From positions 868,001-932,000 of the forward strand of contig NZ_OCNK01000001.1 of NCBI RefSeq assembly GCF_900230285.1: DNA of 64,000 bases, read 5' to 3'. The stretch is from Blastococcus haudaquaticus. GTDB taxonomy: Bacteria; Actinomycetota; Actinomycetes; Mycobacteriales; Geodermatophilaceae. Below, one piece after another: positions 1 to 64,000 of the stretch; position 1 is the first letter of the stretch; every line of letters begins with the position of its first letter. A program made the translations under genes and the position numbers. Below the pieces are notes generated by a model. The model saw only the letters and a program-made list of their open reading frames with translations, had not been told where the DNA came from and searched no databases.

Positions 1-689
1 ATCGACCAGACGAACCGCAGGTAGCTCGCCGAGTACTGCTCCAGGCACGGCCGCATGCTGGGGCCGTCGTCCCCGAGGTTGACCATCTCCGAGTACCGCT
101 TGCCCGCGACGATGTAGAGGGACCCGAACGACGCGACGGTGAGGAACCACGGCGACAGCTCGAGCCCCGCGGCCAGGCCGCCGGCCATGGCCCGGAGGAG
201 GAAGCCGGCCGCGACGACGGCGAGGTCGACCACCGGCTCGTGCTTGAGCCACCTGCTGTACAGGCTGGTCAGCACCGTGTACGTGGCGATGCACGCGGCC
301 AGGGAGTAGTGCCCCGTGAGCGCCGGGAGCAGCACCGCGGCCAGCAGGAGGGCGACCCCGGCGATCGTCGCCGGCAGCAGGGGCAGGTCACCGCGGGCGA
401 TGGGGCGGTGGCGCTTGGTCGGGTGCAGCCGGTCGGCGTCCACGTCGCCGACGTCGTTCAGGAGGTAGGTCCCGGAGGAGGCGAGCACGAACGCGACCAG
501 GGCGATCGCGGTGTCCAGCAGCACCTCGGGCCGGAAGAGCACGCCGGCCGCGAGCGGCGCCGCCACCACGAGTCCGTTCTTGGGCCACTGCCGCACGCGC
601 AGGGCCTGGATCAGCGCCCGGGACGCCGAGGTCCGGTGCAGGGTCCGCTCGCCCGCGATGGCGTCGGACACGCCCGTAGCCGGTCTCAT
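1..689 (-). CDS. Decaprenyl-phosphate phosphoribosyltransferase, UbiA family (partial)
   Basis: Integral-membrane prenyltransferase of the UbiA superfamily. The related mycobacterial enzyme Rv3806c transfers phosphoribose to decaprenyl phosphate on the way to the arabinose donor for cell-wall arabinan. The visible part holds about 229 residues from ATG at 689 and runs off the left edge, so the C-terminus is missing. The first Asp-rich motif is clear (NDVGDVDADRLHP, then KRHRPIA), a spacing typical of the phosphoribosyltransferase branch rather than menaquinone or haem UbiA enzymes. Several hydrophobic segments follow, and SLYIVAGKRYSE is also typical of the branch. It is divergent from the next gene. 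Family assignment is firm; the exact substrate is inferred. Confidence 0.87.
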   Translation of the reverse strand, partial: MRPATGVSDAIAGERTLHRTSASRALIQALRVRQWPKNGLVVAAPLAAGVLFRPEVLLDTAIALVAFVLASSGTYLLNDVGDVDADRLHPTKRHRPIARGDLPLLPATIAGVALLLAAVLLPALTGHYSLAACIATYTVLTSLYSRWLKHEPVVDLAVVAAGFLLRAMAGGLAAGLELSPWFLTVASFGSLYIVAGKRYSEMVNLGDDGPSMRPCLEQYSASYLRFVWS

Positions 690-832
690 GTTGCCGTTCC
701 TCCCTGTCGGCGCCGCACACCCGCTGGCTGGAGCGTTGGTCGGATCGACCGTGGGCCACCTCCCAGCATGCGGGCGGAACGGCCGGAGCGCTGACTGAGC
801 GGACGGCGCCCACGCCCGGGAGACTGCCGTCC

Positions 833-1879
833 GTGGGCGTCGGAACGCCGTACGCACTGGCGGCGACCCGGTCACGTGCCCGGGCCGTCGAGCGCCTGAG
901 CGCGGCACGGTGCCGGGTCGGGCTCGACGGCGTCCTCGCCGATCTCGACCGGACCGCCGAGCGCTGCACGGTCCCCGGTGCGGCCTCGGGGAACGGGTTC
1001 ACCTGGGACGCCCGGGACCGCGACGACCCGTCCTGGTGGCCGCAGGGCATCGCGAGCATCCGCACGGGCGACGTCCTGCTCGTGGCCTGGTACTCCCGGC
1101 GCCGCGGGCTCGCGCCGACGCCGGGCACCCGGATCTCCGTGGTCGACCGGTCGGACCCGGACCGCCCTCGCTACCGGCACGTGCTGCTGGTCGTCCCGCG
1201 CCGGCTCCCCGGTCTCCGGGCCACCGGCGCCGTGCGGGTGCACGCGGGTGGGATCGCCGTCTGCGGGGACCTGCTCTACGTCGCCGACACCGTGCTCGGG
1301 CTGAGGCTCTTCCGCCTCCGCGACGTGCTGCGCGTCGGGCCGACCGGCCCGTCCCGCGGCTCCACCTACGTGCTCCCGCAGCTCACCGCGTTCCGGGTCC
1401 CGGTGCGCTCCGGCCGCCACCGGCTCCGGTACTCCTTCCTCTCGACCGGCGAGCTGGACCGGCAGCCGAGCCTCGTCGTCGGGGAGTACCGCCGCGCGGG
1501 CGCCTCGCCCCGGCTGGCCGTCTACCCGATCGACCCGAGCACGTGCCTGCCCGCGGTGGACGGCCGCGGTCGCGTGGCGCCGTCGGAGGTGCACGAGGGC
1601 CAGCCGGACCGGATGCAGGGCGCGGCCGTGCACGGCTCCGGGTGGTGGGTCACTGCCAGCGCCGGCGAGGGCGTGGCCGGGGACCTGTACACCGGTGCGC
1701 CGCACGGCTGGGTCCGGCACCGCGGGGTCCTGCCGACCGGGCCGGAGGACCTCGCCTGGTCCCGTCCCGGCGAGGAGCTGTGGTGCGCCTCGGAGTGGCC
1801 CGGGCGCCGGTGGGTCTTCCCCATCGACCCGGGTCGATGGCGGCCGTCCCCGGATCCGGGCGGGGCGGACGGCGCCTGA
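833..1879 (+). CDS. Hypothetical protein, possible beta-propeller
   Basis: A 348-residue protein with GTG start at 833. I do not recognise an enzyme family. The sequence alternates short hydrophobic strands with Gly/Asp turns (for example DVLLVAW, GGIAVCGDLLYVAD, QGAAVHGSGWWVTAS, DLAWSRPGEELWCASE), the pattern of a propeller made of repeated four-stranded blades. Actinobacterial proteins with a similar DDPSWWPQG stretch are usually annotated as hypothetical or secreted, but no convincing signal peptide is visible with this start. Its 3' end lies five bases from the 3' end of the convergent GGDEF-EAL gene. The reading frame shows strong actinobacterial third-position GC, which supports it as a real gene. 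Confidence 0.7.
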   Translation: MGVGTPYALAATRSRARAVERLSAARCRVGLDGVLADLDRTAERCTVPGAASGNGFTWDARDRDDPSWWPQGIASIRTGDVLLVAWYSRRRGLAPTPGTRISVVDRSDPDRPRYRHVLLVVPRRLPGLRATGAVRVHAGGIAVCGDLLYVADTVLGLRLFRLRDVLRVGPTGPSRGSTYVLPQLTAFRVPVRSGRHRLRYSFLSTGELDRQPSLVVGEYRRAGASPRLAVYPIDPSTCLPAVDGRGRVAPSEVHEGQPDRMQGAAVHGSGWWVTASAGEGVAGDLYTGAPHGWVRHRGVLPTGPEDLAWSRPGEELWCASEWPGRRWVFPIDPGRWRPSPDPGGADGA

Positions 1880-1883
1880 CCGC

Positions 1884-3932
1884 TCAGGAGCGGGTGTCCG
1901 CCGGGCGGTGCACGTCGTGCAGGGTGCCGGTCGCGACGAGCAGCTCGGTCATCTGCTCGGCCCCCATCGGCCGCGCGAAGTGGTATCCCTGCGCGACGTC
2001 GCACCCCAGCTCGCGCAGCAGCGTCACGTGCGCCTGCTCCTCGACGCCCTCGGCGACGACGGTCAGCCCCAGGTTGTGACCCAGGTCGATCGCCGTGCGG
2101 ACGAGGACGGCGTCGTGCGCGGTGGTGGTCATGCCGAGCACGAACGAGCGGTCGATCTTGAGCTCGTCGACCGGCAGCCGGCGCAGGTACGCCATCGAGC
2201 TGTAGCCGGTGCCGAAGTCGTCGATGGACAGCTTCACGCCGAGGTCGTGCAGCCGCTGCAGGACCTCCATGCAGCGCGCGGCGTCGCCCATGACCGCGCT
2301 CTCGGTGACCTCGAGCCGCAGCAGGGCTGCCGGCACGCCGTGCCCGGTGAGCAGCCGCTCGACCAGGTCGGGCAGTCCGGCGTCGAGGAGGCAGCGGGTG
2401 GACAGGTTCACGGCGACGGGGACGGCGCGGCCCGCGTCCAGCCACAGCCGCAGCTGGGCCAGCGCCAGGTCGAGCACGTGCTCGGTCAGCCGCAGGATGA
2501 TGCCGGTGCCCTCGGCGGCCGGGATGAAGTCGCCGGGCGGGATGAGGCCCTGGGTCGGGTGCTGCCAGCGCAGCAGCGCCTCCATGCCCTCGATCCGCTC
2601 GCCGTCCAGGGTGTACTTGGGCTGGTAGTGGAGGAACAGCTCGTCGCCGCCCTCCAGCGCCCGGCGCAGGTCTCCGAGAACCGTGAGTCCCGACGACGTG
2701 GTGACGTGCTCGTCGGGCTCGAAGACCACCGCGCCCGCCTTCATCTCCTTGGCGACGTACATCGCGATGTCGGAGTTGCGCAGCAGCGCCTCGCTGTCGG
2801 TGCCGTGCCATGGCGAGATCGCCATGCCCACGCTCGCTTCGACGTCGAGGGAGACCCCGTCGACGTCGAACGGGCGGTGCAGTGCCTCGCGCAGCCGCTC
2901 GGCCACCTGCTCGGCCTCGGCGACCCCGTCGACGAGGGGGAGCAGGACGGCGAACTCGTCCCCGCCGAGGCGGGCCACGGTGTCGCCGTCGCGGAGCACC
3001 GACTGCAGGCGGGGACCGACCTGGCGGAGCAGCTTGTCCCCGTAGGAGTGGCCCAGGGTGTCGTTGATCTCCTTGAAGCGGTCCAGGTCGATCAGCAGGA
3101 GCGCGACCTCGCCGGCCGAGCGGGCGGCCGCGGCCAGGGACTGGTCGAGGCGGTCGCGCAGCAGCTCGCGGTTGGGCAGGCCGGTCAGGGCGTCGTGGGT
3201 GGCCTGGTGCCGGTCCCGCTCGGCGGAGCTGTGCAGCTCGTCGGTCTGGTGGCGCAGCTTCCGCGACGCCGACGCGATCAGCCGGAAGACGACGAGGTAG
3301 AACACGGTGAGGCAGACGACCAGGGCGATCGTCATGGTCCGCACGTCCTCGGCCACCGCGGCGGCGACCGGGGCGTAGGGCAGGTACAGCTCCATGGCAC
3401 CGTCCGGGCTGGACGAGCCGTCGTACTGCACCGGCACGTAGACCTCGAGCATCACGCGCTCGCCGTCCTCGCTGCCGGCACTGTCGTCGTGCGAGTGGGA
3501 GAAGCCCGACACGACCTTCCCCGCGAGGGCGTCGTCCAGCTCGTGCGACTCCGACACGGCGCCGATGCGGTCGCTCTCGTTGGAGAAGACGATCTCGCGG
3601 GCACGGTTGAAGATCTTGAGCTCGACCGGATCGAGGTCGTCGAGCGAGCTGCCGTCCTGGAGGCCCGCCGCCGCGGTGTTCACGGCCGCGGCGACGCTGG
3701 CGAGCCGCTCGGGGTCGAAGCCCTCCGCCAGCTCCTGGGGGGTCAGCTGCTGCTGCAGGCCCAGGCGGACGGTGACGATCGCCGTCCACTCGGCCTGCTG
3801 GCGCGCCCGCTCGGCGATGGCCTCGCCCAGCACCGAGGAGAGGACCGCTCCCACGGCGATCGTGAGCAGCAGGCTGACCGCGCCGAAGCGTGTCAGGAGG
3901 CTGGTGCTCCGCGCCCGTCGAAGGAAGCTCAT
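1884..3932 (-). CDS. Membrane-bound GGDEF-EAL cyclic-di-GMP enzyme
   Basis: A 682-residue bifunctional candidate for making and breaking cyclic di-GMP. ATG at 3932 gives a basic N-terminus (MSFLRRARS), a membrane helix around residues 15-35, an extracytoplasmic sensor region to about 185, and a second helix around 190-215 (MTIALVVCLTVFYLVVF). The GGDEF domain (about 245-410) has an intact active site (ARLGGDEFAVLL) with an inhibitory-site RxxD five residues upstream (RDGD). The EAL domain (about 425-670) keeps EALLRW, VNLS, LEVTES, DDFGTGYSS, LKIDRSF and AEGVE, so all metal and catalytic positions look intact. Frame remains open upstream of 3932, but the membrane topology favours this start. 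Either activity could dominate in the cell. Confidence 0.93.
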   Translation of the reverse strand: MSFLRRARSTSLLTRFGAVSLLLTIAVGAVLSSVLGEAIAERARQQAEWTAIVTVRLGLQQQLTPQELAEGFDPERLASVAAAVNTAAAGLQDGSSLDDLDPVELKIFNRAREIVFSNESDRIGAVSESHELDDALAGKVVSGFSHSHDDSAGSEDGERVMLEVYVPVQYDGSSSPDGAMELYLPYAPVAAAVAEDVRTMTIALVVCLTVFYLVVFRLIASASRKLRHQTDELHSSAERDRHQATHDALTGLPNRELLRDRLDQSLAAAARSAGEVALLLIDLDRFKEINDTLGHSYGDKLLRQVGPRLQSVLRDGDTVARLGGDEFAVLLPLVDGVAEAEQVAERLREALHRPFDVDGVSLDVEASVGMAISPWHGTDSEALLRNSDIAMYVAKEMKAGAVVFEPDEHVTTSSGLTVLGDLRRALEGGDELFLHYQPKYTLDGERIEGMEALLRWQHPTQGLIPPGDFIPAAEGTGIILRLTEHVLDLALAQLRLWLDAGRAVPVAVNLSTRCLLDAGLPDLVERLLTGHGVPAALLRLEVTESAVMGDAARCMEVLQRLHDLGVKLSIDDFGTGYSSMAYLRRLPVDELKIDRSFVLGMTTTAHDAVLVRTAIDLGHNLGLTVVAEGVEEQAHVTLLRELGCDVAQGYHFARPMGAEQMTELLVATGTLHDVHRPADTRS

Positions 3933-4196
3933 GACCTGACGATCGGACCGCGGGCCCTCGTGCTTGAGTTCGGGGGCTGCCACCCCCTCCTCGGGGTGAA
4001 CGACGCGGTCCCCGGTTTCGGCGCTCGCAGAGGTCGGGTATCCCCGCTCCTCAGGGCGCGACGGCGTCGCCGCGTCGTCACGCTCCGTTCGGACACGCAC
4101 GGTCCGCAGCGGAACGGCATCGGTACGCGTGGTCCGGACGACCGCTCGGGCCCTTGGTCCCTGGGAGACCGCTGGACGCCCCAGCACGATCGGTCC

Positions 4197-6489
<2,293 letters not shown>

Positions 6490-6504
6490 GCCGGGCCTCG
6501 CCGG

Positions 6505-7170
6505 TCAGACGTGCCCGCGGTCCCGGAGCTCGGTGGCGAGGATGGCCGCCTGGGTGCGCCGCTCGAGGCCCAGCTTGGCCAGCACATGGCTGGTGTAGTT
6601 CTTGACCGTCTTCTCGGCCAGCCCCATGCGGGCGCCGATCTGCCGGTTGGTGAGCCCCTCACCGATGAGCCCCAGCACGGTGCGCTCCTGGTCGGTCAGC
6701 AGGGCCAGCCGGTCGCTGCCGGCGGGCGCCGGACCGCGGGGGCGGGACGAGGCGGGGACGTCGTCGAAGAGGGTCCCGCCGGCGGCGACGGTGCGCACGG
6801 CGGAGATCAGGGCCGGCCCGCGGACCTGCTTGAGGAGGAAGCCGGCCGCTCCGGCCTGCACAGCGGAGTCCAGGGCCTCCTGCTCGGCGAAACTGGTCAG
6901 CACCAGGCACCGGAGCCCCGGCACCCGCTCCTGGAGCCCCCGGCAGAGCTGGGCACCGTCGCCGTCCGGGAGGCGCATGTCCAGCACGACGACGTCGGGG
7001 CGGACGGCGGGCACGCGGGCCAGGGCCTCCGTGGCCGATCCCGCCTCACCCACCACCGTGATGCCGGGATCGTCCTCGAGCACCTCGGCGACACCGCGGC
7101 GCACCACCTCGTGGTCGTCGACCAGGAAGACGCGGACCGGCGGGACCTGCTGCACCGGCGACACCCCCAC
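6505..7170 (-). CDS. NarL/DevR-like response regulator
   Basis: A 221-residue two-domain regulator. The receiver (about 12-130) has the acidic pair DD ([10 protein letters not shown]), the phospho-acceptor Asp in [12 protein letters not shown], the switch Thr/Ser in LVLTSF and the conserved Lys (GFLLKQV). The C-terminal LuxR-type helix-turn-helix (about 155-215) reads [20 protein letters not shown] and then [16 protein letters not shown], very close to mycobacterial DevR/DosR. GTG at 7170 is used. The adjacent convergent GAF kinase is its likely donor. It is 51 bases downstream of a type III polyketide synthase gene on the same strand, so it may be read from that transcript. I saw no perfect DosR box upstream. 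Confidence 0.92.
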
Positions 7171-7221
7171 TCTCCGTCACGAGAGTCACAGAGCGTAAAC
7201 CCGTGGCCGACCTGCGGAAAG

Positions 7222-8250
7222 TCAGACGGGCATGAGGAGGGCGGCGTAGAGGGTGAGCCCGGGACCGAAGGCCATCACGACCACCGGTCCGTCGACGTCG
7301 GCCATCTCCTCGAGGACGAGGAGCACGGTCGCCGACGAGCAGTTGCCGTGCTCGGCCAGCACCCGGCGGGAGGTGGCCATCTGCTCCTCGGCCAGTCCCA
7401 GCTCGTCGCGGACGACGTCCAGGATGCGCGGCCCACCCGGGTGGACCGCCCATCCCGCGACGTCCTCGATGCGGAGGCCCGCGCCGGTCAGCAGCTCCTC
7501 GACCACCCCGCCGACGTGCCGGGACAGCACGTCGGGGACCCGGGGGGACAGCCCCATGCGGAACCCGAGGTCGGTGACGTCCCAGGTCATGTGGTCGGCG
7601 GTGGACGCGTCGGTGCGCGCCACCATGCCGGCCACCCGGCGGCCGCGAGCCGCACCGGGTTCGAGGACGACGGCCGCCGCGGCATCGGAGAAGAGCGCGT
7701 GCGCGACCACCTGCTCGAGGTCCCGCTGGGCGGGCTGGACGTGCAGGCTGGTCAGCTCGCAGCACAGCAGGACGGCCGGCCGGGACCGCGCGGTGACGAA
7801 GTCGCTGACGGCGGCCAGCCCCGGGATCGCGGCGTAGCAGCCCATGTGGCCCACGAGCAGCCGCTGCAGCCCCAGGGGCATGCCGAGGTCGCTGGCCAGC
7901 CGGATGTCGAGCCCCGGGGTGGCGTAGCCGGTGCAGGTGGCGACGGCGAACAGGCCGACGTCGCCCGGTGCCAGCCCGGCGGCGTCCAGCGCGCCCGCCA
8001 CGGCCTGCTTGCCCAGCGGCAGCGCCTCCTGGACGTAGCGCTCCATGCGGGCGCCGGTCCCCCACTGGCTGAGGTCCTCGTCCATCGGACTGGCCACCGC
8101 GTGCCGGCGGCGGACCCCCGCGCTCTGGAAGATGCGCCGGGCGGCACGCACGCCCTCGTAGTGCTTGGCGAAGTAGCCGTCCCAGACGGCGTCCTGCTCG
8201 AACGTCGCGGGGAGGGCCGAGCCCACCCCGGTCACGACCGCGCTGGTCAC
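7222..8250 (-). CDS. Type III polyketide synthase (chalcone/stilbene synthase family)
   Basis: A 342-residue homodimeric-type condensing enzyme that would extend an acyl-CoA starter with malonyl-CoA units. The Cys-His-Asn triad is visible: Cys in GHMGCYAAIPGL, His in WAVHPGGPRI and Asn in EHGNCSSATVLLVLEE. The FATCTGY-type motif (AVATCTGYATPG) and the C-terminal GFGPG-equivalent (AFGPGLTLY) also match the family. GTG at 8250 is used. It lies 60 bases after a SAM methyltransferase gene and before the DevR-like regulator. Family knowledge suggests alkylresorcinol, alkylpyrone or a phenolic lipid as product; the sequence does not decide this. Confidence 0.93.
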   Translation of the reverse strand: MTSAVVTGVGSALPATFEQDAVWDGYFAKHYEGVRAARRIFQSAGVRRRHAVASPMDEDLSQWGTGARMERYVQEALPLGKQAVAGALDAAGLAPGDVGLFAVATCTGYATPGLDIRLASDLGMPLGLQRLLVGHMGCYAAIPGLAAVSDFVTARSRPAVLLCCELTSLHVQPAQRDLEQVVAHALFSDAAAAVVLEPGAARGRRVAGMVARTDASTADHMTWDVTDLGFRMGLSPRVPDVLSRHVGGVVEELLTGAGLRIEDVAGWAVHPGGPRILDVVRDELGLAEEQMATSRRVLAEHGNCSSATVLLVLEEMADVDGPVVVMAFGPGLTLYAALLMPV

Positions 8251-8310
8251 GGGGTTCCCGCGGTCGGCGTCATGACCCGAACATACGTCGCGCGCAACGC
8301 ACCCGCCGCC

Positions 8311-9051
8311 TCATCGCTTGCGGCCGTACCCGGCGAACACCACCGCCGTGGAGCGGATCGGTTTCATCGTGACGGACGCACGGCGGCCCAGGGCCCACGG
8401 GATCGCCTCCCGCATCGACGGCCGCAGCCCCACGAGCTCCAGGTCCAGCCCCAGCCGGTCGGCGGTGGCCAGCAGGCGGTCCCGGTCGACGAACAGGGCC
8501 GGGTCGTGCAGCCCGCGCGGGGGGCCACCTGGCAGCCGCTCGAGCAGGTGGACGTTGACCAGCCGGGACAGCCGGCCGGAGGCGAGCGCATCCAGCACGA
8601 GGACGCCGCCGGGGCGGAGCAGCCGGGCGCACTCGGCGACGACGCCGTCGTGGTCCTCGACGTGCTCCAGGATCTCCCCCGCCAGGACGACGTCGGCGCA
8701 GCCGTCGGCGAGCGGGACCGCCAGGACCGAGCCACGCACCGGGGTCACGCCGTGCGCCCGCGCCAGCTCCAGTCCGCGGAGGCCGATGTCCACCCCGACG
8801 TGCCGGTAGCCGAGCCTCGCCACGTGCGGACCCATCAACCCGCCGCCGCAGGCGAGGTCGACCAGCACCGCCCCGGCCGCCGGGGCGGGCGGGACGTGCT
8901 CGGCGCGCGAGGCCGCGAGCCAGTGCAGGGCCGCGAACTCCCCGTCGTGCCGCCACCATTCGTCGGCCAGCTCGTCGTACTGCGCGGGATCGTTGCGCCG
9001 GATGGCGGGAAGGTTGCGCCGGATGGCGGGAAGGTTGCGCCGGATGGCCAT
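8311..9051 (-). CDS. Class I SAM-dependent methyltransferase next to the polyketide synthase
   Basis: A 246-residue Rossmann-fold methyltransferase. Motif I is VLVDLACGGGLMG, motif II is HVGVDIGLRGLELA, and AGEILEHVEDHDGVVAECAR with LLRPGGVLVLD matches the UbiG/UbiE-type O-methyltransferases. It is a good candidate for methylating the product of the adjacent type III polyketide synthase. ATG at 9051 falls inside a 21-bp tandem repeat that encodes AIRRNLP units, so the first 20 residues are repetitive and probably unstructured. The core family match begins after about residue 20. Confidence 0.85.
   Translation of the reverse strand: MAIRRNLPAIRRNLPAIRRNDPAQYDELADEWWRHDGEFAALHWLAASRAEHVPPAPAAGAVLVDLACGGGLMGPHVARLGYRHVGVDIGLRGLELARAHGVTPVRGSVLAVPLADGCADVVLAGEILEHVEDHDGVVAECARLLRPGGVLVLDALASGRLSRLVNVHLLERLPGGPPRGLHDPALFVDRDRLLATADRLGLDLELVGLRPSMREAIPWALGRRASVTMKPIRSTAVVFAGYGRKR
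8992..9048. repeat. 21-bp in-frame tandem repeat at the start of the methyltransferase gene
   Basis: Two perfect 21-bp units (8992-9012 and 9013-9033) are followed by a 15-bp partial unit (9034-9048). Each unit is in frame with the methyltransferase and encodes seven residues of the AIRRNLP type at its N-terminus. The copy number can change without breaking the frame. Confidence 0.95.
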
Positions 9052-9071
9052 CAGCCTGCGATCAGCCCCTG

Positions 9072-9413
9072 TCAGCTCGTCTTCAGCGGGTCGTGGCCCC
9101 AGTTCATCAGGGAGTACCGCCAGTTGGAGGTCTCCACGTCCTCCTTGGCCGGTTCCTGGGCCAGGTGCCGCTGCACGTAGCCGTGGACCTTGCGCATGTG
9201 CGCCAGGTCGTCGTCGGTCAGGTCGTCCTTCCTCGTCCTCAACAGCTCGACGATCCGGCGACCGGACTGGTGCCCGGTGGACTCGTCGGAGCCGCTCCTC
9301 TGCCCGACCGACTGCGACTCGTCGGTCTCCAGCCACTGCTCCAGCTCGCCGGCCGTCATGTTCACCGCTTCGGCGAAGTCGCGCCGGATGTCGTCCTGGT
9401 CGTCGTGGGGCAC
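9072..9413 (-). CDS. DUF3140 protein
   Basis: A 113-residue soluble protein matching the DUF3140 pattern: FAEAVNMTAGELEQWLETDES near the N-terminus, GRRIVELLRTRKDDLTDDDL in the middle, and MRKVHGYVQRHL followed by NWRYSLMNWGHDP at the C-terminus. GTG at 9413 is used; the family starts near this point. The domain is common in actinobacteria and fungi and has no defined function. A sigma-B-like promoter lies 30-60 bases upstream, in keeping with a general-stress gene. Confidence 0.85.
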   Translation of the reverse strand: MPHDDQDDIRRDFAEAVNMTAGELEQWLETDESQSVGQRSGSDESTGHQSGRRIVELLRTRKDDLTDDDLAHMRKVHGYVQRHLAQEPAKEDVETSNWRYSLMNWGHDPLKTS

Positions 9414-9446
9414 GGGTCCTCCTGGGTCGGGGTCGGGGACCGGTCC

Positions 9447-9472
9447 GTACCTTTCCCTACCGGGGCAGAAAC
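9447..9472 (-). promoter_or_regulatory. Possible sigma-B-type promoter for the DUF3140 gene
   Basis: On the minus strand GTTTC (9468-9472) is followed after about 16 bases by GGTAC (9447-9451). This resembles the actinobacterial sigma-B pattern GTTT-N14..17-GGGTA. The -10 match is imperfect. Confidence 0.35.
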
Positions 9473-9514
9473 CGCTGGTCCCCGCAGATCCACCGCACCC
9501 GCACCGGAGGCCCC

Positions 9515-10438
9515 GTGTCCGTCACCGTCGTCGGCAGCCTCAACGAGGACGTGCTGGTCGCCGTCGACCGCCTGCCCGGCCGCGGCGAGACGGTCATCGG
9601 CCGCTCCGCGGCCACCGCGCCCGGCGGCAAGGGCGCCAACCAGGCCGCGGCCGCGGGCGAGCTGGGCCCGGGCGTGCACATGGTCGGCCGCGTCGGCGAG
9701 GACCCGGCCGGCGACCGGCAGCTGGCGGCGCTCGCCGGGTCGCGGGTGAACGTCAGCCGGGTGCTCCGGACCCGCGGGGTCCCGACGGGCACGGCGACCA
9801 TCCCGGTCGAGCAGGGCAGCGGCGAGAACCTCATCGTGGTCGTCCCCGGGGCCAACGGGGCACTGGTCCCGGCCGACGCCGACGTCGAGTCGGTGCGCCG
9901 GGCGACGGTGCTCCTCCTGCAGCTCGAGGTGCCGATGACGACGGTGACCGCGGCCGCCGCCGCCGCGCGGGGCACCGTCGTCCTCACCCCCGCTCCCCCG
10001 CAGCCACTGCCCGCCGAGCTGCTGGAACGCGTCGACGTCCTGGTGCCGAACGAGCACGAGCTGGCCCAGCTGGCCGGCGCCGGGCCGGGCGAGCGGTCCC
10101 CCGCCGAGCTGGTCGACCTGGCTCGCTCGGTGGCGTCGTGCGCGGTCGTCGTGACGCTCGGGGCGCGGGGTGCGCTCGTCGTCCCGAGCGACGGCGAGCC
10201 GCTCCTCCAGACGCCGCCCCCGGTCACGCCGGTGGACACCACCGGGGCAGGCGACTGCTTCTGCGGCGCGCTGGCCCAGGCGCTGGCGGCCGACCCCGAC
10301 CTCCCGTCCGCCGTCCGGTTCGCGGTGACTGCCGCGGCGCTGTCGACCACCGGTCCCGGCGCCCGCGGTGCGCTGCCCGACGCCGGGGCCGTGGCCGCGC
10401 TCCTCCCACGGACGCCACCGGCGACCGGTCTCGCCTGA
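9515..10438 (+). CDS. Ribokinase-like PfkB-family sugar kinase
   Basis: A 307-residue PfkB-family kinase close to ribokinase, which phosphorylates D-ribose (or a related sugar) with ATP. The N-terminal signature is GSLNEDVLVAVDRLP with substrate-binding TAPGGKGANQAAAAG. The C-terminal signature VDTTGAGDCFCGALA holds the catalytic Asp and anion hole. Length is normal for ribokinase. GTG at 9515 has GGAGG at 9506-9510. It stands alone, divergent from DUF3140, with no sugar transporter nearby, so the true substrate is open. Confidence 0.9.
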   Translation: MSVTVVGSLNEDVLVAVDRLPGRGETVIGRSAATAPGGKGANQAAAAGELGPGVHMVGRVGEDPAGDRQLAALAGSRVNVSRVLRTRGVPTGTATIPVEQGSGENLIVVVPGANGALVPADADVESVRRATVLLLQLEVPMTTVTAAAAAARGTVVLTPAPPQPLPAELLERVDVLVPNEHELAQLAGAGPGERSPAELVDLARSVASCAVVVTLGARGALVVPSDGEPLLQTPPPVTPVDTTGAGDCFCGALAQALAADPDLPSAVRFAVTAAALSTTGPGARGALPDAGAVAALLPRTPPATGLA

Positions 10439-10505
10439 CCTGGGGGTTGCTCCCGCGGCGACGCGGGCACAGGCCGGTCAGCCGACGGATCGAGGAGGAC
10501 CCGCC

Positions 10506-10664
10506 ATGACCGAAACCGGTCGCACGCCGCACACGTCCGAACGCGCCGAGGGCGACCCGCCCGGCGAAGACGCGACCGGCGGCCGCACGCCGCACCCGGA
10601 GGAGCCGGCGGAGGGCGAGGAGGCCGGTCAGGGCGAGGGCGCCGACACCCCCACCGGTCAGTAG
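10506..10664 (+). CDS. Small acidic, disordered protein
   Basis: A 52-residue protein rich in Glu, Gly, Pro and Thr with two similar halves (GRTPHTSERAEGD and GRTPHPEEPAEGE). No hydrophobic segment and no known domain. A GAGGAGG ribosome-binding site lies 7-14 bases before ATG. Its 3' end overlaps that of the convergent acyl-CoA dehydrogenase gene by seven bases. Composition resembles the small proteins at 15376 and 18102. Confidence 0.6.
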   Translation: MTETGRTPHTSERAEGDPPGEDATGGRTPHPEEPAEGEEAGQGEGADTPTGQ

Positions 10665-11815
10665 GAGCGCGGCAGCCGCAGGTCGTGCTGGGCGACGAAG
10701 CTCAGGATCATCTCCCGGCTGACCGGCGCGATCCGGCTGACCCGCGACATCGTCAGCAGGGCGGCCACGCCGTACTCCTGGGAGAGCCCGTTGCCGCCAT
10801 GGGTCTGGATCGCCTGGTCGACGGCGTGCACGGCGGCCTCGGCCGCGGCGTACTTCGCGCTGTTGGCGGCGGTGCCGGCGTCCTGGCCGGCGTCGATCAG
10901 CCAGGCGGCCTTCTGCGTCATGAGCCGGGCGCACTCGATCTCGATCCGGCAGGCGGCCAGCGGGTGGGCGAGGCCCTGGTGCGCACCGATCGGTGTGCCC
11001 CACACCTGCCGGGTGCGGGCGTAGTCGGTGGCCTTGGCCATGGCCAGGCGGGCGACCCCCAGCGAGTACGCGGCGGCCATCACCCGCTCGGGGTTCAGGC
11101 CGGCGAACAGTTGCGCGATGCCCTGGTCGGGGTGCCCGACCAGCGCGTCGGCGGGCAGCCGGACGTCGTCGAGGAAGACCTGGAACTGCCGTTCGGGGCT
11201 CACGATCTCCATGGGGATCGGGTGCGCGGCCAGCCCCGGGGCGTCGGTGGGGACGACGAAGAGCGCCGGCCGGAGGGTGCCGCGCGGGCCGTCGGCGAGC
11301 CGGCCGACGACGAGCAGCGCGTCGGCCTGGTCCACGCCGCTGATCCAGACCTTCTGGCCACTGAGCACCCACTCGTCGCCGTCCCGGCGGGCCGCCGTGG
11401 TGATCTCGTGCGAGTTCGACCCGGCGTCGGGCTCGGTGATGGCGAAGCCCATGGTGCTCGAGCCGTCGGCCAGGCCGGGCAGCCAGCGCTGCTTCTGCTC
11501 GTCGGTGCCGAAGCGCCCGATGACGGTGCCGCAGATGGCCGGCGAGACCACCATCATCAGCAGCGGGCAACCGGCGGCGCCGAGTTCCTCGAGGACGATC
11601 GAGAGCTCGACCATCCCGCCACCGCCACCGCCGTACTCCTCGGGCAGGTTGACGCCCAGGAAGCCGGCCTTGCCCGCCTCCGCCCACAGCGCGTCGGTAC
11701 GGCCGCCGGAGCGGGCCTGCTCGAGGAAGTAGGGCTGCCCGTACCGCGAACCGAGGTCGGCCACCGCCGCCCGCAGGGCGCGCAGTTCGTCGCCCTCGTC
11801 GAAGTGCAGGGTCAC
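10658..11815 (-). CDS. Acyl-CoA dehydrogenase
   Basis: A 385-residue flavoprotein of the acyl-CoA dehydrogenase fold that introduces an alpha-beta double bond into an acyl-CoA and passes electrons to ETF. Visible motifs are GFAITEPDAGSNSHEI and KVWISGVDQAD (FAD and substrate contacts), TRQVWGTPIGAHQGLAHPLA, and the C-terminal QTHGGNGLSQEYGVA, whose Glu is in the usual catalytic-base region. GTG at 11815 overlaps the stop of the upstream gene by four bases (GTGA), so translation is probably coupled. The substrate cannot be told from sequence. Confidence 0.92.
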   Translation of the reverse strand: MTLHFDEGDELRALRAAVADLGSRYGQPYFLEQARSGGRTDALWAEAGKAGFLGVNLPEEYGGGGGGMVELSIVLEELGAAGCPLLMMVVSPAICGTVIGRFGTDEQKQRWLPGLADGSSTMGFAITEPDAGSNSHEITTAARRDGDEWVLSGQKVWISGVDQADALLVVGRLADGPRGTLRPALFVVPTDAPGLAAHPIPMEIVSPERQFQVFLDDVRLPADALVGHPDQGIAQLFAGLNPERVMAAAYSLGVARLAMAKATDYARTRQVWGTPIGAHQGLAHPLAACRIEIECARLMTQKAAWLIDAGQDAGTAANSAKYAAAEAAVHAVDQAIQTHGGNGLSQEYGVAALLTMSRVSRIAPVSREMILSFVAQHDLRLPRSY

Positions 11816-12621
11816 GGGGTCTCCTCCTGAGCGGGCGGGCGGTCCGCACCGGGCGGACCGGCGAAGGCCTGGGCGAGGTCGAGCCACCGGTCGGCGTCCG
11901 GTCCGGTGACGGTGAGGTGGAGGTCGGCGCGGTGTCGTCGCCGGGTGACCCGCAGGCAGAAGTCGAGCGCGGGCCCGGTGACCCGTTGCGCCGCGTCCTC
12001 CGGCCCGAAGGTCCACACCGCACCATCGGGGGCGGTGAGTTCCACCCGGAACGGCTCGGCGGGAGCGGGCAGCCCGTGCTGGGCGAACGCGAAGTCCCGG
12101 GTGCGGACACCGAGGTGCGCCACCGCGCGCAGCCGCAGTGAGACCGACGGCGGCAGCCGCAGGGCGTCGGTGACGTCGAGGCCGTGCGCCCACGTCTCCA
12201 TCAACCGGGCCGTGGCCAGCGAGGCGGCCCCCATGGGCGGCCCGAACCACGGCACCGTCGCGCCGTCGGGCAGCGCCGCCAGCTCGCGGGCGAGTGCCGC
12301 CCGACCCGTGCGCCAGCGCGCCAGGAGGGGAGCCGGCTCCCCGGCGGCACCGGCAGCGGCGGCGGCGTCCACCGCACCGGCGAGGTCGGGCCCGGAGGCG
12401 GCCACCGCCGCGGTGAAGGCGGTCGGGTCGGTGACCGCGAGCAACGCCTGCTCGTCGGTCCAGGCGAGGTGGGCGATCTGCATGGCCACGGTCCAGCCGG
12501 CCGCGGGTGTGGGGGCGAGCCAGGCGATGTCCTCGAGCTGCGTGACGACCGTGTCGAGCTGCGCGCTCTCGGCCGCCAGGTCGTCGAGCAGCGCCGCGAG
12601 CAGGCGGGCGCGGTCGGACAT
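11812..12621 (-). CDS. TIGR03084-type metal-binding protein (DinB/maleylpyruvate isomerase fold)
   Basis: A 269-residue protein with an N-terminal DinB-like helical domain (LLDDLAAESAQLDTVV, then TPAAGWTVAMQIAHLAWTD with a metal-binding-type His) and a second His in LMETWAHGLDVTDAL, the TIGR03084 pattern. Enzymes of this superfamily use a metal with bacillithiol, mycothiol or a similar thiol; the reaction here is unknown. ATG at 12621. It is translationally coupled to the downstream acyl-CoA dehydrogenase and divergent from an F420-type oxidoreductase, which suggests joint action on one acyl-CoA or isoprenoid-like substrate. Confidence 0.82.
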   Translation of the reverse strand: MSDRARLLAALLDDLAAESAQLDTVVTQLEDIAWLAPTPAAGWTVAMQIAHLAWTDEQALLAVTDPTAFTAAVAASGPDLAGAVDAAAAAGAAGEPAPLLARWRTGRAALARELAALPDGATVPWFGPPMGAASLATARLMETWAHGLDVTDALRLPPSVSLRLRAVAHLGVRTRDFAFAQHGLPAPAEPFRVELTAPDGAVWTFGPEDAAQRVTGPALDFCLRVTRRRHRADLHLTVTGPDADRWLDLAQAFAGPPGADRPPAQEETP

Positions 12622-12727
12622 CCCACCTCCGTCCGGACCCCGCTCCGGTGCCGGATCCGGCGCCGACCGTACGGGCGGCCTGCTCCTCCTGGCCAGCGGG
12701 CCGCCGGGTCGGGCAGGCTCGGGCACC

Positions 12728-13744
12728 GTGCTCCTCGACGCCGCGCTGCTGACCTCCGGGATCGACGACGTCCCGGCCACCGCCCGCGACCTGGAGGCCC
12801 GCGGCTACGCAGGGGTGTGGGCGTCGGAGGTCGACCACGACCCGTTCCTGCCGCTGCTGTCGGCCGGGCAGGCGACCGAGCGGCTCCAGGTGGGCACCGC
12901 GATCGCGGTGGCCTTCGCCCGGTCGCCGATGACGCTCGCCACGACCGCCTACGACCTCCAGCGCTACACCCGCGGGCGGTTCGTGCTGGGGCTGGGCACC
13001 CAGATCAAGGCGCACGTGGAGCGCCGGTTCTCGATGCCGTGGAGCCCACCGGTGGCGCGCATGCGCGAGTACGTGGCGGCCCTGCGCGCCATCTGGACGG
13101 CCTGGCAGGACGGCACGCCGCTGCGGTTCCAGGGCGAGCACTACCGGCACACGCTGATGACGCCGATGTTCGCGCCGGACCCGCACCCGTGGGGGCCGCC
13201 GCCGGTGTACCTGGCCGCCGTGGGCCCGGCCATGACCCGCCTGGTGGGCGAGGTCGCGGACGGCCTCCTCGTGCACGGCTTCACCACCGAGCGCTACCTC
13301 CGGGAACGGACGATGCCGGCGCTCGCCGAGGGGCTGGCCGCCGCGGGGCGGACGCGGGACCAGGTCACGGTCACCCTGCCGGGGCTGGTCGTCTCCGGCC
13401 GCACCGGGGCCGAGGTCGCCGAGGCGGTGAGCGCCGTCAAGGCCACCATCGCGTTCTACGGCAGCACCCCCGCCTACCGCCCGGTCCTCGAGCTGCACGG
13501 CTGGGCGGGGCTGGCCGACGAGCTGCACGCCCTGTCGGTGAGCCGGCGCGAGGAGAAGTGGACGGCGATGCGCGACCTGGTGGACGACGAGGTGCTGGCC
13601 GCCTTCGCCGTCGTCGCGGATCCGGACGACGTCGCCGCGGAGGTGCGCCGTCGGTTCGACGGACTCGTCGACCGGTTCAGCGTCTACGCCTCCTACCCGG
13701 CGCCGCTCGCGCTGTGGGACCCGCTGGTGGCGTCCTTCCGCTGA
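12728..13744 (+). CDS. TIGR03617-type F420-dependent LLM oxidoreductase
   Basis: A 338-residue luciferase-like monooxygenase-superfamily enzyme, TIM-barrel fold, expected to use coenzyme F420. Typical features are GYAGVWASEVDHDPFLPL near the N-terminus, VGTAIAVAFARSPM, RFVLGLGTQ, and the insert SMPWSPPVARMREYVAALRA. GTG at 12728 with a weak upstream purine stretch. It shares a 106-base divergent promoter region with the TIGR03084/acyl-CoA dehydrogenase operon. Confidence 0.9.
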   Translation: MLLDAALLTSGIDDVPATARDLEARGYAGVWASEVDHDPFLPLLSAGQATERLQVGTAIAVAFARSPMTLATTAYDLQRYTRGRFVLGLGTQIKAHVERRFSMPWSPPVARMREYVAALRAIWTAWQDGTPLRFQGEHYRHTLMTPMFAPDPHPWGPPPVYLAAVGPAMTRLVGEVADGLLVHGFTTERYLRERTMPALAEGLAAAGRTRDQVTVTLPGLVVSGRTGAEVAEAVSAVKATIAFYGSTPAYRPVLELHGWAGLADELHALSVSRREEKWTAMRDLVDDEVLAAFAVVADPDDVAAEVRRRFDGLVDRFSVYASYPAPLALWDPLVASFR

Positions 13745-13843
13745 GTTCCCGCAGCGTCGGGTGACGCAGATCTCAGCCCCTCGGGGGTACATCACGTTCA
13801 CCTGCCGTTTCCCTCACCGCTGCGCGGGGGCACGCTGGAGCAC

Positions 13844-13981
13844 ATGGACGACACGCAGCGCGATGTACGGGTTTCCGACGACTCCACCGAGGTGCAGACC
13901 GAGGAGAGCCGCAGCCCCGAGCCGGCGGCCGTGACCGTCGCCCGCATGCTGGCCAACCCTCGCCGCATCCGCCGCAACTGA
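13844..13981 (+). CDS. Small hypothetical protein with basic C-terminus
   Basis: A 45-residue protein with an acidic N-terminal half (DDSTEVQTEES) and a basic C-terminus (MLANPRRIRRN). GGAG lies four bases before ATG. It sits between the F420 oxidoreductase and the TetR gene and ends two bases before an intergenic repeat pair. Function unknown; it could be a nucleic-acid-binding mini-protein, but the sequence does not show this. Confidence 0.5.
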   Translation: MDDTQRDVRVSDDSTEVQTEESRSPEPAAVTVARMLANPRRIRRN

Positions 13982-13982
13982 C

Positions 13983-14100
13983 GGCCCCGTCCCGAGGCTC
14001 GCACCGAGCTCGCGAGGTGGGAGGAGGACCGGGTCCTCTCGGTGTCCCCCACCACTCGCAGGCTCGTGGCGGGCCCTGCAGGAGGGCCGTTCCAGCAGCC
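13983..14100. repeat. Inverted pair of about 60-bp GC-rich intergenic repeats
   Basis: Two diverged copies of the dispersed element also seen at 17957 and 39588 lie head to head: an inverted copy at about 13983-14040 and a direct copy at about 14035-14100. Shared features are a GGACC..TCC edge, the GCTCGCA/GCTCG core and the CCCTGCAG-GGGCCGTTCC edge. The pair can fold as a large stem-loop. Confidence 0.75.
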
Positions 14101-14207
14101 CGCCGGTGACGGAGAGTCGCCACAATGGCCCCATGCCTCTCCGGTGTCCCGCATAACTCGCGCGCCTCTGGTCACCCAGAGCTACATCCGTCGGCGTGCC
14201 GCGAACT

Positions 14208-14243
14208 GATCCGTCACGTGAAGGTGCACGATCCGTGACGTGA
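14208..14243 (+). promoter_or_regulatory. Probable operator of the TetR gene
   Basis: Two near-identical 14-bp repeats, GATCCGTCACGTGA (14208-14221) and GATCCGTGACGTGA (14230-14243), start 22 bp apart, two helical turns. The second covers the GTG start codon of the TetR gene, which suits autorepression. Confidence 0.6.
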
Positions 14244-14884
14244 CCGCCGCCCCGCTCCTCGCCGCCGACGACACCTACGCCGCAGACCTGGGCGCCGGGT
14301 CGCCGGTCCGCCGCAGCCGCGCCGAGCGGCAGGCGATCGTCCTGGACACCGCGGAGCGGCTCTTCGCCGGCCGCAGCTCGCGCAGCGTCGGCATGGACGA
14401 GCTGGTCCGCGAGACGGGCCTGGGCAAGATGACGGTCTACCGGCTCTTCAAGAGCAAGGACGACCTCGTCGGGGCCTACCTCTCCCGCAAGGCCGCGACG
14501 GTGCTGGCCTTCATCGACGCCGAGCTGGTCCGGCTCGAGGGCGACCCCCGCGCGGCCCTGCTGTCGGTCGTCGACGCCGTCGAGCGGGACGTCACCCGCA
14601 CCGGCTTCCGCGGCTGCCCGTTCAACAACGTCAGCAGCGAGTACGACGATCCGCAGCACCCCGCCCGCAGCGCGGCGGCCGACTACAAGTTCGAGCTGTA
14701 CGGCCGGCTGGAGCGCCTGGCCGATCAGGTGGCCCCCGGCAAGGGCGAGGACCTCGCCGCCCAGCTGCACCTGATCATCGACGGCATGTACCTCTCCGGC
14801 GGCCTGCTCGGGCCCGACGGCCCCGCGTCGCACGGTCGCCGGCTCGCCGAGCGCCTGATCGTCATCGCGCAGGGCACCGTCTGA
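14240..14884 (+). CDS. TetR-family transcriptional regulator
   Basis: A 214-residue repressor. The N-terminal helix-turn-helix (about 30-75) reads AERLFAGRSSRSVGMDELVR and GLGKMTVYRLFKSKDDLV. The ligand domain contains TRTGFRGCPFNNVSSEY, typical of the TetR subgroup that often controls small oxidoreductases and transporters. GTG at 14240. Two 14-bp repeats overlap its start, suggesting autoregulation. Ligand unknown. Confidence 0.9.
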   Translation: MTAAPLLAADDTYAADLGAGSPVRRSRAERQAIVLDTAERLFAGRSSRSVGMDELVRETGLGKMTVYRLFKSKDDLVGAYLSRKAATVLAFIDAELVRLEGDPRAALLSVVDAVERDVTRTGFRGCPFNNVSSEYDDPQHPARSAAADYKFELYGRLERLADQVAPGKGEDLAAQLHLIIDGMYLSGGLLGPDGPASHGRRLAERLIVIAQGTV

Positions 14885-14901
14885 CCCAGGACGATGGACG
14901 G

Positions 14902-15327
14902 GTGACGACCGACCGCACCCGGCCCGATCTCGACGATCCGACCGTCGAGGGTCTGGGCAAGCTCTCCGAGGCGCTGGAGACGGTCGAGCAGGCCCGCGGG
15001 CTCCTGTACGGCTTCCACCAGCTGACCGGCAAGGCCGACCTGCTGCTCCAGGACGCCGTCGACCTGCTCCGCGAGGCCGGGCACGCCGCCCTGGCCGACG
15101 ACCTCGACAGGGACCTCGTCGGCCGCAACGTCATCGCCGACCGGTGGACGTTCCAGATCGTCGAGGACTACGACGCGCACTACTGGACGACGTTCCGCGA
15201 CCTCGACGCCCGGGCCCGCGACGAGCTGGCCGGCGGGGACCGGCACGTGCTCGAGGCGCGGATGAAGCAGCGCGAGCGGACCGCCGGCCATCCCCGCCAC
15301 GAGGCCGGTCCCGCGCTGGCCGACTGA
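14902..15327 (+). CDS. Conserved hypothetical protein
   Basis: A 141-residue, mainly helical, soluble protein, GTG start, 17 bases after the TetR gene and probably co-transcribed. Notable stretches are GKLSEALETVEQARGLLYGF, EAGHAALADDLDRDLVGRNV and RWTFQIVEDYD. Similar proteins are, as far as I recall, restricted to actinobacteria and have no assigned function. No cofactor motif is visible. Confidence 0.75.
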   Translation: MTTDRTRPDLDDPTVEGLGKLSEALETVEQARGLLYGFHQLTGKADLLLQDAVDLLREAGHAALADDLDRDLVGRNVIADRWTFQIVEDYDAHYWTTFRDLDARARDELAGGDRHVLEARMKQRERTAGHPRHEAGPALAD

Positions 15328-15375
15328 GGAAGGACCCCGCTGTTTCGGTCACCTCGCGGCGGGCACCTGCCGGAC

Positions 15376-15534
15376 ATGACGATGCCCGAGGAGAACGACC
15401 GCGACGTGCAGCCTCTCGGCAGCGAGGTCGCACCCCCCGGGGACGACGAGTCGCAGGGCGGCGAGCCGGGACCGGCCAGTGGCGTCGCGGGCCCGAGCTT
15501 CCCGCCCGCGGACACCGAGCCGGACGCCGACTGA
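15376..15534 (+). CDS. Small acidic, disordered protein
   Basis: A 52-residue protein, rich in Asp, Glu, Gly and Pro, without hydrophobic core (PPGDDESQGGEPGPASGV). No strong ribosome-binding site; a second in-frame ATG lies two codons downstream. The bases just upstream (about 15327-15375) carry a degenerate copy of the dispersed intergenic repeat. Coding status rests on codon bias and on similarity in style to 10506 and 18102. Confidence 0.45.
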   Translation: MTMPEENDRDVQPLGSEVAPPGDDESQGGEPGPASGVAGPSFPPADTEPDAD

Positions 15535-15603
15535 GACCGGATCGACGCAGGTCTGGCGCTCCCATGGACTGCGCTGCCCCGCGCTGAGCAGGACACTCGA
15601 CGC

Positions 15604-15978
15604 GTGAGCACTCCTGAACCGCGCCCCGCGAGCATCCCCGGCACCGACCCGACCCTCGGCTCCCCGGGCGGCGACCGCCCGAGTCCTCCGCCGATGAGCG
15701 CCACCGGCCCGGACGGTCCGGCACCGAGCACCAAGCCGAGCCGGCACACCGGCCGGACGATCGGGCGCACCGTGGCGATCGCGCTGCTGCTGTTCGTGAC
15801 CGTCGTCCTGGTGCTGTTCGTCGTCTTCAACACCCAGACCGTCGACATCAGCCTGGTCTTCACCGACGTGCGTGCGCCGCTGGTGGTCGCCCTGCTGATC
15901 GCCGCGGCCCTGGGCGGGGCGATCGTCGGGCTGCTCGACGCGGTCATGACCGTGCGAGGGCGACGCCGCAACCGCTGA
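15604..15978 (+). CDS. LapA-domain (DUF1049) membrane protein
   Basis: A 124-residue protein. A Pro-rich, disordered N-terminus of about 45 residues is followed by two membrane helices (VAIALLLFVTVVLVLFVVF and PLVVALLIAAALGGAIVGLL) around the signature FNTQTVDISLVF, as in LapA/YciS proteins linked to envelope lipid assembly. The C-terminus is basic (RGRRRNR), likely cytoplasmic. GTG start. Confidence 0.85.
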   Translation: MSTPEPRPASIPGTDPTLGSPGGDRPSPPPMSATGPDGPAPSTKPSRHTGRTIGRTVAIALLLFVTVVLVLFVVFNTQTVDISLVFTDVRAPLVVALLIAAALGGAIVGLLDAVMTVRGRRRNR

Positions 15979-16035
15979 CCCCGATGGGGGAGACCCGTGC
16001 CTCCCGCGTGTCGGAGGACCCGGGTCTTGCCGTTG

Positions 16036-16072
16036 CTACCGGTGAGTAATAACGTTTGTTACTGGCGAGTAG
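16036..16072 (+). promoter_or_regulatory. Double dyad upstream of fadE5
   Basis: CTACCGGTGAGTAA (16036-16049) and TTACTGGCGAGTAG (16059-16072) are two related dyads of the form TTACT-N4-AGTAA, 23 bp centre to centre. The inner halves also form AGTAATAACGTTTGTTACT (16045-16063). This looks like a paired site for a TetR-type fatty-acid regulator. Confidence 0.6.
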
Positions 16073-16111
16073 GTAATCGCCGGCCACCGCAGCAGCACGG
16101 GAGTCAGCTCG

Positions 16112-17956
16112 ATGACGCACTACACCGCCAACCTCCGGGACCTGGAGTTCAACCTCTTCGAGTTCCTGGACACCAAGGACCGGTTCGGCACCGGGCCGTT
16201 CGAGCAGATGGACGCGGACACCGCCCGCGGTGTGCTGGCCGAGGTCCGCAAGCTGGCCGAGGGCCCCGTCGCCGCGTCCTTCGTCGACGCCGACCGGAAC
16301 CCGCCGGTGTTCGACCCGGCCACCCACTCCGTGTCGCTGCCGGAGTCGTTCAAGAAGTCGGTGAAGGCCGTCGAGGACGGCGAGTGGTACCGCCTCGACC
16401 TGCCCGAGCACCTCGGTGGTTTCGGCGCCCCCCACGTGCTCACCTGGGCCGCCTTCGAGATGATCCTCGGCGCCAACCCTGCCGTGTTCATGTACGGCTC
16501 GGGTGCCGCGTTCGCCGCGATCCTGGACGAGCTGGGCACGCCGGACCAGAAGCGCCTGGCCGAGCTCATGCTCGAGCACAAGTGGGGCGCCACGATGGTC
16601 CTCACCGAGCCCGACGCGGGCTCCGACGTCGGCGCCGGCACCACCAAGGCCGTGCAGCAGGCCGACGGCACCTGGCACATCACCGGCGTGAAGCGGTTCA
16701 TCACCTCTGCCGAGCACGACCTCAGCGACAACATCATCCACCTGGTCCTGGCCCGTCCCGAAGGCGCGAAGGCCGGCACCAAGGGGCTGTCGCTGTTCGT
16801 CGTCCCCAAGTTCCACGTCGACCTCGCCACCGGCGAGCTGGGTGAGCGCAACGGCGCCTACGTGACCAACGTCGAGAAGAAGATGGGCCTCAAGGTCTCC
16901 ACCACCTGCGAGGTGACCTTCGGCGACGGCCCGGTGCCGGCCCAGGGCTGGCTCGTGGGCGAGGTGCACGACGGCATCGCGCAGATGTTCAAGGTCATCG
17001 AGCACGCCCGCATGTTCGTCGGCGCCAAGGCGATCGCGACGCTGTCGGCCGGCTACCAGGTGGCGCTGGACTACGCGAAGACGCGCGTCCAGGGTGCCGA
17101 CCTGACCGCGACGTCGAAGGACGCCCCGCGGGTGACCATCACCCACCACCCGGACGTCCGCCGCTCGTTGATGCTGCAGAAGTCCTATGCCGAGGGCATG
17201 CGCGCGCTGTACCTCTACGCGGCGAGCTTCCGCGACCAGATCACCGAGGCCGAGGCCGCGGGCGAGGAGGGCAGCGAGAAGGCGAAGCTGGCCGGGCGGG
17301 TCAACGACCTGCTGCTGCCGATCGTCAAGGGCTTCGGCTCCGAGCGGGCCACCCAGCTGCTCACCGCCGAATCGCTGCAGACGCTGGGCGGCTCCGGCTA
17401 CCTGCAGGACTACCCGATCGAGCAGTACATCCGCGACTCCAAGATCGACACCCTCTACGAGGGCACCACGGCCATCCAGGGACAGGACTTCTTCTTCCGG
17501 AAGATCGTCAAGGACGGCGGCGTCGCCCTGACCTGGCTGGCCGAGCAGATCCAGGCCACGGTCGACGGCGAGGTGGGCAACGGCCGGCTCAAGGAGGAGC
17601 GCGCACTGCTCGGTGCCGCGCTGTCCGACGTGCAGGGGATGCTGGCCGCGATGTTCGGTCACCTCACCGCGGCGCAGGAGGACATGACCTCGCTGTACAA
17701 GGTCGCGCAGAGCAGCAGCCGGCTGCTGCTCGCCGCCGGCGATCTGGTCACCGGCTGGTTGCTCGTCCGCCAGTCGGAGGTCGCGCTCGCCGCGCTCTCC
17801 GGCGCGGTCAGCGAGAAGGACCGGCACTTCTACGAGGGCAAGCTGGCCGCCACGCGGTTCTTCGCCACCCAGGTGCTGCCCCGCCTGTCGTCGGAGCGGG
17901 TCATCGTCGAGAACACCGACAACGCGCTGATGGAGGTCGACGAGGCCGCCTTCTGA
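16112..17956 (+). CDS. fadE5: FadE5-like long acyl-CoA dehydrogenase
   Basis: A 614-residue acyl-CoA dehydrogenase of the long FadE5/Rv0244c type, with an extra C-terminal helical domain beyond the usual 380-residue core. The N-terminus ([20 protein letters not shown]) matches that group. FAD and substrate motifs are [15 protein letters not shown] and [10 protein letters not shown]. The catalytic Glu is in [18 protein letters not shown]. Mycobacterial FadE5 oxidises medium to long acyl-CoA in beta-oxidation. ATG at 16112 with GGGAG upstream. It is monocistronic, preceded by a paired dyad and followed by an intergenic repeat. Confidence 0.93.
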
Positions 17957-18022
17957 AGAAGGACCCCCTGCCCCCACCGCTCGCACGCTCGCGGCGGGAC
18001 CCTGCAGCGGGGCCGTTCCATC
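17957..18022. repeat. Copy of the dispersed GC-rich intergenic repeat
   Basis: This is the best-preserved copy: AAGGACCCCCTGCCCCCACC, then GCTCGCACGCTCGCGGCGGG, then ACCCTGCAGCGGGGCCGTTCC minus its last base. It starts directly at the fadE5 stop and can fold into a stem-loop, so it may also act as a terminator. Confidence 0.75.
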
Positions 18023-18101
18023 ACGCTTGGGCCGTCGTCCCTCCCGGGGGACGGCGGCCGTTCGCGTTCGGGCGGTCCGACGGCGGGGCATGAGGAGCCA
18101 C

Positions 18102-18266
18102 ATGAGCGAGTCAGACACCGGCTACCGCGAGTCCCCCGACACCACCGACGGACCGGTCGCCGAGGACCAGACCGGGGACGCGCCCCAGGGCGACGCCACC
18201 CTGACCACCGACGAGGAGGCCCAGGGCGACGACGGCGTCGTCCGCCCGGGCAACGCACCGGACTGA
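18102..18266 (+). CDS. Small acidic, disordered protein
   Basis: A 54-residue, strongly acidic protein (DGPVAEDQTGDAPQGDATLT, then DEEAQGDDGVV) with no hydrophobic segment. GAGGAG lies five bases before ATG at 18102, and a strong hairpin terminator follows the stop, so it looks like an independent gene. Similar in style to 10506 and 15376. Confidence 0.6.
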   Translation: MSESDTGYRESPDTTDGPVAEDQTGDAPQGDATLTTDEEAQGDDGVVRPGNAPD

Positions 18267-18271
18267 GGCGC

Positions 18272-18322
18272 GACCCCTCCAGTGCCCCGCCCTGCACGCT
18301 GGGGCGGGGCTCCGGAGGGGTC
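18272..18322. terminator. Bidirectional hairpin terminator
   Basis: GACCCCTCC (18272-18280) pairs with GGAGGGGTC (18314-18322), with an inner stem TGCCCCGCC/GGGGCGGGGC. A short T run follows on the plus strand. It lies between convergent genes. Confidence 0.8.
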
Positions 18323-18328
18323 TTTCCG

Positions 18329-19696
18329 TCAGACCCGCTCGGCCGCTCGCCCCTCCGTCTTCGGCACGACCGCGTGGTCGGCGGCCAGGTCCCGCTTGCC
18401 GGTCTCGCCGTAGGAGAAGACCGCGACCACGGTGATGACAGCGCAGGCGACGAGGTACAGCGAGACCGCGGTGGTGTTGGGCTCCTCGAAGCTGCCCAGC
18501 AGCGCGAGCGCGATCAGCGGTGCCGGGGCGCCGGCGACCAGGGAGGCCAGCTGGGAGCCGATGCCGACGCCCGTGTACCGGGACTTCGTGCCGAACAGCT
18601 CGGCGAAGAAGGCCGCCTGCGGGCCGTACATCGCCCCGTGGAACAGCAGCCCGACGGTGATGGCGAGGACGCTCATCCAGAAGCTGTCGGCGTCCAGGAG
18701 GGCGAACAGGGCGAACGCCCAGGCGCCGATGCCGACCGCACCGAACAGGTAGACGGGCCTGCGCCCGATCCGGTCGGACAGGGCGCCCCACAGCGGGATG
18801 GTCACCAGGTGCACCGCCGACGCGACCACCAGGGCGTTGAGCGTGAACGAGGACTCCGCGCCCTGGGAGTTGATCAGGTAGGACAGGCTGAACGCGGTCA
18901 GCAGGTAGAACGAGACGTTCTCCGCGATCCGCGCCCCCATGGCGACGAGCACCTCGCGCTTGTAGTGCCCGAGCACGGTGAGGATCGGCGCCTTCTCCGC
19001 CACGCCCGTCTCGGCCGCCTTCTCCGCCGCGACGCGCTGCGCCTCCAGGAAGACCGGCGACTCGCTGACGGCGAGCCGCACGAAGAGCCCGACGAGGATC
19101 AGCACGGCCGACAGCAGGAACGGGATCCGCCAGCCCCAGCTCTCGAAGGCGGCGTCGGACTGGAAGGCGGCCAGCAGGGCGAGCACGCCGGTGGCGAGCA
19201 GGTTGCCGGCCGGGGCACCGGCCTGCGGCCACGACGACCAGAAGCCGCGGTTCTCCGGCTTCCCGTGCTCGGAGACGAGCAGGACGGCGCCGCCCCACTC
19301 ACCGCCGAGGGCGAAGCCCTGGATGAGACGCAGGGTGACCAGCAGGATCGGCGCGAGGACGCCGACGGTGCCGAACGTCGGCAGCAGGCCGATGGCGAAG
19401 GTCGCGCCGCCCATCATGAGCAGTGAGATCACCAGGAGCTTCTTGCGGCCGATCCGGTCGCCGAAGTGGCCGAAGACCAGGGCGCCGATGGGCCGGGCCG
19501 CGAAGCCGACGGCGTAGGTCCCGAAGGAGAGCAGGGTGCCGGCGAACTCCGACTGGTCGGGGAAGAACAGCGCCGGGAATACCAGGGCGGCCGCCGAGCC
19601 GTAGAGGAAGAAGTCGTACCACTCGACGGTGGTGCCGATGACGCTCGCGCCGACGACCTTTCCGAAGCCGGCTCGGGGCTGCGCGGGTGCGGACAT
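18329..19696 (-). CDS. MFS transporter, metabolite:H+ symporter type
   Basis: A 455-residue, 12-helix transporter of the MHS subfamily (ShiA/ProP/KgtP relatives). Signatures are GASVIGTTVEWYDFFLYGSA at the N-terminus, the loop 2-3 motif GHFGDRIGRKK, the LRLIQGFALGGEWGGAVLLV stretch and the second-half motif GALSDRIGRRPVY. These carriers import small organic acids, betaines or shikimate-type compounds with protons; the substrate is not resolved. ATG at 19696. Divergent from the 3-hydroxybutyrate dehydrogenase gene, so a ketone-body or organic-acid substrate is possible. Confidence 0.9.
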   Translation of the reverse strand: MSAPAQPRAGFGKVVGASVIGTTVEWYDFFLYGSAAALVFPALFFPDQSEFAGTLLSFGTYAVGFAARPIGALVFGHFGDRIGRKKLLVISLLMMGGATFAIGLLPTFGTVGVLAPILLVTLRLIQGFALGGEWGGAVLLVSEHGKPENRGFWSSWPQAGAPAGNLLATGVLALLAAFQSDAAFESWGWRIPFLLSAVLILVGLFVRLAVSESPVFLEAQRVAAEKAAETGVAEKAPILTVLGHYKREVLVAMGARIAENVSFYLLTAFSLSYLINSQGAESSFTLNALVVASAVHLVTIPLWGALSDRIGRRPVYLFGAVGIGAWAFALFALLDADSFWMSVLAITVGLLFHGAMYGPQAAFFAELFGTKSRYTGVGIGSQLASLVAGAPAPLIALALLGSFEEPNTTAVSLYLVACAVITVVAVFSYGETGKRDLAADHAVVPKTEGRAAERV

Positions 19697-19857
19697 GAAG
19701 ACTCCTCGCCGAGGTGGTGCCCGTCCAGGACGATGCCGGGACCGCGGAGACCCCGCGGCCTGGGCCCCCGCTACCCCGATGTGACGCAGGTCATGTCGCG
19801 GATCCGGAGCTGTCTCCCGGGCACCGCGGAGGGGGCCCGGGCCCTACGGTTGCGCGC

Positions 19858-20613
19858 ATGGCGGTCAACGGTCCCCTGAGCGGGCGACGCGCACTCATCA
19901 CCGGCGGCGGGTCGGGCATCGGGCGGGCGTGCGCGACCCGCCTGGCCGAGGCCGGGGCCGACATCGTGGTCGTCGACCGGGACGCCGAGGCCGCGGAGAG
20001 CGTCGCCGCCCAGGTCGGCGGCACCGCCGTGGCCGTCGACCTGTCCGATCTCGACGCTGTCGACGCGCTCGACCTCGCCGTCGACGTCCTGGTGAACAAC
20101 GCGGGCCTGCAGCACGTGGCGCCCCTGCACGAGTTCCCCGTGGACCGGTTCTCCTACATCCTGCGGCTGATGCTCGAGGCGCCGTTCCGGCTGGCCCGGG
20201 GGGCGCTCCCGCACATGTACGAGCGCGGGTGGGGCCGGGTCGTCAACATCAGCTCCGTCCACGGCCTGCGCGCGTCGGCATACAAGTCCGCCTACGTGAC
20301 GGCGAAGCACGGCCTGGAAGGGCTGTCCAAGGTCATCGCCCTCGAGGGCGCCGAGCACGGCGTCACGTCCAACTGCGTGAACCCCGCCTACGTCCGGACG
20401 CCTCTCGTCGAGGGGCAGATCGCCGACCAGGCCAAGGCCCACGGCCTGTCGGAGGACCAGGTCGTCGAGCAGGTCATGCTCGCCCCCGCCGCGCTCAAGC
20501 GACTGATCGAGCCCGCCGAGGTCGCCGACGCGGTGGCCTGGCTGTGCTCACCGGCCGCGCAGTCGGTCACCGGCACCTCGCTGGTGATGGACGGCGGCTG
20601 GAGCGCCCACTAG
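19858..20613 (+). CDS. 3-Hydroxybutyrate dehydrogenase (SDR)
   Basis: A 251-residue classical short-chain dehydrogenase that would interconvert D-3-hydroxybutyrate and acetoacetate with NAD+. The NAD motif is TGGGSGIG, NNAG appears in DVLVNNAGLQH, and the catalytic set is Ser in NISSVHG and Tyr/Lys in YVTAKHG. Substrate-loop sequences (NCVNPAYVRTPLVEGQIADQ, then QVMLAPAALKRLIEPAEVAD) closely match bacterial 3-hydroxybutyrate dehydrogenases. ATG at 19858. The enzyme would feed polyhydroxybutyrate or ketone-body carbon into acetyl-CoA. Confidence 0.9.
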   Translation: MAVNGPLSGRRALITGGGSGIGRACATRLAEAGADIVVVDRDAEAAESVAAQVGGTAVAVDLSDLDAVDALDLAVDVLVNNAGLQHVAPLHEFPVDRFSYILRLMLEAPFRLARGALPHMYERGWGRVVNISSVHGLRASAYKSAYVTAKHGLEGLSKVIALEGAEHGVTSNCVNPAYVRTPLVEGQIADQAKAHGLSEDQVVEQVMLAPAALKRLIEPAEVADAVAWLCSPAAQSVTGTSLVMDGGWSAH

Positions 20614-20647
20614 GGGAGCATCCGACCGCTGCTCCTAGCCTGGAGGC

Positions 20648-21541
20648 GTGCACCCCACCGTCGACGCCACCGTCGACCCCACCGCCGACACCGCCGTGCT
20701 GTCGCACGAGGAGTGGGCCGGTCGCACCGCGGCCCACGAGGCGCGGGTCGACCGGTGGGCGGTCCCGCACCGGGAGCGCCGGCAGCGCGGGGAGCCCCAC
20801 CCCGTCCTGGACTTCCTGTTCAGCTACTACTCCGAGTCTCCCGGGCGGCTGCGTCGCTGGCACCCCGGCCCCGGCCTCGCGCTGGCCGCTCCGGCGCCGC
20901 ACGCGGAGTGGCGCTGGTACACGGCGGACGGCACCACCGTGCGCCTGGACGTCGCCGCCTTCCTCGCCGACCGTGGCGACACCGTCCGGTTCGTCCGCCG
21001 ACTGCTCGCCGCCACCGCGTCCCGGCCCGCGTTCAGCGGCTGTCTCGGCCTGCACGAGTGGGCGATGGTCTACCGCGGCACCGGGACCCGGCATCCGATT
21101 CCGCTCCGCCTCGGGCAGCAGGGCACCGACGACGTCGTCGAGGCGCACCCCATCCGGTGCAGCCACTTCGACGCCTTCCGCTTCTTCACCGGGCCCGCGG
21201 TCGGTCGCAACCGTCTGCAGCCCACGCGGGAGACCCAGGTGGAGCTGGAGCAGCCGGGCTGCCTCCACGCGGGCATGGATCTCTACAAGTGGGCCTACAA
21301 GCTCAGCCCCGCGACGCCGGGGCACCTGCTCGCCGACTGCTTCGAGCTCGCCGTGGACATCCGGGTGCTCGACATGCGGGCCTCTCCGTACGACCTGCGC
21401 GAGCACGGGTACGCGCCGGTCGCGATCGAGACGCCGGAGGGGAAGGCGGAGTACGTGGCGGCGCAGCGGGGGTTCGCCGAGCGGGGCGCCGTCCTGCGCG
21501 CCCGCCTGCTCGAGCTCTGCGCCGACCTGATCGACGGCTGA
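20648..21541 (+). CDS. Conserved actinobacterial protein, often labelled 3-methyladenine DNA glycosylase
   Basis: A 297-residue soluble protein. Homologues in streptomycetes and mycobacteria carry the label 3-methyladenine DNA glycosylase, but I see no helix-hairpin-helix or AAG-type active site, so the label looks inherited. Conserved-looking parts are HPVLDFLFSYYSESPGRLRR, GLHEWAMVYRG, LEQPGCLHAGMDLYKWAYKL and ELAVDIRVLDMRASPYDL. The many Trp, Tyr and His residues suggest a small-molecule or flavin-type enzyme. GTG at 20648; the first 15 residues are a degenerate TVD/TAD repeat. It follows the dehydrogenase by 34 bases. Confidence 0.75.
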   Translation: MHPTVDATVDPTADTAVLSHEEWAGRTAAHEARVDRWAVPHRERRQRGEPHPVLDFLFSYYSESPGRLRRWHPGPGLALAAPAPHAEWRWYTADGTTVRLDVAAFLADRGDTVRFVRRLLAATASRPAFSGCLGLHEWAMVYRGTGTRHPIPLRLGQQGTDDVVEAHPIRCSHFDAFRFFTGPAVGRNRLQPTRETQVELEQPGCLHAGMDLYKWAYKLSPATPGHLLADCFELAVDIRVLDMRASPYDLREHGYAPVAIETPEGKAEYVAAQRGFAERGAVLRARLLELCADLIDG

Positions 21542-21548
21542 CCGCGCG

Positions 21549-21710
21549 TCAGCCGAAGGCGATCGGCGGGACGTTCCCGTCGTCGAGGTTCCGTCCTCTG
21601 CCGCAGCGCCGGCACACCTGCCGCGCGGGACCCTGCAGACGTTCGTCCGCTGGGTGCTGCCGCACGTAGTCGTGCCAGCCGAGGCGACAGCGCCACGGCT
21701 TTCCGGCCAT
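21549..21710 (-). CDS. Small zinc-ribbon-like protein
   Basis: A 53-residue protein, ATG at 21710. It has WRCRLGWHDYV and QVCRRCGRG, giving a Cys-x5-His and a CxxC pair that could bind one zinc ion. Small proteins of this style (DUF1660-like) occur in actinobacteria and phages without known function. It converges on the gene before it with seven bases between stops. Confidence 0.55.
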   Translation of the reverse strand: MAGKPWRCRLGWHDYVRQHPADERLQGPARQVCRRCGRGRNLDDGNVPPIAFG

Positions 21711-21825
21711 GGCCGCACGGTAGGGGCGGCCGGACCCGCGGCCCAGAGCCTTCCGTCCCTCCCCGGACGCCGGCCGTCCGCCCGCCCGAGGCCGTTCCGT
21801 CACCGGCGCGACGTACGGTCTTCGG

Positions 21826-22659
21826 GTGACCTCCACCCGCACCGGCCGCTGGGTGCGGCTCGACGGCACCACGAACACCCGCGATCTCGGGGGGCTGCCC
21901 ACCGCGGACGGCGGCCGGACGGTGCCGGGCCGCATCCTGCGCAGCGACAACCTGCAGACCCTGAGTGACGACGACGTGCGGCTGCTGGTGGACGAGATCG
22001 GCCTGCGCCAGGTCGTCGACCTGCGCACCACGGCGGAGATCCTGCTGGAGGGCCGCGGACCGCTGCGGGACGTCGCGGACGTGACCCACCGGCACTTCAC
22101 CCTCCTGCCCGAGCGGGGGCACCACACCGACGTCTTCGCCGTCGAGGAGGACGACGCCGAGCTCGACCTGCCGGCCGGCTGGCTGGAGTCGCTGCTCCCC
22201 CGCCAGGTCGCGGCGCACGACGAGGGCGAATCACCCGCCGTGCGGTCCTACCTCGGTTACCTCGGCCAGCGCGGCGACAACGTGGTCGAGGCGCTGCGCG
22301 CCCTCACCCACGCGGGGCCCGGAGCCTCGGTGGTGCACTGCGCCGCCGGGAAGGACCGGACCGGCGTGGTCTGCGCGCTCTCCCTGGCCGTCGCCGGCGT
22401 CCCCCACGAGGAGATCGTGGCCGACTACGCCATGACCGCCGAGGTCATCGACGCGCTGGTGGCCAAGCTGGCGTCCTCGCCGACCTACGCCGAGGACATG
22501 CAGACGCGGGACGTCGCCAGCCACACGCCCCGGGCCGAGACGATGGCGCGGGTGCTGGCACTGCTCGACGAACGGCACGGCGGGCCGCTCGGCTGGCTGG
22601 AGTCCCACGGGTTCGGTGCCGACGAGCAGGCCGTCCTGCGGTCCCGCCTGCGCGACTGA
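21826..22659 (+). CDS. Tyrosine-phosphatase-like protein (PtpB/Y_phosphatase3 family)
   Basis: A 277-residue protein with the Cys-x5-Arg phosphatase loop (VVHCAAGKDRTG) and the N-terminal NTRDLGGLPTADG motif typical of the PtpB-like dual-specificity family, plus IDALVAKLASSP near the C-terminus. Members dephosphorylate phosphotyrosine, phosphoserine or phosphoinositides; mycobacterial PtpB is secreted, but no signal peptide is visible here. GTG at 21826. Only one base separates its stop from that of the convergent GGDEF gene. Confidence 0.9.
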   Translation: MTSTRTGRWVRLDGTTNTRDLGGLPTADGGRTVPGRILRSDNLQTLSDDDVRLLVDEIGLRQVVDLRTTAEILLEGRGPLRDVADVTHRHFTLLPERGHHTDVFAVEEDDAELDLPAGWLESLLPRQVAAHDEGESPAVRSYLGYLGQRGDNVVEALRALTHAGPGASVVHCAAGKDRTGVVCALSLAVAGVPHEEIVADYAMTAEVIDALVAKLASSPTYAEDMQTRDVASHTPRAETMARVLALLDERHGGPLGWLESHGFGADEQAVLRSRLRD

Positions 22660-22660
22660 G

Positions 22661-24727
22661 TCAGCGGGTGGCGCGGGCCGCCCGTCCGGCGGAGCCGCCG
22701 CGCTGCTTGTCCCGGTACATGGCGGCGTCCGCCTCGCGGATCAGTTCATCGGCCGTGCGCTCGACGTCGGCCCCGTGCACCGCGACGCCGACGCTCGTGC
22801 CGACGACGACGTCGGTGCCCTCCAGGCGGAACGGCTCGGTGAAGCACTCCGCCACCCGCTCGGCCAGCCCGTGCGCGCCCGCGGCGTCGGCCAGTCCGGG
22901 CAGCACGATGGCGAACTCGTCGCCGCTGAGCCGCCCGACGGTGTCACCGGGGCGCACGACCGCGCGGAGCCGCGCCGCCACCTGACGCAGCAGCTCGTCC
23001 CCCGCGGCATGCCCGAGGGAGTCGTTGACCGCCTTGAACCCGTCCAGGTCGCAGAAGAGGACGCCCAGGTGGGCGCCGGGCCGGGCTCCGGGCAGCTCGC
23101 CCTCCAGCCGCTCCAGGAAGAGCACCCGGTTCGGCAGGCCGGTGAGCGCGTCGTGACTGGCCTGGTGCCGGACGGTCTCCAGCAGCCGCGCCTTCTGCAG
23201 CGCCGTGGAGGCCTGGTCACCGACGCCGCGCAGCCGGGCGAGCACGTCGCCGCCCAGCTCCTCCGGCGCCTGGCCCGCCTCCCAGCTCGCCGTGGCCACG
23301 CCCAGGAAGGTCGCCCCCGACAGCAGGGGGACGGCGACGACGTCGGAGACGGCGATCTCGGCCAGGAGCCGCTGCAGCGCCGGGCTGCTGTCGCCGGCGC
23401 TGATGATGCGGGGCTCCCGGTCGGTGAGCATCCCGACCAGCTCGGGGGTGTCCTCGGGGCGCAGGGCCGTGCCGAGGAGGACGTCACGCCGGCCCGGTCC
23501 GGTGCCCGCCGAGGCCAGGGCGCGCAGCTGCCCCTCGGCCGGGTCCCAGAGCATGACCGAGGCGCTGCTGCAGCCCACCACGCGCGGCAGGGCGGCGGCG
23601 ACGATCGAGCTGATGGCCGACGCGTCCGACGCCCCGGCCAGCTCGTGGGCGAGGGACAGGAGCGCGCCGGCGCGGTCGGCCTCCAACCGGGCGTGCTCCA
23701 GCGCGAGGATCAGGTCGAGGGCGGCGGCGGCGTGCCCGGCGTACGCCGCGAGCATCGACTCCTCGTCACCCATCGTGCCGCTGCCGGCCGGGTAGATGGC
23801 CGCCAGCCGGCCGTGCGACCGGCGGGCGGAGGCGACGTCGACGACGACGGCGTTGGGCCCGAGGTCGCCGCCGGCGAGCAGCACGTCCGCGAGCGCGGTC
23901 ACCTGCTCGGTGGGGAGTCCGGCGCTGTGCACCGTCGGCTGACCACCGCCGGGGGCCCGCACCGCCAGCAGGTACGCGGGCGCCAGCACGGCCTCGGCCG
24001 CCCGGGTCACGATCCGCCGGAGCGCCGAGTCGACGTCGTCGCTGCCCACGAGCTCGGTCGCCGCCGACTGCAGCGTCCGCAGCTGGCCGCGCAGGGCGTG
24101 CAGCTCGGGGCTGACCTCGTCCACCGCACGACGGCGGCGCAGCCTGCTGCGCCGGTCCCACGAGATCCGGTAGAGGCAGGATGCGTGGCCGTCGGACTCG
24201 CACTCGTCGTGCTCGATGCGCGCCGGAGGAAGACCGAAGACCGTGGGGACGACGCTGAAGAGACCCTGGGCGTAGCTGCAGTCGAGCCTGGAGTGCTCGA
24301 AACCCGGGTGGAGCGTGTACCGGATGGTGGCCGTGGTCGCGCCGGCCTCGAGGACCTCCATGGTCGACGTCGTGCTGAACTTGGCCACCGCACGTGGTAG
24401 CTGCTTGATGACCTGGCGCGGGCTGCCCATCGTGCGCAGCAGGATCACGATCGAGTGCGCGAGCCCGGTCTGCAGGGCGGCGGCCCCGACCTTGAACATG
24501 AGCTCGGGGTCGTCGAGCACCTCGGTGGCCGCGGCGAACAGCCGGATGCGCGTCTCGTAGCTCCACCAGAGCGACTGGTCCTCGAGCTGCTCGGCCGTGG
24601 CCGTGACGCCGGCCCGCAGGAGTACCTGGTCGACCGCCTCGGTGCCGCCGATCGTCCGGACGTAGCGGAGGAGTCCCCCCGTGGTGGCGCCCGACGTCTC
24701 ACGGGCCTCGTCCCCGGTGGCGCTCAC
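22661..24727 (-). CDS. V4R-like / GAF / GGDEF diguanylate cyclase
   Basis: A 688-residue soluble protein (GTG at 24727). N-terminal helical and V4R-like sensor part (about 15-200) ends in EHDECESDGHASCLYRISW, a His/Cys-rich pattern like V4R or haem-NO-type domains. GAF-like regions follow (about 220-350 and 370-510). The GGDEF domain (about 520-685) has RLSGDEFAIVLP, so the motif is SGDEF, which is often still active, with an RxxD inhibitory site (RPGD) five residues upstream. Ribosome-binding site is weak; an ATG at 24835 would add 36 low-complexity residues. Expected to make cyclic di-GMP in response to an unknown small molecule. Confidence 0.83.
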   Translation of the reverse strand: MSATGDEARETSGATTGGLLRYVRTIGGTEAVDQVLLRAGVTATAEQLEDQSLWWSYETRIRLFAAATEVLDDPELMFKVGAAALQTGLAHSIVILLRTMGSPRQVIKQLPRAVAKFSTTSTMEVLEAGATTATIRYTLHPGFEHSRLDCSYAQGLFSVVPTVFGLPPARIEHDECESDGHASCLYRISWDRRSRLRRRRAVDEVSPELHALRGQLRTLQSAATELVGSDDVDSALRRIVTRAAEAVLAPAYLLAVRAPGGGQPTVHSAGLPTEQVTALADVLLAGGDLGPNAVVVDVASARRSHGRLAAIYPAGSGTMGDEESMLAAYAGHAAAALDLILALEHARLEADRAGALLSLAHELAGASDASAISSIVAAALPRVVGCSSASVMLWDPAEGQLRALASAGTGPGRRDVLLGTALRPEDTPELVGMLTDREPRIISAGDSSPALQRLLAEIAVSDVVAVPLLSGATFLGVATASWEAGQAPEELGGDVLARLRGVGDQASTALQKARLLETVRHQASHDALTGLPNRVLFLERLEGELPGARPGAHLGVLFCDLDGFKAVNDSLGHAAGDELLRQVAARLRAVVRPGDTVGRLSGDEFAIVLPGLADAAGAHGLAERVAECFTEPFRLEGTDVVVGTSVGVAVHGADVERTADELIREADAAMYRDKQRGGSAGRAARATR

Positions 24728-25031
24728 GGGGCACAGCCCGGCCGGGACGTCGACGCCATCGACACCGTCGACGCCGACCGCCCACCGGCGACGGCGCCCG
24801 GGACGGTCGACATCCGCATGAGAAGCACGATGCATGAAACGGCATGAATTGGCGCGGGCCTGAGGTCCCTGCCCCGATCGGGGGACGGGGCGGAGGAGCC
24901 GACCGCCCCCACACGGAGCCGTCGGTGGCGTCCGGACCCCTCGCGAGTGCCGCCGGAGCGGAGCCCTGCGGAGCGCAAATACCCCATGGGGGTATCGCGG
25001 GTCGACGGAAGCGCCTCCGCGGAACGCCTCC
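24728..25031. other. Non-coding region with a CsoR-like palindrome
   Basis: About 300 bases between the divergent GGDEF gene and the truncated DUF4396 gene. Apart from the palindrome at 24979-24995 I see no gene, RNA or other clear signal. Confidence 0.6.
24979..24995 (+). promoter_or_regulatory. CsoR-like copper operator
   Basis: ATACCCCATGGGGGTAT is a near-perfect dyad with the TACCC...GGGTA form of actinobacterial CsoR copper-repressor sites. It lies 37 bases upstream of the DUF4396 start. Confidence 0.55.
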
Positions 25032-25238
25032 GTGCACCCACAGCAACAGCATGGCAGCACGGAGCAACCGGTCACCTGGGCGGCTGCCCGGCGGGCGACG
25101 CTGCACTGCCTCACCGGGTGCGCAATCCGAGAGGTGCTGGGCATGGTCATCGGCACCTCGCTCGGCCTGCACGACGCCGCTACCGTCGCCCTGGCCGTCG
25201 CCCTGGCCGTCGTCCTCGGCCACGCCCGAGGACGGTGA
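25032..25238 (+). pseudogene. Truncated DUF4396 membrane protein
   Basis: A 68-residue frame from GTG at 25032. The N-terminus matches the start of DUF4396 proteins (His-rich leader, then ATLHCLTGCAIREVLGMVIG and a hydrophobic helix), but it stops after about one and a half helices at GHARGR. Family members, as I recall, are well over 130 residues with several helices. The frame ends just before a strong hairpin, so the rest is absent. A 12-bp tandem repeat (GCCGTCGCCCTG type, about 25186-25215) lies near the break. Members are often found with copper-handling genes, which fits the CsoR-like site. It may be a decayed gene or a short functional derivative. Confidence 0.6.
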
Positions 25239-25254
25239 ACGGCCCCGGACAGCG

Positions 25255-25289
25255 AGCGACCCCGGCCTCCGCGGGAGGTCGGGGTCGCT
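25255..25289. terminator. Strong hairpin terminator
   Basis: AGCGACCCCGGCCTCC (25255-25270) pairs with GGAGGTCGGGGTCGCT (25274-25289) with one G-T wobble and a three-base loop. It lies between the truncated DUF4396 gene and a convergent small gene. Confidence 0.8.
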
Positions 25290-25318
25290 CTGGAGCGCCG
25301 AAGGACGGCGCCGCCGGG

Positions 25319-25453
25319 TCAGCGGCTGTTGGCGAGGGTGAGGAGCTCGTCGCGCATGGCCGGGCTGCTCGTACGGGCGAGAGCCTGGTTCAGCGCCCGC
25401 CGGGTACGCGCGGCCTGCCGACGCTGCTGCCACCGGGTCGTCACGCTGCTCAT
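25319..25453 (-). CDS. Small basic hypothetical protein
   Basis: A 44-residue protein, ATG at 25453 with an AGAGG-type ribosome-binding site. It has a basic helix (TRWQQRRQAARTRRALNQAL) followed by MRDELLTLANSR. I recall near-identical short frames in other Geodermatophilaceae. Likely a single amphipathic helix; nucleic-acid or ribosome contact is possible but not shown. The 190 bases upstream carry an AT-richer stretch likely to hold its promoter. Confidence 0.6.
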   Translation of the reverse strand: MSSVTTRWQQRRQAARTRRALNQALARTSSPAMRDELLTLANSR

Positions 25454-25597
25454 CTCTGCTTGCCTCTTTCGTCGAATCTGGTGCCTACACCCTTAGTAAT
25501 GCAGGTTGACACCACTGTATTCCGACGAATCCCAACCAGAAGTGAAGCGTGGCCGAAGTTCTCTCACTCGGAGGGGTGAGAACGGTCACCCGACGAC

Positions 25598-25634
25598 GAC
25601 GGCGCCCGTCCCCACGCGGGGGACGGGCGCCGTC
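25598..25634. terminator. Hairpin terminator of the SRPBCC gene
   Basis: GACGGCGCCCGTCCCC (25598-25613) pairs perfectly with GGGGACGGGCGCCGTC (25619-25634). It lies 16 bases after the stop of the minus-strand SRPBCC gene. Confidence 0.8.
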
Positions 25635-25649
25635 GGCAGATCCGGTCGG

Positions 25650-26111
25650 TCAGCTGGGGCGCTCGACGTCCCCGCGCCAGGCACCGGTCTCGGTGCCGCG
25701 GCTCTCGATGAACTCCTTGAACTTCTTCGCGTCCGCCTTCACCTGGCGGTCGTCGAAGCCGAGGGCGGCGCCGGCCTTCTCGACGAGGCCCTCGGGCTCC
25801 CAGTCGATCTGGATCATCACCCGGGTCTTGGCGTCGTCCAGGCGGTGGAAGGTGACCACCCCGGCGTGCTTGGCCTCACCGGTGGTGCTGGTCCAGGCGA
25901 CGCGCTCCTCGGGGTGCTGCTCGGTGATCTCGGCGTCGAACTCGCGCTTCACGCCGTCGATGTTGGTGACCCAGTGGGTGTGGGTGTCGTCGAGCTGGGT
26001 GATCCGCTCGACCCCGCCCATGAACTGCGGGAACGACTCGAACTGCGTCCACTGGTCGTAGGCGACGCGGATGGGGACGTCGACGTCGATCGCTTCCTGC
26101 ACGCTGGCCAC
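25650..26111 (-). CDS. SRPBCC-fold (polyketide cyclase/dehydrase-like) protein
   Basis: A 153-residue START-like protein. The N-terminal strand and helix (AIDVDVPIRVAYDQWTQFES) followed by FPQFMGGVERITQLDDTHTH, and the C-terminal long helix (KADAKKFKEFIESRG), define the SRPBCC fold. Such proteins bind hydrophobic ligands in a central pocket; in actinobacteria this subgroup is often stress-induced. GTG at 26111. A sigma-B-like -10 (GGGTAG) lies about 40 bases upstream. Confidence 0.87.
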   Translation of the reverse strand: MASVQEAIDVDVPIRVAYDQWTQFESFPQFMGGVERITQLDDTHTHWVTNIDGVKREFDAEITEQHPEERVAWTSTTGEAKHAGVVTFHRLDDAKTRVMIQIDWEPEGLVEKAGAALGFDDRQVKADAKKFKEFIESRGTETGAWRGDVERPS

Positions 26112-26149
26112 TGCTGCGCTCCTCTGCTCGGGAATCGGTCGTGCACCGC

Positions 26150-26155
26150 CTACCC
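26150..26155 (-). promoter_or_regulatory. Possible sigma-B-type -10 element
   Basis: GGGTAG on the minus strand, about 40 bases before the SRPBCC start, with GTGTC about 17 bases further upstream as a loose -35. This resembles a general-stress promoter. Confidence 0.35.
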
Positions 26156-26173
26156 CCTCGGATTCAACGCGAC

Positions 26174-26189
26174 ACCTGCACGTGCAGGT
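26174..26189. promoter_or_regulatory. Perfect 16-bp palindrome
   Basis: ACCTGCACGTGCAGGT is a perfect dyad between the 3' end of the PPOX gene and the SRPBCC promoter. It could be an operator or a short terminator hairpin. Confidence 0.45.
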
Positions 26190-26210
26190 CAGCGCAGTGC
26201 GGCCGCCCCG

Positions 26211-26606
26211 TCAGGTGATGAGCAGGGCGAGTCGTTCCGTCCGGGGACGGCGGCGCAGCCGCTCCACGAGCCGCTCGATCCCCAGGACGATCCGGGACTC
26301 CAGGGGGTACGTCCGCCGGATGACGGTCCGGGCCCCGTCGACGTCGGCCGGGGCCTCCCGCAGCTCCGCCGTCCCGTCGACCGGCTCGACGCCGTCGGCG
26401 ACCTTCCCGAAGCGCCCGCACGGGCGGATCTGGACGCGGGGGTCGCTGCGGAGCCGCGTGACCTTCCCGCTCCCGGCCGGTGTCAGGACGACGAGGGCCG
26501 CTCCGGCCCGGCCCACCCACACCGGGGTGGACACCGGCTCCCCCGAGCGGCGGAACGTGGTCAGCGAGACGAAGCGCGAGTCGGCGAGCGGCAGCAGGGA
26601 GTCCAC
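26211..26606 (-). CDS. PPOX-class F420-dependent oxidoreductase
   Basis: A 131-residue split-barrel protein of the TIGR03666 (Rv2061-like) group: RFVSLTTFRRSGEPVSTPVW at the N-terminus, then SGKVTRLRSDPRVQIRPCGR. This group is expected to use F420 rather than FMN. GTG at 26606. The last 35 residues are basic. Reaction unknown; relatives reduce small electrophiles. Confidence 0.87.
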   Translation of the reverse strand: MDSLLPLADSRFVSLTTFRRSGEPVSTPVWVGRAGAALVVLTPAGSGKVTRLRSDPRVQIRPCGRFGKVADGVEPVDGTAELREAPADVDGARTVIRRTYPLESRIVLGIERLVERLRRRPRTERLALLIT

Positions 26607-26642
26607 GGCCCGACGGTAGGCGCCCCGCCGCGATCGTCGCCG

Positions 26643-27809
26643 TCAGCGCAGTGCGGCGGCGACGCTCCCCCGTACGGGACGGCCGTCGAGGAGCAGCATC
26701 TGGACCAGGTGGTAGGCGTCCGGCTGCCCCACCCAGGTGCCCGTCCCGACCTCCCCCGACGGCGTCAGCTCGTGGTGCCAGCTCCCCGTGGCGGGGTCGG
26801 CGAAGCGTTGCTCCCCGTACGCGCGCCAGCGCTCGGCCAGGTCGCGGTAGGACCGCTCGCCGGTCGCCTCGGCCAGGACCGCGGCCGCGGCGACGGCCTC
26901 GCAGACGACCCAGTGCATGCGGGCCCCCACGACCGGCCGGTCGTCCCAGCCGAGGGTGTACGGGAAGCCGTCCGACCCGTCGGCGGCCCACCCTCGGGAC
27001 GCCGCGGCGGCGAACAGGTCGACGGCGTCGCCCAGCAGCCAGGCCGGGGCCTCCGGCGTCACGGCGCGGACGTGCAGGGCGAGCCGCGCCCACTCGAACT
27101 GGTGCCCGATCGTCACGCCGTAGGGGCGGAACGGGTCGGCGGGCTCGTCGCGGTTGTAGTCGGGCAGCGGCGCCCAGGTCGCGGTGAAGTGCTCGGGAAG
27201 CCGCCAGTCGCCCGCCCGCGCCCAGCCGTGCACGACCCGCTCGACCGCGCGCCGCGCCTGCCCGCGCAACCGGTCGGCGACGACGGGATCGTCCACGGCG
27301 TCGGCGGCGGCCAGCATCGCCTCGACGCCGTGCATGTTGGCGTTGGCCCCGCGGTAGGGGTCCAGCCGGGTCCAGGCGGGGTCCCACTCCTCGACGGCGA
27401 GACCCTGCTCGTCGTCCCAGAACCGGGTCTGCCAGACCTCGAGGGCGTCGGCGAGCAGCGCGCGGCCCCCCGGGACGCCCGCCGTCGCCGCGGTGGATCC
27501 CGCCAGCACGACGAAGGCGTGCACGTAGGCGGCCTTGGTCCCGTCGTCGGTGCTGGACCGCCAGCCGCCGTGCTCGCGGTCGTGCAGCGGCCCGTCGGTG
27601 AGGGCGACGACGCCGTGCCGTGCGAGCTCGTCCGCCCCCGGGCGACCCAGGAGGGACGCCAGGCCGAAGACGTGCGTCATCCGCGCGACGATCCACGTCT
27701 CGACCGGCCGATCGGGGAGCACCCGGCCGTCGGCGCCCAGGTAGCCGAAGCCCCCGTCGGCCAGCCGCGACCGGGCGGCGAAGGCCAGCAGCCCGTCGAG
27801 GTCGGTCAC
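26643..27809 (-). CDS. AGE-family epimerase/isomerase
   Basis: A 388-residue (alpha/alpha)6-barrel protein of the N-acylglucosamine 2-epimerase family. Conserved His residues appear in ANANMHGVEAMLAAAD, GHQFEWARL and RMHWVVCEA, with RPVETWIVARMTHVFGLASL near the N-terminus. These enzymes epimerise or isomerise mannose, cellobiose, acylglucosamine or sulfoquinovose-type sugars; the substrate is open. GTG at 27809 overlaps the upstream stop by four bases. Confidence 0.88.
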   Translation of the reverse strand: MTDLDGLLAFAARSRLADGGFGYLGADGRVLPDRPVETWIVARMTHVFGLASLLGRPGADELARHGVVALTDGPLHDREHGGWRSSTDDGTKAAYVHAFVVLAGSTAATAGVPGGRALLADALEVWQTRFWDDEQGLAVEEWDPAWTRLDPYRGANANMHGVEAMLAAADAVDDPVVADRLRGQARRAVERVVHGWARAGDWRLPEHFTATWAPLPDYNRDEPADPFRPYGVTIGHQFEWARLALHVRAVTPEAPAWLLGDAVDLFAAAASRGWAADGSDGFPYTLGWDDRPVVGARMHWVVCEAVAAAAVLAEATGERSYRDLAERWRAYGEQRFADPATGSWHHELTPSGEVGTGTWVGQPDAYHLVQMLLLDGRPVRGSVAAALR

Positions 27810-28183
27810 CGGACCCGCCCGGCCGCCGCGACTCCCATCGCGAGCCGGATGGTCGCGACCATGATCACCACCAGCCCGACCAGTCGGCCGAGGCCGGCTC
27901 CGATGTCCGGCCCGTCGTCGGCCAGCAGGTCGAGCAGCACGAGGACGGCGAGCGCCGCGAGCACCACTGCCCCGAGCCGGCGCGGGTCGGCGGCCGCGCC
28001 CTCGACCGTCGACGAGATCAGCAGCAGACCGGCTCCCAGGGCGCACGCGTAGCCGAGGAACTGGACCAGGTCCGGCGCCAGCCCCTGCTCGAGGGCCGGC
28101 CGGCTGCCACCCCACACGATGGCCGCACCGGTGCACAGCACGAAGAGCAGGAGCAGGACGAGGGACGGCCGACGTCGGTCCAT
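27806..28183 (-). CDS. Small four-helix membrane protein
   Basis: A 125-residue protein with four predicted membrane helices (LVLLLLFVLCTGAAIVWGG; LVQFLGYACALGAGLLLI; LGAVVLAALAVLVLLDLL; RLVGLVVIMVATIRLAMGV). ATG at 28183 has AGAAGG at a good distance; GTG two codons earlier is possible. Translationally coupled to the AGE-type gene downstream. Function unknown. Confidence 0.75.
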   Translation of the reverse strand: MDRRRPSLVLLLLFVLCTGAAIVWGGSRPALEQGLAPDLVQFLGYACALGAGLLLISSTVEGAAADPRRLGAVVLAALAVLVLLDLLADDGPDIGAGLGRLVGLVVIMVATIRLAMGVAAAGRVR

Positions 28184-28211
28184 GGGCACACCTTCTGCGA
28201 GGGACGCCGAG

Positions 28212-29702
28212 TCAGAACGCCAGCGCCGCCCCCGGATCGTGCAGCAGTGCGCCGATGTCGGCCAGGAACCGCGAGCCCAACTCGCCGTCGATGATGCGGT
28301 GGTCGAAGGACAGCGCCAGCTGGGTCACCTGCCGCGGCACCACCTTCCCCTTGTGCACCCACGGCATCTCCCGCACGGCCCCGAACGCCAGGATCGCCGA
28401 CTCACCCGGGTTCAGGATCGGCGTCCCCGTGTCGACGCCGAAGACACCGACGTTGGTGATCGTGATCGTGCCTCCGGCCATGTCCGCCGGCGCCGTTCGT
28501 CCCTCGCGCGCGGTGGCGGTGAGGTCGGCGAGCGCCCCGGCCAGCTCGGCCAGCGACATCCGGGCGGCGTCCTTGATGTTCGGGACGACGAGCCCTCGGG
28601 GGGTCGCGGCGGCGATGCCCAGGTTCACGTAGTCCTTCACCACGATCTCCTGCGCGGCCTCGTCCCAGCTGCTGTTCACCATCGGGTGGCGGCCGACGGC
28701 GAGCAGCAGGGCCTTGGCGACGAAGAGCAGCGGGCTGACCTTGACCCCGGCCAGCTCCGGCCGGGCGGCGAGACGCGCGCGCAGCTTCATCATCCGCGTC
28801 ACGTCGACGGTCAGGAACTCGGTGACGTGCGGGGCGGTGAAGGCGCTGGCCACCATCGCGGCCGCGGTGTGCTTGCGGACGCCCTTGATCGGGATCCGCT
28901 GCTCGCGCTCCCCCGGCGTCCCGTTCTCCGCACCGAAGGAGCCCCGGAGGACGGTGCCACCGGCCCCCCTGGCGGCGAGGGCCGCGTCGACGTCGGCGCG
29001 GGTGATGACCCCGCCGGCCCCGGACCCGGTGATCGCGGCGAGGTCCACACCGAGGTCCTTGGCGTACTTGCGCACCGGGGGCTTGGCCAGCGGCCGGAGG
29101 CGGCCACGACCCTGCGGCGCCTGGGACGACGGCGCCGCCGCCCCGCCCAGCGCGTGCGCCTCGGCCTGCCGGCCGACCTCGAGCCCACCGTGCCGCACCG
29201 GCTTGGTGTCGGCGTCGGGGGCGGTGGCCAGCAGCGGAGGCCGCTCCGAACCGCCGGAGCCGTAGTCCGCCTCCGGGAGGACGATGGGTGCCGTCGCGCG
29301 CTCGGCCACGACCTGGCCGGAGCGGCGGGGGCGACGGCGCGCCTCGGTGGTCCGGGGCCCGTAGCCCACGAGCACCGCGGTCCGCCCGCCCGGGGCGGAC
29401 CCGCCGATCAGCCCGGCGGCCGGCTCGTCGGTCGCGGGCGCCGCCGTTGCGGCGTCGCCTCCCACATCGATGGTGATGATCGGCGTCCCGACGTCGACCA
29501 TCGTGCCTGCGTCGAAGAGCAGCTCGGTGACCGTGCCGGCGAACGGCGACGGCAGCTCGACGGCGGCCTTGGCCGTCTCCACCTCGCACAGCGGCTGGTT
29601 GACGGTGACCGTCTCGCCGACGGCGACGAGCCACTGGAGGATCTCGCCCTCGGTGAGCCCCTCGCCGACGTCGGGCAGCCTGAACTGCTTGAGCGCGCCC
29701 AT
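28212..29702 (-). CDS. bkdC: Branched-chain 2-oxoacid dehydrogenase E2, dihydrolipoyl acyltransferase
   Basis: A 496-residue E2 core subunit. The lipoyl domain (about 5-80) has the lipoyl-Lys in CEVETAKAAVELP. A long Pro/Ala/Arg-rich linker of about 120 residues follows, then the peripheral subunit-binding domain (about 205-245; KPPVRKYAKDLGVDLAAITG) and the catalytic domain with SFDHRIIDG carrying the active-site His. It transfers branched acyl groups from E1 to CoA. ATG at 29702, two bases after E1beta. The unusually long linker has a Trp-free, basic RRRPRRSG patch. No E3 gene is nearby. Confidence 0.93.
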   Translation of the reverse strand: MGALKQFRLPDVGEGLTEGEILQWLVAVGETVTVNQPLCEVETAKAAVELPSPFAGTVTELLFDAGTMVDVGTPIITIDVGGDAATAAPATDEPAAGLIGGSAPGGRTAVLVGYGPRTTEARRRPRRSGQVVAERATAPIVLPEADYGSGGSERPPLLATAPDADTKPVRHGGLEVGRQAEAHALGGAAAPSSQAPQGRGRLRPLAKPPVRKYAKDLGVDLAAITGSGAGGVITRADVDAALAARGAGGTVLRGSFGAENGTPGEREQRIPIKGVRKHTAAAMVASAFTAPHVTEFLTVDVTRMMKLRARLAARPELAGVKVSPLLFVAKALLLAVGRHPMVNSSWDEAAQEIVVKDYVNLGIAAATPRGLVVPNIKDAARMSLAELAGALADLTATAREGRTAPADMAGGTITITNVGVFGVDTGTPILNPGESAILAFGAVREMPWVHKGKVVPRQVTQLALSFDHRIIDGELGSRFLADIGALLHDPGAALAF

Positions 29703-29704
29703 CC

Positions 29705-30682
29705 TCAGAAGCCCATCGCGCGGTCGACGGCGTCGAGCACCCGGTCCAGGTCGGGCAGGTACTCCTCCTCCAGCTTCGACGGCGGGTACGGGGTGTCGTA
29801 GCCGCCGACCCGCAGCACCGGCGCCTCCAGCGAGTGGAAGCAGGTCTCGGTGACGCGGGCGGCGATCTCCGCGCCCAGGCCGAGTGTCGTCGGCGCCTCG
29901 TGGACGACGACGCAGCGGCCGGTGCGACGGACCGACTCGAACACCGGGTCCAGGTCGAGCGGCGAGACGGTGCGCAGGTCGATCACCTCGATCGAGCGCC
30001 CCTCGTCGGCGGCTGCCTGAGCGGCCTGGAGCGCCGTCTTCACCATCGGCCCGTAGGCCAGCAGCGTGACGTCGTCGCCCCCGCGGACCACCCGGGAGCC
30101 GAACAGCGGGTCCGGCGTCGCCGACGTGTCGACCTCCGCCTTCTCCCAGTACCGCCGCTTGGGCTCGAGGAAGACGATCGGGTCGGGGTGGGCGATCGCC
30201 TGCTGGATGCCCCAGTAGGCGTCGACCGGGTTGCTGACGGCGACGACCTTGAGCCCGGCCGTGTGCGCGAAATAGGCCTCGGGGCTCTCGCTGTGGTGCT
30301 CGACCGCGCCGATGCCGCCGCCCATGGGGATGCGGATGACGATCGGCATCGCCACCCTGCCCTTCGAGCGGGCGTGGATCTTGGCGACCTGGGTGACGAT
30401 CTGGTTGTAGGCGGGGAAGACGAACCCGTCGAACTGGATCTCGCACACCGGCCGGTAGCCGCGCATCGCGAGCCCGACGGCGGTGCCGAGGATGCCGGCC
30501 TCGGCGAGCGGGGTGTCGACGACGCGGTCCTCGCCGAAGTCCTTCTGCAGGCCGTCGGTGATCCGGAAGACCCCGCCGAGCTTGCCGATGTCCTCCCCCA
30601 TGAGCACGACCTTGGCGTCGTCCTCCATGGCGCGGCGCAGGCCGAGGTTGAGCGCCTTGCCGATGGTGAGGGTCTCCGTCAT
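29705..30682 (-). CDS. bkdB: Branched-chain 2-oxoacid dehydrogenase E1 beta
   Basis: A 325-residue transketolase-like subunit. The Glu that activates thiamine diphosphate is in VLMGEDIGKLGGVFR, and GVFRITDGLQKDFG, VVDTPLAEAGILGTAVGLA, EIQFDGFVFPAYNQIV and PIVIRIPMGGG are typical. Together with E1alpha it decarboxylates 2-oxoisovalerate, 2-oxoisocaproate and 2-oxo-3-methylvalerate, giving primers for branched fatty acids. ATG at 30682 overlaps the E1alpha stop by four bases. Confidence 0.95.
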   Translation of the reverse strand: MTETLTIGKALNLGLRRAMEDDAKVVLMGEDIGKLGGVFRITDGLQKDFGEDRVVDTPLAEAGILGTAVGLAMRGYRPVCEIQFDGFVFPAYNQIVTQVAKIHARSKGRVAMPIVIRIPMGGGIGAVEHHSESPEAYFAHTAGLKVVAVSNPVDAYWGIQQAIAHPDPIVFLEPKRRYWEKAEVDTSATPDPLFGSRVVRGGDDVTLLAYGPMVKTALQAAQAAADEGRSIEVIDLRTVSPLDLDPVFESVRRTGRCVVVHEAPTTLGLGAEIAARVTETCFHSLEAPVLRVGGYDTPYPPSKLEEEYLPDLDRVLDAVDRAMGF

Positions 30683-31821
30683 CGCTCGACTCCCCCCTCG
30701 AAGCTCGCGTGGTAGGCCTCGAACTCCGCCTGCTGGGCGGCCAGTGGCGGGGTCTGTTCGGCGTAGACGTGCTCGAACATGCTGCTGGGCGCCGGGTCGG
30801 GCATCTCCACCGTGCCGGTGCGGATGCGTGCCGCCAGCTCGTCGCCCTCGGCGTCCACCGACTCGAAGAACGCCGCGTCGGCGATGCCGTCCCGCGACAG
30901 GTGCGCCTTGAGCCGGGCGATCGGGTCGCGCAGCTTCCACTCCTCGAGCTCGCTCGCCAGCCGGTAGCGGGTGGGGTCGTCGGAGGTGGTGTGCGCGCCC
31001 ATCCGGTAGGTGAACGCCTCGATGAAGGTCGGGCCCTGACCCTCGCGGGCGGCCTGCAGGGCGGCCCGGGTGACGGCGAGGACGGCGAGGACGTCGTTGC
31101 CGTCGACCCGCACACCGGGGAAGCCGAAGCCGGCCGCGCGCTGGTACAGCGGGATCCGCGTCTGGCGCTCCAGCGGGACGCTGATCGCGTACTGGTTGTT
31201 CTGGCAGAAGAAGACGACGGGTGCTGCGAAGCTGGCGGCGAAGACCATCGCCTCGTTGACCTCGCCCTGGCTCGTCGCGCCGTCGCCGAGGAAGGCCAGG
31301 ACGGCGTCCTCCGACCCGTCGCGCTGGACGCCCATGGCGTAGCCGGTGGCGTGCAGGCACTGCGCGCCGATGACGATCGTGTACAGGTTGAAGCGGCGCG
31401 CGACCGGGTCCCAGCCGCCGTTGTCCACACCGCGGAACAGGCTCATCACGTCCAGCGGGTCCACACCGCGGGCCCAGGCGACCCCGTGCTCGCGGTACGT
31501 CGGGAAGGCCATGTCACCGTCGGCCAGCGCCCTGCCCGCGCCGACCTGGGCCGCCTCCTGACCCAGGAGCGAGGCCCAGATGCCCAGTTCGCCCTGCCGC
31601 TGCAGGGCGGTGGCCTCGACGTCCCAGCGCCGGACCAGCGCGAGGTCGCGGTAGAGGGAGCGCAGCTCCTCGTCGGAGATGTCGAGGGAGTAGTCGGGCT
31701 GCTCGACCCGCTCGCCCTCGGGCGTGAGCAGCTGGACCAGATCGGGCTGCTGCGGGAGGTGGGGTGCCGATGCCCCGGGGACCGGATCGACCACCTCGGT
31801 GGCCTGACGCAACGCCGTCAT
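30679..31821 (-). CDS. bkdA: Branched-chain 2-oxoacid dehydrogenase E1 alpha
   Basis: A 380-residue thiamine-diphosphate-binding subunit. The TDP motif GDGATSQGEVNEAMVFAASF (GDG..NN type, ending in FFCQNNQYAIS) is complete, and the phosphorylation-loop region YRMGAHTTSDDPTRYR is conserved. ATG at 31821 opens the three-gene operon. An N-terminal extension of about 35 residues is low complexity. A divergent Lrp-type gene lies upstream, and an inverted repeat in between is its likely site. Confidence 0.95.
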   Translation of the reverse strand: MTALRQATEVVDPVPGASAPHLPQQPDLVQLLTPEGERVEQPDYSLDISDEELRSLYRDLALVRRWDVEATALQRQGELGIWASLLGQEAAQVGAGRALADGDMAFPTYREHGVAWARGVDPLDVMSLFRGVDNGGWDPVARRFNLYTIVIGAQCLHATGYAMGVQRDGSEDAVLAFLGDGATSQGEVNEAMVFAASFAAPVVFFCQNNQYAISVPLERQTRIPLYQRAAGFGFPGVRVDGNDVLAVLAVTRAALQAAREGQGPTFIEAFTYRMGAHTTSDDPTRYRLASELEEWKLRDPIARLKAHLSRDGIADAAFFESVDAEGDELAARIRTGTVEMPDPAPSSMFEHVYAEQTPPLAAQQAEFEAYHASFEGGVER

Positions 31822-31964
31822 GGAGCTCTCCTCGCCGTCTTCCGCTCTGCCGGGGTCGCCGGGTGCCGCGGTCGTGGACGTCTCGTGGGCGCCGGGGTGT
31901 GGCGCCACTCACACATGGTGGCACGAGACCCCGGTCGGAGGACAAGACCATCCCGGCGTCGATC

Positions 31965-31993
31965 TGCGCAAGGTCCCTCGGACTGATTGCGCA
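31965..31993. promoter_or_regulatory. Inverted repeat between bkd operon and Lrp gene
   Basis: TGCGCAA (31965-31971) and TTGCGCA (31987-31993) form a perfect inverted repeat in the divergent promoter region; a further GGCGCAG follows. The spacing suits an Lrp-family oligomer wrapping DNA. Confidence 0.6.
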
Positions 31994-32037
31994 CACGGCG
32001 CAGTAGTAGGACGTCCACGCATGTCAGACTGAGCACC

Positions 32038-32535
32038 ATGGCCGATGTGGACGCCACCGACGCCCGGCTGTTGCTGGCCCTCGGCGAGGACCCCCGCGCC
32101 AGCGTGATGGCGCTGTCGCAGCGGCTCGGACTGGCGCGCAACACCGTGCAGTCGCGGCTGGCCAGGTTGGAGACCAACGGGGTGCTCGCCCCGCTGGACC
32201 GGCGGGTGCGACCCGAAGCGCTCGGCTACCGGCTGAGCGCCTACGTCACCGTGCAGGTGGTGCAGCGCAGCCTCGCCGACGTCAGCGGTGCGCTGGCCGA
32301 GATCCCCGAGGTCGTCGAGGTGACCGGCCTCTCGGGGGTGGCCGACCTGCTGGTCGAGGTGGTGGCGAAGGATGCCGACGACCTCTGGCGGATCACCGAG
32401 CAGGTGCTGGCCATCCCCGGCGTCCAGCGCACCGACACCGCCCTCGCCCTGCGCCGGTTCGTCGACCACCGGCTCGGCCCCCTGCTGGAGCGCGCGGCCG
32501 GCCAGTCGGACGCCGCTCCTGACGGAGCGTCCTGA
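32038..32535 (+). CDS. bkdR: Lrp/AsnC-family regulator of the bkd operon
   Basis: A 165-residue regulator with an N-terminal helix-turn-helix (DPRASVMALSQRLGLARNTV) and a C-terminal RAM domain (VVEVTGLSGVADLLVEVVAK). Divergent Lrp-type genes next to branched-chain dehydrogenase operons are usually their regulator and respond to branched amino acids or 2-oxoacids. ATG at 32038. The role is inferred from position and the shared inverted repeat. Confidence 0.88.
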   Translation: MADVDATDARLLLALGEDPRASVMALSQRLGLARNTVQSRLARLETNGVLAPLDRRVRPEALGYRLSAYVTVQVVQRSLADVSGALAEIPEVVEVTGLSGVADLLVEVVAKDADDLWRITEQVLAIPGVQRTDTALALRRFVDHRLGPLLERAAGQSDAAPDGAS

Positions 32536-32599
32536 GTCGAGCGCTCTTCGTCACGGCGCGGCGGCGGCACTGCTCGATCGGTCCGCTCTACCGTGCGCC

Positions 32600-34543
32600 G
32601 TGCTCTTCACGACCCCGGCCGCGCGGCGTGGCGCGGCCCGCCTCGGGACCGGCGCCCTCGTCGGCGTGCTGGCCCTCACCGGCTGCACCCGGACGGTGCC
32701 CGGATCCGCCGCCTACGCGCCCCCGGGCGCCGAGGGGCAGGTGACGCAGGAGCCGTGTGCCGCGGACGGGTTCGACTGCGTGACGGTCAGCGTGCCGGCG
32801 GACCACTTCGCGCCGCGCTCCCCGACCTGGCAGGTCACCTTCGCGGTGCGCCGGGCTCCCGTGGAGTCGCGCGGCACGGTCGTCGTGGCGACCGGTGGCC
32901 CCGGGTCCAGCGGGATCATCGCGGCACCCGACCGCCTCGCGGCCATGTCCCCGGAGATCACCGACCACTACGACGTCGTCTTCTTCGACCAGCGGGGAAT
33001 CGGCCGGTCCGAGCCGTTCCTCTGCGACGAGGCGCTGTACGGCGGTGGTGAGCCCATCGACTCATCGGCTACCGCCGCCGAGCGCGACGCCTACGCCGAG
33101 GACGCCGAGCAGTTCGCCACCGACTGCTTCGAGGAGGCCGGCGTCGACCCCGCCGATGCCGGGCGGTACAGCACGAACCAGGCCGCCGAGGACCTCGAGG
33201 CCTTCCGCGAATGGCTCGGCGCGGAACGACTGGTGCTCTACGGCGAGAGCTACGGCACCCAGTACGTGCAGACCTACGCCGCCGCCCACCCCGAGCACGT
33301 GCAGGCACTCGTCCTGGACGGCGTCGTCGACCTGGCCTCCGACGGCCTGAGCAACGCCCTGGAGCTCGCGCGCACGTACAGCGACGTCCTGACCGCCACC
33401 CTCGCCGCCTGCGACGCCGACATCGCCTGTGCCGGCGATGCTCCTGGCAGCGCGCTCCAGCAGTTCGACCGCCTCGCGGCCGACCTCGCCGAGCAGCCCG
33501 CCCGGTTCGACTTCCCGTTGCCCGACGGCACGACCGACGAGCGGGAGCTGACGCTGGAGGACCTCCGCTCGGCCGCAGCCTGGTCCCTGAGCGACCCCGG
33601 GTCCCGCTCGGCCCTGCAGGGGGCGCTCAACGCCGCCGCCGTCGGCAACCTCGTCCCGCTGGCCCGGCTGGTGGCGGCGAGCTGGGGAGCCGACCCGGAG
33701 GACGGCACCGCCTACGTCGATCCGGGGTTCTCCCCCGCGCTCTACCTCGCCGTGGACTGCACCGACTACGACAGCGTCCCGGCAGGGAGCACCGGGCGCG
33801 CCGTGCTCGACTCCTGGCTCGACGTCGCGGTGGCGCACGGGGTGGACCAGCTGCGGCTCGGGGACACCTTCTACGGGGCCCTCCCCTGCCTGTTCTGGCC
33901 CGACGGCGGCGCGGCCGCGGCCCGTCCGGCTCCGGTGACCGACCCGCCCTACCCGCTGCTGGTGCTCACCGCCGACACCGACGTGAACACCCCGTCAGCG
34001 GCGGCGAGACGCGTCCACCAGCGGACCGTCGACGAGGCCTCCCTCGTGCTCCAGCAGGGCGGTCCGCACGTGGTCTACGGCCGGGGGGAACCGTGCATCG
34101 ACGATGCGGTCACCACGCTGATCACCACGGGAGCGCTCCCCGCACAGCGGACGACCGTCTGCCCGGGGGAACTCGCCTACTCCTACGCCCCCAATCCGCC
34201 CGACCGGCCGGCGCGGTACGTCGACCCGTACGCGACCGTCGACGCGGTGCTGAGCGGCACGCTCGGCAACGCGACCTACGCCTCCTGGACGGGCGAGGGG
34301 AACCTGGCACTGGGCTGCGACGCCGGCGGGTCCGCGCGCTACCGGACCGACCGCGACGGCGTGCTCCGCGTCGTCCTCTTCGGGTGCGCATGGACCGAGG
34401 GCGCGCCGGTCGACGGCGCCCTGCGCGTCGACGACGGCGGCTACGGCGACGTCTCCGGCACGATCACGCTGCCGTTCGCCGAACTGACGTTCGGGGAGTC
34501 GGGGGAGCTCACCGGGACGTTCCGTGGCAGCCCCGTCGGCTGA
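32600..34543 (+). CDS. Secreted alpha/beta-hydrolase lipoprotein, tripeptidyl-aminopeptidase type
   Basis: A 647-residue protein. The start GTG at 32600 gives a basic lipoprotein signal with lipobox LALTGC (Cys near residue 29), so it should be anchored outside the membrane. The hydrolase domain has GGPGSSGI (oxyanion loop), the nucleophile Ser in LYGESYGTQYV, the acid Asp in VLTADTDVNTP and the His in GPHVVYG. The TAP-like C-terminal domain is present. A further beta-rich C-terminal region (about 545-647) is an extra. Likely an exopeptidase or proline iminopeptidase relative. Confidence 0.9.
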   Translation: MLFTTPAARRGAARLGTGALVGVLALTGCTRTVPGSAAYAPPGAEGQVTQEPCAADGFDCVTVSVPADHFAPRSPTWQVTFAVRRAPVESRGTVVVATGGPGSSGIIAAPDRLAAMSPEITDHYDVVFFDQRGIGRSEPFLCDEALYGGGEPIDSSATAAERDAYAEDAEQFATDCFEEAGVDPADAGRYSTNQAAEDLEAFREWLGAERLVLYGESYGTQYVQTYAAAHPEHVQALVLDGVVDLASDGLSNALELARTYSDVLTATLAACDADIACAGDAPGSALQQFDRLAADLAEQPARFDFPLPDGTTDERELTLEDLRSAAAWSLSDPGSRSALQGALNAAAVGNLVPLARLVAASWGADPEDGTAYVDPGFSPALYLAVDCTDYDSVPAGSTGRAVLDSWLDVAVAHGVDQLRLGDTFYGALPCLFWPDGGAAAARPAPVTDPPYPLLVLTADTDVNTPSAAARRVHQRTVDEASLVLQQGGPHVVYGRGEPCIDDAVTTLITTGALPAQRTTVCPGELAYSYAPNPPDRPARYVDPYATVDAVLSGTLGNATYASWTGEGNLALGCDAGGSARYRTDRDGVLRVVLFGCAWTEGAPVDGALRVDDGGYGDVSGTITLPFAELTFGESGELTGTFRGSPVG

Positions 34544-34546
34544 CCG

Positions 34547-34798
34547 TCAGCGGGGCCGGCGCACCCGGACCGGGCCGCGCGCGGTGGCGACGTCGACGAC
34601 CGCTCCGCCCTGGGTCACCTCGACCGCACCGGCCGCGGCCAGCCGCCCGGCCGCGGCCCGCGCCGCCGGCATGAGGTCGCGCCAGCCCTCCGCCGCGACC
34701 GCCCTGGCCGCCTCGGAGGGGCAGATGGAGACGTCGGGACGGCGCTGGTCGAGCAGCTCCTCGATCGTCCGCTCCAGCCGTACGTCGACGTCGTCCAC
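34547..34798 (-). CDS. DUF3253 protein
   Basis: An 83-residue winged-helix-like protein. The DUF3253 signature is clear: TIEELLDQRRPDVSICPSEA, EGWRDLMPAARAAAGRLA, and VEVTQGGAVVDVATARGPVR. GTG at 34798. Function unknown; widespread in proteobacteria and actinobacteria. It lies three bases from the 3' end of the lipoprotein gene. Confidence 0.87.
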   Translation of the reverse strand: MDDVDVRLERTIEELLDQRRPDVSICPSEAARAVAAEGWRDLMPAARAAAGRLAAAGAVEVTQGGAVVDVATARGPVRVRRPR

Positions 34799-34948
34799 GA
34801 CCCCAGCCTGAGCGCCGCCGGCGGGCTCCGCCAGCGGGCGCTGGTCACACCGCCCGGTCGGGGGATGCTTCGCCAGGTGCGCCCGGACGACGTCGACCTC
34901 GCTGCTGAGCGGCCCCTTCGCGGCGGACGGCCCGACAGCAGGAGCCCC

Positions 34949-35461
34949 GTGACGGATGAGGACAGGCGCACCGAGCGGCTGGCGGTGCTGACGGCGATCG
35001 GCGCCGCGCTCGAGGACCCGATCCGCCTGCTCCAGGTCATCACCGGCGCCGCGGACGACGAGGACGCCGTCCGGAGGGTCGCCGCGGCCTTCGCCGTGAC
35101 CGAGCCGGCTGCCCGGGTGCTCATGGATCTCCAGTTCGGCCGGCTGACCCGCGCCGCTCGGGACCGGCTGACCGAGGAGCTGCGCATCCTCCGCGCCGAC
35201 TGGGGACCGCCGGTCGAGGCCCGGCTGGTGCTCACCGGCCGGACGGCGCTGCTGTCCGTCGACGGCACGGAGCGCCGCTTCACGGCAGGCGGGGTGAACG
35301 CGCTGCTCGACGAGGTCGTCGGCTTCCTGCGGTCGGAGATCGCGGTCTCCCGGCTGAGGCCGGTGGCCGTCGTGGTCACCGGCCGGGCCGCAGGACCGGT
35401 CGGGATGACCGTCCGGCCGGACGGCTCGGCCTCGTTCGGCTACGAGGACCGGGACGGCTGA
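34949..35461 (+). CDS. Orphan protein resembling a DNA gyrase A helical segment
   Basis: A 170-residue protein. The first half (AVLTAIGAALEDPIRLLQVI, then AFAVTEPAARVLMDLQFGRL and TRAARDRLTEELRILRADWG) closely follows the gyrase A / topoisomerase IV A helical coiled-coil region just after the breakage-reunion core (the DNIDEVI...QAQAILDMQLRRLT pattern). The catalytic Tyr domain and the C-terminal pinwheel are absent. The second half is a beta-rich domain (ARLVLTGRTALLSVDG) without a recognised family. GTG at 34949 has AGGAG four bases upstream; an earlier ATG at 34865 is less likely. Confidence 0.7.
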   Translation: MTDEDRRTERLAVLTAIGAALEDPIRLLQVITGAADDEDAVRRVAAAFAVTEPAARVLMDLQFGRLTRAARDRLTEELRILRADWGPPVEARLVLTGRTALLSVDGTERRFTAGGVNALLDEVVGFLRSEIAVSRLRPVAVVVTGRAAGPVGMTVRPDGSASFGYEDRDG

Positions 35462-36117
35462 TCCCCCGCGTCCGAGACGGCGACCAGCAGGTGCACGACC
35501 TCCTCGCCCTCACCCACCCGGCGGTGCTCGGCGAGCACCAGGCCGGCGGCACCCAGGGCGTCCACCACGTCGTCGACCGGGCGGATGCGGAAGCCCTCCC
35601 GCGTGACCGCCATCCGGCTCATGGCCTCCGGGTCACCGAGGCCGACGACGAGTCGCCCGCCCGGGCGGAGCACGCGGTGGACCTCGCGGAAGGCCGCGGG
35701 GAGGTCGGGCAGGAAGTAGATCGTGTTGAGCGTGATCGCGGCGTCCACCGAGGAGTCGGCCAGCGGCAGCGCCTCGACCGGGGCGAGATGGAGCTGCAGC
35801 CGGCCGTCGGCGACCTGGCGAGCGAACCGCCGGGACGCGGCGGCGAGCATCGTCTCCGAGACGTCGACACCGTGGACCCGGCCGCCGCCCGGATCCACCT
35901 CCTCCAACCGGCCGAGGAGGAGCTCCAGCCCCACTCCGCCACCGAACCCGAGGTCGGCCAGCACGTCGCCCGGGCGCACCGGCAGCGCAGCGACCGCGGC
36001 TCGGAGGGCCGGGGCGTTGCGCCGGTTGAGCACCCGCCCGACCAGCCGGCCGAACGGCCCGCGCGGATGGCCCAGCTGTCGGGCCAGGGCTCGCGTCGCT
36101 CGTTCGGGCGGGGGCAT
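35440..36117 (-). CDS. Class I SAM-dependent methyltransferase
   Basis: A 225-residue methyltransferase. Motif I is VLADLGFGGGVGLELL, the acidic end of strand 2 is VHGVDVSETML, and the core ends in FREVHRVLRPGGRLVVGLGD. An N-terminal helical part (LARQLGHPRGPFGRLVGRVL) resembles small lipid or quinone methyltransferases. ATG at 36117. Its 3' end overlaps that of the gyrase-like gene by 22 bases on the opposite strand. Substrate unknown. Confidence 0.87.
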   Translation of the reverse strand: MPPPERATRALARQLGHPRGPFGRLVGRVLNRRNAPALRAAVAALPVRPGDVLADLGFGGGVGLELLLGRLEEVDPGGGRVHGVDVSETMLAAASRRFARQVADGRLQLHLAPVEALPLADSSVDAAITLNTIYFLPDLPAAFREVHRVLRPGGRLVVGLGDPEAMSRMAVTREGFRIRPVDDVVDALGAAGLVLAEHRRVGEGEEVVHLLVAVSDAGDQPSRSS

Positions 36118-36167
36118 GAGCGGATCGTAGGGACCCGGCGGTCCAGGGCGGAGCCCCGCCACCCGTC

Positions 36168-36193
36168 GTTCCTGCGGTCGCCGCCAAGGGTAG
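36168..36193 (+). promoter_or_regulatory. Probable sigma-B-type promoter
   Basis: GTTCC (36168-36172) and GGGTAG (36188-36193), 15 bases apart, lie just before the ATG at 36203, so the leader would be very short. Confidence 0.45.
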
Positions 36194-36202
36194 GGCTGCG
36201 GC

Positions 36203-36721
36203 ATGGCGAAGAAGACCGCGATCGGGACGATCGGCAAGGGCAAGCGCGGGATCAGCACGGCCGGCTGGATGCTGCGCGGCGCCGCGGCCGGTGCTGCCGG
36301 CAGCACCGCGCTCAACGCCGTCACCTACCTCGACATGGCCGTCCGGGGGCGTGGGACCAGCTCCACCCCGGAGGACACGGTCGAGAAGCTGGCCCGGACC
36401 GCGCACCTGCCGATCCCGGGCGAGGGGGAGACGCGGGAGAACCGCAAGCAGGGGCTGGGCCCGCTCATGGGGCTGGTCGCCGGCATCGGTGTCGGCGTCC
36501 TGGGCGGCCTCGCCCGGGCGTCGGGGTACCGCTCCGCCACGCCGGTGGGCATCACGCTGACCACCCTCGGCGTCCTCGTCGCGGCGAACGGGCCGATGAC
36601 GGTGCTCGGCGTCACCGATCCGCGCACCTGGTCGGCGACCGACTGGGTCAGCGACCTCGTGCCGCACCTGGCCTACGGCGTCGTCGTCAAGACCACGATG
36701 GACGCCTTCGACCGCCCGTGA
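36203..36721 (+). CDS. Hypothetical membrane protein
   Basis: A 172-residue protein with a basic N-terminus (MAKKTAIGTIGKGKRG) and at least three hydrophobic segments (RGAAAGAAGSTALNAVTYL; GPLMGLVAGIGVGVLGGLA; TPVGITLTTLGVLVAANGPM). A soluble loop around residues 48-85 contains EDTVEKLARTAHLPIPG. Similar small actinobacterial proteins are unassigned. The sigma-B-like promoter suggests stress induction. Confidence 0.75.
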   Translation: MAKKTAIGTIGKGKRGISTAGWMLRGAAAGAAGSTALNAVTYLDMAVRGRGTSSTPEDTVEKLARTAHLPIPGEGETRENRKQGLGPLMGLVAGIGVGVLGGLARASGYRSATPVGITLTTLGVLVAANGPMTVLGVTDPRTWSATDWVSDLVPHLAYGVVVKTTMDAFDRP

Positions 36722-36731
36722 CGGACGGGGC

Positions 36732-38054
36732 CTAACGCCAGCCGCGCTCGTCGACGCCGCCGGGTACCGGCGCCTCGGGGTCGTAGGGGGTGCGGGTGAA
36801 CACGAACGTGCCGAGGTCCAGGTGGTCGGTGGCGATGCGCAGCGTCTCACCGGCGAAGTAGCCGTCCAGCCCCAGCCACGTGCCGTCGTCCCGGGCGGTG
36901 AACCGGCTGGCCCGGCCGGTGCGCCCGGGCAGCGGGCCCAGGTGCAGCATCCCGGCGCCGCTCGTCCGCAGCACGTAGGGGGCCGGTCCCCAGAACCACA
37001 TCCCGAGCAGGTCCAGGGCCACGGGGGACGGCGAGGGCCGCCAGGGCTCGACGATGCGCGGTTCGGCCGCCCGCAGGTCGGCCAGCAGCCCGAACACGGC
37101 GTTGTCCAGCCCGGACGTCGTGTTCGCCAGCGACACCGCCCCGGTCCGCTCGTCCCGGTCGACGAACACCCCGGCGAGGAAGCCGGGCATCGACCCTCCG
37201 TGGCCCACGAGCGTCCGGCCGTCGACGCGCAGCACCTGGACGCCCAGCCCGTACGCCGACCAGCCCACCGCGGAGGAGTCCACGCCGGCCGGCACGGTCA
37301 TCTCCTCGAGCGTCGCCGGGTCGAGGACGTCGCCGGTGTCCCCGACCAGGAAGGCGGCGAACCGGGCGAGGTCGTCGAGGGTCGCCCAGAGCTGCCCGGC
37401 GGCGGCCATCACGCCGGCGTGGTGCTCCGGCTCGGGCAGCACGACGTCGGCCCACGGGTGGACGGCGGTTCCCGCGGCCGCCGGCGCCACCGGCCGCGGC
37501 GTCGTCCGGGTCATGCCGAGCGGCGCCAGCACCTCGGCGGTGACGGCGTCCTCCCACGAGGTGCTGCGCATGCGGGCGACCAGGTCGCCGAGCAGCCCGA
37601 AGCCGAGGTTGGAGTAGTGGAACCGTCGTGCGGCCCCCAGGACGACGTCCTCGCCGCGCAGCCCGAGGTCGTCGAGCGAGCCGCCGGGCGTCCGTTCCCA
37701 CCAGCCGCCCGGGCTCTCGGCCGCGGCCCCGGCCAGGTGGGAGAGCAGCTGGCCGACGGTGCGGTTCCCGAACGGCGTCCCCGGCAGGTGCCGCTCGAGC
37801 GGGTCGTCGAGGCCCAGCCGGCCCTCGTCGCGGAGCCGCATGACGACGACGGCGGTGACCGTCTTGCTGATGGAGCCCAGGCGGTACTGGACGTCGGTGT
37901 GCGGCTCGGGGACGTCCCCGCGGCCGGCCGACCACGCGAGCCCGCCGTCCCGGACCACCCCGGCGACCAGGCTCGGCGCCCGGCCGTCGCGCTGGGCTCG
38001 GGCGGTGCGCGCCAGGAGGACGCGGGCGGTGGTGGGGAGGACGGGCTCGGGCAT
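36732..38054 (-). CDS. Serine hydrolase, class C beta-lactamase fold
   Basis: A 440-residue beta-lactamase/DD-peptidase-fold enzyme. The SxxK motif is in LGSISKTVTAVVV, the YxN motif is HYSNLGFGLLGD, and the KTG equivalent is VGHGGSMPG. A C-terminal lipocalin-like beta domain (about 340-440) follows, as in many esterase EstB-type or D-aminopeptidase-type relatives. ATG at 38054. No signal peptide, so a cytoplasmic esterase or peptidase is more likely than a true beta-lactamase. Confidence 0.9.
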   Translation of the reverse strand: MPEPVLPTTARVLLARTARAQRDGRAPSLVAGVVRDGGLAWSAGRGDVPEPHTDVQYRLGSISKTVTAVVVMRLRDEGRLGLDDPLERHLPGTPFGNRTVGQLLSHLAGAAAESPGGWWERTPGGSLDDLGLRGEDVVLGAARRFHYSNLGFGLLGDLVARMRSTSWEDAVTAEVLAPLGMTRTTPRPVAPAAAGTAVHPWADVVLPEPEHHAGVMAAAGQLWATLDDLARFAAFLVGDTGDVLDPATLEEMTVPAGVDSSAVGWSAYGLGVQVLRVDGRTLVGHGGSMPGFLAGVFVDRDERTGAVSLANTTSGLDNAVFGLLADLRAAEPRIVEPWRPSPSPVALDLLGMWFWGPAPYVLRTSGAGMLHLGPLPGRTGRASRFTARDDGTWLGLDGYFAGETLRIATDHLDLGTFVFTRTPYDPEAPVPGGVDERGWR

Positions 38055-38092
38055 GACGGGGACCGTAGCGACCCCCCTCGGGCCGTCGCAGC

Positions 38093-38416
38093 TCAGGCGG
38101 CGACGGCCTCGCTGCGCGGCAGCTGCCCGGCGCGGGTGGCGCGTCGCTCGAACCACACGGTCGCCAGGGGCGGGATCGAGGCGATCAGCGCGAGCAGCGT
38201 CGTCCCGATCGACCAGCGCAGGACGCGCGCGGTCACGAGCGCGACCACGACGTAGGCCACGAAGATCCCGCCGTGGATCGGGCCGAAGATCTTCACGCCC
38301 AGCTCGGTGGTCTCCGGCACGTACTTCACGAACATGCCGACGAGCAGGCCGATCCAGGAGCAGGCCTCGGCGACGGCGACGATGCGGAACGCGGTGGCGG
38401 CGGCGCGGGGGTTCAC
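38093..38416 (-). CDS. DUF3817 integral membrane protein
   Basis: A 107-residue protein with three membrane helices and the DUF3817 pattern (FRIVAVAEACSWIGLLVGMF, then IFGPIHGGIFVAYVV). GTG at 38416. The family is unassigned; its members often sit next to two-component or respiratory genes. It is followed upstream by a short gap to the ASCH-like gene on the same strand. Confidence 0.87.
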   Translation of the reverse strand: MNPRAAATAFRIVAVAEACSWIGLLVGMFVKYVPETTELGVKIFGPIHGGIFVAYVVVALVTARVLRWSIGTTLLALIASIPPLATVWFERRATRAGQLPRSEAVAA

Positions 38417-38437
38417 GCCCCGATCCTCCCCGAGGGC

Positions 38438-39004
38438 TCAGCGCAGGTAGGCGCGTCCCCGGGGTGAGATTTCATACCCGACCTCCAGGCTGCGGGTCAG
38501 GCCCAGCTCCTTGAGCTTCCGGACATCGCGCTTGAACGGCAGCGTCTCCCGGCCCAGTGACGCCGCCAGGTCGGGCGCCCGCACGCCGGGCCGGTCGGCG
38601 ATCAGCCGCAGGATCTCCCGCGTCCACGGCTCGCCCCGGGCGGCGTCCCAGCGGTCCAGCCGCGCGTCGAGGTCCTGCCGGTCCTCGTCGGACAGCTCGG
38701 CCTGCTCGCGCAGGGCCACCCGCGGGTCGGCCCCGGCCAGGGAGACCCGCATCCGGTAGACGTGTGCGCCGTCCCGGCGGTCGATCAGGCGCCGGAGCTC
38801 CGCCAGCGACCGGACACCTGCCTGCCGGGCGTCGTCCTCGGTGAGGGAACCGACGTCGACCTCCTCGACCGTCTCGACCAGCACGACGCCGGCACCGGTC
38901 CGCTGGGTGCTCCCGGGGCGCATGCGCGGCCGGTCCCAACGCCGGAACGCGAGCGTGACGGACCTGTCCGCGATGCCCGCGGCGGTGGTCGGACTGATCA
39001 GCAC
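38438..39004 (-). CDS. ASCH/PUA-like domain protein
   Basis: A 188-residue protein. The N-terminal half ([20 protein letters not shown], then [20 protein letters not shown]) has the PUA/ASCH beta-barrel pattern, a fold that binds RNA. The C-terminal half contains a winged-helix-like segment ([20 protein letters not shown], then [20 protein letters not shown]). GTG at 39004, only 26 bases from the divergent gene start. A role in sensing or binding nucleic acid is inferred. Confidence 0.75.
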
Positions 39005-39030
39005 CCGCGCATGGTGGCAGGGTTCGAGCC

Positions 39031-39588
39031 GTGCGGGGACTGGCACGGCGGGAGTTCTGCCTGGTGCTGCTGCGCCGCATGGCCGACGTCCGGCCCGATC
39101 TGGTCGCCGAGGCGCTGCCCCGGCTGGGCGCCACTCGGGCCGAGGCGCACGCAGCGCACACCCGCTGGCAGGCGATGCACCACGCGCCGCGGGCACCACG
39201 GGGACTGGCCCTGCGGACGGCGGTGCTGGGGCCACCGGACGAGCTGGAGGACCGGCGTTTCGGTGACCTCGACATCCAGGTCCGGCGCTGGCCGGTGCCG
39301 CTGTGGCCGCACCTCCACTGGGAGCTGCTCACCGGCCCCGGCGGCACGGTGCTGAACGAGCACCTGGTCCGCATGCCCGGCTCACCCGTCCCGCGGGCCT
39401 CCGCCGGCGACCTGCGCGTCTGGGAGCACGTCCTGGACGACGTGGTCGGGCTGCCGGGAGCGGAGAGCGTCGACCCGGGCGTGGTCACCCGGTGGGCGAT
39501 CCAGCTTCCCGGTGGCGTGCGGGCCACCTTCGTCTGGGGGCTCCTCCAGCAGGTCGAGGGCCCCCAGGGCACCGCTTCGTTCGTGTGA
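39031..39588 (+). CDS. Hypothetical protein
   Basis: A 185-residue soluble protein, GTG start. I do not recognise it. Trp- and His-rich stretches ([36 protein letters not shown]) and an N-terminal helical part ([20 protein letters not shown]) are visible. Divergent from the ASCH-like gene with a 26-base gap. Probably lineage-restricted. Confidence 0.6.
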
Positions 39589-39650
39589 GGTGGCCCCGTC
39601 CAGAGGCTCGCCGCGAGCGTGCGAGCGGTGAGGAGGACTGGGCCCTTGCT
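39588..39650. repeat. Copy of the dispersed GC-rich intergenic repeat (inverted)
   Basis: Read on the minus strand it gives AAGGGCCCAGTCCTCCTC, then ACCGCTCGCACGCTCGCGGC, then GAGCCTCTGGACGGGGCC, aligned with the copies at 17957 and 13983. The 17-base core CCGCTCGCACGCTCGCG is identical to the copy at 17957. It fills the gap between two convergent genes. Confidence 0.75.
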
Positions 39651-40705
39651 CAGGCGGCGATGCGCCGGGCGCCGCTGTAGCCGCTCATCAGCGGCGCAAC
39701 CTTGACCACGTCGCCCGAGGTCGGCGCGTGCACCATCTGGCCGTTGCCGATGTAGATGCCCACGTGGCTCACCGGGCTGTAGAAGAACACCAGGTCGCCG
39801 GGCTGGAGCTGGTCGCGCGGGACGGCCTGGCCCATCTGGGACTGCAGCCGGCTCGAGTGCGGCAGGCTGATGCCGGCGGCCTTGAAGGCGTAGGCGGTCA
39901 ACCCGGAGCAGTCGTAGGCGTTCGGCCCGCCGGCTGCCCAGACGTAGGGCTTGCCGCGCTGGGCCATGGCGGTGTCGATGGCGATCTGCGCGGCCTCGCC
40001 GTTGGCGACCACCGGAGCGCTCGGTGCGGTGGACTCGCGGTCCTCCGAGCGGCTGGCGCGCTCCTCGCCGTGGCTGCTGGTCACGGCCTGCTGCTCCTGG
40101 GCACTGAGCTGTGCGAACGCGGCCTGGTAGGAGTCCACCTCGGCCTGGAGCGCTGCCTGCTGCGCGGCGACGGCGTCGTACTGGGCCTGGGCCTCGGCCG
40201 CGGCCTGCTGGGCGGTGGCCTGCGCCTGGGCGGCGGCGACGTTCGCCTCCGCCGCCCGCCCGAGGATCTCGGCCTGGTGGCCCGCGACCAGCTGCAGCGT
40301 CGCCATGCGGTCGACGAAGGCATCGGCGGAGTCGCTGGTCAGCATCGCCTGGAAGGAGCCGAGGCCCTCGCCGGTGTACGCCGTGCGGGCCAGGCCGCGG
40401 ACGTGCTGCTGGGCGGCGGCGAGCTCGGCGGTTGCCTGCTCCATCGTGGTGACGGCGGCGGTGGCGGTGGCCCGCTGGGCCTCCAGCGCCACCCGCGCCT
40501 CGTTGAACTGCTCGGTGACCACCTCGAGCTCGTGCCCGCGGGCGGCGACCAGCGCGGCGGCCTCGGCCGAGGTGGCCGGTGCGGCCTGCGCGGGAACGGT
40601 GACGAACAGCGTCCCGATCACGGCGAGGAGGGCCAACGTGCCGCGGCCGATGGTCGGACGGCGGGACGACGTGCGGGGGAGCGCACTGCCGAGGGGGGAC
40701 GCCAT
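39650..40705 (-). CDS. Secreted NlpC/P60 peptidoglycan endopeptidase
   Basis: A 351-residue RipA-like hydrolase. A twin-Arg-containing signal peptide ends at VPAQA-AP (about residue 42). A long coiled coil (about 50-215; Ala/Gln/Glu rich) follows, then the NlpC/P60 domain (about 240-350) with catalytic Cys in NAYDCSGLTAYAF and His in PVSHVGIYIG, and a further His in MVHAPTSG. It would cut D-Glu-meso-DAP bonds at the septum. ATG at 40705. The 90-base leader is AT-richer than the surroundings. Confidence 0.92.
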   Translation of the reverse strand: MASPLGSALPRTSSRRPTIGRGTLALLAVIGTLFVTVPAQAAPATSAEAAALVAARGHELEVVTEQFNEARVALEAQRATATAAVTTMEQATAELAAAQQHVRGLARTAYTGEGLGSFQAMLTSDSADAFVDRMATLQLVAGHQAEILGRAAEANVAAAQAQATAQQAAAEAQAQYDAVAAQQAALQAEVDSYQAAFAQLSAQEQQAVTSSHGEERASRSEDRESTAPSAPVVANGEAAQIAIDTAMAQRGKPYVWAAGGPNAYDCSGLTAYAFKAAGISLPHSSRLQSQMGQAVPRDQLQPGDLVFFYSPVSHVGIYIGNGQMVHAPTSGDVVKVAPLMSGYSGARRIAA

Positions 40706-40794
40706 GATGCGGGCGGCTCTCCGTTTCTTGTGGTGTTGCAGAGGGTCCGTCAGGCGGTGCGAAGCGGTCACACAACGCCCCGGTGGACGCACAG

Positions 40795-40824
40795 ACCGTA
40801 ACGGCCGTGACCGTCTCGTGACAA
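40795..40824 (-). promoter_or_regulatory. Possible sigma-70 promoter of the NlpC/P60 gene
   Basis: On the minus strand TTGTCA (40819-40824) and TACGGT (40795-40800) are 18 bases apart. A second TTGTCA-like hexamer lies just upstream (40825-40830). Confidence 0.45.
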
Positions 40825-40961
40825 TGACAAAGATGTTTTTTGTTTGGTGTTCCAGTTCACCGGGCAGGAGCCGCGGCTGCCTCCGCCCCAGCAGTCACAG
40901 GGGTCCCGCGGGCCGGCGTCCGGACCGGTTTCAGACGCCGCAGCCCGGTCAGTACGGAGGC

Positions 40962-41129
40962 ATGGATCTGAAGAAGCCGCTCGTCGTGCTCGCGCTGGCC
41001 GGCTCGCTCGTGGCGTGCGGCGACAACACGAATCTCGACCGGGGCGAGACGAACTGCGACTCGACCGGGCAGGAGGCGTCCAACCAGCAGGACGAGACCT
41101 GCGAGGAAGAGGGCCCCGAGGACGACTGA
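40962..41129 (+). CDS. Small lipoprotein
   Basis: A 55-residue protein with a lipoprotein signal (KKPLVVLALAGSLVAC, lipobox LVAC, Cys near residue 19) followed by an acidic tail (NQQDETCEEEGPEDD) with two more Cys. GGAGG is one base from ATG, closer than usual. Function unknown. Confidence 0.65.
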   Translation: MDLKKPLVVLALAGSLVACGDNTNLDRGETNCDSTGQEASNQQDETCEEEGPEDD

Positions 41130-41171
41130 CGTGCCGAGCGGCGCCGGGGCCCGGCTCGGTACCGTCCGCGG

Positions 41172-42734
41172 GTGACGCGCAGCAGGTACGACGTGGTCGT
41201 CGTCGGCGGGGGCCACAACGGCCTGGTGGCGGCGGCCTACCTGGCCAGGGCCGGCCGGTCGGTGCTCGTCCTGGAACGCCTGGCGCAGGTCGGCGGTGCC
41301 GCGATCAGCCGGCAGGTCTTCGACGGGGTCGACGTCCGGCTGTCCGCGTACTCCTACCTGGTCAGCCTGCTCCCCGACCGCATCGTCTCCGACCTCGGAC
41401 TGGAGGTCCGGCTGGCCGACCGGTCGGTCGCGTCCTACACCGCCGCCTCCCGCGACGGCCGCCCCGCGGGCCTGCTCGTCGAGCGCGACGAGGGACCGGC
41501 CACGGCCACCTCGTTCCGGCAGCTGACGGGCTCCGACGACGAGTTCACCGGGTGGCAGCGCTTCTACGGCCGGCTGTCGACCCTCGCCGAGGACCTGGCT
41601 CCGACCCTGACCGAACCTCTGCTCACCTCCGACCAGCTGGCGGAGCGGCTGCGGGACCGCGAGCTCTGGCACGACCTCCGCGAGCGGCCGCTGGCCGACG
41701 TCGTGGCCGACCACCTGACCGACGACGTCGTCCGCGGGGTGGCGCTCACCGACGGGCTGATCGGGACCTTCGCCGACGTGCACGCCGACGACGGGCTCGC
41801 CGGGCGTTGCTTCCTGTACCACCTGGTCGGCAACGGCACCGGCCGCTGGCGGGTCCCCGTCGGCGGCATGGGTGCGGTCTCCGGCGCCATGGCGGCGGCC
41901 GCACGGCGTGCGGGTGCCGAGCTGGTCACCCGGGCGACGGTCACGGCCCTGGAGACCGCCTCGGACGCGGTCACGGTGCACTGGACCGACCACGACGGCC
42001 GGGCGGACGCCGTCGAGGCCGGGCACGTCGTGTGCGGCGCCGCCCCGAGCGTGCTGGACGCCCTCACGGGTGCCGCCGCCGGCCCGCGGCCGTCCGGGTC
42101 GCAGCTGAAGATCAACATGGTCCTGGCCCGCCTGCCGAGGCTGCGCTCGGGCGCCGACCCGGCCACCGCCTTCGCCGGCACCTTCCACGTGGACGAGTCC
42201 GCCGGGCAGATCGATGCGGCGTACGCACAGGCCGCTGCCGGACGGCTGCCCGACGTCATCCCCTTCGAGGTCTACTGCCACTCCTTGAGCGACCCGTCGA
42301 TCCTGGGCCCGGTCGAGCGCGCCACCGGGCAGCACACGCTCACGCTGTTCGGGCTGCACACGCCGGCGGAGCTCTTCCGCGACGACCCGGTCGGCACCCG
42401 CCGGGAGGCGGTCCGCCGGGTGGTCGCCCAGCTGGACGCGCACCTCGAGGAACCGCTGCTGGACTGCCTCGCCCTCGACGCGGCCGGCGAGCCGTGCCTG
42501 CAGGCGGCGTCCCCGGTGGACGTGGAGGAGTCGCTGGCCATGCCGGGCGGGCACATCTTCCACGGCGACCTGGCCTGGCCGGTGGCGTCTGCTCCGGAGG
42601 AGGTCGGCACCTGGGGTGTGGCGACGGCGCACCCGAGGATCGTGGCGGCGTCCTCCGGCGGCACGGTCCGGGGTGGCGGGGTCAGCGGTCTCGGGGGCTA
42701 CGCGGCGGCCCGGCACCTGCTGGACCCCCGCTGA
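41172..42734 (+). CDS. Phytoene-desaturase-like FAD oxidoreductase
   Basis: A 520-residue flavoprotein with the Rossmann motif VVVVGGGHNGLVAAAYLARA and VLERLAQVGGAAISRQVF, as in the PYROXD2/CrtI-like group. The C-terminal FAD motif is GTVRGGGVSGLGGYAAARHL. No carotenoid genes lie nearby, so a carotenoid role is not supported. GTG at 41172. Its stop overlaps the start of the YihY gene by four bases. Confidence 0.88.
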   Translation: MTRSRYDVVVVGGGHNGLVAAAYLARAGRSVLVLERLAQVGGAAISRQVFDGVDVRLSAYSYLVSLLPDRIVSDLGLEVRLADRSVASYTAASRDGRPAGLLVERDEGPATATSFRQLTGSDDEFTGWQRFYGRLSTLAEDLAPTLTEPLLTSDQLAERLRDRELWHDLRERPLADVVADHLTDDVVRGVALTDGLIGTFADVHADDGLAGRCFLYHLVGNGTGRWRVPVGGMGAVSGAMAAAARRAGAELVTRATVTALETASDAVTVHWTDHDGRADAVEAGHVVCGAAPSVLDALTGAAAGPRPSGSQLKINMVLARLPRLRSGADPATAFAGTFHVDESAGQIDAAYAQAAAGRLPDVIPFEVYCHSLSDPSILGPVERATGQHTLTLFGLHTPAELFRDDPVGTRREAVRRVVAQLDAHLEEPLLDCLALDAAGEPCLQAASPVDVEESLAMPGGHIFHGDLAWPVASAPEEVGTWGVATAHPRIVAASSGGTVRGGGVSGLGGYAAARHLLDPR

Positions 42735-43591
42735 CGACCCCCTCCCGGCCCGGCCGCTCCCCCGGTCTGCGGGCCGGCGCGTCGGAGCTGCTGTCCGGGG
42801 TCCGCCGGCGGCTGGTCGGCCGGGACCTGGCCCTCATCGCGGCCGGGCTCACCTTCTACGCCGGTATCGCCGTCGTCCCCGTGCTCGTGCTCGCCTTCGC
42901 CCTCACCGCCTGGCTGACGTCGCCGGAGCGGGTGACGGGTCTGGGCCGGGAGCTGGCGGCCCTGCTGCCGTCCGACGTCGGCGCACCCGACGCCGTCGAA
43001 CGGCTGGTGTCGGCGGGGGTCGGGCTGTCGCTGGTCGGTGGGCTGCTGGCCCTGCTCCCCATGTCCTTCTACGGCGAGGGGCTGCGCCGGGCGCTGCTGC
43101 GGTTCAGCAGCCGCCGGGAAGGCATGACCGGCTGGAAGGGACGGCTCGGTGCCGTCCCCCTCGTGCTGCTCACCCCGCTGCTGCTCTACCCGCTGCTGCT
43201 GGCGGTGCCGGTGATGGCCGACCTCGCCGAGACCGGCGGGTTCGGTGCCACGGTGGGCCGGGTCGCGCTGGGGTTCTACTCGGTCCTGGCGGCGCTGACG
43301 GTGCCGCTGGCCTGGGGGTTCCGCGTCGTTGCCGCGGGACGGGTGGGCCGGCCCGCCCTCGTGGCCGGTGCGCTGTTCACCGCGGCCTGCCTGAGCGGCT
43401 TCCTGCAGGGCTTCGTGCTCTTCCTCGCCCTGCCCCTGGACCTCGGCGCACCCTTCGGCGGGCTCGACGTCGTGGGCGGCATGGTCGCGCTGGGCCTCTG
43501 GCTCTTCCTGCTGCACCTGGTCGTCATCCTCGGCTGGCTGGCGACGCAGTCGCTGGACGAGGTGCTGGCCCGGCGGTCAGCGACCCGGTAG
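42731..43591 (+). CDS. YihY/UPF0761-like membrane protein with CTG start
   Basis: About 286 residues, six membrane helices. The family pattern is GRDLALIAAGLTFYAGIAVV at the first helix, then SFYGEGLRRALLRF and a final LWLFLLHLVVILGWLATQSL. No ATG, GTG or TTG lies in frame before the first helix. The CTG at 42731 overlaps the previous stop (CTGA) in the way that ATGA normally does, so I place the start there. Function of YihY proteins is unsettled (lipid or envelope). The 3' end overlaps the convergent PBP gene by 15 bases. Confidence 0.75.
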   Translation: MTTPSRPGRSPGLRAGASELLSGVRRRLVGRDLALIAAGLTFYAGIAVVPVLVLAFALTAWLTSPERVTGLGRELAALLPSDVGAPDAVERLVSAGVGLSLVGGLLALLPMSFYGEGLRRALLRFSSRREGMTGWKGRLGAVPLVLLTPLLLYPLLLAVPVMADLAETGGFGATVGRVALGFYSVLAALTVPLAWGFRVVAAGRVGRPALVAGALFTAACLSGFLQGFVLFLALPLDLGAPFGGLDVVGGMVALGLWLFLLHLVVILGWLATQSLDEVLARRSATR

Positions 43592-45964
43592 CGGCACCCG
43601 GTCCGGCAGGTCCTCCGCCCACGGCGGGAGGGCGGGAAGTTCAGGGTCCGGCGGCGGTTCCGACGGCGGGACGGGGGGCGGCTCGGCGGGAGGAGGCACC
43701 GGGACGACCGGCTCCTCCGGGACCGGGGCGGGCGGCACGTAGTCGGCGCCGTTGCTCACCAGGACGGAGACGACCTGCCCGAGCACCGCGCGTCCGCCGC
43801 GCCGCGGGCTGGTGCCCACGAACGCACCCTCGACGCTGCTGCTGTCCACGCGGACCGTGGTGCTCTGGAAGCCGGCGGCGGCCAGGACGCGCACGCAGTC
43901 TGCCTCCGAGGAGCAGCCGGGCACCGGGACGGTGTTGCCGTTGGCGACCTTCGGGTCCGCGGGCGGGAAGTCGCTGCTGCCGCGGGCTTCGAGGATCGGG
44001 GCCATCGCGTCGCGCCAGATCGTCGCGCCCTTGCCGCCGCCGAAGCCCCCGACGTTCTCCGGCTCCTTCGGGTTGAACACCATGACGCTGGCGGCGATCT
44101 CCGGCGTGTAGCCGACGAAGGCGACGGACAGGTTGTTCTGCGTGGTCCCGGTCTTGCCCGCGATCTGGTGGCCGGGGACGTAGGCGCGCGGGGCGGTCTG
44201 CCCGCTGTAGCCCGGCTCGACGTCCTTGCGCAGCATCTGGTTCAGCGTGGTCGCGATGCCGGCCGGGATGGCCCCGGCGGTGCAGTTGTCCGCCCTCACC
44301 ACCGGCTCGCCGTCCTCGCCGAGCAGCGGCCGGCCGGTGCGGTCGAGGATGGCCGTGACCGGCCGGACGTCGCACCGGGTGCCGTTCGCGGCCAGCGTCG
44401 AGTAGGCGCTCGCCAGGGCCAGCGGGCTCGTCGCGTCCGGTCCGAAGGTGAAGGACCCGTTGTTCTCCTCGATCGTCCGCTGCGCCAGACCCGAGTCGTC
44501 GAACTGGTAGAGCCCCATCCGCTCCGCCATCCGCACCGGCTCCTCGACGCTGCCGAGCGCGTCCTCGAGCGCGAGGAAGTAGGTGTTGGACGACTGGTAG
44601 AGCGCGGTGGTCATGTCCAGCGTCGCTCGGTAGGTGCCGGAGTTGCGCACCGGGTACGGGCCGCCGTCCTTCTTGTAGACGCGGGAGTAGTACGGGCTCG
44701 GCGCGGTCAGCGTGTAGGAGTCGGAGAAGCCACGCGCCAGCGCGGCGGCCGCCACGAAGACCTTGAAGGTGGACCCGGCGCCGCGGCTGGCGGCCACGTT
44801 GAGGTTGTAGGACTCCTGCGTCGGGTCGGCGAGGTCGTAGCCGAAGATGCGGTTCACGCTCAGGGCCAGGAGGTGGCCGGTACCCGGCTGGACGGCGCTG
44901 AACGTCGCCACCCGGGTGTCCTCCAACGCCAGGGTCTCGAGGACGGCGGCGTCGCCGGAGCGCTGCAGGTCCGGGTCCAGCGTCGTCTGGATGACCAGGC
45001 CCTCGGTCTCGAGGTCCGTCTGGCTGATGCCGAGCTCCTGCGTCACGTACTTCTGCACGAAGTCGCAGACGTAGGGCCCGACGGTGGCCTCGACGCAGCC
45101 GCGTCGCGGGGCGGGTGCCGGGGCGAGTCCGAGGGGTTCCTGCGCCGCCTGCGCGGCGAGGGACGGCGCGATGTAGCGCTGCTGGGCCATCCGATCCAGC
45201 ACCTGGTTGCGGCGGACCGTGGCCGCCTCGGGATCGACGAACGGATCATCGTCCGACGGGCTCTGCACCAGCCCGGCCAGCAGCGCCGCCTGCCCCAGGG
45301 TCAGCGCCGCCGCGTCCACCCCGAAGTAGGCCCGGGCGGCGGGCTGCACGCCGTAGGCGTTCTGCCCGAAGTACACGATGTTGAGGTAGCGGGTCAGCAG
45401 CTCGTCCTTGCTGTACCGGTCCTCCAGTGCCAGGGCCAGCCGTGCCTCGCGGAGCTTGCGGCCGACGCTCTCCTCGATGGCGGCCGCGCGCTCGACCGGG
45501 TCGTCGGTCGACTGGAGCAGCGTCTGCTTGACCAGCTGCTGGGTCAGCGTCGAGCCGCCCTCCATCACCTCACCGGCAGCCAGGTTCTTCACCAGCGCCC
45601 GGACGGTGCCCTGCACGTCGAGGCCGCCGTGCTCGTAGAAGCGGGCGTCCTCGACCGCGACCATCGCGTCCTTCATGACCTGGGCGATCTGCTCCGATGC
45701 CACCGGGGCCCGGTTCTCGCGGTAGAAGGAGGTGATCAGCTCACCGTTGGCGGCGAGCACGGTGGTGTTGCCGGGCGGAGGCCGGTCGGTCAGCTCGTCG
45801 GGCGGGTCACCGAGCAGGCTGGTGGACTGCTGGGCGGCGAGCGCCGGCCCGCCGATCCACGGCAGGAGCAACCCGGCCAGGAGGGCGCCGGCGAGGACGA
45901 CGCTGAGGGCCAGCACGCCCAACGTGCGGAACGTCCGCACGCCCTGTGACATGCCCTGTGACAT
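43577..45964 (-). CDS. Bifunctional penicillin-binding protein with PASTA domain
   Basis: A 795-residue class A PBP that polymerises and cross-links peptidoglycan. A membrane helix lies around 15-40. The GT51 transglycosylase (about 75-250) has VEDARFYEHGGLD and GGSTLTQQLVKQTLL. The transpeptidase (about 340-660) has SxxK in GAGSTFKVF, SxN in QSSNTYF and KTG in IAGKTGTTQNN. One PASTA domain (about 695-760) and a Pro-rich tail (about 760-795) follow. ATG at 45964 has AGGGAGGAGG upstream; a second ATG four codons later follows an exact 12-bp duplication (MSQG twice). Confidence 0.95.
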   Translation of the reverse strand: MSQGMSQGVRTFRTLGVLALSVVLAGALLAGLLLPWIGGPALAAQQSTSLLGDPPDELTDRPPPGNTTVLAANGELITSFYRENRAPVASEQIAQVMKDAMVAVEDARFYEHGGLDVQGTVRALVKNLAAGEVMEGGSTLTQQLVKQTLLQSTDDPVERAAAIEESVGRKLREARLALALEDRYSKDELLTRYLNIVYFGQNAYGVQPAARAYFGVDAAALTLGQAALLAGLVQSPSDDDPFVDPEAATVRRNQVLDRMAQQRYIAPSLAAQAAQEPLGLAPAPAPRRGCVEATVGPYVCDFVQKYVTQELGISQTDLETEGLVIQTTLDPDLQRSGDAAVLETLALEDTRVATFSAVQPGTGHLLALSVNRIFGYDLADPTQESYNLNVAASRGAGSTFKVFVAAAALARGFSDSYTLTAPSPYYSRVYKKDGGPYPVRNSGTYRATLDMTTALYQSSNTYFLALEDALGSVEEPVRMAERMGLYQFDDSGLAQRTIEENNGSFTFGPDATSPLALASAYSTLAANGTRCDVRPVTAILDRTGRPLLGEDGEPVVRADNCTAGAIPAGIATTLNQMLRKDVEPGYSGQTAPRAYVPGHQIAGKTGTTQNNLSVAFVGYTPEIAASVMVFNPKEPENVGGFGGGKGATIWRDAMAPILEARGSSDFPPADPKVANGNTVPVPGCSSEADCVRVLAAAGFQSTTVRVDSSSVEGAFVGTSPRRGGRAVLGQVVSVLVSNGADYVPPAPVPEEPVVPVPPPAEPPPVPPSEPPPDPELPALPPWAEDLPDRVPLPGR

Positions 45965-46082
45965 GGCCCTCCTCCCTCGGATGCGGGGCTCACCCCAACA
46001 GAGAACTACGCGGGCCACAATCCCCCGCGCCGTCCGTAGTCGCTCCGTGACGCAACGCGACGGGCCACTGAGAAGCGCGAGG

Positions 46083-48236
46083 TCAGAGGGTCGTGTGGTC
46101 CGCCACCCGCTCGGAGAGCGGCGCCGGGAGGTCGTCCCGGTGCAGCACGACGAGCGTGCTGACCGCCCGGGTGAGGACGACGTAGAGCCGGTGCAGACCC
46201 CGTGGCTCGGCCGCCGCGATCGCCGCCGGGTCGACCACCACCACCGCGTCGAACTCCAGCCCCTTGGCCAGGGTGGCCGGGACGACGGCGACGGGTGGCG
46301 TCTCGGCGCCGTCGTCGGTGAGCACCGCGGCCGGCATGCCCGCACCGGCGAGCAGCGCAGCGACGCCGGCCGCCGCGGCGTCGGCACAGACGACCCCGAT
46401 CGAGCCCGGGCTCGTGCCCAGCTCGGCCACCACGTCGACGAGCGGTCCGGCGAAGGCGGCCACCGGCCGCACCCGCAGCGCTCCCGGGTCGGAGCGGACC
46501 GCGGTCGCCGCGAGGAGCCCCGGCGCCACGAGCGGCAGCAGCCGGTTGGCGAAGTCGAGCACCTCGCCGGGCACCCGATAGCCCCGGGTCAGCGGGCGGA
46601 CGACGGTGTCCGGACGGCCGAGACCGGCCAGGGTCTCCCGCCAGTCCGACGGCGACCACGGGCTGGTGGCCTGGGCCAGGTCGCCCAGCACGGTCAGGGA
46701 CCCGGCTGCCAGCCGGCGGGCGACGGCGCGGCACTGCATGGGCGAGAGGTCCTGGGCCTCGTCCACGACCACGTGCCCGTAGCCCGGGGTGCGCTCGAGG
46801 AGGCCGGCCAGCTCGTCGGCCAGGACCGCGTCGGCGTCGGTCCACGGTGCGGTGCGCACCGACCGCGGCGGCACCGGCCAGCGCAGCAGCGCCTGCTCGT
46901 CGTCGTCCAGCAGACCCCGTGCGGCGCGGGCGAGCCGGTCGGCGTCGCTCCAGAGCCCGGACAGCAGACCGGCCGCGTCCTGGGCCGGCCAGACCTCGTC
47001 GCAGAAGGCGCGGACCTCGGCGCTGCGGGCGGCCCGGCGCGTCTCCGCGTCACCGGGGCTGCCACCGGCCTCCTCCTTCTGCCGCCGGGCGTCCTCGGCC
47101 AGCACCATCATCAGCCGCTCGCGACCGGCCGCGTAGTGCAGCACCTGCTGGTCGTCGTCGGCGCGCCCCCTCCGGCGCAGGTCGTCCACGTAGCGCTTGA
47201 GCCGCTCCACCGGGATGCGGTACTTCCGGCCGTCCAGCGGCACCTGAAGCGAGTCCACCGGTTTGCGGATCTCGCCCCACAGCGCCCGGCGCAGCAGCTC
47301 GGCCATCCGGGCGTCGCCCTTGAGCACCGCGGCGTCGGGCCGGTCCACGGCGCGCACCGGCACCCGGGCGGTGAGGTCGGCGACCGTCGTCTGCTCGACG
47401 TCGACCTCGCCGAGGGTGGGGAGCACCTGCTCGATGTAGCGCAGGAACGCCCGGTTGGGCCCGACGACGAGGACGCCGGTCCGGGCCAGCTGCCCGCCGT
47501 GGGTGTACAGCAGGTACGCCGCCCGGTGCAGGCCGACCGCCGTCTTCCCGGTGCCCGGCCCGCCCTGGACGCAGATCGACTCGCTCAGCGGCGCCCGGAC
47601 GACGTCGTCCTGGTCCGGCTGGATGGTGGCGACGATGTCGCGCATCGGTCCGCTGCGCGGGCGCTCGATCTCCTCCCGGAGGAACTCCCCCTTCTCCTCC
47701 GGGTGGGCGGGAGACGACCCGGCCAGGACCTCGTCCTCGTAGCCGGTGAGCTCCGCGCCCGAGAAGCCGAAGCGCCGCCGGCGGGCCACGCCCTGCGGAT
47801 CGGCCGCGGTGGCCTGGTAGAACGGCCGGCTTATCGGGGCGCGCCAGTCGATGACGACCGGGTCGCCGGCGGCGTCGCGGACGTGCCGGCGGCCGATGTG
47901 GAAGGTCTCGGGCGCTGTGCCGGTCGGCGCTGTGCCGGCCGGCGCAGTGTCGGCCGGCGCAGTGTCGGCCGGCGCAGTGTCGGCCGGCGCAGTGTCGGCC
48001 GGCGCGGTGTCCGTGCGGCCGAAGAACGGCGGGACGCCGGGGTCGGCGGCCAGGGCGCGGAGCCGTTCGGCGCGTGCGGCACCCAGCCGCTCGGAGGCCC
48101 AGGCGTCGACTCCCGCGTCGACGACGGCCGAGGCGGCGGCCCGCATCTGGGTGAGGCACTCGGCGGCGCGCGCGAGGTGGGCGCGCTCCGCGGCGAGGAC
48201 GGGATCGACGGTCTCGGACCCGTCAGGAGGAGACAC
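46083..48236 (-). CDS. HelD-family RNA polymerase-associated helicase-like ATPase
   Basis: A 717-residue UvrD-like ATPase of the HelD group. The N-terminal coiled coil (about 12-65) would enter the RNA polymerase secondary channel; then a DTAPA repeat linker (about 75-110), the segment FHIGRRHVRDAAGDPVVIDW with WRAP (HelD signature), Walker A in CVQGGPGTGKTAVGLHRAAY, Walker B in VVVDEAQDLSPMQ, and a C-terminal 2A domain ending in LYVVLTRAVSTLVVLHRDDL. Known relatives release stalled or rifampicin-bound polymerase. GTG at 48236, weak ribosome-binding site. Confidence 0.92.
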   Translation of the reverse strand: MSPPDGSETVDPVLAAERAHLARAAECLTQMRAAASAVVDAGVDAWASERLGAARAERLRALAADPGVPPFFGRTDTAPADTAPADTAPADTAPADTAPAGTAPTGTAPETFHIGRRHVRDAAGDPVVIDWRAPISRPFYQATAADPQGVARRRRFGFSGAELTGYEDEVLAGSSPAHPEEKGEFLREEIERPRSGPMRDIVATIQPDQDDVVRAPLSESICVQGGPGTGKTAVGLHRAAYLLYTHGGQLARTGVLVVGPNRAFLRYIEQVLPTLGEVDVEQTTVADLTARVPVRAVDRPDAAVLKGDARMAELLRRALWGEIRKPVDSLQVPLDGRKYRIPVERLKRYVDDLRRRGRADDDQQVLHYAAGRERLMMVLAEDARRQKEEAGGSPGDAETRRAARSAEVRAFCDEVWPAQDAAGLLSGLWSDADRLARAARGLLDDDEQALLRWPVPPRSVRTAPWTDADAVLADELAGLLERTPGYGHVVVDEAQDLSPMQCRAVARRLAAGSLTVLGDLAQATSPWSPSDWRETLAGLGRPDTVVRPLTRGYRVPGEVLDFANRLLPLVAPGLLAATAVRSDPGALRVRPVAAFAGPLVDVVAELGTSPGSIGVVCADAAAAGVAALLAGAGMPAAVLTDDGAETPPVAVVPATLAKGLEFDAVVVVDPAAIAAAEPRGLHRLYVVLTRAVSTLVVLHRDDLPAPLSERVADHTTL
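47910..48012. repeat. 15-bp in-frame tandem repeat inside the HelD gene
   Basis: Seven 15-bp units encode five DTAPA plus GTAPT and GTAPE pentapeptides. Three or four central units are identical at DNA level (GGCGCAGTGTCGGCC), and the outer ones are diverged, the pattern of recent slippage. Confidence 0.95.
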
Positions 48237-48367
48237 GGTCGCAGGACGCTACGCCGCGGACGGCCTTGCGTCGACCGCCGTCCCGCCCTCGGATCGCTGC
48301 GGCGCCCGTCGGTATCGGTTCGGTCTCGACGCTTGGGGCCGACGCGGCCCGGCGGCAACCTGGGCCC

Positions 48368-49009
48368 ATGGTCCGCGTCCGTCCGGTGCTGCTGCTGGTC
48401 GGCACCCTGCTGGTCGCGACCGGCTGTGCGGAGAGATCCCCGTCCGGAGCGCCGTCGCCGGACGACGCGCCGCCGTTCGTGACGTTGCAGCCCATGCCAC
48501 CGGAGCCCGACCCCTTCCCGGAGGACGGGCTGCTGCCGGACGGCCAGCTCTCGCCGGAGGAGCTCGGCGCGCAGCCGATCCCCCACGAGCAGTTCACGTT
48601 CACCGAGCGACTGCACGCGCTCGCCGGCGAGTCCCCCGACTTCGGGGTCCTCGACGCGCGCGATCGCTCCGTGCTCGTCCTCCGCTGGTTCGGCGATCTC
48701 CCCACGGAGGTCGCCGCGCTGATCGAGGAGTACGCCGGCGCCCCGTTCGACATCCGGGTGGAGCCGACGCGCTACCGGCCGGGGGACCTGCGGGCGGAAG
48801 CGCAGCGGTTGCTCGCCGAGCACTCCGGCGTCGTCACCGTGACCTTCCCGCGGAACGAGGGAGACGGGGTCGGGATCGGCATCGACCCCGCGGAGGCCGC
48901 CTCCCCGGACCAGGCGGACCTGGAGCGGCTGGGCGTCACCAGCCGGTTCCCGCTCTTCCCGGAGGCCATGGGCCGACCGGTCCCCGCGGCAGGCGTCGCG
49001 GCAGGCTGA
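48368..49009 (+). CDS. Lipoprotein of unknown function
   Basis: A 213-residue protein with a lipoprotein signal (LLLVGTLLVATGC, Cys near residue 20), a Pro/Asp-rich linker to about 65, and a folded part (about 75-195) containing VLRWFGDLPTEVAALIEEYA and AQRLLAEHSGVVTVTF. ATG at 48368. No known family recognised. It converges on the acVLRF1 gene with two bases between stops. Confidence 0.7.
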   Translation: MVRVRPVLLLVGTLLVATGCAERSPSGAPSPDDAPPFVTLQPMPPEPDPFPEDGLLPDGQLSPEELGAQPIPHEQFTFTERLHALAGESPDFGVLDARDRSVLVLRWFGDLPTEVAALIEEYAGAPFDIRVEPTRYRPGDLRAEAQRLLAEHSGVVTVTFPRNEGDGVGIGIDPAEAASPDQADLERLGVTSRFPLFPEAMGRPVPAAGVAAG

Positions 49010-49011
49010 CG

Positions 49012-49680
49012 TCAGTCGCCCCGCTCGTCCGGCTCGACGATGTGCACCTGGACGGCGCGGAACTGCTTCGGGGTCTCGAGCAGGACCGCCTTGGTCGGCT
49101 CGCCGACGTCCAGCGCCGGCTCCCGCCGCAGCGCGACCAGCGGCGCGAGACGGGCATCGGTCAGCACCTCGTCCACCAGGCCGCGATCGCCCCCGGTGAA
49201 CAGCGCGGTCACCGACGCGGCGTGCGGCAGCAGCACCCGTACCGCGGTCTCGACGGCGTGGGTCACGACGGCGTCGGTCTGGTTCCCGCGCCTGCGGGCG
49301 AACCGCTGCTGCGACCAGCCACCGGCCGCCGTCCGGCCCTGCACCTGGCGCGCGTCGACCTTGGAGACGACGAGATCGGCGCCGTCGAAGACGCCCACCG
49401 CCCAGCGCCCGCGTCGCACCAGCAGGACCGCCGCCCGCTGCCGCTGCCGCGCGGCTGCGGTGAAGGTGCCCAGCAGCGGCGGCTGCGGGGTCCAGCCGAC
49501 GGGCGCCTGCAGGACGACGGTGGTGCTGTCGGCGCAGGTGATGCGCAGCGCCTCCGCGGAGGGCGCGACCTCGGTGAAGCTCCCGTGCCGTTCGGCGACG
49601 CCGTCCAGCCAGCGGCCGAGCCGCTCCGGCGCCACCCCGAGCCGCCGACCGCCCCCGGTAGCGGGTCGCGGGCGAGTCAC
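49012..49680 (-). CDS. acVLRF1-type peptidyl-tRNA hydrolase (release factor-like)
   Basis: A 222-residue actinobacterial VLRF1/aeRF1-type protein, expected to cleave peptidyl-tRNA on split 50S ribosomes during quality control, like eukaryotic Vms1. The diagnostic loop is GGWSQQRFARRRGNQ, replacing the GGQ of classical release factors with GxxQQRF. The eRF1 domain-2 fold continues with LLPHAASVTALFTGGDRGLV. GTG at 49680 overlaps the stop of the short upstream frame by four bases (GTGA). Confidence 0.87.
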   Translation of the reverse strand: MTRPRPATGGGRRLGVAPERLGRWLDGVAERHGSFTEVAPSAEALRITCADSTTVVLQAPVGWTPQPPLLGTFTAAARQRQRAAVLLVRRGRWAVGVFDGADLVVSKVDARQVQGRTAAGGWSQQRFARRRGNQTDAVVTHAVETAVRVLLPHAASVTALFTGGDRGLVDEVLTDARLAPLVALRREPALDVGEPTKAVLLETPKQFRAVQVHIVEPDERGD

Positions 49681-49823
49681 CAGGACCGCAACCCGAGCAG
49701 CCGGTCGAGTTCGTCGCCTACGCGCGAGCCGTCGTGCCCGTTGGTCAGCCAGGCCCGCACGTGGCCGATCGCCTCGGCCGGCTCCAGCGGCAGCCCGGCG
49801 TCGCGGCACTGCTCGAGCGGCAT
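49677..49823 (-). CDS. Short protein coupled to acVLRF1
   Basis: A 48-residue frame from ATG at 49823. A helix-rich sequence (GLPLEPAEAIGHVRAWLTNG, then VGDELDRLLGLRSW) ends in a GTGA overlap with acVLRF1, which implies coupling. No ribosome-binding site is obvious in front of the ATG. I do not recognise a family; the pairing with acVLRF1 is its main interest. Confidence 0.5.
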   Translation of the reverse strand: MPLEQCRDAGLPLEPAEAIGHVRAWLTNGHDGSRVGDELDRLLGLRSW

Positions 49824-49934
49824 GCGCCGGGGGGCATGCGGGGGGAGGAGCGAACCCGGCAGAATGGACTGACCACCAGCTGGTTCCCCCGCAGGGACGA
49901 GTGAGGTGGATCCTCCCTCATCGAACGGAGCCCC

Positions 49935-52124
49935 ATGCCATCGTCGGCCGTCGTCGACTCCCGCCCGATCGACTACCGGGCCGCGCACCTGTGCGCGGCC
50001 GTCCTCGCCCCCGACGTCCGGGCGACCCTCGGAGCGGCCGAGGGCGATGTGGTCCGGATCGCCACGGAGCGCGGGCGCAGCGTGCTGTGCCGGGTCTCGG
50101 GCCCGGTCGACGAGCCGGGAGCCGGCGGCGTGCGCATCGACCGGTTCACCCGGCAGGCGCTGAAGGCCTATCCGCACGAGCAGGTGACCCTGGAGCGGGT
50201 AGAACCGGCGCCCGCGCGAGAGCTCGCCCTGGTTCCCGGACTGGACATGAGCCAGCGCTTCGACCCGCAGCTGGTGCCCGCGCTCAGGCGGCTCCTCACC
50301 GAGCAGCGGGTCGCCGTCCGCCCGGGCATGCTCCTCTACGTCCGCATGCCCGACGCGATGGCCGGCGTCACGTACGAGGTTCACTTCGTCGCCCCGGTGG
50401 GCGGGGACGGCACCGAGGGCGTGGTCACCGGCGAGACGACCATCTGGATGGTCCAGGACGATCACCACCACGGGCCGGGCGACCACGAGCACGACCACGA
50501 CAAGTCCTCCGAGACGGTGCTGAACACGACCTTCGAGGACGTCGGGGGGCTCACAGCGCAGATCAGAGAGGTACGCGAGTTCGTCGAGCTGCCCCTGATC
50601 TTCCCCCAGGTGTACCGCCAGTTGGGCATCAACCCCCCGCGCGGCGTGATCTTCCACGGGGCGCCGGGCACGGGGAAGACCCTGCTCGCCCGCAGCGTGG
50701 CCAACGAGATCAACGCCGAGCTCTTCTACATCAACGGGCCCGAGGTCGTCGGCACGTTCTCCGGCGAGACCGAGGCGAACCTGCGCAAGATCTTCGCCGA
50801 GGCGAGCCTGAACCCGCCGTCGATCATCTTCGTCGACGAGCTCGACGCCATCGCGCCGGCGCGGCGGATGGCCACGAGCACGACCGAGGCGCGAACCGTC
50901 ACCCAGCTGCTGGCGCTGCTCGACGGACTCAAGCAGGCCGAGGGCGTGCTTGTCATCGGCACGACGAACCGGGTCGAGGCGATCGACCCGGCGCTGAGGC
51001 GGGCCGGCCGCTTCGACCGGGAGATCCACTTCCCGACCCCCGGAACCGAGGCGCGGGAGCAGATCCTCCGCGTGCAGACCCGGGAGATGCCGCTGGACGA
51101 CGACGCCCTCGCCGGGCTGTCCGCGATCGCCGAGCGCGCGTACGGCTTCGTGGGCGCCGACATCATGGAGCTCAGCCGGGAGGCCGGGCTCAACGCCCTG
51201 CGACGGGCCTCGACGCGGTTCGTCGAGTCCCCGTCCATGGCCACCTACCCCGACGCCGCCGAACTCGTCGTCTCCCGCGGTGACTTCGACGCTGCCCTCG
51301 GCACCGTGCAGCCGGCCGCGATGCGCGAGTCGCTGATCACCTATCCGCGGGTGACGTGGGCCGACATCGGCGGGCTGGAGCAGGTGAAGATCCGGCTGCG
51401 CGACCTCGTCGAGAAGCCGCTGCGGCACCCGGAGGTCTTCGAGCGGATCGGGCTGTCGAGCAACCTCGGCGTCCTGCTCTACGGGCCACCCGGCACGGGC
51501 AAGACCCTGCTCGCCCAGGCGATCGCACGGGAGGCCGGCGTGAATTTCCTGCCGATCAACGGTCCCGAGCTGTTCTCCCAGTGGCTGGGCGAGTCCGAGG
51601 AGAGCGTGCGTCGCGTGTTCGACGTCGCCCGGCGCGCGGCACCGTGCATCGTGTTCTTCGACCAGCTGGACGCGGTCGTCCCCAAGCGCAGCGACCTCGA
51701 GCACGAGGGCACACGCGCGCCACAGCGGGTGGTCAACCAGCTCCTGGCCGAGCTGGACGGGATGGCGCAGCGCAGCCAGGTGCTCGTCATCGGCGCCACC
51801 AACCGGATGAACATGGTCGATCCTGCCGCACTCCGCCCCGGCAGGTTCGGTGTGCACTTGCACGTCGGCCCGCCGGACGAGGCCGGTCGAGCCGAGATCC
51901 TCCGGATCCACCTCGCGGGCACGGCGCTCGACGGCGACCTGACCCTCGACCGGATGGTGGAGCACCTGGTCCCACGGACCGCAGGGATGACCGGCGCCGA
52001 CCTCGCCTTCCTCGTGCAGAACGCGAAGCTGGCGGCCCTGGACCTGGACCGGGCCGAGCCGAATCCGCGGTTGGATCTGGCGACCTTCGACGCGGTGCTC
52101 CTGGAGACGGGGCCGACGGGCTGA
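49935..52124 (+). CDS. CDC48/VAT-like double AAA ATPase with degenerate D2
   Basis: A 729-residue protein with the CDC48/p97 plan. An N domain (about 10-170) with double-psi barrel features is followed by a His/Asp-rich linker (about 175-192; DDHHHGPGDHEHDHDK). D1 (about 200-420) has Walker A GAPGTGKT, Walker B IIFVDELDAI and Arg-finger RRAGRFDREI, all intact. D2 (about 470-710) has Walker A YGPPGTGKT, but its Walker B is IVFFDQLDAV (Glu replaced by Gln), and the Arg-finger region reads LRPGRFGVHLHV without the second Arg. So D2 should bind but hardly hydrolyse ATP. ATG at 49935 with GGAG upstream. Confidence 0.93.
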   Translation: MPSSAVVDSRPIDYRAAHLCAAVLAPDVRATLGAAEGDVVRIATERGRSVLCRVSGPVDEPGAGGVRIDRFTRQALKAYPHEQVTLERVEPAPARELALVPGLDMSQRFDPQLVPALRRLLTEQRVAVRPGMLLYVRMPDAMAGVTYEVHFVAPVGGDGTEGVVTGETTIWMVQDDHHHGPGDHEHDHDKSSETVLNTTFEDVGGLTAQIREVREFVELPLIFPQVYRQLGINPPRGVIFHGAPGTGKTLLARSVANEINAELFYINGPEVVGTFSGETEANLRKIFAEASLNPPSIIFVDELDAIAPARRMATSTTEARTVTQLLALLDGLKQAEGVLVIGTTNRVEAIDPALRRAGRFDREIHFPTPGTEAREQILRVQTREMPLDDDALAGLSAIAERAYGFVGADIMELSREAGLNALRRASTRFVESPSMATYPDAAELVVSRGDFDAALGTVQPAAMRESLITYPRVTWADIGGLEQVKIRLRDLVEKPLRHPEVFERIGLSSNLGVLLYGPPGTGKTLLAQAIAREAGVNFLPINGPELFSQWLGESEESVRRVFDVARRAAPCIVFFDQLDAVVPKRSDLEHEGTRAPQRVVNQLLAELDGMAQRSQVLVIGATNRMNMVDPAALRPGRFGVHLHVGPPDEAGRAEILRIHLAGTALDGDLTLDRMVEHLVPRTAGMTGADLAFLVQNAKLAALDLDRAEPNPRLDLATFDAVLLETGPTG

Positions 52125-52134
52125 CCCGCCGAAG

Positions 52135-52180
52135 GCGACCGCGAGCGCGCCCCGGGCGAACGAACCCGGGGTGCGGTCGC
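52135..52180. terminator. Bidirectional hairpin terminator
   Basis: GCGACCGC (52135-52142) pairs with GCGGTCGC (52173-52180), with an inner stem CCCCGGG/CCCGGGG and an eight-base loop. It separates the AAA ATPase gene from the convergent bicupin gene. Confidence 0.8.
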
Positions 52181-52192
52181 GGCCGCGTCGGC

Positions 52193-53290
52193 TCAGGCGG
52201 GCGGCGGCGCGGTGAAGCCGTCGCCGGCAGCAGCCCGCAGCGACGCGTCGTCGAACTCGGGCGCGTTCTCGAAGAACACGATGCGCGAGTAGCCGAGCTC
52301 GGCGTAGATGCTGTTCGACGCCCCGATGAGCTTCGCCGACTCGGTGCCGGTGCTGAACCGCTGCACGATCGTGTTGTGGGGCACCCAGATCATGTCCCCC
52401 TTCTTCCAGTCCCAGCGCGTTGGCTTCTTCGCCACACGCGCGTAGAACTGGTCGGCGATCTCGGCCTCGACGTCCCAGTGCAGGTCGTAACCCTCGCCGT
52501 CGAGGACGTGCACCGCCTCGTCGGCCATCTGCCACCGCTTGCCCGAACGGCTGTCGGCCGGGATCTCGTGCAGGTAGGCGTCGGTACCCTTGATCCGGAG
52601 GGGCGCACCCTTGCCGGCGATCTGGCGGACGCGGCCGAACTCGGTCCACAGCCACTCGGTGTCGGCAGGAGTGAGCACCTTGGGGACGAGCTCGTCACCC
52701 TCGGGACGCGCGGTCAGCCACTCGGTGCGCGGCTCCCACTGGTCCTCGTCGGCCGGCTTGGTGCCGATCTTCCCCTGGAAGGTGAGGCCGAGGAACAGCG
52801 ACAGCGGCTTGGGCTTCATGACGAGGCAGACCGCGCGCTTCTCGGGGTCTGGGTTGTTGTGCCAGTGCACGCAGTCGTTGTGCACGGCGACGGCGTCCCC
52901 GGCGCTCCACGGGTAGTCCTTGCCGTCGTGGGTCTCGTAGCCGTTGCCCTCGAGCACGTAGAACAACGCCTCGTTCTGGTGTCCGTGCCCGTCGTTGCGC
53001 CCGTTGGGCTGGATCACGACGAAGTGCAGGTGCAGGCTCTGCGTGCGGAACTGCTCATCACCAGGGTCGATGATGTTCCAGTTCTCCTTGAGGCTCAGCC
53101 CCTCCCCCAGGGTCGGAGTCCACACCCGGGGAACGGTCGTGACGCGCTCGCGCCGCTCCTCGGTCAGGGTGTACCGGTTGCTGGCCAGCTCCCGCACGTA
53201 GATGCGGGCCTTCTTGTAGTGGTCGTCGTAGACGTGCACGTTCTGTGCCGTCTGCTCGCGGGTCTGGGACTTCGTTCGCTCCTGCTCCAT
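52193..53290 (-). CDS. Bicupin protein, gentisate-dioxygenase-like; candidate ring-cleavage enzyme
   Basis: A 365-residue protein with two cupin domains. The first (about 75-170) has a metal-binding set: GHGHQNEALFYVLEG (GxHxH-x3-E) and, downstream, HNDCVHWHNN with the third His. The second (about 225-330) is weaker (ADEAVHVLDGEGYDLHWD; IWVPHNTIVQRFS). Length and layout match gentisate 1,2-dioxygenase and related bicupin ring-cleaving dioxygenases using Fe(II). Aromatic-type function is inferred from neighbours; a plain isomerase or sensor cupin is possible. ATG at 53290; an operator-like dyad lies 25-35 bases upstream. Confidence 0.82.
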   Translation of the reverse strand: MEQERTKSQTREQTAQNVHVYDDHYKKARIYVRELASNRYTLTEERRERVTTVPRVWTPTLGEGLSLKENWNIIDPGDEQFRTQSLHLHFVVIQPNGRNDGHGHQNEALFYVLEGNGYETHDGKDYPWSAGDAVAVHNDCVHWHNNPDPEKRAVCLVMKPKPLSLFLGLTFQGKIGTKPADEDQWEPRTEWLTARPEGDELVPKVLTPADTEWLWTEFGRVRQIAGKGAPLRIKGTDAYLHEIPADSRSGKRWQMADEAVHVLDGEGYDLHWDVEAEIADQFYARVAKKPTRWDWKKGDMIWVPHNTIVQRFSTGTESAKLIGASNSIYAELGYSRIVFFENAPEFDDASLRAAAGDGFTAPPPA

Positions 53291-53314
53291 GCAGCGCCTC
53301 CTCGGTGAGTCCAG

Positions 53315-53325
53315 TGGTATGACCA
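53315..53325. promoter_or_regulatory. GntR-like operator, site 1
   Basis: TGGTATGACCA, form TGGT-N3-ACCA, 25 bases before the bicupin start. Confidence 0.65.
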
Positions 53326-53624
53326 TTTGACACCGAACCCTAGGTCTCCCACCAGAGGCTCGCTCAGGACTCCGGCCACGCGGCAGCCGGCACCCTGTGG
53401 GTTCATCGCCGACACGACTCTTCCAGGGGTCGTGCGCCTCGACGGGCGTTCCCGCAGAAACGCCCGGCGACGAGGCCGGGGTGGTGCGCCGCTCTGCCGA
53501 GTCCGCGGGGTCCAGTACCCACGACACCCCGGCCGAGGCGGTTCGACACCACCGTCCAGCGGAGGGCGTCGCGTGTCCACGAACACGAACATGCGGCAAG
53601 CCCGCGCACCCTGCGTCGGGTGGG

Positions 53625-53656
53625 GTGTCAGACCATTAGTCCACGACTGCTAGCGT
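53625..53656 (+). promoter_or_regulatory. GntR-like half-operator (site 2) and -10 element of the MFS gene
   Basis: GTGTCAGACCA (53625-53635) keeps the ACCA half and only part of the TGGT half. TAGCGT (53651-53656) is a likely -10, and TCAGAC (53628-53633), inside the site, is at -35 distance (17 bases). Confidence 0.45.
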
Positions 53657-53682
53657 GCCTGACGACGAGCGGGGGTGGGGAC

Positions 53683-54810
53683 TTGGCCAGTCGGCGGGAC
53701 ACCCTCGCATCGGCGACAGGTGCCGGCATCTACTCGGTGTCGCTGAGCATCGCCAGCCTCGCGCTGCCCCTGCTGGCCATCGAAGCCGGGTACTCGGCCT
53801 TCGAGATCGGCGCGCTGACGGCAGCCTCGGCCCTGTCGCAGATGCTCGTGCGGCTCTGCCTCGGCTGGGCCATGCGCCGCTGGCCGGACTGGATCCTGAT
53901 CGCCGCTGCCGGTGTACTGCTCGCCGTCAGCTGCGCCGTGGTGGCCGTCTCCGCGGGACTGGTCCCCTTCGTCGCGGCACAGCTGCTGCAGGGTGCCTCC
54001 CGCGCCCTCTTCTGGACCGGCAGCCAGACGCACGTCGTCCGGGGGGCGGGGCGCGCGGCCGGAGCCCTGGCACGGGTCAACCTTGCCGCCTCCGTCGGAT
54101 TGCTGACCGGGCCCCTCCTCGCAGGCGTGCTGTCCGAGGACAGCCCGACCGTCGCCCTCGTCGTCGCCGCGGCCGTGGCGCTGCTCGGCCTGGTACCCAA
54201 CGCGCTGCTGGACCGGCTGCCACCGTTCGCGCCCCCCGCCGACCGCCCCCCGGGCCGGGTGTGGCGCCGACCAGGGGTCGACGTCGCGTGCTGGGCGGGG
54301 ATGACCGCCGGCGCCTGGCGGGCACTGCTGACCTCCTACGTGCCCGTCGCCCTGGACCAGGCGCGCCAGTCGGCCACCACGATCGGAACGCTCGTCGCCG
54401 CTGCGAACGGGGCATCCCTGGTGGGCACCGCCGTGGCCGGCCGGTTGCGGGGACGCTGGACCATGCCGCTGCTGGGGGCGGGCATCGTCCTGACCGGCAT
54501 CGCGACCGGGCTGACCGGCGTGGTGGCCTGGAGCACCGCCCTCTCCGCGCTCGTGCTCGTGGTCAGCGGCATCGCAGCGGGGGCGGTCCAGGTGCTGGGG
54601 CCCGCCATCGCCGCGGAGGCGGTGCACCCCGAGGAGCGCGGCGAGGCCATCGCGGCGAGCGGCACCTTCCGCGCGGCCGCCCTCCTCGCGGCGCCGCTGG
54701 CCGTCGCCGGCCTGGTCGTCGCCATCCCCCTGACGCCTGCCATGGCGGTCGTGGGCGCCGGCATGCTGATCCCCGCGCTGGCCCTGCGCCGCCTCGGCCG
54801 GGCCGGGTAG
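53683..54810 (+). CDS. MFS transporter of the catabolic island
   Basis: A 375-residue transporter with about 12 membrane helices (SLSIASLALPLLAIEAGYSA; GVLLAVSCAVVAVSAGLVPF; and others to the C-terminus). The loop motif is short (LCLGWAMRRWPDW). The best start is TTG at 53683, preceded by a GGGGGTGGGG purine stretch; no ATG or GTG is better placed. It is the only transporter in the island and so a candidate for uptake of the aromatic substrate. It converges on the class II aldolase gene, eight bases apart. Confidence 0.82.
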   Translation: MASRRDTLASATGAGIYSVSLSIASLALPLLAIEAGYSAFEIGALTAASALSQMLVRLCLGWAMRRWPDWILIAAAGVLLAVSCAVVAVSAGLVPFVAAQLLQGASRALFWTGSQTHVVRGAGRAAGALARVNLAASVGLLTGPLLAGVLSEDSPTVALVVAAAVALLGLVPNALLDRLPPFAPPADRPPGRVWRRPGVDVACWAGMTAGAWRALLTSYVPVALDQARQSATTIGTLVAAANGASLVGTAVAGRLRGRWTMPLLGAGIVLTGIATGLTGVVAWSTALSALVLVVSGIAAGAVQVLGPAIAAEAVHPEERGEAIAASGTFRAAALLAAPLAVAGLVVAIPLTPAMAVVGAGMLIPALALRRLGRAG

Positions 54811-54818
54811 CCCTGCGC

Positions 54819-55511
54819 TTAGCTCCGCTCGAGCCGCCGCACCAGGTAATCCCAGGCACCCTGCAGCATCGCGTCGGAGTAGCAGTGGTCCCGCTTGGAC
54901 AGCGACTCCTCGGGCGAGGACCAGGTGGCCCATCCGCCGGCTGCCATGGCGGTGAGCTGCATCCGGCAGGCACGGTCGAGCAGGTAGGCGGTGACCGTCG
55001 CCGTCTGCACGTCCGGCGCGGCGACGACGATCCCGTGGTTGACCAGCAGGCAGGCGTTGCGTTCACCCAGCGCGGCGGCGACGGCACGGCCCAGCTCGGC
55101 GGTCAGCACGAGATCGCCGGTGCCCGTGAAGCGGGCGATGTCCGGTGGGGCGAACAGGTTCGCCTCGTGCGAGATGGGGCGCAGCGGAACCCCGATCGCC
55201 CCCAGCGCCACCGCGGCCGGGGAGTGGGTGTGGATGACGCTGCCGACGTCGGAGCGTGTCCGCATGACCTCGGTGTGGATGGGGTACTCGGCGTGCCGGC
55301 GACCGGTGCCGGCGAGCACCTCGCCGTCCCAGGACACCAGGATGACGTCGTCGGGCCCTACTTCCTCGAAGCCGAGCCCCGAGGCCTTCATCCAGATGCC
55401 GCGCCCCTCGGGGTCCCGGACCGAGACGTGCCCCCAGATGAGGTCGCCCTGGTCCGCAGCCCCCAGGATCCGGCACCCCAGCGACACCAGTCGGCGCAGG
55501 TCTTCGGTCAT
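54819..55511 (-). CDS. Class II aldolase/adducin-family protein, possible dihydroxyphthalate decarboxylase
   Basis: A 230-residue protein of the FucA/AraD fold. Zn ligands are in SVIHTHSPAAVALG and LLVNHGIVVAAP. Family members are aldolases, epimerases or decarboxylases; actinobacterial PhtC, a 3,4-dihydroxyphthalate decarboxylase, belongs here, which fits the other genes in the island. ATG at 55511 with GAGGAGG. Divergent from the flavoprotein gene across one operator-like dyad. Confidence 0.87.
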   Translation of the reverse strand: MTEDLRRLVSLGCRILGAADQGDLIWGHVSVRDPEGRGIWMKASGLGFEEVGPDDVILVSWDGEVLAGTGRRHAEYPIHTEVMRTRSDVGSVIHTHSPAAVALGAIGVPLRPISHEANLFAPPDIARFTGTGDLVLTAELGRAVAAALGERNACLLVNHGIVVAAPDVQTATVTAYLLDRACRMQLTAMAAGGWATWSSPEESLSKRDHCYSDAMLQGAWDYLVRRLERS

Positions 55512-55542
55512 GTCTCGCCCTCCTCGACGTGTTATGGCAGAA

Positions 55543-55553
55543 TGGTAATACCA
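55543..55553. promoter_or_regulatory. GntR-like operator, site 3
   Basis: TGGTAATACCA, extended to ATGGTAATACCAT (55542-55554), in the 67-base divergent region between the class II aldolase and flavoprotein genes. It would control both. Confidence 0.7.
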
Positions 55554-55578
55554 TTTGTTGGAGATTCGGGAGGCCCTC

Positions 55579-56838
55579 ATGCCGCTCTCCGAGCACGAGG
55601 CCGGCACGCTGGTCGTCGGCGCCAGCCAGGCGGGCGCGCAGCTGGTGACGTCCCTGCGCCAGCTCGGCGACACCGCTCCGATCACGCTCGTCGGCGCGGA
55701 GGCGCACGCCCCCTACCAGCGGCCCCCGCTGTCCAAGGAGTTCCTGGCCGGTATGGCGACGCCGGAGACGCTGGCCTTTCGCAGCCCGACGTTCTACCCG
55801 GACCACGACATCGAGCTGGTGTGCGGCGAGCGGGTCGAGGAGATCGCGCTCCCCCGCGACGACCGGCCGGGAGTGGCCCGGACGGCCAGCGGCCGGGAGC
55901 TGCCCTTCGCCCGGTTGGCGCTCACCGTCGGCGCCCGTCCACGCCGGCTCGACGTGCCCGGCGCCGACCTCGGCGGGATCCTGTACCTGCGCGACCTCGA
56001 CGACGCCGTCGCCCTGCGGGACCAGCTGGCCGGGGCCTCCCGCGTCGTCGTGGTCGGTGGCGGGTTCGTCGGTCTCGAGGCCGCGGCCGCCGCGCGGGCC
56101 ATGGACAAGCAGGTCACCGTCGTCGAGGCGGCCGACCGGCTGGTCGGCCGGGCCGTGGCGCCGGTCGTCTCGGAGTTCTACCGCGGCGCCCACGAGCGCC
56201 GGGGCAGCACGGTCCTCCTCGCCACCGGGGTCGTCGGCTTCCAGGGCACCGCCGGCCGGGTCGAGGCCGTGCTCCTCGCCGACGGCCGCAGCCTGCCCGC
56301 CGATCTGGTCATGGTGGGCATCGGCGTGATCCCGCGCGTGGAGCTGGCCGAGCAGCTCGGGCTGGAGTGCGACGGCGGCATCGTCGTAGACGCGCACGCC
56401 CGCACCAGCGCGCCGTCGGTGGTCGCCGCCGGGGACTGCACGGTCCAGCCGCACCCCATGACCGGAGACGGCAGGGTCCGGCTGGAGTCGGTGCCCAGCG
56501 CCGTCGCGCAGGCCACGCTGGCCGCCACCACACTGCTCGGCCGAGAGGTCAGCACCCGCAGCGTGCCGTGGTTCTGGTCCAACCAGGGCGATCTGAAGCT
56601 GCAGATCGCCGGGCTGTCCACCGGCTTCGACGAGGCCGTGGTCCGCGGCAACCCCGACAGCGAGAGCTTCTCCGTCCTCTACTACCGCACCGGCCAGCTG
56701 CTGGCCGTCGACGCGGTCAACAGCCCCGCCGACTACCTGGCCGTGCGCAAGGCCCTCACCCACGGGCTGCCGCTGCCGGCCGACCGGGTCGCCGACGCCG
56801 GCACCCCGCTCAAGAGCCTGCTCACCGCGGCCGCCTGA
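55579..56838 (+). CDS. FAD-dependent ferredoxin-reductase-like protein
   Basis: A 419-residue NAD(P)H-dependent flavoprotein of the type that feeds Rieske oxygenases and cytochromes P450. FAD motif: TLVVGASQAGAQLVTSLRQL; the PPLSKEFLAG stretch is typical; NAD motif: VVVVGGGFVGLEAAAAARAM; and SVVAAGDCTVQPHP near the C-terminus. ATG at 55579 has GGGAGG; a TTG at 55555 is less likely. No Rieske oxygenase or ferredoxin gene is in the window, so its partner must lie elsewhere or the role differs. Confidence 0.9.
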   Translation: MPLSEHEAGTLVVGASQAGAQLVTSLRQLGDTAPITLVGAEAHAPYQRPPLSKEFLAGMATPETLAFRSPTFYPDHDIELVCGERVEEIALPRDDRPGVARTASGRELPFARLALTVGARPRRLDVPGADLGGILYLRDLDDAVALRDQLAGASRVVVVGGGFVGLEAAAAARAMDKQVTVVEAADRLVGRAVAPVVSEFYRGAHERRGSTVLLATGVVGFQGTAGRVEAVLLADGRSLPADLVMVGIGVIPRVELAEQLGLECDGGIVVDAHARTSAPSVVAAGDCTVQPHPMTGDGRVRLESVPSAVAQATLAATTLLGREVSTRSVPWFWSNQGDLKLQIAGLSTGFDEAVVRGNPDSESFSVLYYRTGQLLAVDAVNSPADYLAVRKALTHGLPLPADRVADAGTPLKSLLTAAA

Positions 56839-56842
56839 CCCC

Positions 56843-56885
56843 CGTCCTCCGCGGCGGCCGCGCCCGGTCCCCGCCACGGAGGACG
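56843..56885. terminator. Hairpin between convergent genes
   Basis: CGTCCTCCG (56843-56851) pairs perfectly with CGGAGGACG (56877-56885), separating the flavoprotein gene from the convergent operon. Confidence 0.65.
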
Positions 56886-56890
56886 CGGGC

Positions 56891-57712
56891 TCACCGCAGG
56901 TCGGCCAGGTCCTCGCGGGTCAGTTCGGTCACCAGCGGCTGCAGGGCCCGCACCAGCGGCACGTCCACGCCGGCCTCCTCCGCCATGGCCAGCGCGACCT
57001 CCAGGTCCTTCGCCGGCCAGCGCAGCCGGTGCAGACCCCAGTCGGCGAGCACCTGGTTGGCCCCGGTACCGGCCCCCAGGATGCTGCGCAGCCGGCCCGG
57101 CGCGACACCGAGCGAACGGGCCAGGCGCAACACCTCGACGTCGGCCCGCAGGGCCGTCCACATGAGCACGTTGTTGGCGCTCTTGGCCACCTGCCCGGTG
57201 CCGGGCCCACCGATGTGGCAGACGTCGGTCGCGAACGCCGCGAAGGCCTGCGCGCACCGGTCCAGCACCGCGGCTTCGCCGCCGCACATCAGCGTCAGGC
57301 CGGCCTGCTCGGCCGCCCGCTCGCCACCGACCAGCGCGACGTCGACCACCGCGACGCCCCGCTCCGCCGCGGCCTCCGCCATCCGGACACAGGTGTCGGG
57401 GCGCACGGACGCGCAGATCGCCACCACGGTCCCCGGACGGGCGGCGTCGCGGATACCGCCGGCGCCGGCGATCGCCTCCTCGACCTGGGCGTCGTCGACG
57501 ACGACCAGCAGGACGAGATCGGCCTCCAGGGCGACGTCGGCGACCGAGTCGCGGAACTGCGCCCCCGCCTCCCCGATCCGCTCCTCGGCACCCGGAGCCG
57601 GGTCGGTCGCGAGCACCGGCCATCCCCGCTCGACGAGCCATCGACCCATCTCGGCACCCATCCGGCCCCAGCCCACGACGCCGACGGTGCGGATCTCCTC
57701 GACGACGGTCAT
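56891..57712 (-). CDS. NAD(P)-dependent beta-hydroxyacid dehydrogenase-like protein
   Basis: A 273-residue enzyme of the 3-hydroxyisobutyrate/6-phosphogluconate dehydrogenase superfamily. The nucleotide motif is VGVVGWGRMGAEMGRWLVER, the substrate loop is VVAICASVRPDTC, and the catalytic Lys is in GQVAKSANNVL. Its ATG shares one base with the stop of the upstream gene (TGATG), so it is the last gene of a coupled five-gene operon. Likely oxidises or reduces a hydroxyacid intermediate of the pathway. Confidence 0.9.
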   Translation of the reverse strand: MTVVEEIRTVGVVGWGRMGAEMGRWLVERGWPVLATDPAPGAEERIGEAGAQFRDSVADVALEADLVLLVVVDDAQVEEAIAGAGGIRDAARPGTVVAICASVRPDTCVRMAEAAAERGVAVVDVALVGGERAAEQAGLTLMCGGEAAVLDRCAQAFAAFATDVCHIGGPGTGQVAKSANNVLMWTALRADVEVLRLARSLGVAPGRLRSILGAGTGANQVLADWGLHRLRWPAKDLEVALAMAEEAGVDVPLVRALQPLVTELTREDLADLR

Positions 57713-58701
57713 CAGATGACGAACGCCTCAGCGGTCTCCGGCGCGAACAGCTCTGCCGGCTCGTACTGCCGCCGGGAAAGCCCCTGCTGGTGGTGGTAGC
57801 GCAGGAAGGTGGAAAGGACGTGCTCGTTGCCCGGCAGGCCGTAGGACCAGTAGTCCTCGCCCATCAGCGCCCGCGCCTCCTCGAGACCGGGGATGAGCCA
57901 GGGCAGCATGAACCGCAGCGCCGAGGCGTCGTACAGCTCCGCGGCGGCCTTCTGCTTGGCGAGGTAGAAGGCCTTGGTGAGCGTCTGGGCCACCCACGGG
58001 TGACTCTCGTAGACGTCCCGCCGGACGACCACGACGTGCATGATCGGGAAGATGCCGGTCTCGGCGAAGTACTGCTTCTCCGCCGCCACCGGATCGGCGA
58101 ACAAGCGGCGCACGTTGCCGCCGGGCACGAAGGACGACGGCACCCGCGGACCCTGGAACGCGTCGATCTCGCCGTCGGCCAGCATCCGCGCCAACGTCTG
58201 GGCGGGACCGATCGGCGAGATGCGGATGCGCTCGCCGAGGTCCACCGCGGCCTTCTCGATCCGGCCCGGGGTTTCCTGCCCGCCCGTCCGGTACTCGACG
58301 GAGTCCACGGGCACCCCGTACTGGTCGGCGAGCAGACCGCGGATCCAGACGTTCGCCGTCAGCTGCCACTCCGGTGTGCCCACGACCTTGCCCCGCAGGT
58401 CCCCGGGCTTCTCGATGCCCGACTCCGCGTTCACGAAGATGCCGGTGTGCCGGAACTGCCGGGACGTGTAGACCGGCAGCGCGACGAACGGGGGATCGTG
58501 GAGGTCCAGGGACTTCACGTAGGACGACATCGACATCTCGGCGACCTCGAACTCCCGGAACCGCATCATCCGGAAGAACGTCTCCTCCACCGGCAGCCGC
58601 AGGTAGGTCAGGTCGATGCCGTCGGGGCGGACGGTGCCGTCCTCCAGCGCTCGGGTGCGGTCGTAGTCGCCACAGGCGAAGGTCAGGCGCAGTCGGGACA
58701 C
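57712..58701 (-). CDS. 4,5-Dihydroxyphthalate decarboxylase-like protein
   Basis: A 329-residue protein of the Pht5-like group within the substrate-binding-protein (NMT1) fold. RLTFACGDYDRTRALEDGTV is the classic start, and GRIEKAAVDLGERIRISPIG with ADGEIDAFQGPRVPSSF supports it. Relatives remove a carboxyl group from 4,5-dihydroxyphthalate to give protocatechuate, without a known cofactor. No signal peptide, so it is a cytoplasmic enzyme rather than a transporter part. GTG at 58701, five bases after the LigJ-like gene. Paralogue at 61615. Confidence 0.85.
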   Translation of the reverse strand: MSRLRLTFACGDYDRTRALEDGTVRPDGIDLTYLRLPVEETFFRMMRFREFEVAEMSMSSYVKSLDLHDPPFVALPVYTSRQFRHTGIFVNAESGIEKPGDLRGKVVGTPEWQLTANVWIRGLLADQYGVPVDSVEYRTGGQETPGRIEKAAVDLGERIRISPIGPAQTLARMLADGEIDAFQGPRVPSSFVPGGNVRRLFADPVAAEKQYFAETGIFPIMHVVVVRRDVYESHPWVAQTLTKAFYLAKQKAAAELYDASALRFMLPWLIPGLEEARALMGEDYWSYGLPGNEHVLSTFLRYHHQQGLSRRQYEPAELFAPETAEAFVI

Positions 58702-58705
58702 GGGG

Positions 58706-59716
58706 TCACTTCCCTCTCAGGCGGGCATCGAGCCGGGGGTAGACCCGGCGGGCATTTCCCTCGAGAACCGCCTGCAGCTGGGCCTCGTCCAGCCCGGCGG
58801 CGTCCAGGTACTGCAAGGTGTCGTCCCAGGCGATGCCGGTGTCCGGATCGCCGCCGCGCACCGCGCCGAGCATCTCGGAGGCGAAGAGGATGTTCTCCGC
58901 CGGGATCACCCGGGTCAGCAGGTCGATCCCCGGCTGGTGGTAGACGCAGGTGTCGAAGAAGACGTTGCGCAACAGCTCCGACGGGTCCTTCCAGCCCATG
59001 CGCATGGACAACCCCCGGTAGCGGCCCCAGTGGTAGGGAACCGCCCCGCCACCGTGCGGGATCACCAGCCGCAGCGCGGGGAACCGCTCGAACAGATCGC
59101 CCTCGAGCAGCTGCATGAAGGCGGAGGTGTCGGCGTTGAGGTAGTGGGCGCCGAGCGCGTGGAAGTTCGGGTTGCACGAGCTGGAGACGTGCACCATCGC
59201 GGGGACGTCGAGCTCCACCAGCGCCTCGTACACCGGGTACCAGTACGGATCGGTCAGCGGCGGGGAGTTCCAGAACCCCCCGGAGGGGTCCGGGTTGAGG
59301 TTGGCGCCGACGAACCCGCGGTCCTCGACGCAGCGGCGCAGCTCGGCGACGACGTCGTCCAGCGTTCCGCCGGGGGTCTGGGGGAGCTGGCAGACCGAGG
59401 CGAAGTGCTGCGGGTAGAGATCGGCCACCCGGGCGACCAGGTCGTTGCTGGCGCGCGCCCACGCGACGGCGGTGTCCCGGTCGGCGACGTGGTGCTCCAT
59501 CCCCGACGCGCGCGGAGAGAAGATCATCAGGTCCCCACGGCGCTCGCGCAGGACCCTCAGCTGGTTGTTCTCGACGCTCTCCCGCACCTCGTCATCGCTG
59601 ACGCTCCCGAGCTGCGGCGCACCGCCGCCGCTCTCCAGCGCGGCCTTCTGCGCCTTGCGGAAGAGGGTCAGCTGGGCCGGCTCGGTGGTGTAGTGGCCGT
59701 GGCAGTCGATGATCAA
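58706..59716 (-). CDS. LigJ-like 4-oxalomesaconate hydratase (amidohydrolase fold)
   Basis: A 336-residue metal-dependent protein. The N-terminal [16 protein letters not shown] is characteristic of LigJ, which adds water to 4-oxalomesaconate to give 4-carboxy-4-hydroxy-2-oxoadipate. Further metal or active-site stretches are [20 protein letters not shown] and [20 protein letters not shown] broader ACMSD/resorcylate decarboxylase-type role is the main alternative. ATG at 59716 overlaps the LigK-like stop by four bases. Confidence 0.85.
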
Positions 59717-60417
59717 CGCGGCGGCTCCTGTTCGACGTAGCGGAGCCCCTTGGCGGCCAGGGGTTCGCGCATGTCGTTCATGTCCAGTCCGAGCTGCCCG
59801 CCCCGGTACCGCTCCCGGATGCCCGCCTCGCGCTCCTCGCGGGCTCGGGCGGCCTGCAGCACCTCGACCGCGCGGCCCTGCGGCACGACGACCACGCCGT
59901 CGTCGTCGGCCACCACCACGTCACCCGGCTCGATCCACTGACCTGCGCAGACGACTCCCACGTTGACGCTGCCGAGCGTCTCCTTGATGCACCCGAACGC
60001 CGACACGTGGCGGGACCACGCCGGGAATCCCATGGCGGTCAGCTCGGCGACGTCGCGGACACCCGCGTCCACCACCACGCCGCGGACCCCCCTGGTTGCC
60101 AGGGCGGTGGCCAGCAGATCACCGATGTAGGCGGCCTGTGACGGCGTCGTGGGCGCGATGACCAGCACGTCGCCCTCGGCGCACTGCTCGACCGCCACGT
60201 GCACCATCCAGTTGTCCCCCGGCGGCAGGCTCACCGTGACGGCGGTGCCGGCGACCCGGGCGCCGGAGTACACCGGCCTCAGCGCGGGATCCAGCAGATG
60301 GGTGCGCCCCTGCGCCTCGTGGACGGTCGCGACACCGCACCCGGCGAGCCCGTCGACGACAGCCCGGTCTGCCCGGGCGATGCCCGTGACGACGACGTTG
60401 TCCCGGGCGGCGCTCAT
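59713..60417 (-). CDS. LigK-like 4-carboxy-4-hydroxy-2-oxoadipate aldolase (RraA fold)
   Basis: A 234-residue class II (metal-dependent) aldolase of the RraA-like fold that splits 4-carboxy-4-hydroxy-2-oxoadipate into pyruvate and oxaloacetate. Typical stretches: [37 protein letters not shown], the Arg-Asp pair in [33 protein letters not shown] and the C-terminal [12 protein letters not shown]. These go beyond generic RraA and match CHA aldolases. ATG at 60417 overlaps the dehydrogenase stop by four bases. Confidence 0.88.
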
Positions 60418-61529
60418 GCATCGCCCCAGGGCTTGAGGGAGATGTGCAGGGCGTCCTCACCGGTCTCGCCGGCGAGCGCCCGGATGGCATGGTCGACGTC
60501 CTCGAGGCCGAACGTGTGCGTGGCCAGCCGCTCCAGAGGGAACCGACCCGACGCCAGCTGGTCCAGCGCCAGCTCCACGGAGCGGTAGCTGTGGCCGCGC
60601 GCGCTGCCCAGGGTGATGCATTTCTCGGTCATCTTCTTCAGCGGGAAGTCCGGGAACGCGGCCTCCTCGCCCTGGGTGACCATGATGCCCTCGCGCCGCT
60701 TGAGCGCGTCGATGCCGAGCAGCACCGGCGCGGTGCCGGCCCCGGAGGTGCAGTCCAGGACGACGTCGACGCCCGTGCCCCCGGTGAGCTCCAGGACCCG
60801 CTCCAGCGGATCTTCGCGCTGGACGTCGATGACCGCGTCCGCGCCGAGGTCCAGGGCCAGCTGCAGCCGGGTTGCGTCGCGGGTGGTGCCGGTGACGACG
60901 ATCAGCGAAGCACCCGCCTGCTTGGAGGCAACCACCTGGGAGAGCCCCTGCTGGCCGGGTCCCTGGATCAGCACGCTGGTCGCGTAGCCGACCTTGCCCG
61001 CGTTGAGCGCCCACTCGATGCCGTTGGACAGCGGGGTGACCAGGCCGGCGAGCTCGGCGCTGACGCCGTCGGGCACCTTGTGGGTGACGGCGTTCCAGGG
61101 CAGGTACAGGTACTGCGCGAACCCACCCCACAGGCGGCCGGGGTTGTTCGACGAGGTGTAGCCGTAGCGACGGGCGTCGGGGTTGGTGCGCCAATCGGTG
61201 AGCTCGCAGTGCCGGTACTCACCGGCCCGGCACCACTCGCAGTGCATGCAGCCGACGTAGTGCTCGACGAAGATCCGGTTGCCCTCGACGAGGCCGTGCA
61301 TCCTGGACCACGTGGCGCCCGCCCGGGCGACGATCCCGACGTTCTCGTGCCCCATGATCACCGGCTCGTCGATCGTGGGCTTCCGGTACAGCTTCACGTC
61401 GGTGCCGCAGATCCCGGCCACCTCGATCTTGAGCAACGCGGCGTCGTCCGCGATCTCCGGCATCGGGAACTCCTGGAGCTCCGTCGTCCCCGGGGCGGTC
61501 CGGACCGCCGCAAGCACCTGTTCCGCCAT
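60414..61529 (-). CDS. Zinc-binding alcohol dehydrogenase (MDR family)
   Basis: A 371-residue medium-chain dehydrogenase, first gene of the five-gene operon. Catalytic Zn ligands are in [12 protein letters not shown] and MGHENVGIV, four structural-Zn Cys in [17 protein letters not shown], and the NAD motif is [14 protein letters not shown]. It could oxidise an aromatic alcohol or an aldehyde/hemiacetal intermediate of the pathway (in place of LigC), but this is inferred. ATG at 61529 with GGGAGGAG upstream. Confidence 0.9.
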
Positions 61530-61580
61530 TGCTGCTCCTCCCGCGCCGTGTGTCGTGGAGCACCCTAGACGACGGTCTAT

Positions 61581-61606
61581 TGGTCTGACCATCAGCGTGC
61601 TAGCGT
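61581..61606 (+). promoter_or_regulatory. GntR-like operator (site 4) and -10 element
   Basis: TGGTCTGACCA (61581-61591) is a perfect dyad in the divergent region. TAGCGT (61601-61606) is a likely -10 for the plus-strand gene, nine bases from the ATG, suggesting a leaderless or nearly leaderless transcript with the operator over the -35. Confidence 0.65.
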
Positions 61607-61614
61607 CCGCCGCC

Positions 61615-62556
61615 ATGGCCGACCTGAACCTGCGCACCGTCACGCGCGCCCAGGGGAACAACCGGGCGCTGCTGGACGGCACCGTCACCCCCGAGGGCGC
61701 GACCTTCGCCTTCGAGGAGGTCCCCGTCCTGGTCCAGGGCTTCCGCCGGATGGTGCGGAACCTGGAGTTCGACGTCTGCGAGATGGCGCTGACGACCTAC
61801 CTGGTCGCGAAGGCGCACGGGGTGCGCTTCACCGCGGTGCCGGCGTTCCTCGTCCGCGGCTTCCACCACGGAGCCATCACCGTCGACACGCGGCACGGCA
61901 TCACCAAGCCGAAGCAGCTCGAGGGCAGGAAGGTCGGCGTCAACCGGGGATACACCGTGACCACCGGGGTGTGGGCGCGGTCGGTACTGGCCTCCGAGCA
62001 CGGCGTCGACCTCGACTCGATCACCTGGGTGCTCTCCGGTGACGAGCACGTCGAGGCCTACCGACCGCCGGCGAACGTCGCCCCGATCGACCCGGGCCGG
62101 ACGCTCGACGAGATGCTCGCCAGCCGCGACCTGGCCGCGGTCGTCGGGGTGGAGATCGACTCCCCCGACGCCCGCCCCCTGCTCCCCGAGGGCGCGGCAC
62201 ATGCGGCACTGCGACGGGGCCTGTGGCCGATCAACCACCTGGTGGTGATCCGCGACGAGCTGCTCGACCAGCACCCCGACCTCGGGCGTCGGGTGTTCGA
62301 CGCCTTCGCCGAGTCGAAGCGGCGTTACGTGGACCAGTTGCGCAGCGGCTCGCTGCCGCAGGAGACGGCGACCGACCGCATGCACCGCAGCGTCATGGAC
62401 ATCACCGGGTGGGAAGACCCTCTGCCCTACGGGATCGAGCCCAACCGCGAGGTGCTGGAGGGCCTGCTGCGAGCGGCGGTGGACCAGAAGATCCTCGACC
62501 GCGCGCCGCGGCTGGAGGACGTCTTCGCAGCGGGCACCCGAGACGTCACGGCCTGA
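61615..62556 (+). CDS. Second 4,5-dihydroxyphthalate decarboxylase-like protein
   Basis: A 313-residue paralogue of the protein at 57712, same NMT1-like fold. Visible are NNRALLDGTVTPEGATFAFE, FRRMVRNLEFDVCEMALTTY, KQLEGRKVGVNRGYTVTTGV and VVGVEIDSPDARPLLPEG. It lacks the GRIEKAAVD-type insert of the first copy and is shorter. A separate substrate or isomer preference is plausible. ATG at 61615. Confidence 0.82.
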   Translation: MADLNLRTVTRAQGNNRALLDGTVTPEGATFAFEEVPVLVQGFRRMVRNLEFDVCEMALTTYLVAKAHGVRFTAVPAFLVRGFHHGAITVDTRHGITKPKQLEGRKVGVNRGYTVTTGVWARSVLASEHGVDLDSITWVLSGDEHVEAYRPPANVAPIDPGRTLDEMLASRDLAAVVGVEIDSPDARPLLPEGAAHAALRRGLWPINHLVVIRDELLDQHPDLGRRVFDAFAESKRRYVDQLRSGSLPQETATDRMHRSVMDITGWEDPLPYGIEPNREVLEGLLRAAVDQKILDRAPRLEDVFAAGTRDVTA

Positions 62557-62564
62557 GGGGCGAC

Positions 62565-63020
62565 GTGCGGATCGCCATCACCGCCGACCACAACGGGGTC
62601 GCGCTCAAGGCCCGGCTCGTCGAGGCCCTGCTGGCTGCCGGCCACGAGGTCGACGACCGCGGGCCGGCGTCCGGCGACGAGATCGTCGACTACCCGCCGC
62701 TGTGCGAGGACGTCTGCCGACGCGTGACGGACGGCCGGGCCGACCGGGCGGTCGTCGTCGGCGGCAGCGGCCAGGGCGAGGTGATCGCCTGCAACAAGCT
62801 GCGGGGCATCCGCGCCGGGCTGTGCCCCGACGTGTGGCACGCGGAGATCTCGCGGGGGAACAACGACTCGAACGTGCTGGTCCTCGGGGCGAAGGTGATC
62901 GCCCCTGACACGGCGGAGCTGGTCCTGGCCAGGTGGCTGGCGACGCCGTTTAAGGGCGACGTGCACGCCCGCCGCGTGGCGATGATCGAAGCGCTGGAGC
63001 GGGGCGAGTCACTGCTGTAG
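62565..63020 (+). CDS. RpiB/LacAB-family isomerase
   Basis: A 151-residue RpiB-fold protein, GTG at 62565, eight bases after the decarboxylase-like gene. Start: RIAITADHNGVALKARLVEA. The active-site loop is GGSGQGEVIACNKLRG, the mycobacterial type that uses Glu as base rather than the E. coli Cys. HAEISRGNNDSNVLVLGAKV matches the phosphate-loop side. Normally it interconverts ribose/ribulose 5-phosphate or other aldose/ketose phosphates. Its place in an aromatic island suggests a new role (tautomerase?) or a salvage role. Confidence 0.85.
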   Translation: MRIAITADHNGVALKARLVEALLAAGHEVDDRGPASGDEIVDYPPLCEDVCRRVTDGRADRAVVVGGSGQGEVIACNKLRGIRAGLCPDVWHAEISRGNNDSNVLVLGAKVIAPDTAELVLARWLATPFKGDVHARRVAMIEALERGESLL

Positions 63021-63042
63021 AGCGACCCACCCCGCGAACGGG

Positions 63043-63213
63043 TCAGCGGGAGAGGACGGGCACCCGGGCCGACGCCGGACGCAGGCGGCGGACGAACTCC
63101 GCGGCCCGGGTGAACCAGGAGCTGTCGCTGCCGCGGTACCGGCGGAGGCGCGGCTCGCCGCTGCCGATGAGGTTGGTGCTGACGCCTTCGGTGACGAACA
63201 GGGCAGAGTTCAT
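63043..63213 (-). CDS. Small hypothetical protein
   Basis: A 56-residue protein with ATG at 63213 and GAGGAG upstream. The middle is basic and aromatic (EPRLRRYRGSDSSWFTRAAE), the rest Arg-rich. No known family. It converges on the RpiB-like gene. Confidence 0.55.
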   Translation of the reverse strand: MNSALFVTEGVSTNLIGSGEPRLRRYRGSDSSWFTRAAEFVRRLRPASARVPVLSR

Positions 63214-63387
63214 GACGGATCTCCTCGCGGTCTGGAGTCGGCTCGCCCGCACGACGTGCGCGTGCGGCGCCCCGACGTCTCCATCGACGCGGGCGGCGCG
63301 ACGACCTCGACTCTAAGCCGCTCCCACCTGCGGTTCCGTCGATCCGCCTGTGACCTCCTCCGCTGGGGTGCGTGGGTTTGATCACGG

Positions 63388-63406
63388 TGTGGTCTTGCGC
63401 ACCACA
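63388..63406. promoter_or_regulatory. Perfect dyad in the 63.2-63.5 kb gap
   Basis: TGTGGT (63388-63393) and ACCACA (63401-63406) flank CTTGCGC. It may be an operator for the small gene at 63043. I see nothing else in the gap 63214-63508. Confidence 0.35.
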
Positions 63407-63508
63407 ACCCCCGCGGACCCACCCAGGGCCGGTGGTCGGCCTCCGACCCAGAGGTCGGTGCCGGGTTGAACACGACGACGACGTCGGGCAGCCACCCGTG
63501 CGTGCCGG

Positions 63509-64000
63509 TCAGCCCCTCCGGGTCTCCCCCGAGACCGGGCGCGCGTCGGAAGGCACCACCGGCTCCACCGGCTCGTCGGCGTCCTCGGCGGCGCCCCGGT
63601 AGTCGCGCACCACGTTGGCCCGCGACCAGAATGCCGCCGCCACGAGCATCGGGCCGATGCCCCCCAGGGTCAGCGCGAGCACCGGGCCGACAGCCCCGGC
63701 GAAGGCGCCCATGGCGACGTCCCCGATGGCCGGGCCACCGCGGGAGGACATCTGGTAGAACGCCGTGACCCGCCCCCGGATCTCGTCCGGGGTGTCGATC
63801 TGCACGGCCGCGTGCCGGATGGTCGTGGCCATCGCGTCGAACGCACCGAGGAGCAGCGCCGCCCCCACGGCCAGCCAGACGACCGGTGACTGCGCCAGGC
63901 CCATCGCCGCGATCCCGTACAGGAAGGTCGAGCCCAGCAGGATCCGACCCTGCCGCCGCGAGTCCTTGACCACCCGGAAGATCGTGTAGGTGGCCAGGAG
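63509..64000 (-). CDS. MFS transporter (C-terminal part)
   Basis: The last 163 residues of a major-facilitator protein whose N-terminal part lies beyond the right edge. It has four to five hydrophobic segments (LLGSTFLYGIAAMGLAQSPV; WLAVGAALLLGAFDAMATTI; GAVGPVLALTLGGIGPMLVA) and the loop DTPDEIRGRVTAFYQMSSRG, typical of the EntS/DUF894-like exporters. The tail is acidic (AAEDADEPVEPVVPSD). Confidence 0.83.
   Translation of the reverse strand, partial: LLATYTIFRVVKDSRRQGRILLGSTFLYGIAAMGLAQSPVVWLAVGAALLLGAFDAMATTIRHAAVQIDTPDEIRGRVTAFYQMSSRGGPAIGDVAMGAFAGAVGPVLALTLGGIGPMLVAAAFWSRANVVRDYRGAAEDADEPVEPVVPSDARPVSGETRRG

What the first reader, a model, noticed from the sequence alone, without database searches (positions are those of the whole stretch)
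52193..63020. Catabolic island with LigJ/LigK-like enzymes but no known ring-cleavage dioxygenase
Seen: bicupin, MFS, class II aldolase, ferredoxin reductase-like, Zn alcohol dehydrogenase, LigK-like, LigJ-like, two dihydroxyphthalate-decarboxylase-like proteins, hydroxyacid dehydrogenase and RpiB-like, all within 11 kb. Known: LigJ and LigK are the final two steps of protocatechuate 4,5-cleavage. LigAB, LigC and LigI homologues are absent, and the island is bounded on both sides by unrelated genes. Inference: the bicupin opens the ring of a phthalate- or hydroxybenzoate-derived diol and the dehydrogenases replace LigC, giving a variant pathway. I know of no described cluster with this exact set.
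Basis: partly seen in the sequence, partly recalled or inferred. Interest (0 to 1): 0.78.

Follow-up and report, generated by a model that had tools for sequence, protein, structure and literature searches.

The report
Island for breaking down aromatic acids
This stretch is the left part of a larger, recurring bacterial gene island that probably breaks down a benzene ring carrying several acid groups; its last two enzymes are familiar, but which enzyme opens the ring is not settled.

Summary
The named genes are present and LigJ/LigK are genuine, but the reading needs three corrections. (1) The island does not end at 63020: it runs about 24 kb past the window and includes a Rieske ring hydroxylase, ferredoxin, hydrolase, a second bicupin with an EutA-like ATPase, and transporters. 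(2) LigAB, 4-oxalomesaconate tautomerase, a second LigJ and LigK exist elsewhere in this genome, in a vanillate/syringate-type cluster. Yet 7 of 11 genomes with the island LigJ (own included) show no LigA, so the island probably does not depend on LigAB. (3) The window's bicupin sits with a Cdc48-like ATPase as a cassette at the island's left edge; relatives of it are common in such islands but not universal, and a second, EutA-linked bicupin is an equally good ring-opening candidate. LigJ, LigK, Zn-dehydrogenase and Pht5-like genes recur with the Rieske set in other actinobacteria and rhizobia. The Rieske enzyme is isophthalate-dioxygenase-like with an extra pocket arginine (17 of 17 close relatives), suggesting a ring with a further acidic group, such as trimellitate. 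Substrate and ring-opening enzyme are inferred, not shown. New variant of a known kind; moderate interest.

The parts
49935..52124 (+). Cdc48-like double AAA ATPase at the left edge; tail-to-tail with the bicupin
   Evidence: Pfam AAA x2, CDC48_N below cut-off; beside the near-identical bicupin in G000, G010, G022, G090; 59% to Chloroflexota genes flanking bicupins
52193..53290 (-). Bicupin of the finding; intact metal motif (GHGHQNEA ... H-x-[DE]-x-VHxH) in the first cupin, degenerate second cupin
   Evidence: only weak similarity to gentisate-type dioxygenases
53737..54810 (+). MFS transporter (MFSa); a GTG at 53620 is another possible start
   Evidence: full-length relatives in 9 of 11 island genomes
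54819..55511 (-). Class II aldolase/adducin family; PhtC-like but below the PhtC cut-off
   Evidence: 103.6 vs 200 bits; 83% or more in 7 of 11 island genomes
55558..56838 (+). Ferredoxin reductase; inferred electron donor for the Rieske oxygenase beyond the window
   Evidence: Pyr_redox_2 + Reductase_C; relative sits beside the ferredoxin in G185; in 9 of 11
56891..57712 (-). 6-phosphogluconate-dehydrogenase-type NAD(P) dehydrogenase; accessory
   Evidence: close orthologue (91-94%) in G004, G005, G010, G022 only (9 genomes compared)
57712..58701 (-). Pht5-type 4,5-dihydroxyphthalate decarboxylase homologue (Pht5a)
   Evidence: 8e-86 to 9jp7; in 11 of 11 island genomes
58706..59716 (-). LigJ, 4-oxalomesaconate hydratase family, own clade
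59713..60417 (-). LigK, 4-carboxy-4-hydroxy-2-oxoadipate aldolase
   Evidence: both NCBIfam cut-offs passed; 57% to the C5 copy
60414..61529 (-). Zinc alcohol dehydrogenase; inferred cis-dihydrodiol dehydrogenase of the Rieske step
   Evidence: 61-64% orthologues in three rhizobial-type loci; 11 of 11 in the family
61615..62556 (+). Second, divergent Pht5-like protein (Pht5b)
   Evidence: 1.7e-29 to 9jp7; 33% to the first; in 10 of 11 family genomes
62565..63020 (+). RpiB/LacAB-type isomerase
   Evidence: in 9 of 11; not matched in L092-L098
63509..64000 (-). 3' part of an MFS transporter that runs past the window; the island goes on beyond it

Best explanation
The window holds the left third of a roughly 35-kb catabolic island whose core is a horizontally shared pathway for a benzene ring with two or more acid groups. 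Proposed order: a TctABC/MFS importer takes up the acid (inferred). An isophthalate-dioxygenase-type Rieske enzyme with its ferredoxin and reductase makes a cis-dihydrodiol at a carboxyl-bearing carbon (family shown, substrate inferred). The zinc dehydrogenase oxidises it with loss of CO2 (inferred). A Pht5-type decarboxylase removes another carboxyl (family shown, substrate inferred); on trimellitate this order would give 4,5-dihydroxyphthalate and then protocatechuate. The ring is opened by a non-LigAB enzyme, most likely a cupin: the EutA-linked bicupin-2 beyond the window (0.3) or a member of the window's bicupin family (0.3), less likely LigAB acting in trans (0.15) or something unrecognised (0.25). 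The alpha/beta hydrolase may do a lactonase step (inferred). LigJ hydrates and LigK cleaves the product to pyruvate and oxaloacetate (families shown). The window's own bicupin with its Cdc48-like neighbour is a late-added cassette that may stand in for the island-native relative.
For: LigJ, LigK, Zn-dehydrogenase and Pht5a in 11 of 11 family genomes, Pht5b in 10, Rieske, x171, PanB-like, hydrolase, RpiB-like and ferredoxin in 9. Same set without Pht5a, RpiB or bicupin in the G185 stretch, and with both bicupin types in G120. Rieske, x171, hydrolase, Zn-dehydrogenase, LigJ and Pht5b together in Phyllobacterium, Rhizobium and Sinorhizobium plasmids. Rieske enzyme is 48% identical to isophthalate dioxygenase 9INA vs 42% to 7fhr; R234 and H257 (carboxylate contacts, PMC12445078, passages read) are kept in 23 of 23 rows; position 249 is Arg in 17 of 17 rows at >=65% identity and Phe in L096, L097, L098, G348 and 9INA. 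LigA in 4 of 11 island genomes. Bicupin-2 at >=77% in 11 of 15 genomes, directly beside EutA in 13 of 13 fetched loci that show both; all 4 plasmid records with this EutA (E <= 1e-40) also carry the Rieske gene.
Against: No enzyme was tested. Bicupin-2 is missing from G088, G090 and G185, with only a weak partial match in draft G081, and G088 keeps a partial EutA without it; the bicupin family is missing from G088 and from the G185 and G186 stretches; so neither cupin is indispensable. G186 has Rieske, x171, PanB, hydrolase, RpiB and Pht5b but no LigJ, LigK or Zn-dehydrogenase orthologue in its 40-kb stretch. G090 has LigJ, LigK and Zn-dehydrogenase but no Rieske, x171, PanB or hydrolase orthologue on that 91.9-kb contig. 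F249 Peribacillus also has a Pht5 gene nearby, and R249 Caballeronia shows no LigJ/LigK nearby, so the arginine does not track one pathway perfectly. The route from protocatechuate to LigJ's substrate needs a LigC/LigI-like pair that is not identified. Roles of the PanB-like, RpiB-like, PGAM-like and x171 proteins are unexplained. The rhizobial LigK-like gene is only 33-34% to P0008.
Confidence: 0.52

Rival explanations
1. One reading: the window's bicupin (family) is the ring-cleavage dioxygenase and the dehydrogenases replace LigC.
For: GHGHQNEA and the later metal histidines invariant in 18 of 18 rows; family co-occurs with island LigJ in 10 of 11 genomes vs 1 of 101; members also in G120 (43%) and on a G294 contig (40%); all 7 LigA-less island genomes have a member, though with 11 genomes this last association is not significant (p = 0.36).
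Against: Position moves from 5 to 51 kb from LigJ where both lie on one contig; the window's cassette is absent in G004, G005, G088; no member in G088 genome-wide or in the G185 and G186 stretches; no plasmid match; below every dioxygenase equivalog cut-off; Chloroflexota relatives sit with AAA, solute-binding or what I read as pyrimidine-type genes, not recognisably aromatic ones (three contigs, two from one MAG).
Confidence: 0.28
2. LigAB at C5:508.7-509.8k opens the ring for both clusters; the island supplies only the upper steps plus spare LigJ/LigK.
For: At C5: LigM and DesA-like O-demethylases, LigAB, 4-oxalomesaconate tautomerase, LigJ2, LigK2. G088, which lacks both bicupins, has LigA.
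Against: 7 of 11 island genomes, including single-contig G022, have no LigA; two of those seven are incomplete drafts (88% and 73%).
Confidence: 0.15
3. The substrate is not a benzene carboxylate but another acidic ring (for example a pyridine or pyrone carboxylate), with LigJ/LigK acting on an analogue.
For: Extra arginine and several core proteins of unknown role (x171, PanB-like, RpiB-like); island LigJ forms its own clade.
Against: Isophthalate-dioxygenase contacts kept; two Pht5-type proteins.
Confidence: 0.15

Closest known systems
Isophthalate catabolism iphA2CBA1 of Comamonas (PMC12445078 and PMC13040137, passages read; Fukuhara 2010 not held)
   Same: Single-subunit Rieske oxygenase of the same type with the same two carboxylate contacts, a dehydrogenase and a solute-binding-protein uptake system
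   Different: Extra Arg at position 249; ferredoxin in the cluster; Pht5, LigJ, LigK, hydrolase and x171 in the same cluster
Protocatechuate 4,5-cleavage cluster of Pseudarthrobacter Sphe3 / Arthrobacter FB24
   Same: LigJ (61%) and LigK (54%) (Sphe3), class II aldolase and FAD reductase nearby
   Different: Those clusters hold a protocatechuate 4,5-dioxygenase alpha/beta gene, a Gfo/Idh/MocA gene (LigC-type, my reading) and a further amidohydrolase (LigI-type, my reading), and a two-subunit dioxygenase; the island holds none of these
Gallate/3-O-methylgallate route (own genome C5; parts in Novosphingobium KA1)
   Same: LigJ and LigK end steps
   Different: Island has no LigAB and no 4-oxalomesaconate tautomerase
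Phthalate 4,5-dioxygenase (Pht3/4/5) pathway (gene names recalled)
   Same: Pht5-type decarboxylase
   Different: Rieske enzyme nearer isophthalate dioxygenase; no Gfo/Idh/MocA-type dehydrogenase among the island genes scanned with Pfam
Gentisate/5-aminosalicylate-type bicupin dioxygenases
   Same: Bicupin with one intact metal site
   Different: 27 bits vs a 650-bit cut-off for the nearest equivalog

Membership tests
Protocatechuate 4,5-cleavage pathway | LigAB ring-cleavage dioxygenase in the locus | tested here: not met
   None in the island; LigA/LigB pairs on contig C5 only, LigB-type also on C6; 4 of 11 island genomes have LigA
Protocatechuate 4,5-cleavage pathway | LigC and LigI | tested here: inconclusive
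   LigI query: no hit; LigC query: partial 26-36% hits only; the LigI query had no positive control
Protocatechuate 4,5-cleavage pathway | LigJ hydratase | tested here: met
   7e-139 to solved hydratases; [15 protein letters not shown] and SEM motifs kept in 7 of 7 rows
Protocatechuate 4,5-cleavage pathway | LigK aldolase | tested here: met
   Two curated cut-offs passed
Gallate-type route | 4-oxalomesaconate tautomerase with LigAB, LigJ, LigK | tested here: not met
   No such gene among the island genes read; present at C5 (tautomerase 500 vs 440 bits)
Isophthalate dioxygenase (IPDO) | Rieske enzyme of this type with R234 and H257 | tested here: met
Isophthalate dioxygenase (IPDO) | Nonpolar F249, I294, F333 that shape the isophthalate pocket | tested here: not met
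   R249, V294, I333 in the own enzyme
4,5-dihydroxyphthalate decarboxylase (Pht5) | Full-length homology to a solved enzyme | tested here: met
   8e-86 over residues 2-328; activity not testable here
Gentisate-type bicupin ring-cleavage dioxygenase | Curated family score | tested here: not met
   27.1 vs 650 bits
Gentisate-type bicupin ring-cleavage dioxygenase | Ring-cleavage activity on a diol | not testable with these tools
   Needs purified enzyme
Cpa (Cdc48-like protein of actinobacteria; PMC6017811 seen in a search listing only) | Proteasome interaction, orthology to Cpa | not tested
   Only double AAA and a sub-threshold CDC48_N match were seen

The most novel reading that the evidence does not exclude
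The island opens a benzene-polycarboxylate ring with a new class of bicupin dioxygenase that must be kept active by its own dedicated ATPase. Three bicupin types in these islands occur beside an ATPase: the window's copy with a Cdc48-like AAA protein, bicupin-2 with an EutA-like reactivase, and bicupin c36 with a TRIP13-like AAA protein.
Probability: 0.1. Interest if true: 0.82.

Novelty: new variant of a known kind. Interest (0 to 1): 0.5.

Why it matters
If right, this is a recurrent, cross-phylum pathway for aromatic polycarboxylic acids (as come from weathered char, humics or plasticisers; recalled, from no call) that reaches pyruvate and oxaloacetate through LigJ/LigK without the textbook LigAB-LigC-LigI middle. 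It would name a concrete gene set for a substrate class for which I saw no aerobic gene cluster in the listings (terms trimellitate, trimellitic acid). It would also point to cupins served by ATPases as a testable idea.

Tried and rejected
Structure of the bicupin: the AlphaFold model from an 8-row alignment had mean pLDDT 38.8, so no fold search was made.

Idea that the bicupin is unrelated to the island because Modestobacter muralis L007 shows no LigJ beside it: dropped in that form when searches showed the two on one contig about 41 kb apart and strong co-occurrence.

Bicupin-ATPase pairing as a general rule: in the five genomes tested (G000, G004, G005, G022, G028) each such ATPase touches a cupin (permutation p 0.001-0.04 per genome, post hoc and not independent); bicupin-2/EutA are adjacent in 13 of 13 fetched loci with both, and c36/c37 in the 5 family genomes that have them and in G294. 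But bicupins in G004, G005, G022 (second copy), G028 (second copy), G036, G089 and G008 have no ATPase directly beside them; G088 keeps a partial EutA without bicupin-2; the AAA gene before the L008 bicupin is an FtsH protease; 5 of 5 plasmid homologues of c37 looked at (of 281 records) lie in CBASS loci without an annotated cupin; and the one plasmid Cdc48-like gene looked at (of 50 records) has none. The window pair is convergent, not an operon.

Genomic-island signs: no tRNA in the window or in L015, L022, L023. The bicupin has lower G+C (67.2%) than window 1-49000 (74.1%) and the island parts measured (70.5-72.4%).

Papers: searches. PMC12445078 and PMC13040137 were read as passages; PMC6017811 and the others only as search listings. 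No listing title or abstract start described this gene set or a cupin-ATPase pair.
Full report
What is there. The 11 genes of the finding are real. LigK passes both curated LigK cut-offs, LigJ matches solved 4-oxalomesaconate hydratases at 7e-139, one Pht5-like protein matches a solved 4,5-dihydroxyphthalate decarboxylase at 8e-86 and the other matches it at 2e-29. The bicupin has only weak similarity to gentisate-type enzymes (27 bits against a 650-bit cut-off; 5e-5 to a solved gentisate dioxygenase).

Where it lies. The window is C2:868001-932000 of a 4.5-Mb genome in 11 contigs. The bicupin is 98% and 96% identical to genes of Blastococcus saxobsidens and Modestobacter muralis; matching contig lengths and positions show that these are G010 and G090, which are in other genera of the same family as the window, so the source is most likely a member of Geodermatophilaceae (inference).

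The island is larger than described. To the right of the window follow an MFS gene, an ABC transporter, a second 6PGDH-type gene, another MFS gene, TctC, an alpha/beta hydrolase, a PanB-like protein, a 171-residue protein without a Pfam or NCBIfam match (x171), a Rieske oxygenase, a ferredoxin, a PGAM-like protein, a GntR regulator, EutA, a second bicupin, an FAD monooxygenase, an isochorismatase-type hydrolase and TctCBA, up to C2:955.6k; PEP carboxykinase comes after one more MFS gene (transporter and carboxykinase names without a family search are my reading of the sequences).

A conventional cluster elsewhere. At C5:493.9-509.9k the genome holds LigJ2 (62% to the island copy), a catechol-2,3-dioxygenase-like protein (below cut-off), 4-oxalomesaconate tautomerase (500 vs 440 bits), LigK2 (57% to the island copy), a LigM O-demethylase (896 vs 580 bits), a DesA-like protein (below cut-off), LigB and LigA (112.8 vs 108.6 bits). 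This is a vanillate/syringate-type route. LigI was not found (no positive control) and LigC only partially. So the first stated refuter is half met: LigAB exists, but with its own LigJ and LigK.

Does the island need LigAB? Of 112 family genomes 41 have a LigJ at E <= 1e-60: 11 of the island type (72-100% identity), 28 of a 60-65% type only, G095 (39%) and a G065 fragment. In the 11, LigA is present in G000, G010, G088 and G090 and absent in 7, of which G036 and G081 are incomplete drafts. G022, a single contig, has no LigA and one LigB-family hit (8e-23) of a type that the own genome also has on C6 and that I did not identify. So the island most likely works without LigAB.

Which genes are core? 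By similarity search in the fetched stretches of the 11 genomes, LigJ, LigK, Zn-dehydrogenase and Pht5a are in 11, Pht5b and GntR in 10, Rieske, x171, PanB, hydrolase, RpiB, ferredoxin and ferredoxin reductase in 9 (not the same 9), FAD monooxygenase and bicupin-2 in 8, class II aldolase in 7; the bicupin family is in 10, one of them a fragment. G090 shows no Rieske, x171, PanB or hydrolase on its contig, and only short contigs of G081 were fetched. A scan of 396 genomes of the phylum gave 6 with a Rieske orthologue, own included. G185 (single contig) has Rieske, x171, PanB, hydrolase, GntR, a weak PGAM match, ferredoxin, reductase, Pht5b, Zn-dehydrogenase, LigK and LigJ, but no Pht5a, RpiB or bicupin of either type in the stretch; G120 has the set with Pht5a, RpiB, aldolase, bicupin-2/EutA and a bicupin-family gene; G186 has Rieske, x171, PanB, hydrolase, RpiB, Pht5b and bicupin-2/EutA but no LigJ, LigK or Zn-dehydrogenase orthologue in 40 kb; G294 has the Rieske gene and a bicupin-family gene on one contig and a LigJ end piece with bicupin-2/EutA on another; G348 has a 55% Rieske and 38-44% Zn-dehydrogenases only. 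In Phyllobacterium, Rhizobium and Sinorhizobium plasmids there are Rieske (69-72%), x171 (34-38%), hydrolase (56-58%), Zn-dehydrogenase (61-64%), LigJ (59-60%), a LigK-like protein (33-34%) and Pht5b (31-39%). The LigJ tree puts all 11 island copies with G185 and G120 in one clade (100/100); LigJ2 groups with Novosphingobium KA1 (89/94), and the rhizobial core LigJs lie outside the actinobacterial clade.

The bicupin. It belongs to a family with invariant metal residues and co-occurs with the island LigJ (10 of 11 vs 1 of 101, Fisher 2e-12, related species); members are also in G120 and G294. But the near-identical copy of the window occurs only in G000, G010, G022 and G090 among the 112, there always tail-to-tail with the Cdc48-like gene; G004, G005 and G088 lack this cassette at the same place; and G022 has both the cassette and a second, 44% bicupin elsewhere in the island. 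G088 has no member at all, and none is in the fetched stretches of G185 or G186. So the window's copy is an accessory; the family as a whole remains a fair ring-opening candidate.

Bicupin-2. Besides the window's genome it is 88-98% identical in seven family genomes and 77-84% in G120, G186 and G294; it is missing from G088, G090 and G185, with only a weak partial match in the draft G081. It lies directly beside EutA in 13 of 13 fetched loci that show both: eight family genomes, G120, G186, G294, Phyllobacterium and Sinorhizobium terangae. Four of four plasmid records with this EutA also carry the Rieske gene. G088 keeps a partial EutA without it.

Substrate. The Rieske enzyme is 48% identical to isophthalate dioxygenase 9INA and 42% to 7fhr. 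R234 and H257, which hold the two carboxylates of isophthalate (PMC12445078, passages), are kept in 23 of 23 rows; position 249 is Arg in 17 of 17 rows at 65% identity or more and Phe in L096, L097, L098, G348 and 9INA; 7fhr has Gln. I read this as room for one more acidic group. An isophthalate-type attack on trimellitate would give 4,5-dihydroxyphthalate, the substrate of Pht5; hydroxy-isophthalate would give gallate. Both are inference. Exceptions: Peribacillus has Phe and a Pht5 gene; Caballeronia has Arg and Pht5 but no LigJ/LigK match nearby.

Verdict. A new variant of a known kind of catabolic cluster: familiar first and last steps, an unidentified ring-opening step.

Noticed in passing
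49012-49635 and 49935-52124: A VLRF1-type release-factor gene (acVLRF1) lies beside a Cdc48-like ATPase; eukaryotic Vms1 is a Cdc48 partner (recalled). In G004, G005 and G088 the VLRF1 gene has no Cdc48-like neighbour, so the adjacency may be chance.
   Followed up: partly
L035:16723-18728 (G028); also G004, G005, G022, G036, and L120:2172-4089 (G294): A third bicupin (c36) is followed by a small AAA ATPase (c37) whose five plasmid homologues looked at lie in CBASS loci (TRIP13-type, my reading); here it is paired with a cupin instead.
   Followed up: partly
L009:3-13820: A Chloroflexota contig carries three bicupins of the window's family between two Cdc48-like genes (59% to the window's), with peptide-type solute-binding genes (my reading).
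   Followed up: no
L012 (own genome C5:937k): A second LigA/LigB-like pair sits with what look like hydantoinase-type and meta-cleavage lower-pathway genes (names of the neighbours are my reading of the sequences).
   Followed up: no
L099, L100: In Diaphorobacter and Acidovorax plasmids a Pht5b-like gene is next to a LigJ-like gene in a cluster with a gene annotated protocatechuate 3,4-dioxygenase and a citrate-lyase-type aldolase: another LigJ context without an annotated LigAB in the stretch.
   Followed up: no
G185, about 10-15 kb right of LigJ (L104): The compact core is followed by what looks like a PAH-type cluster with a bicupin, DHDPS-type aldolases and a BphC-type protein.
   Followed up: no
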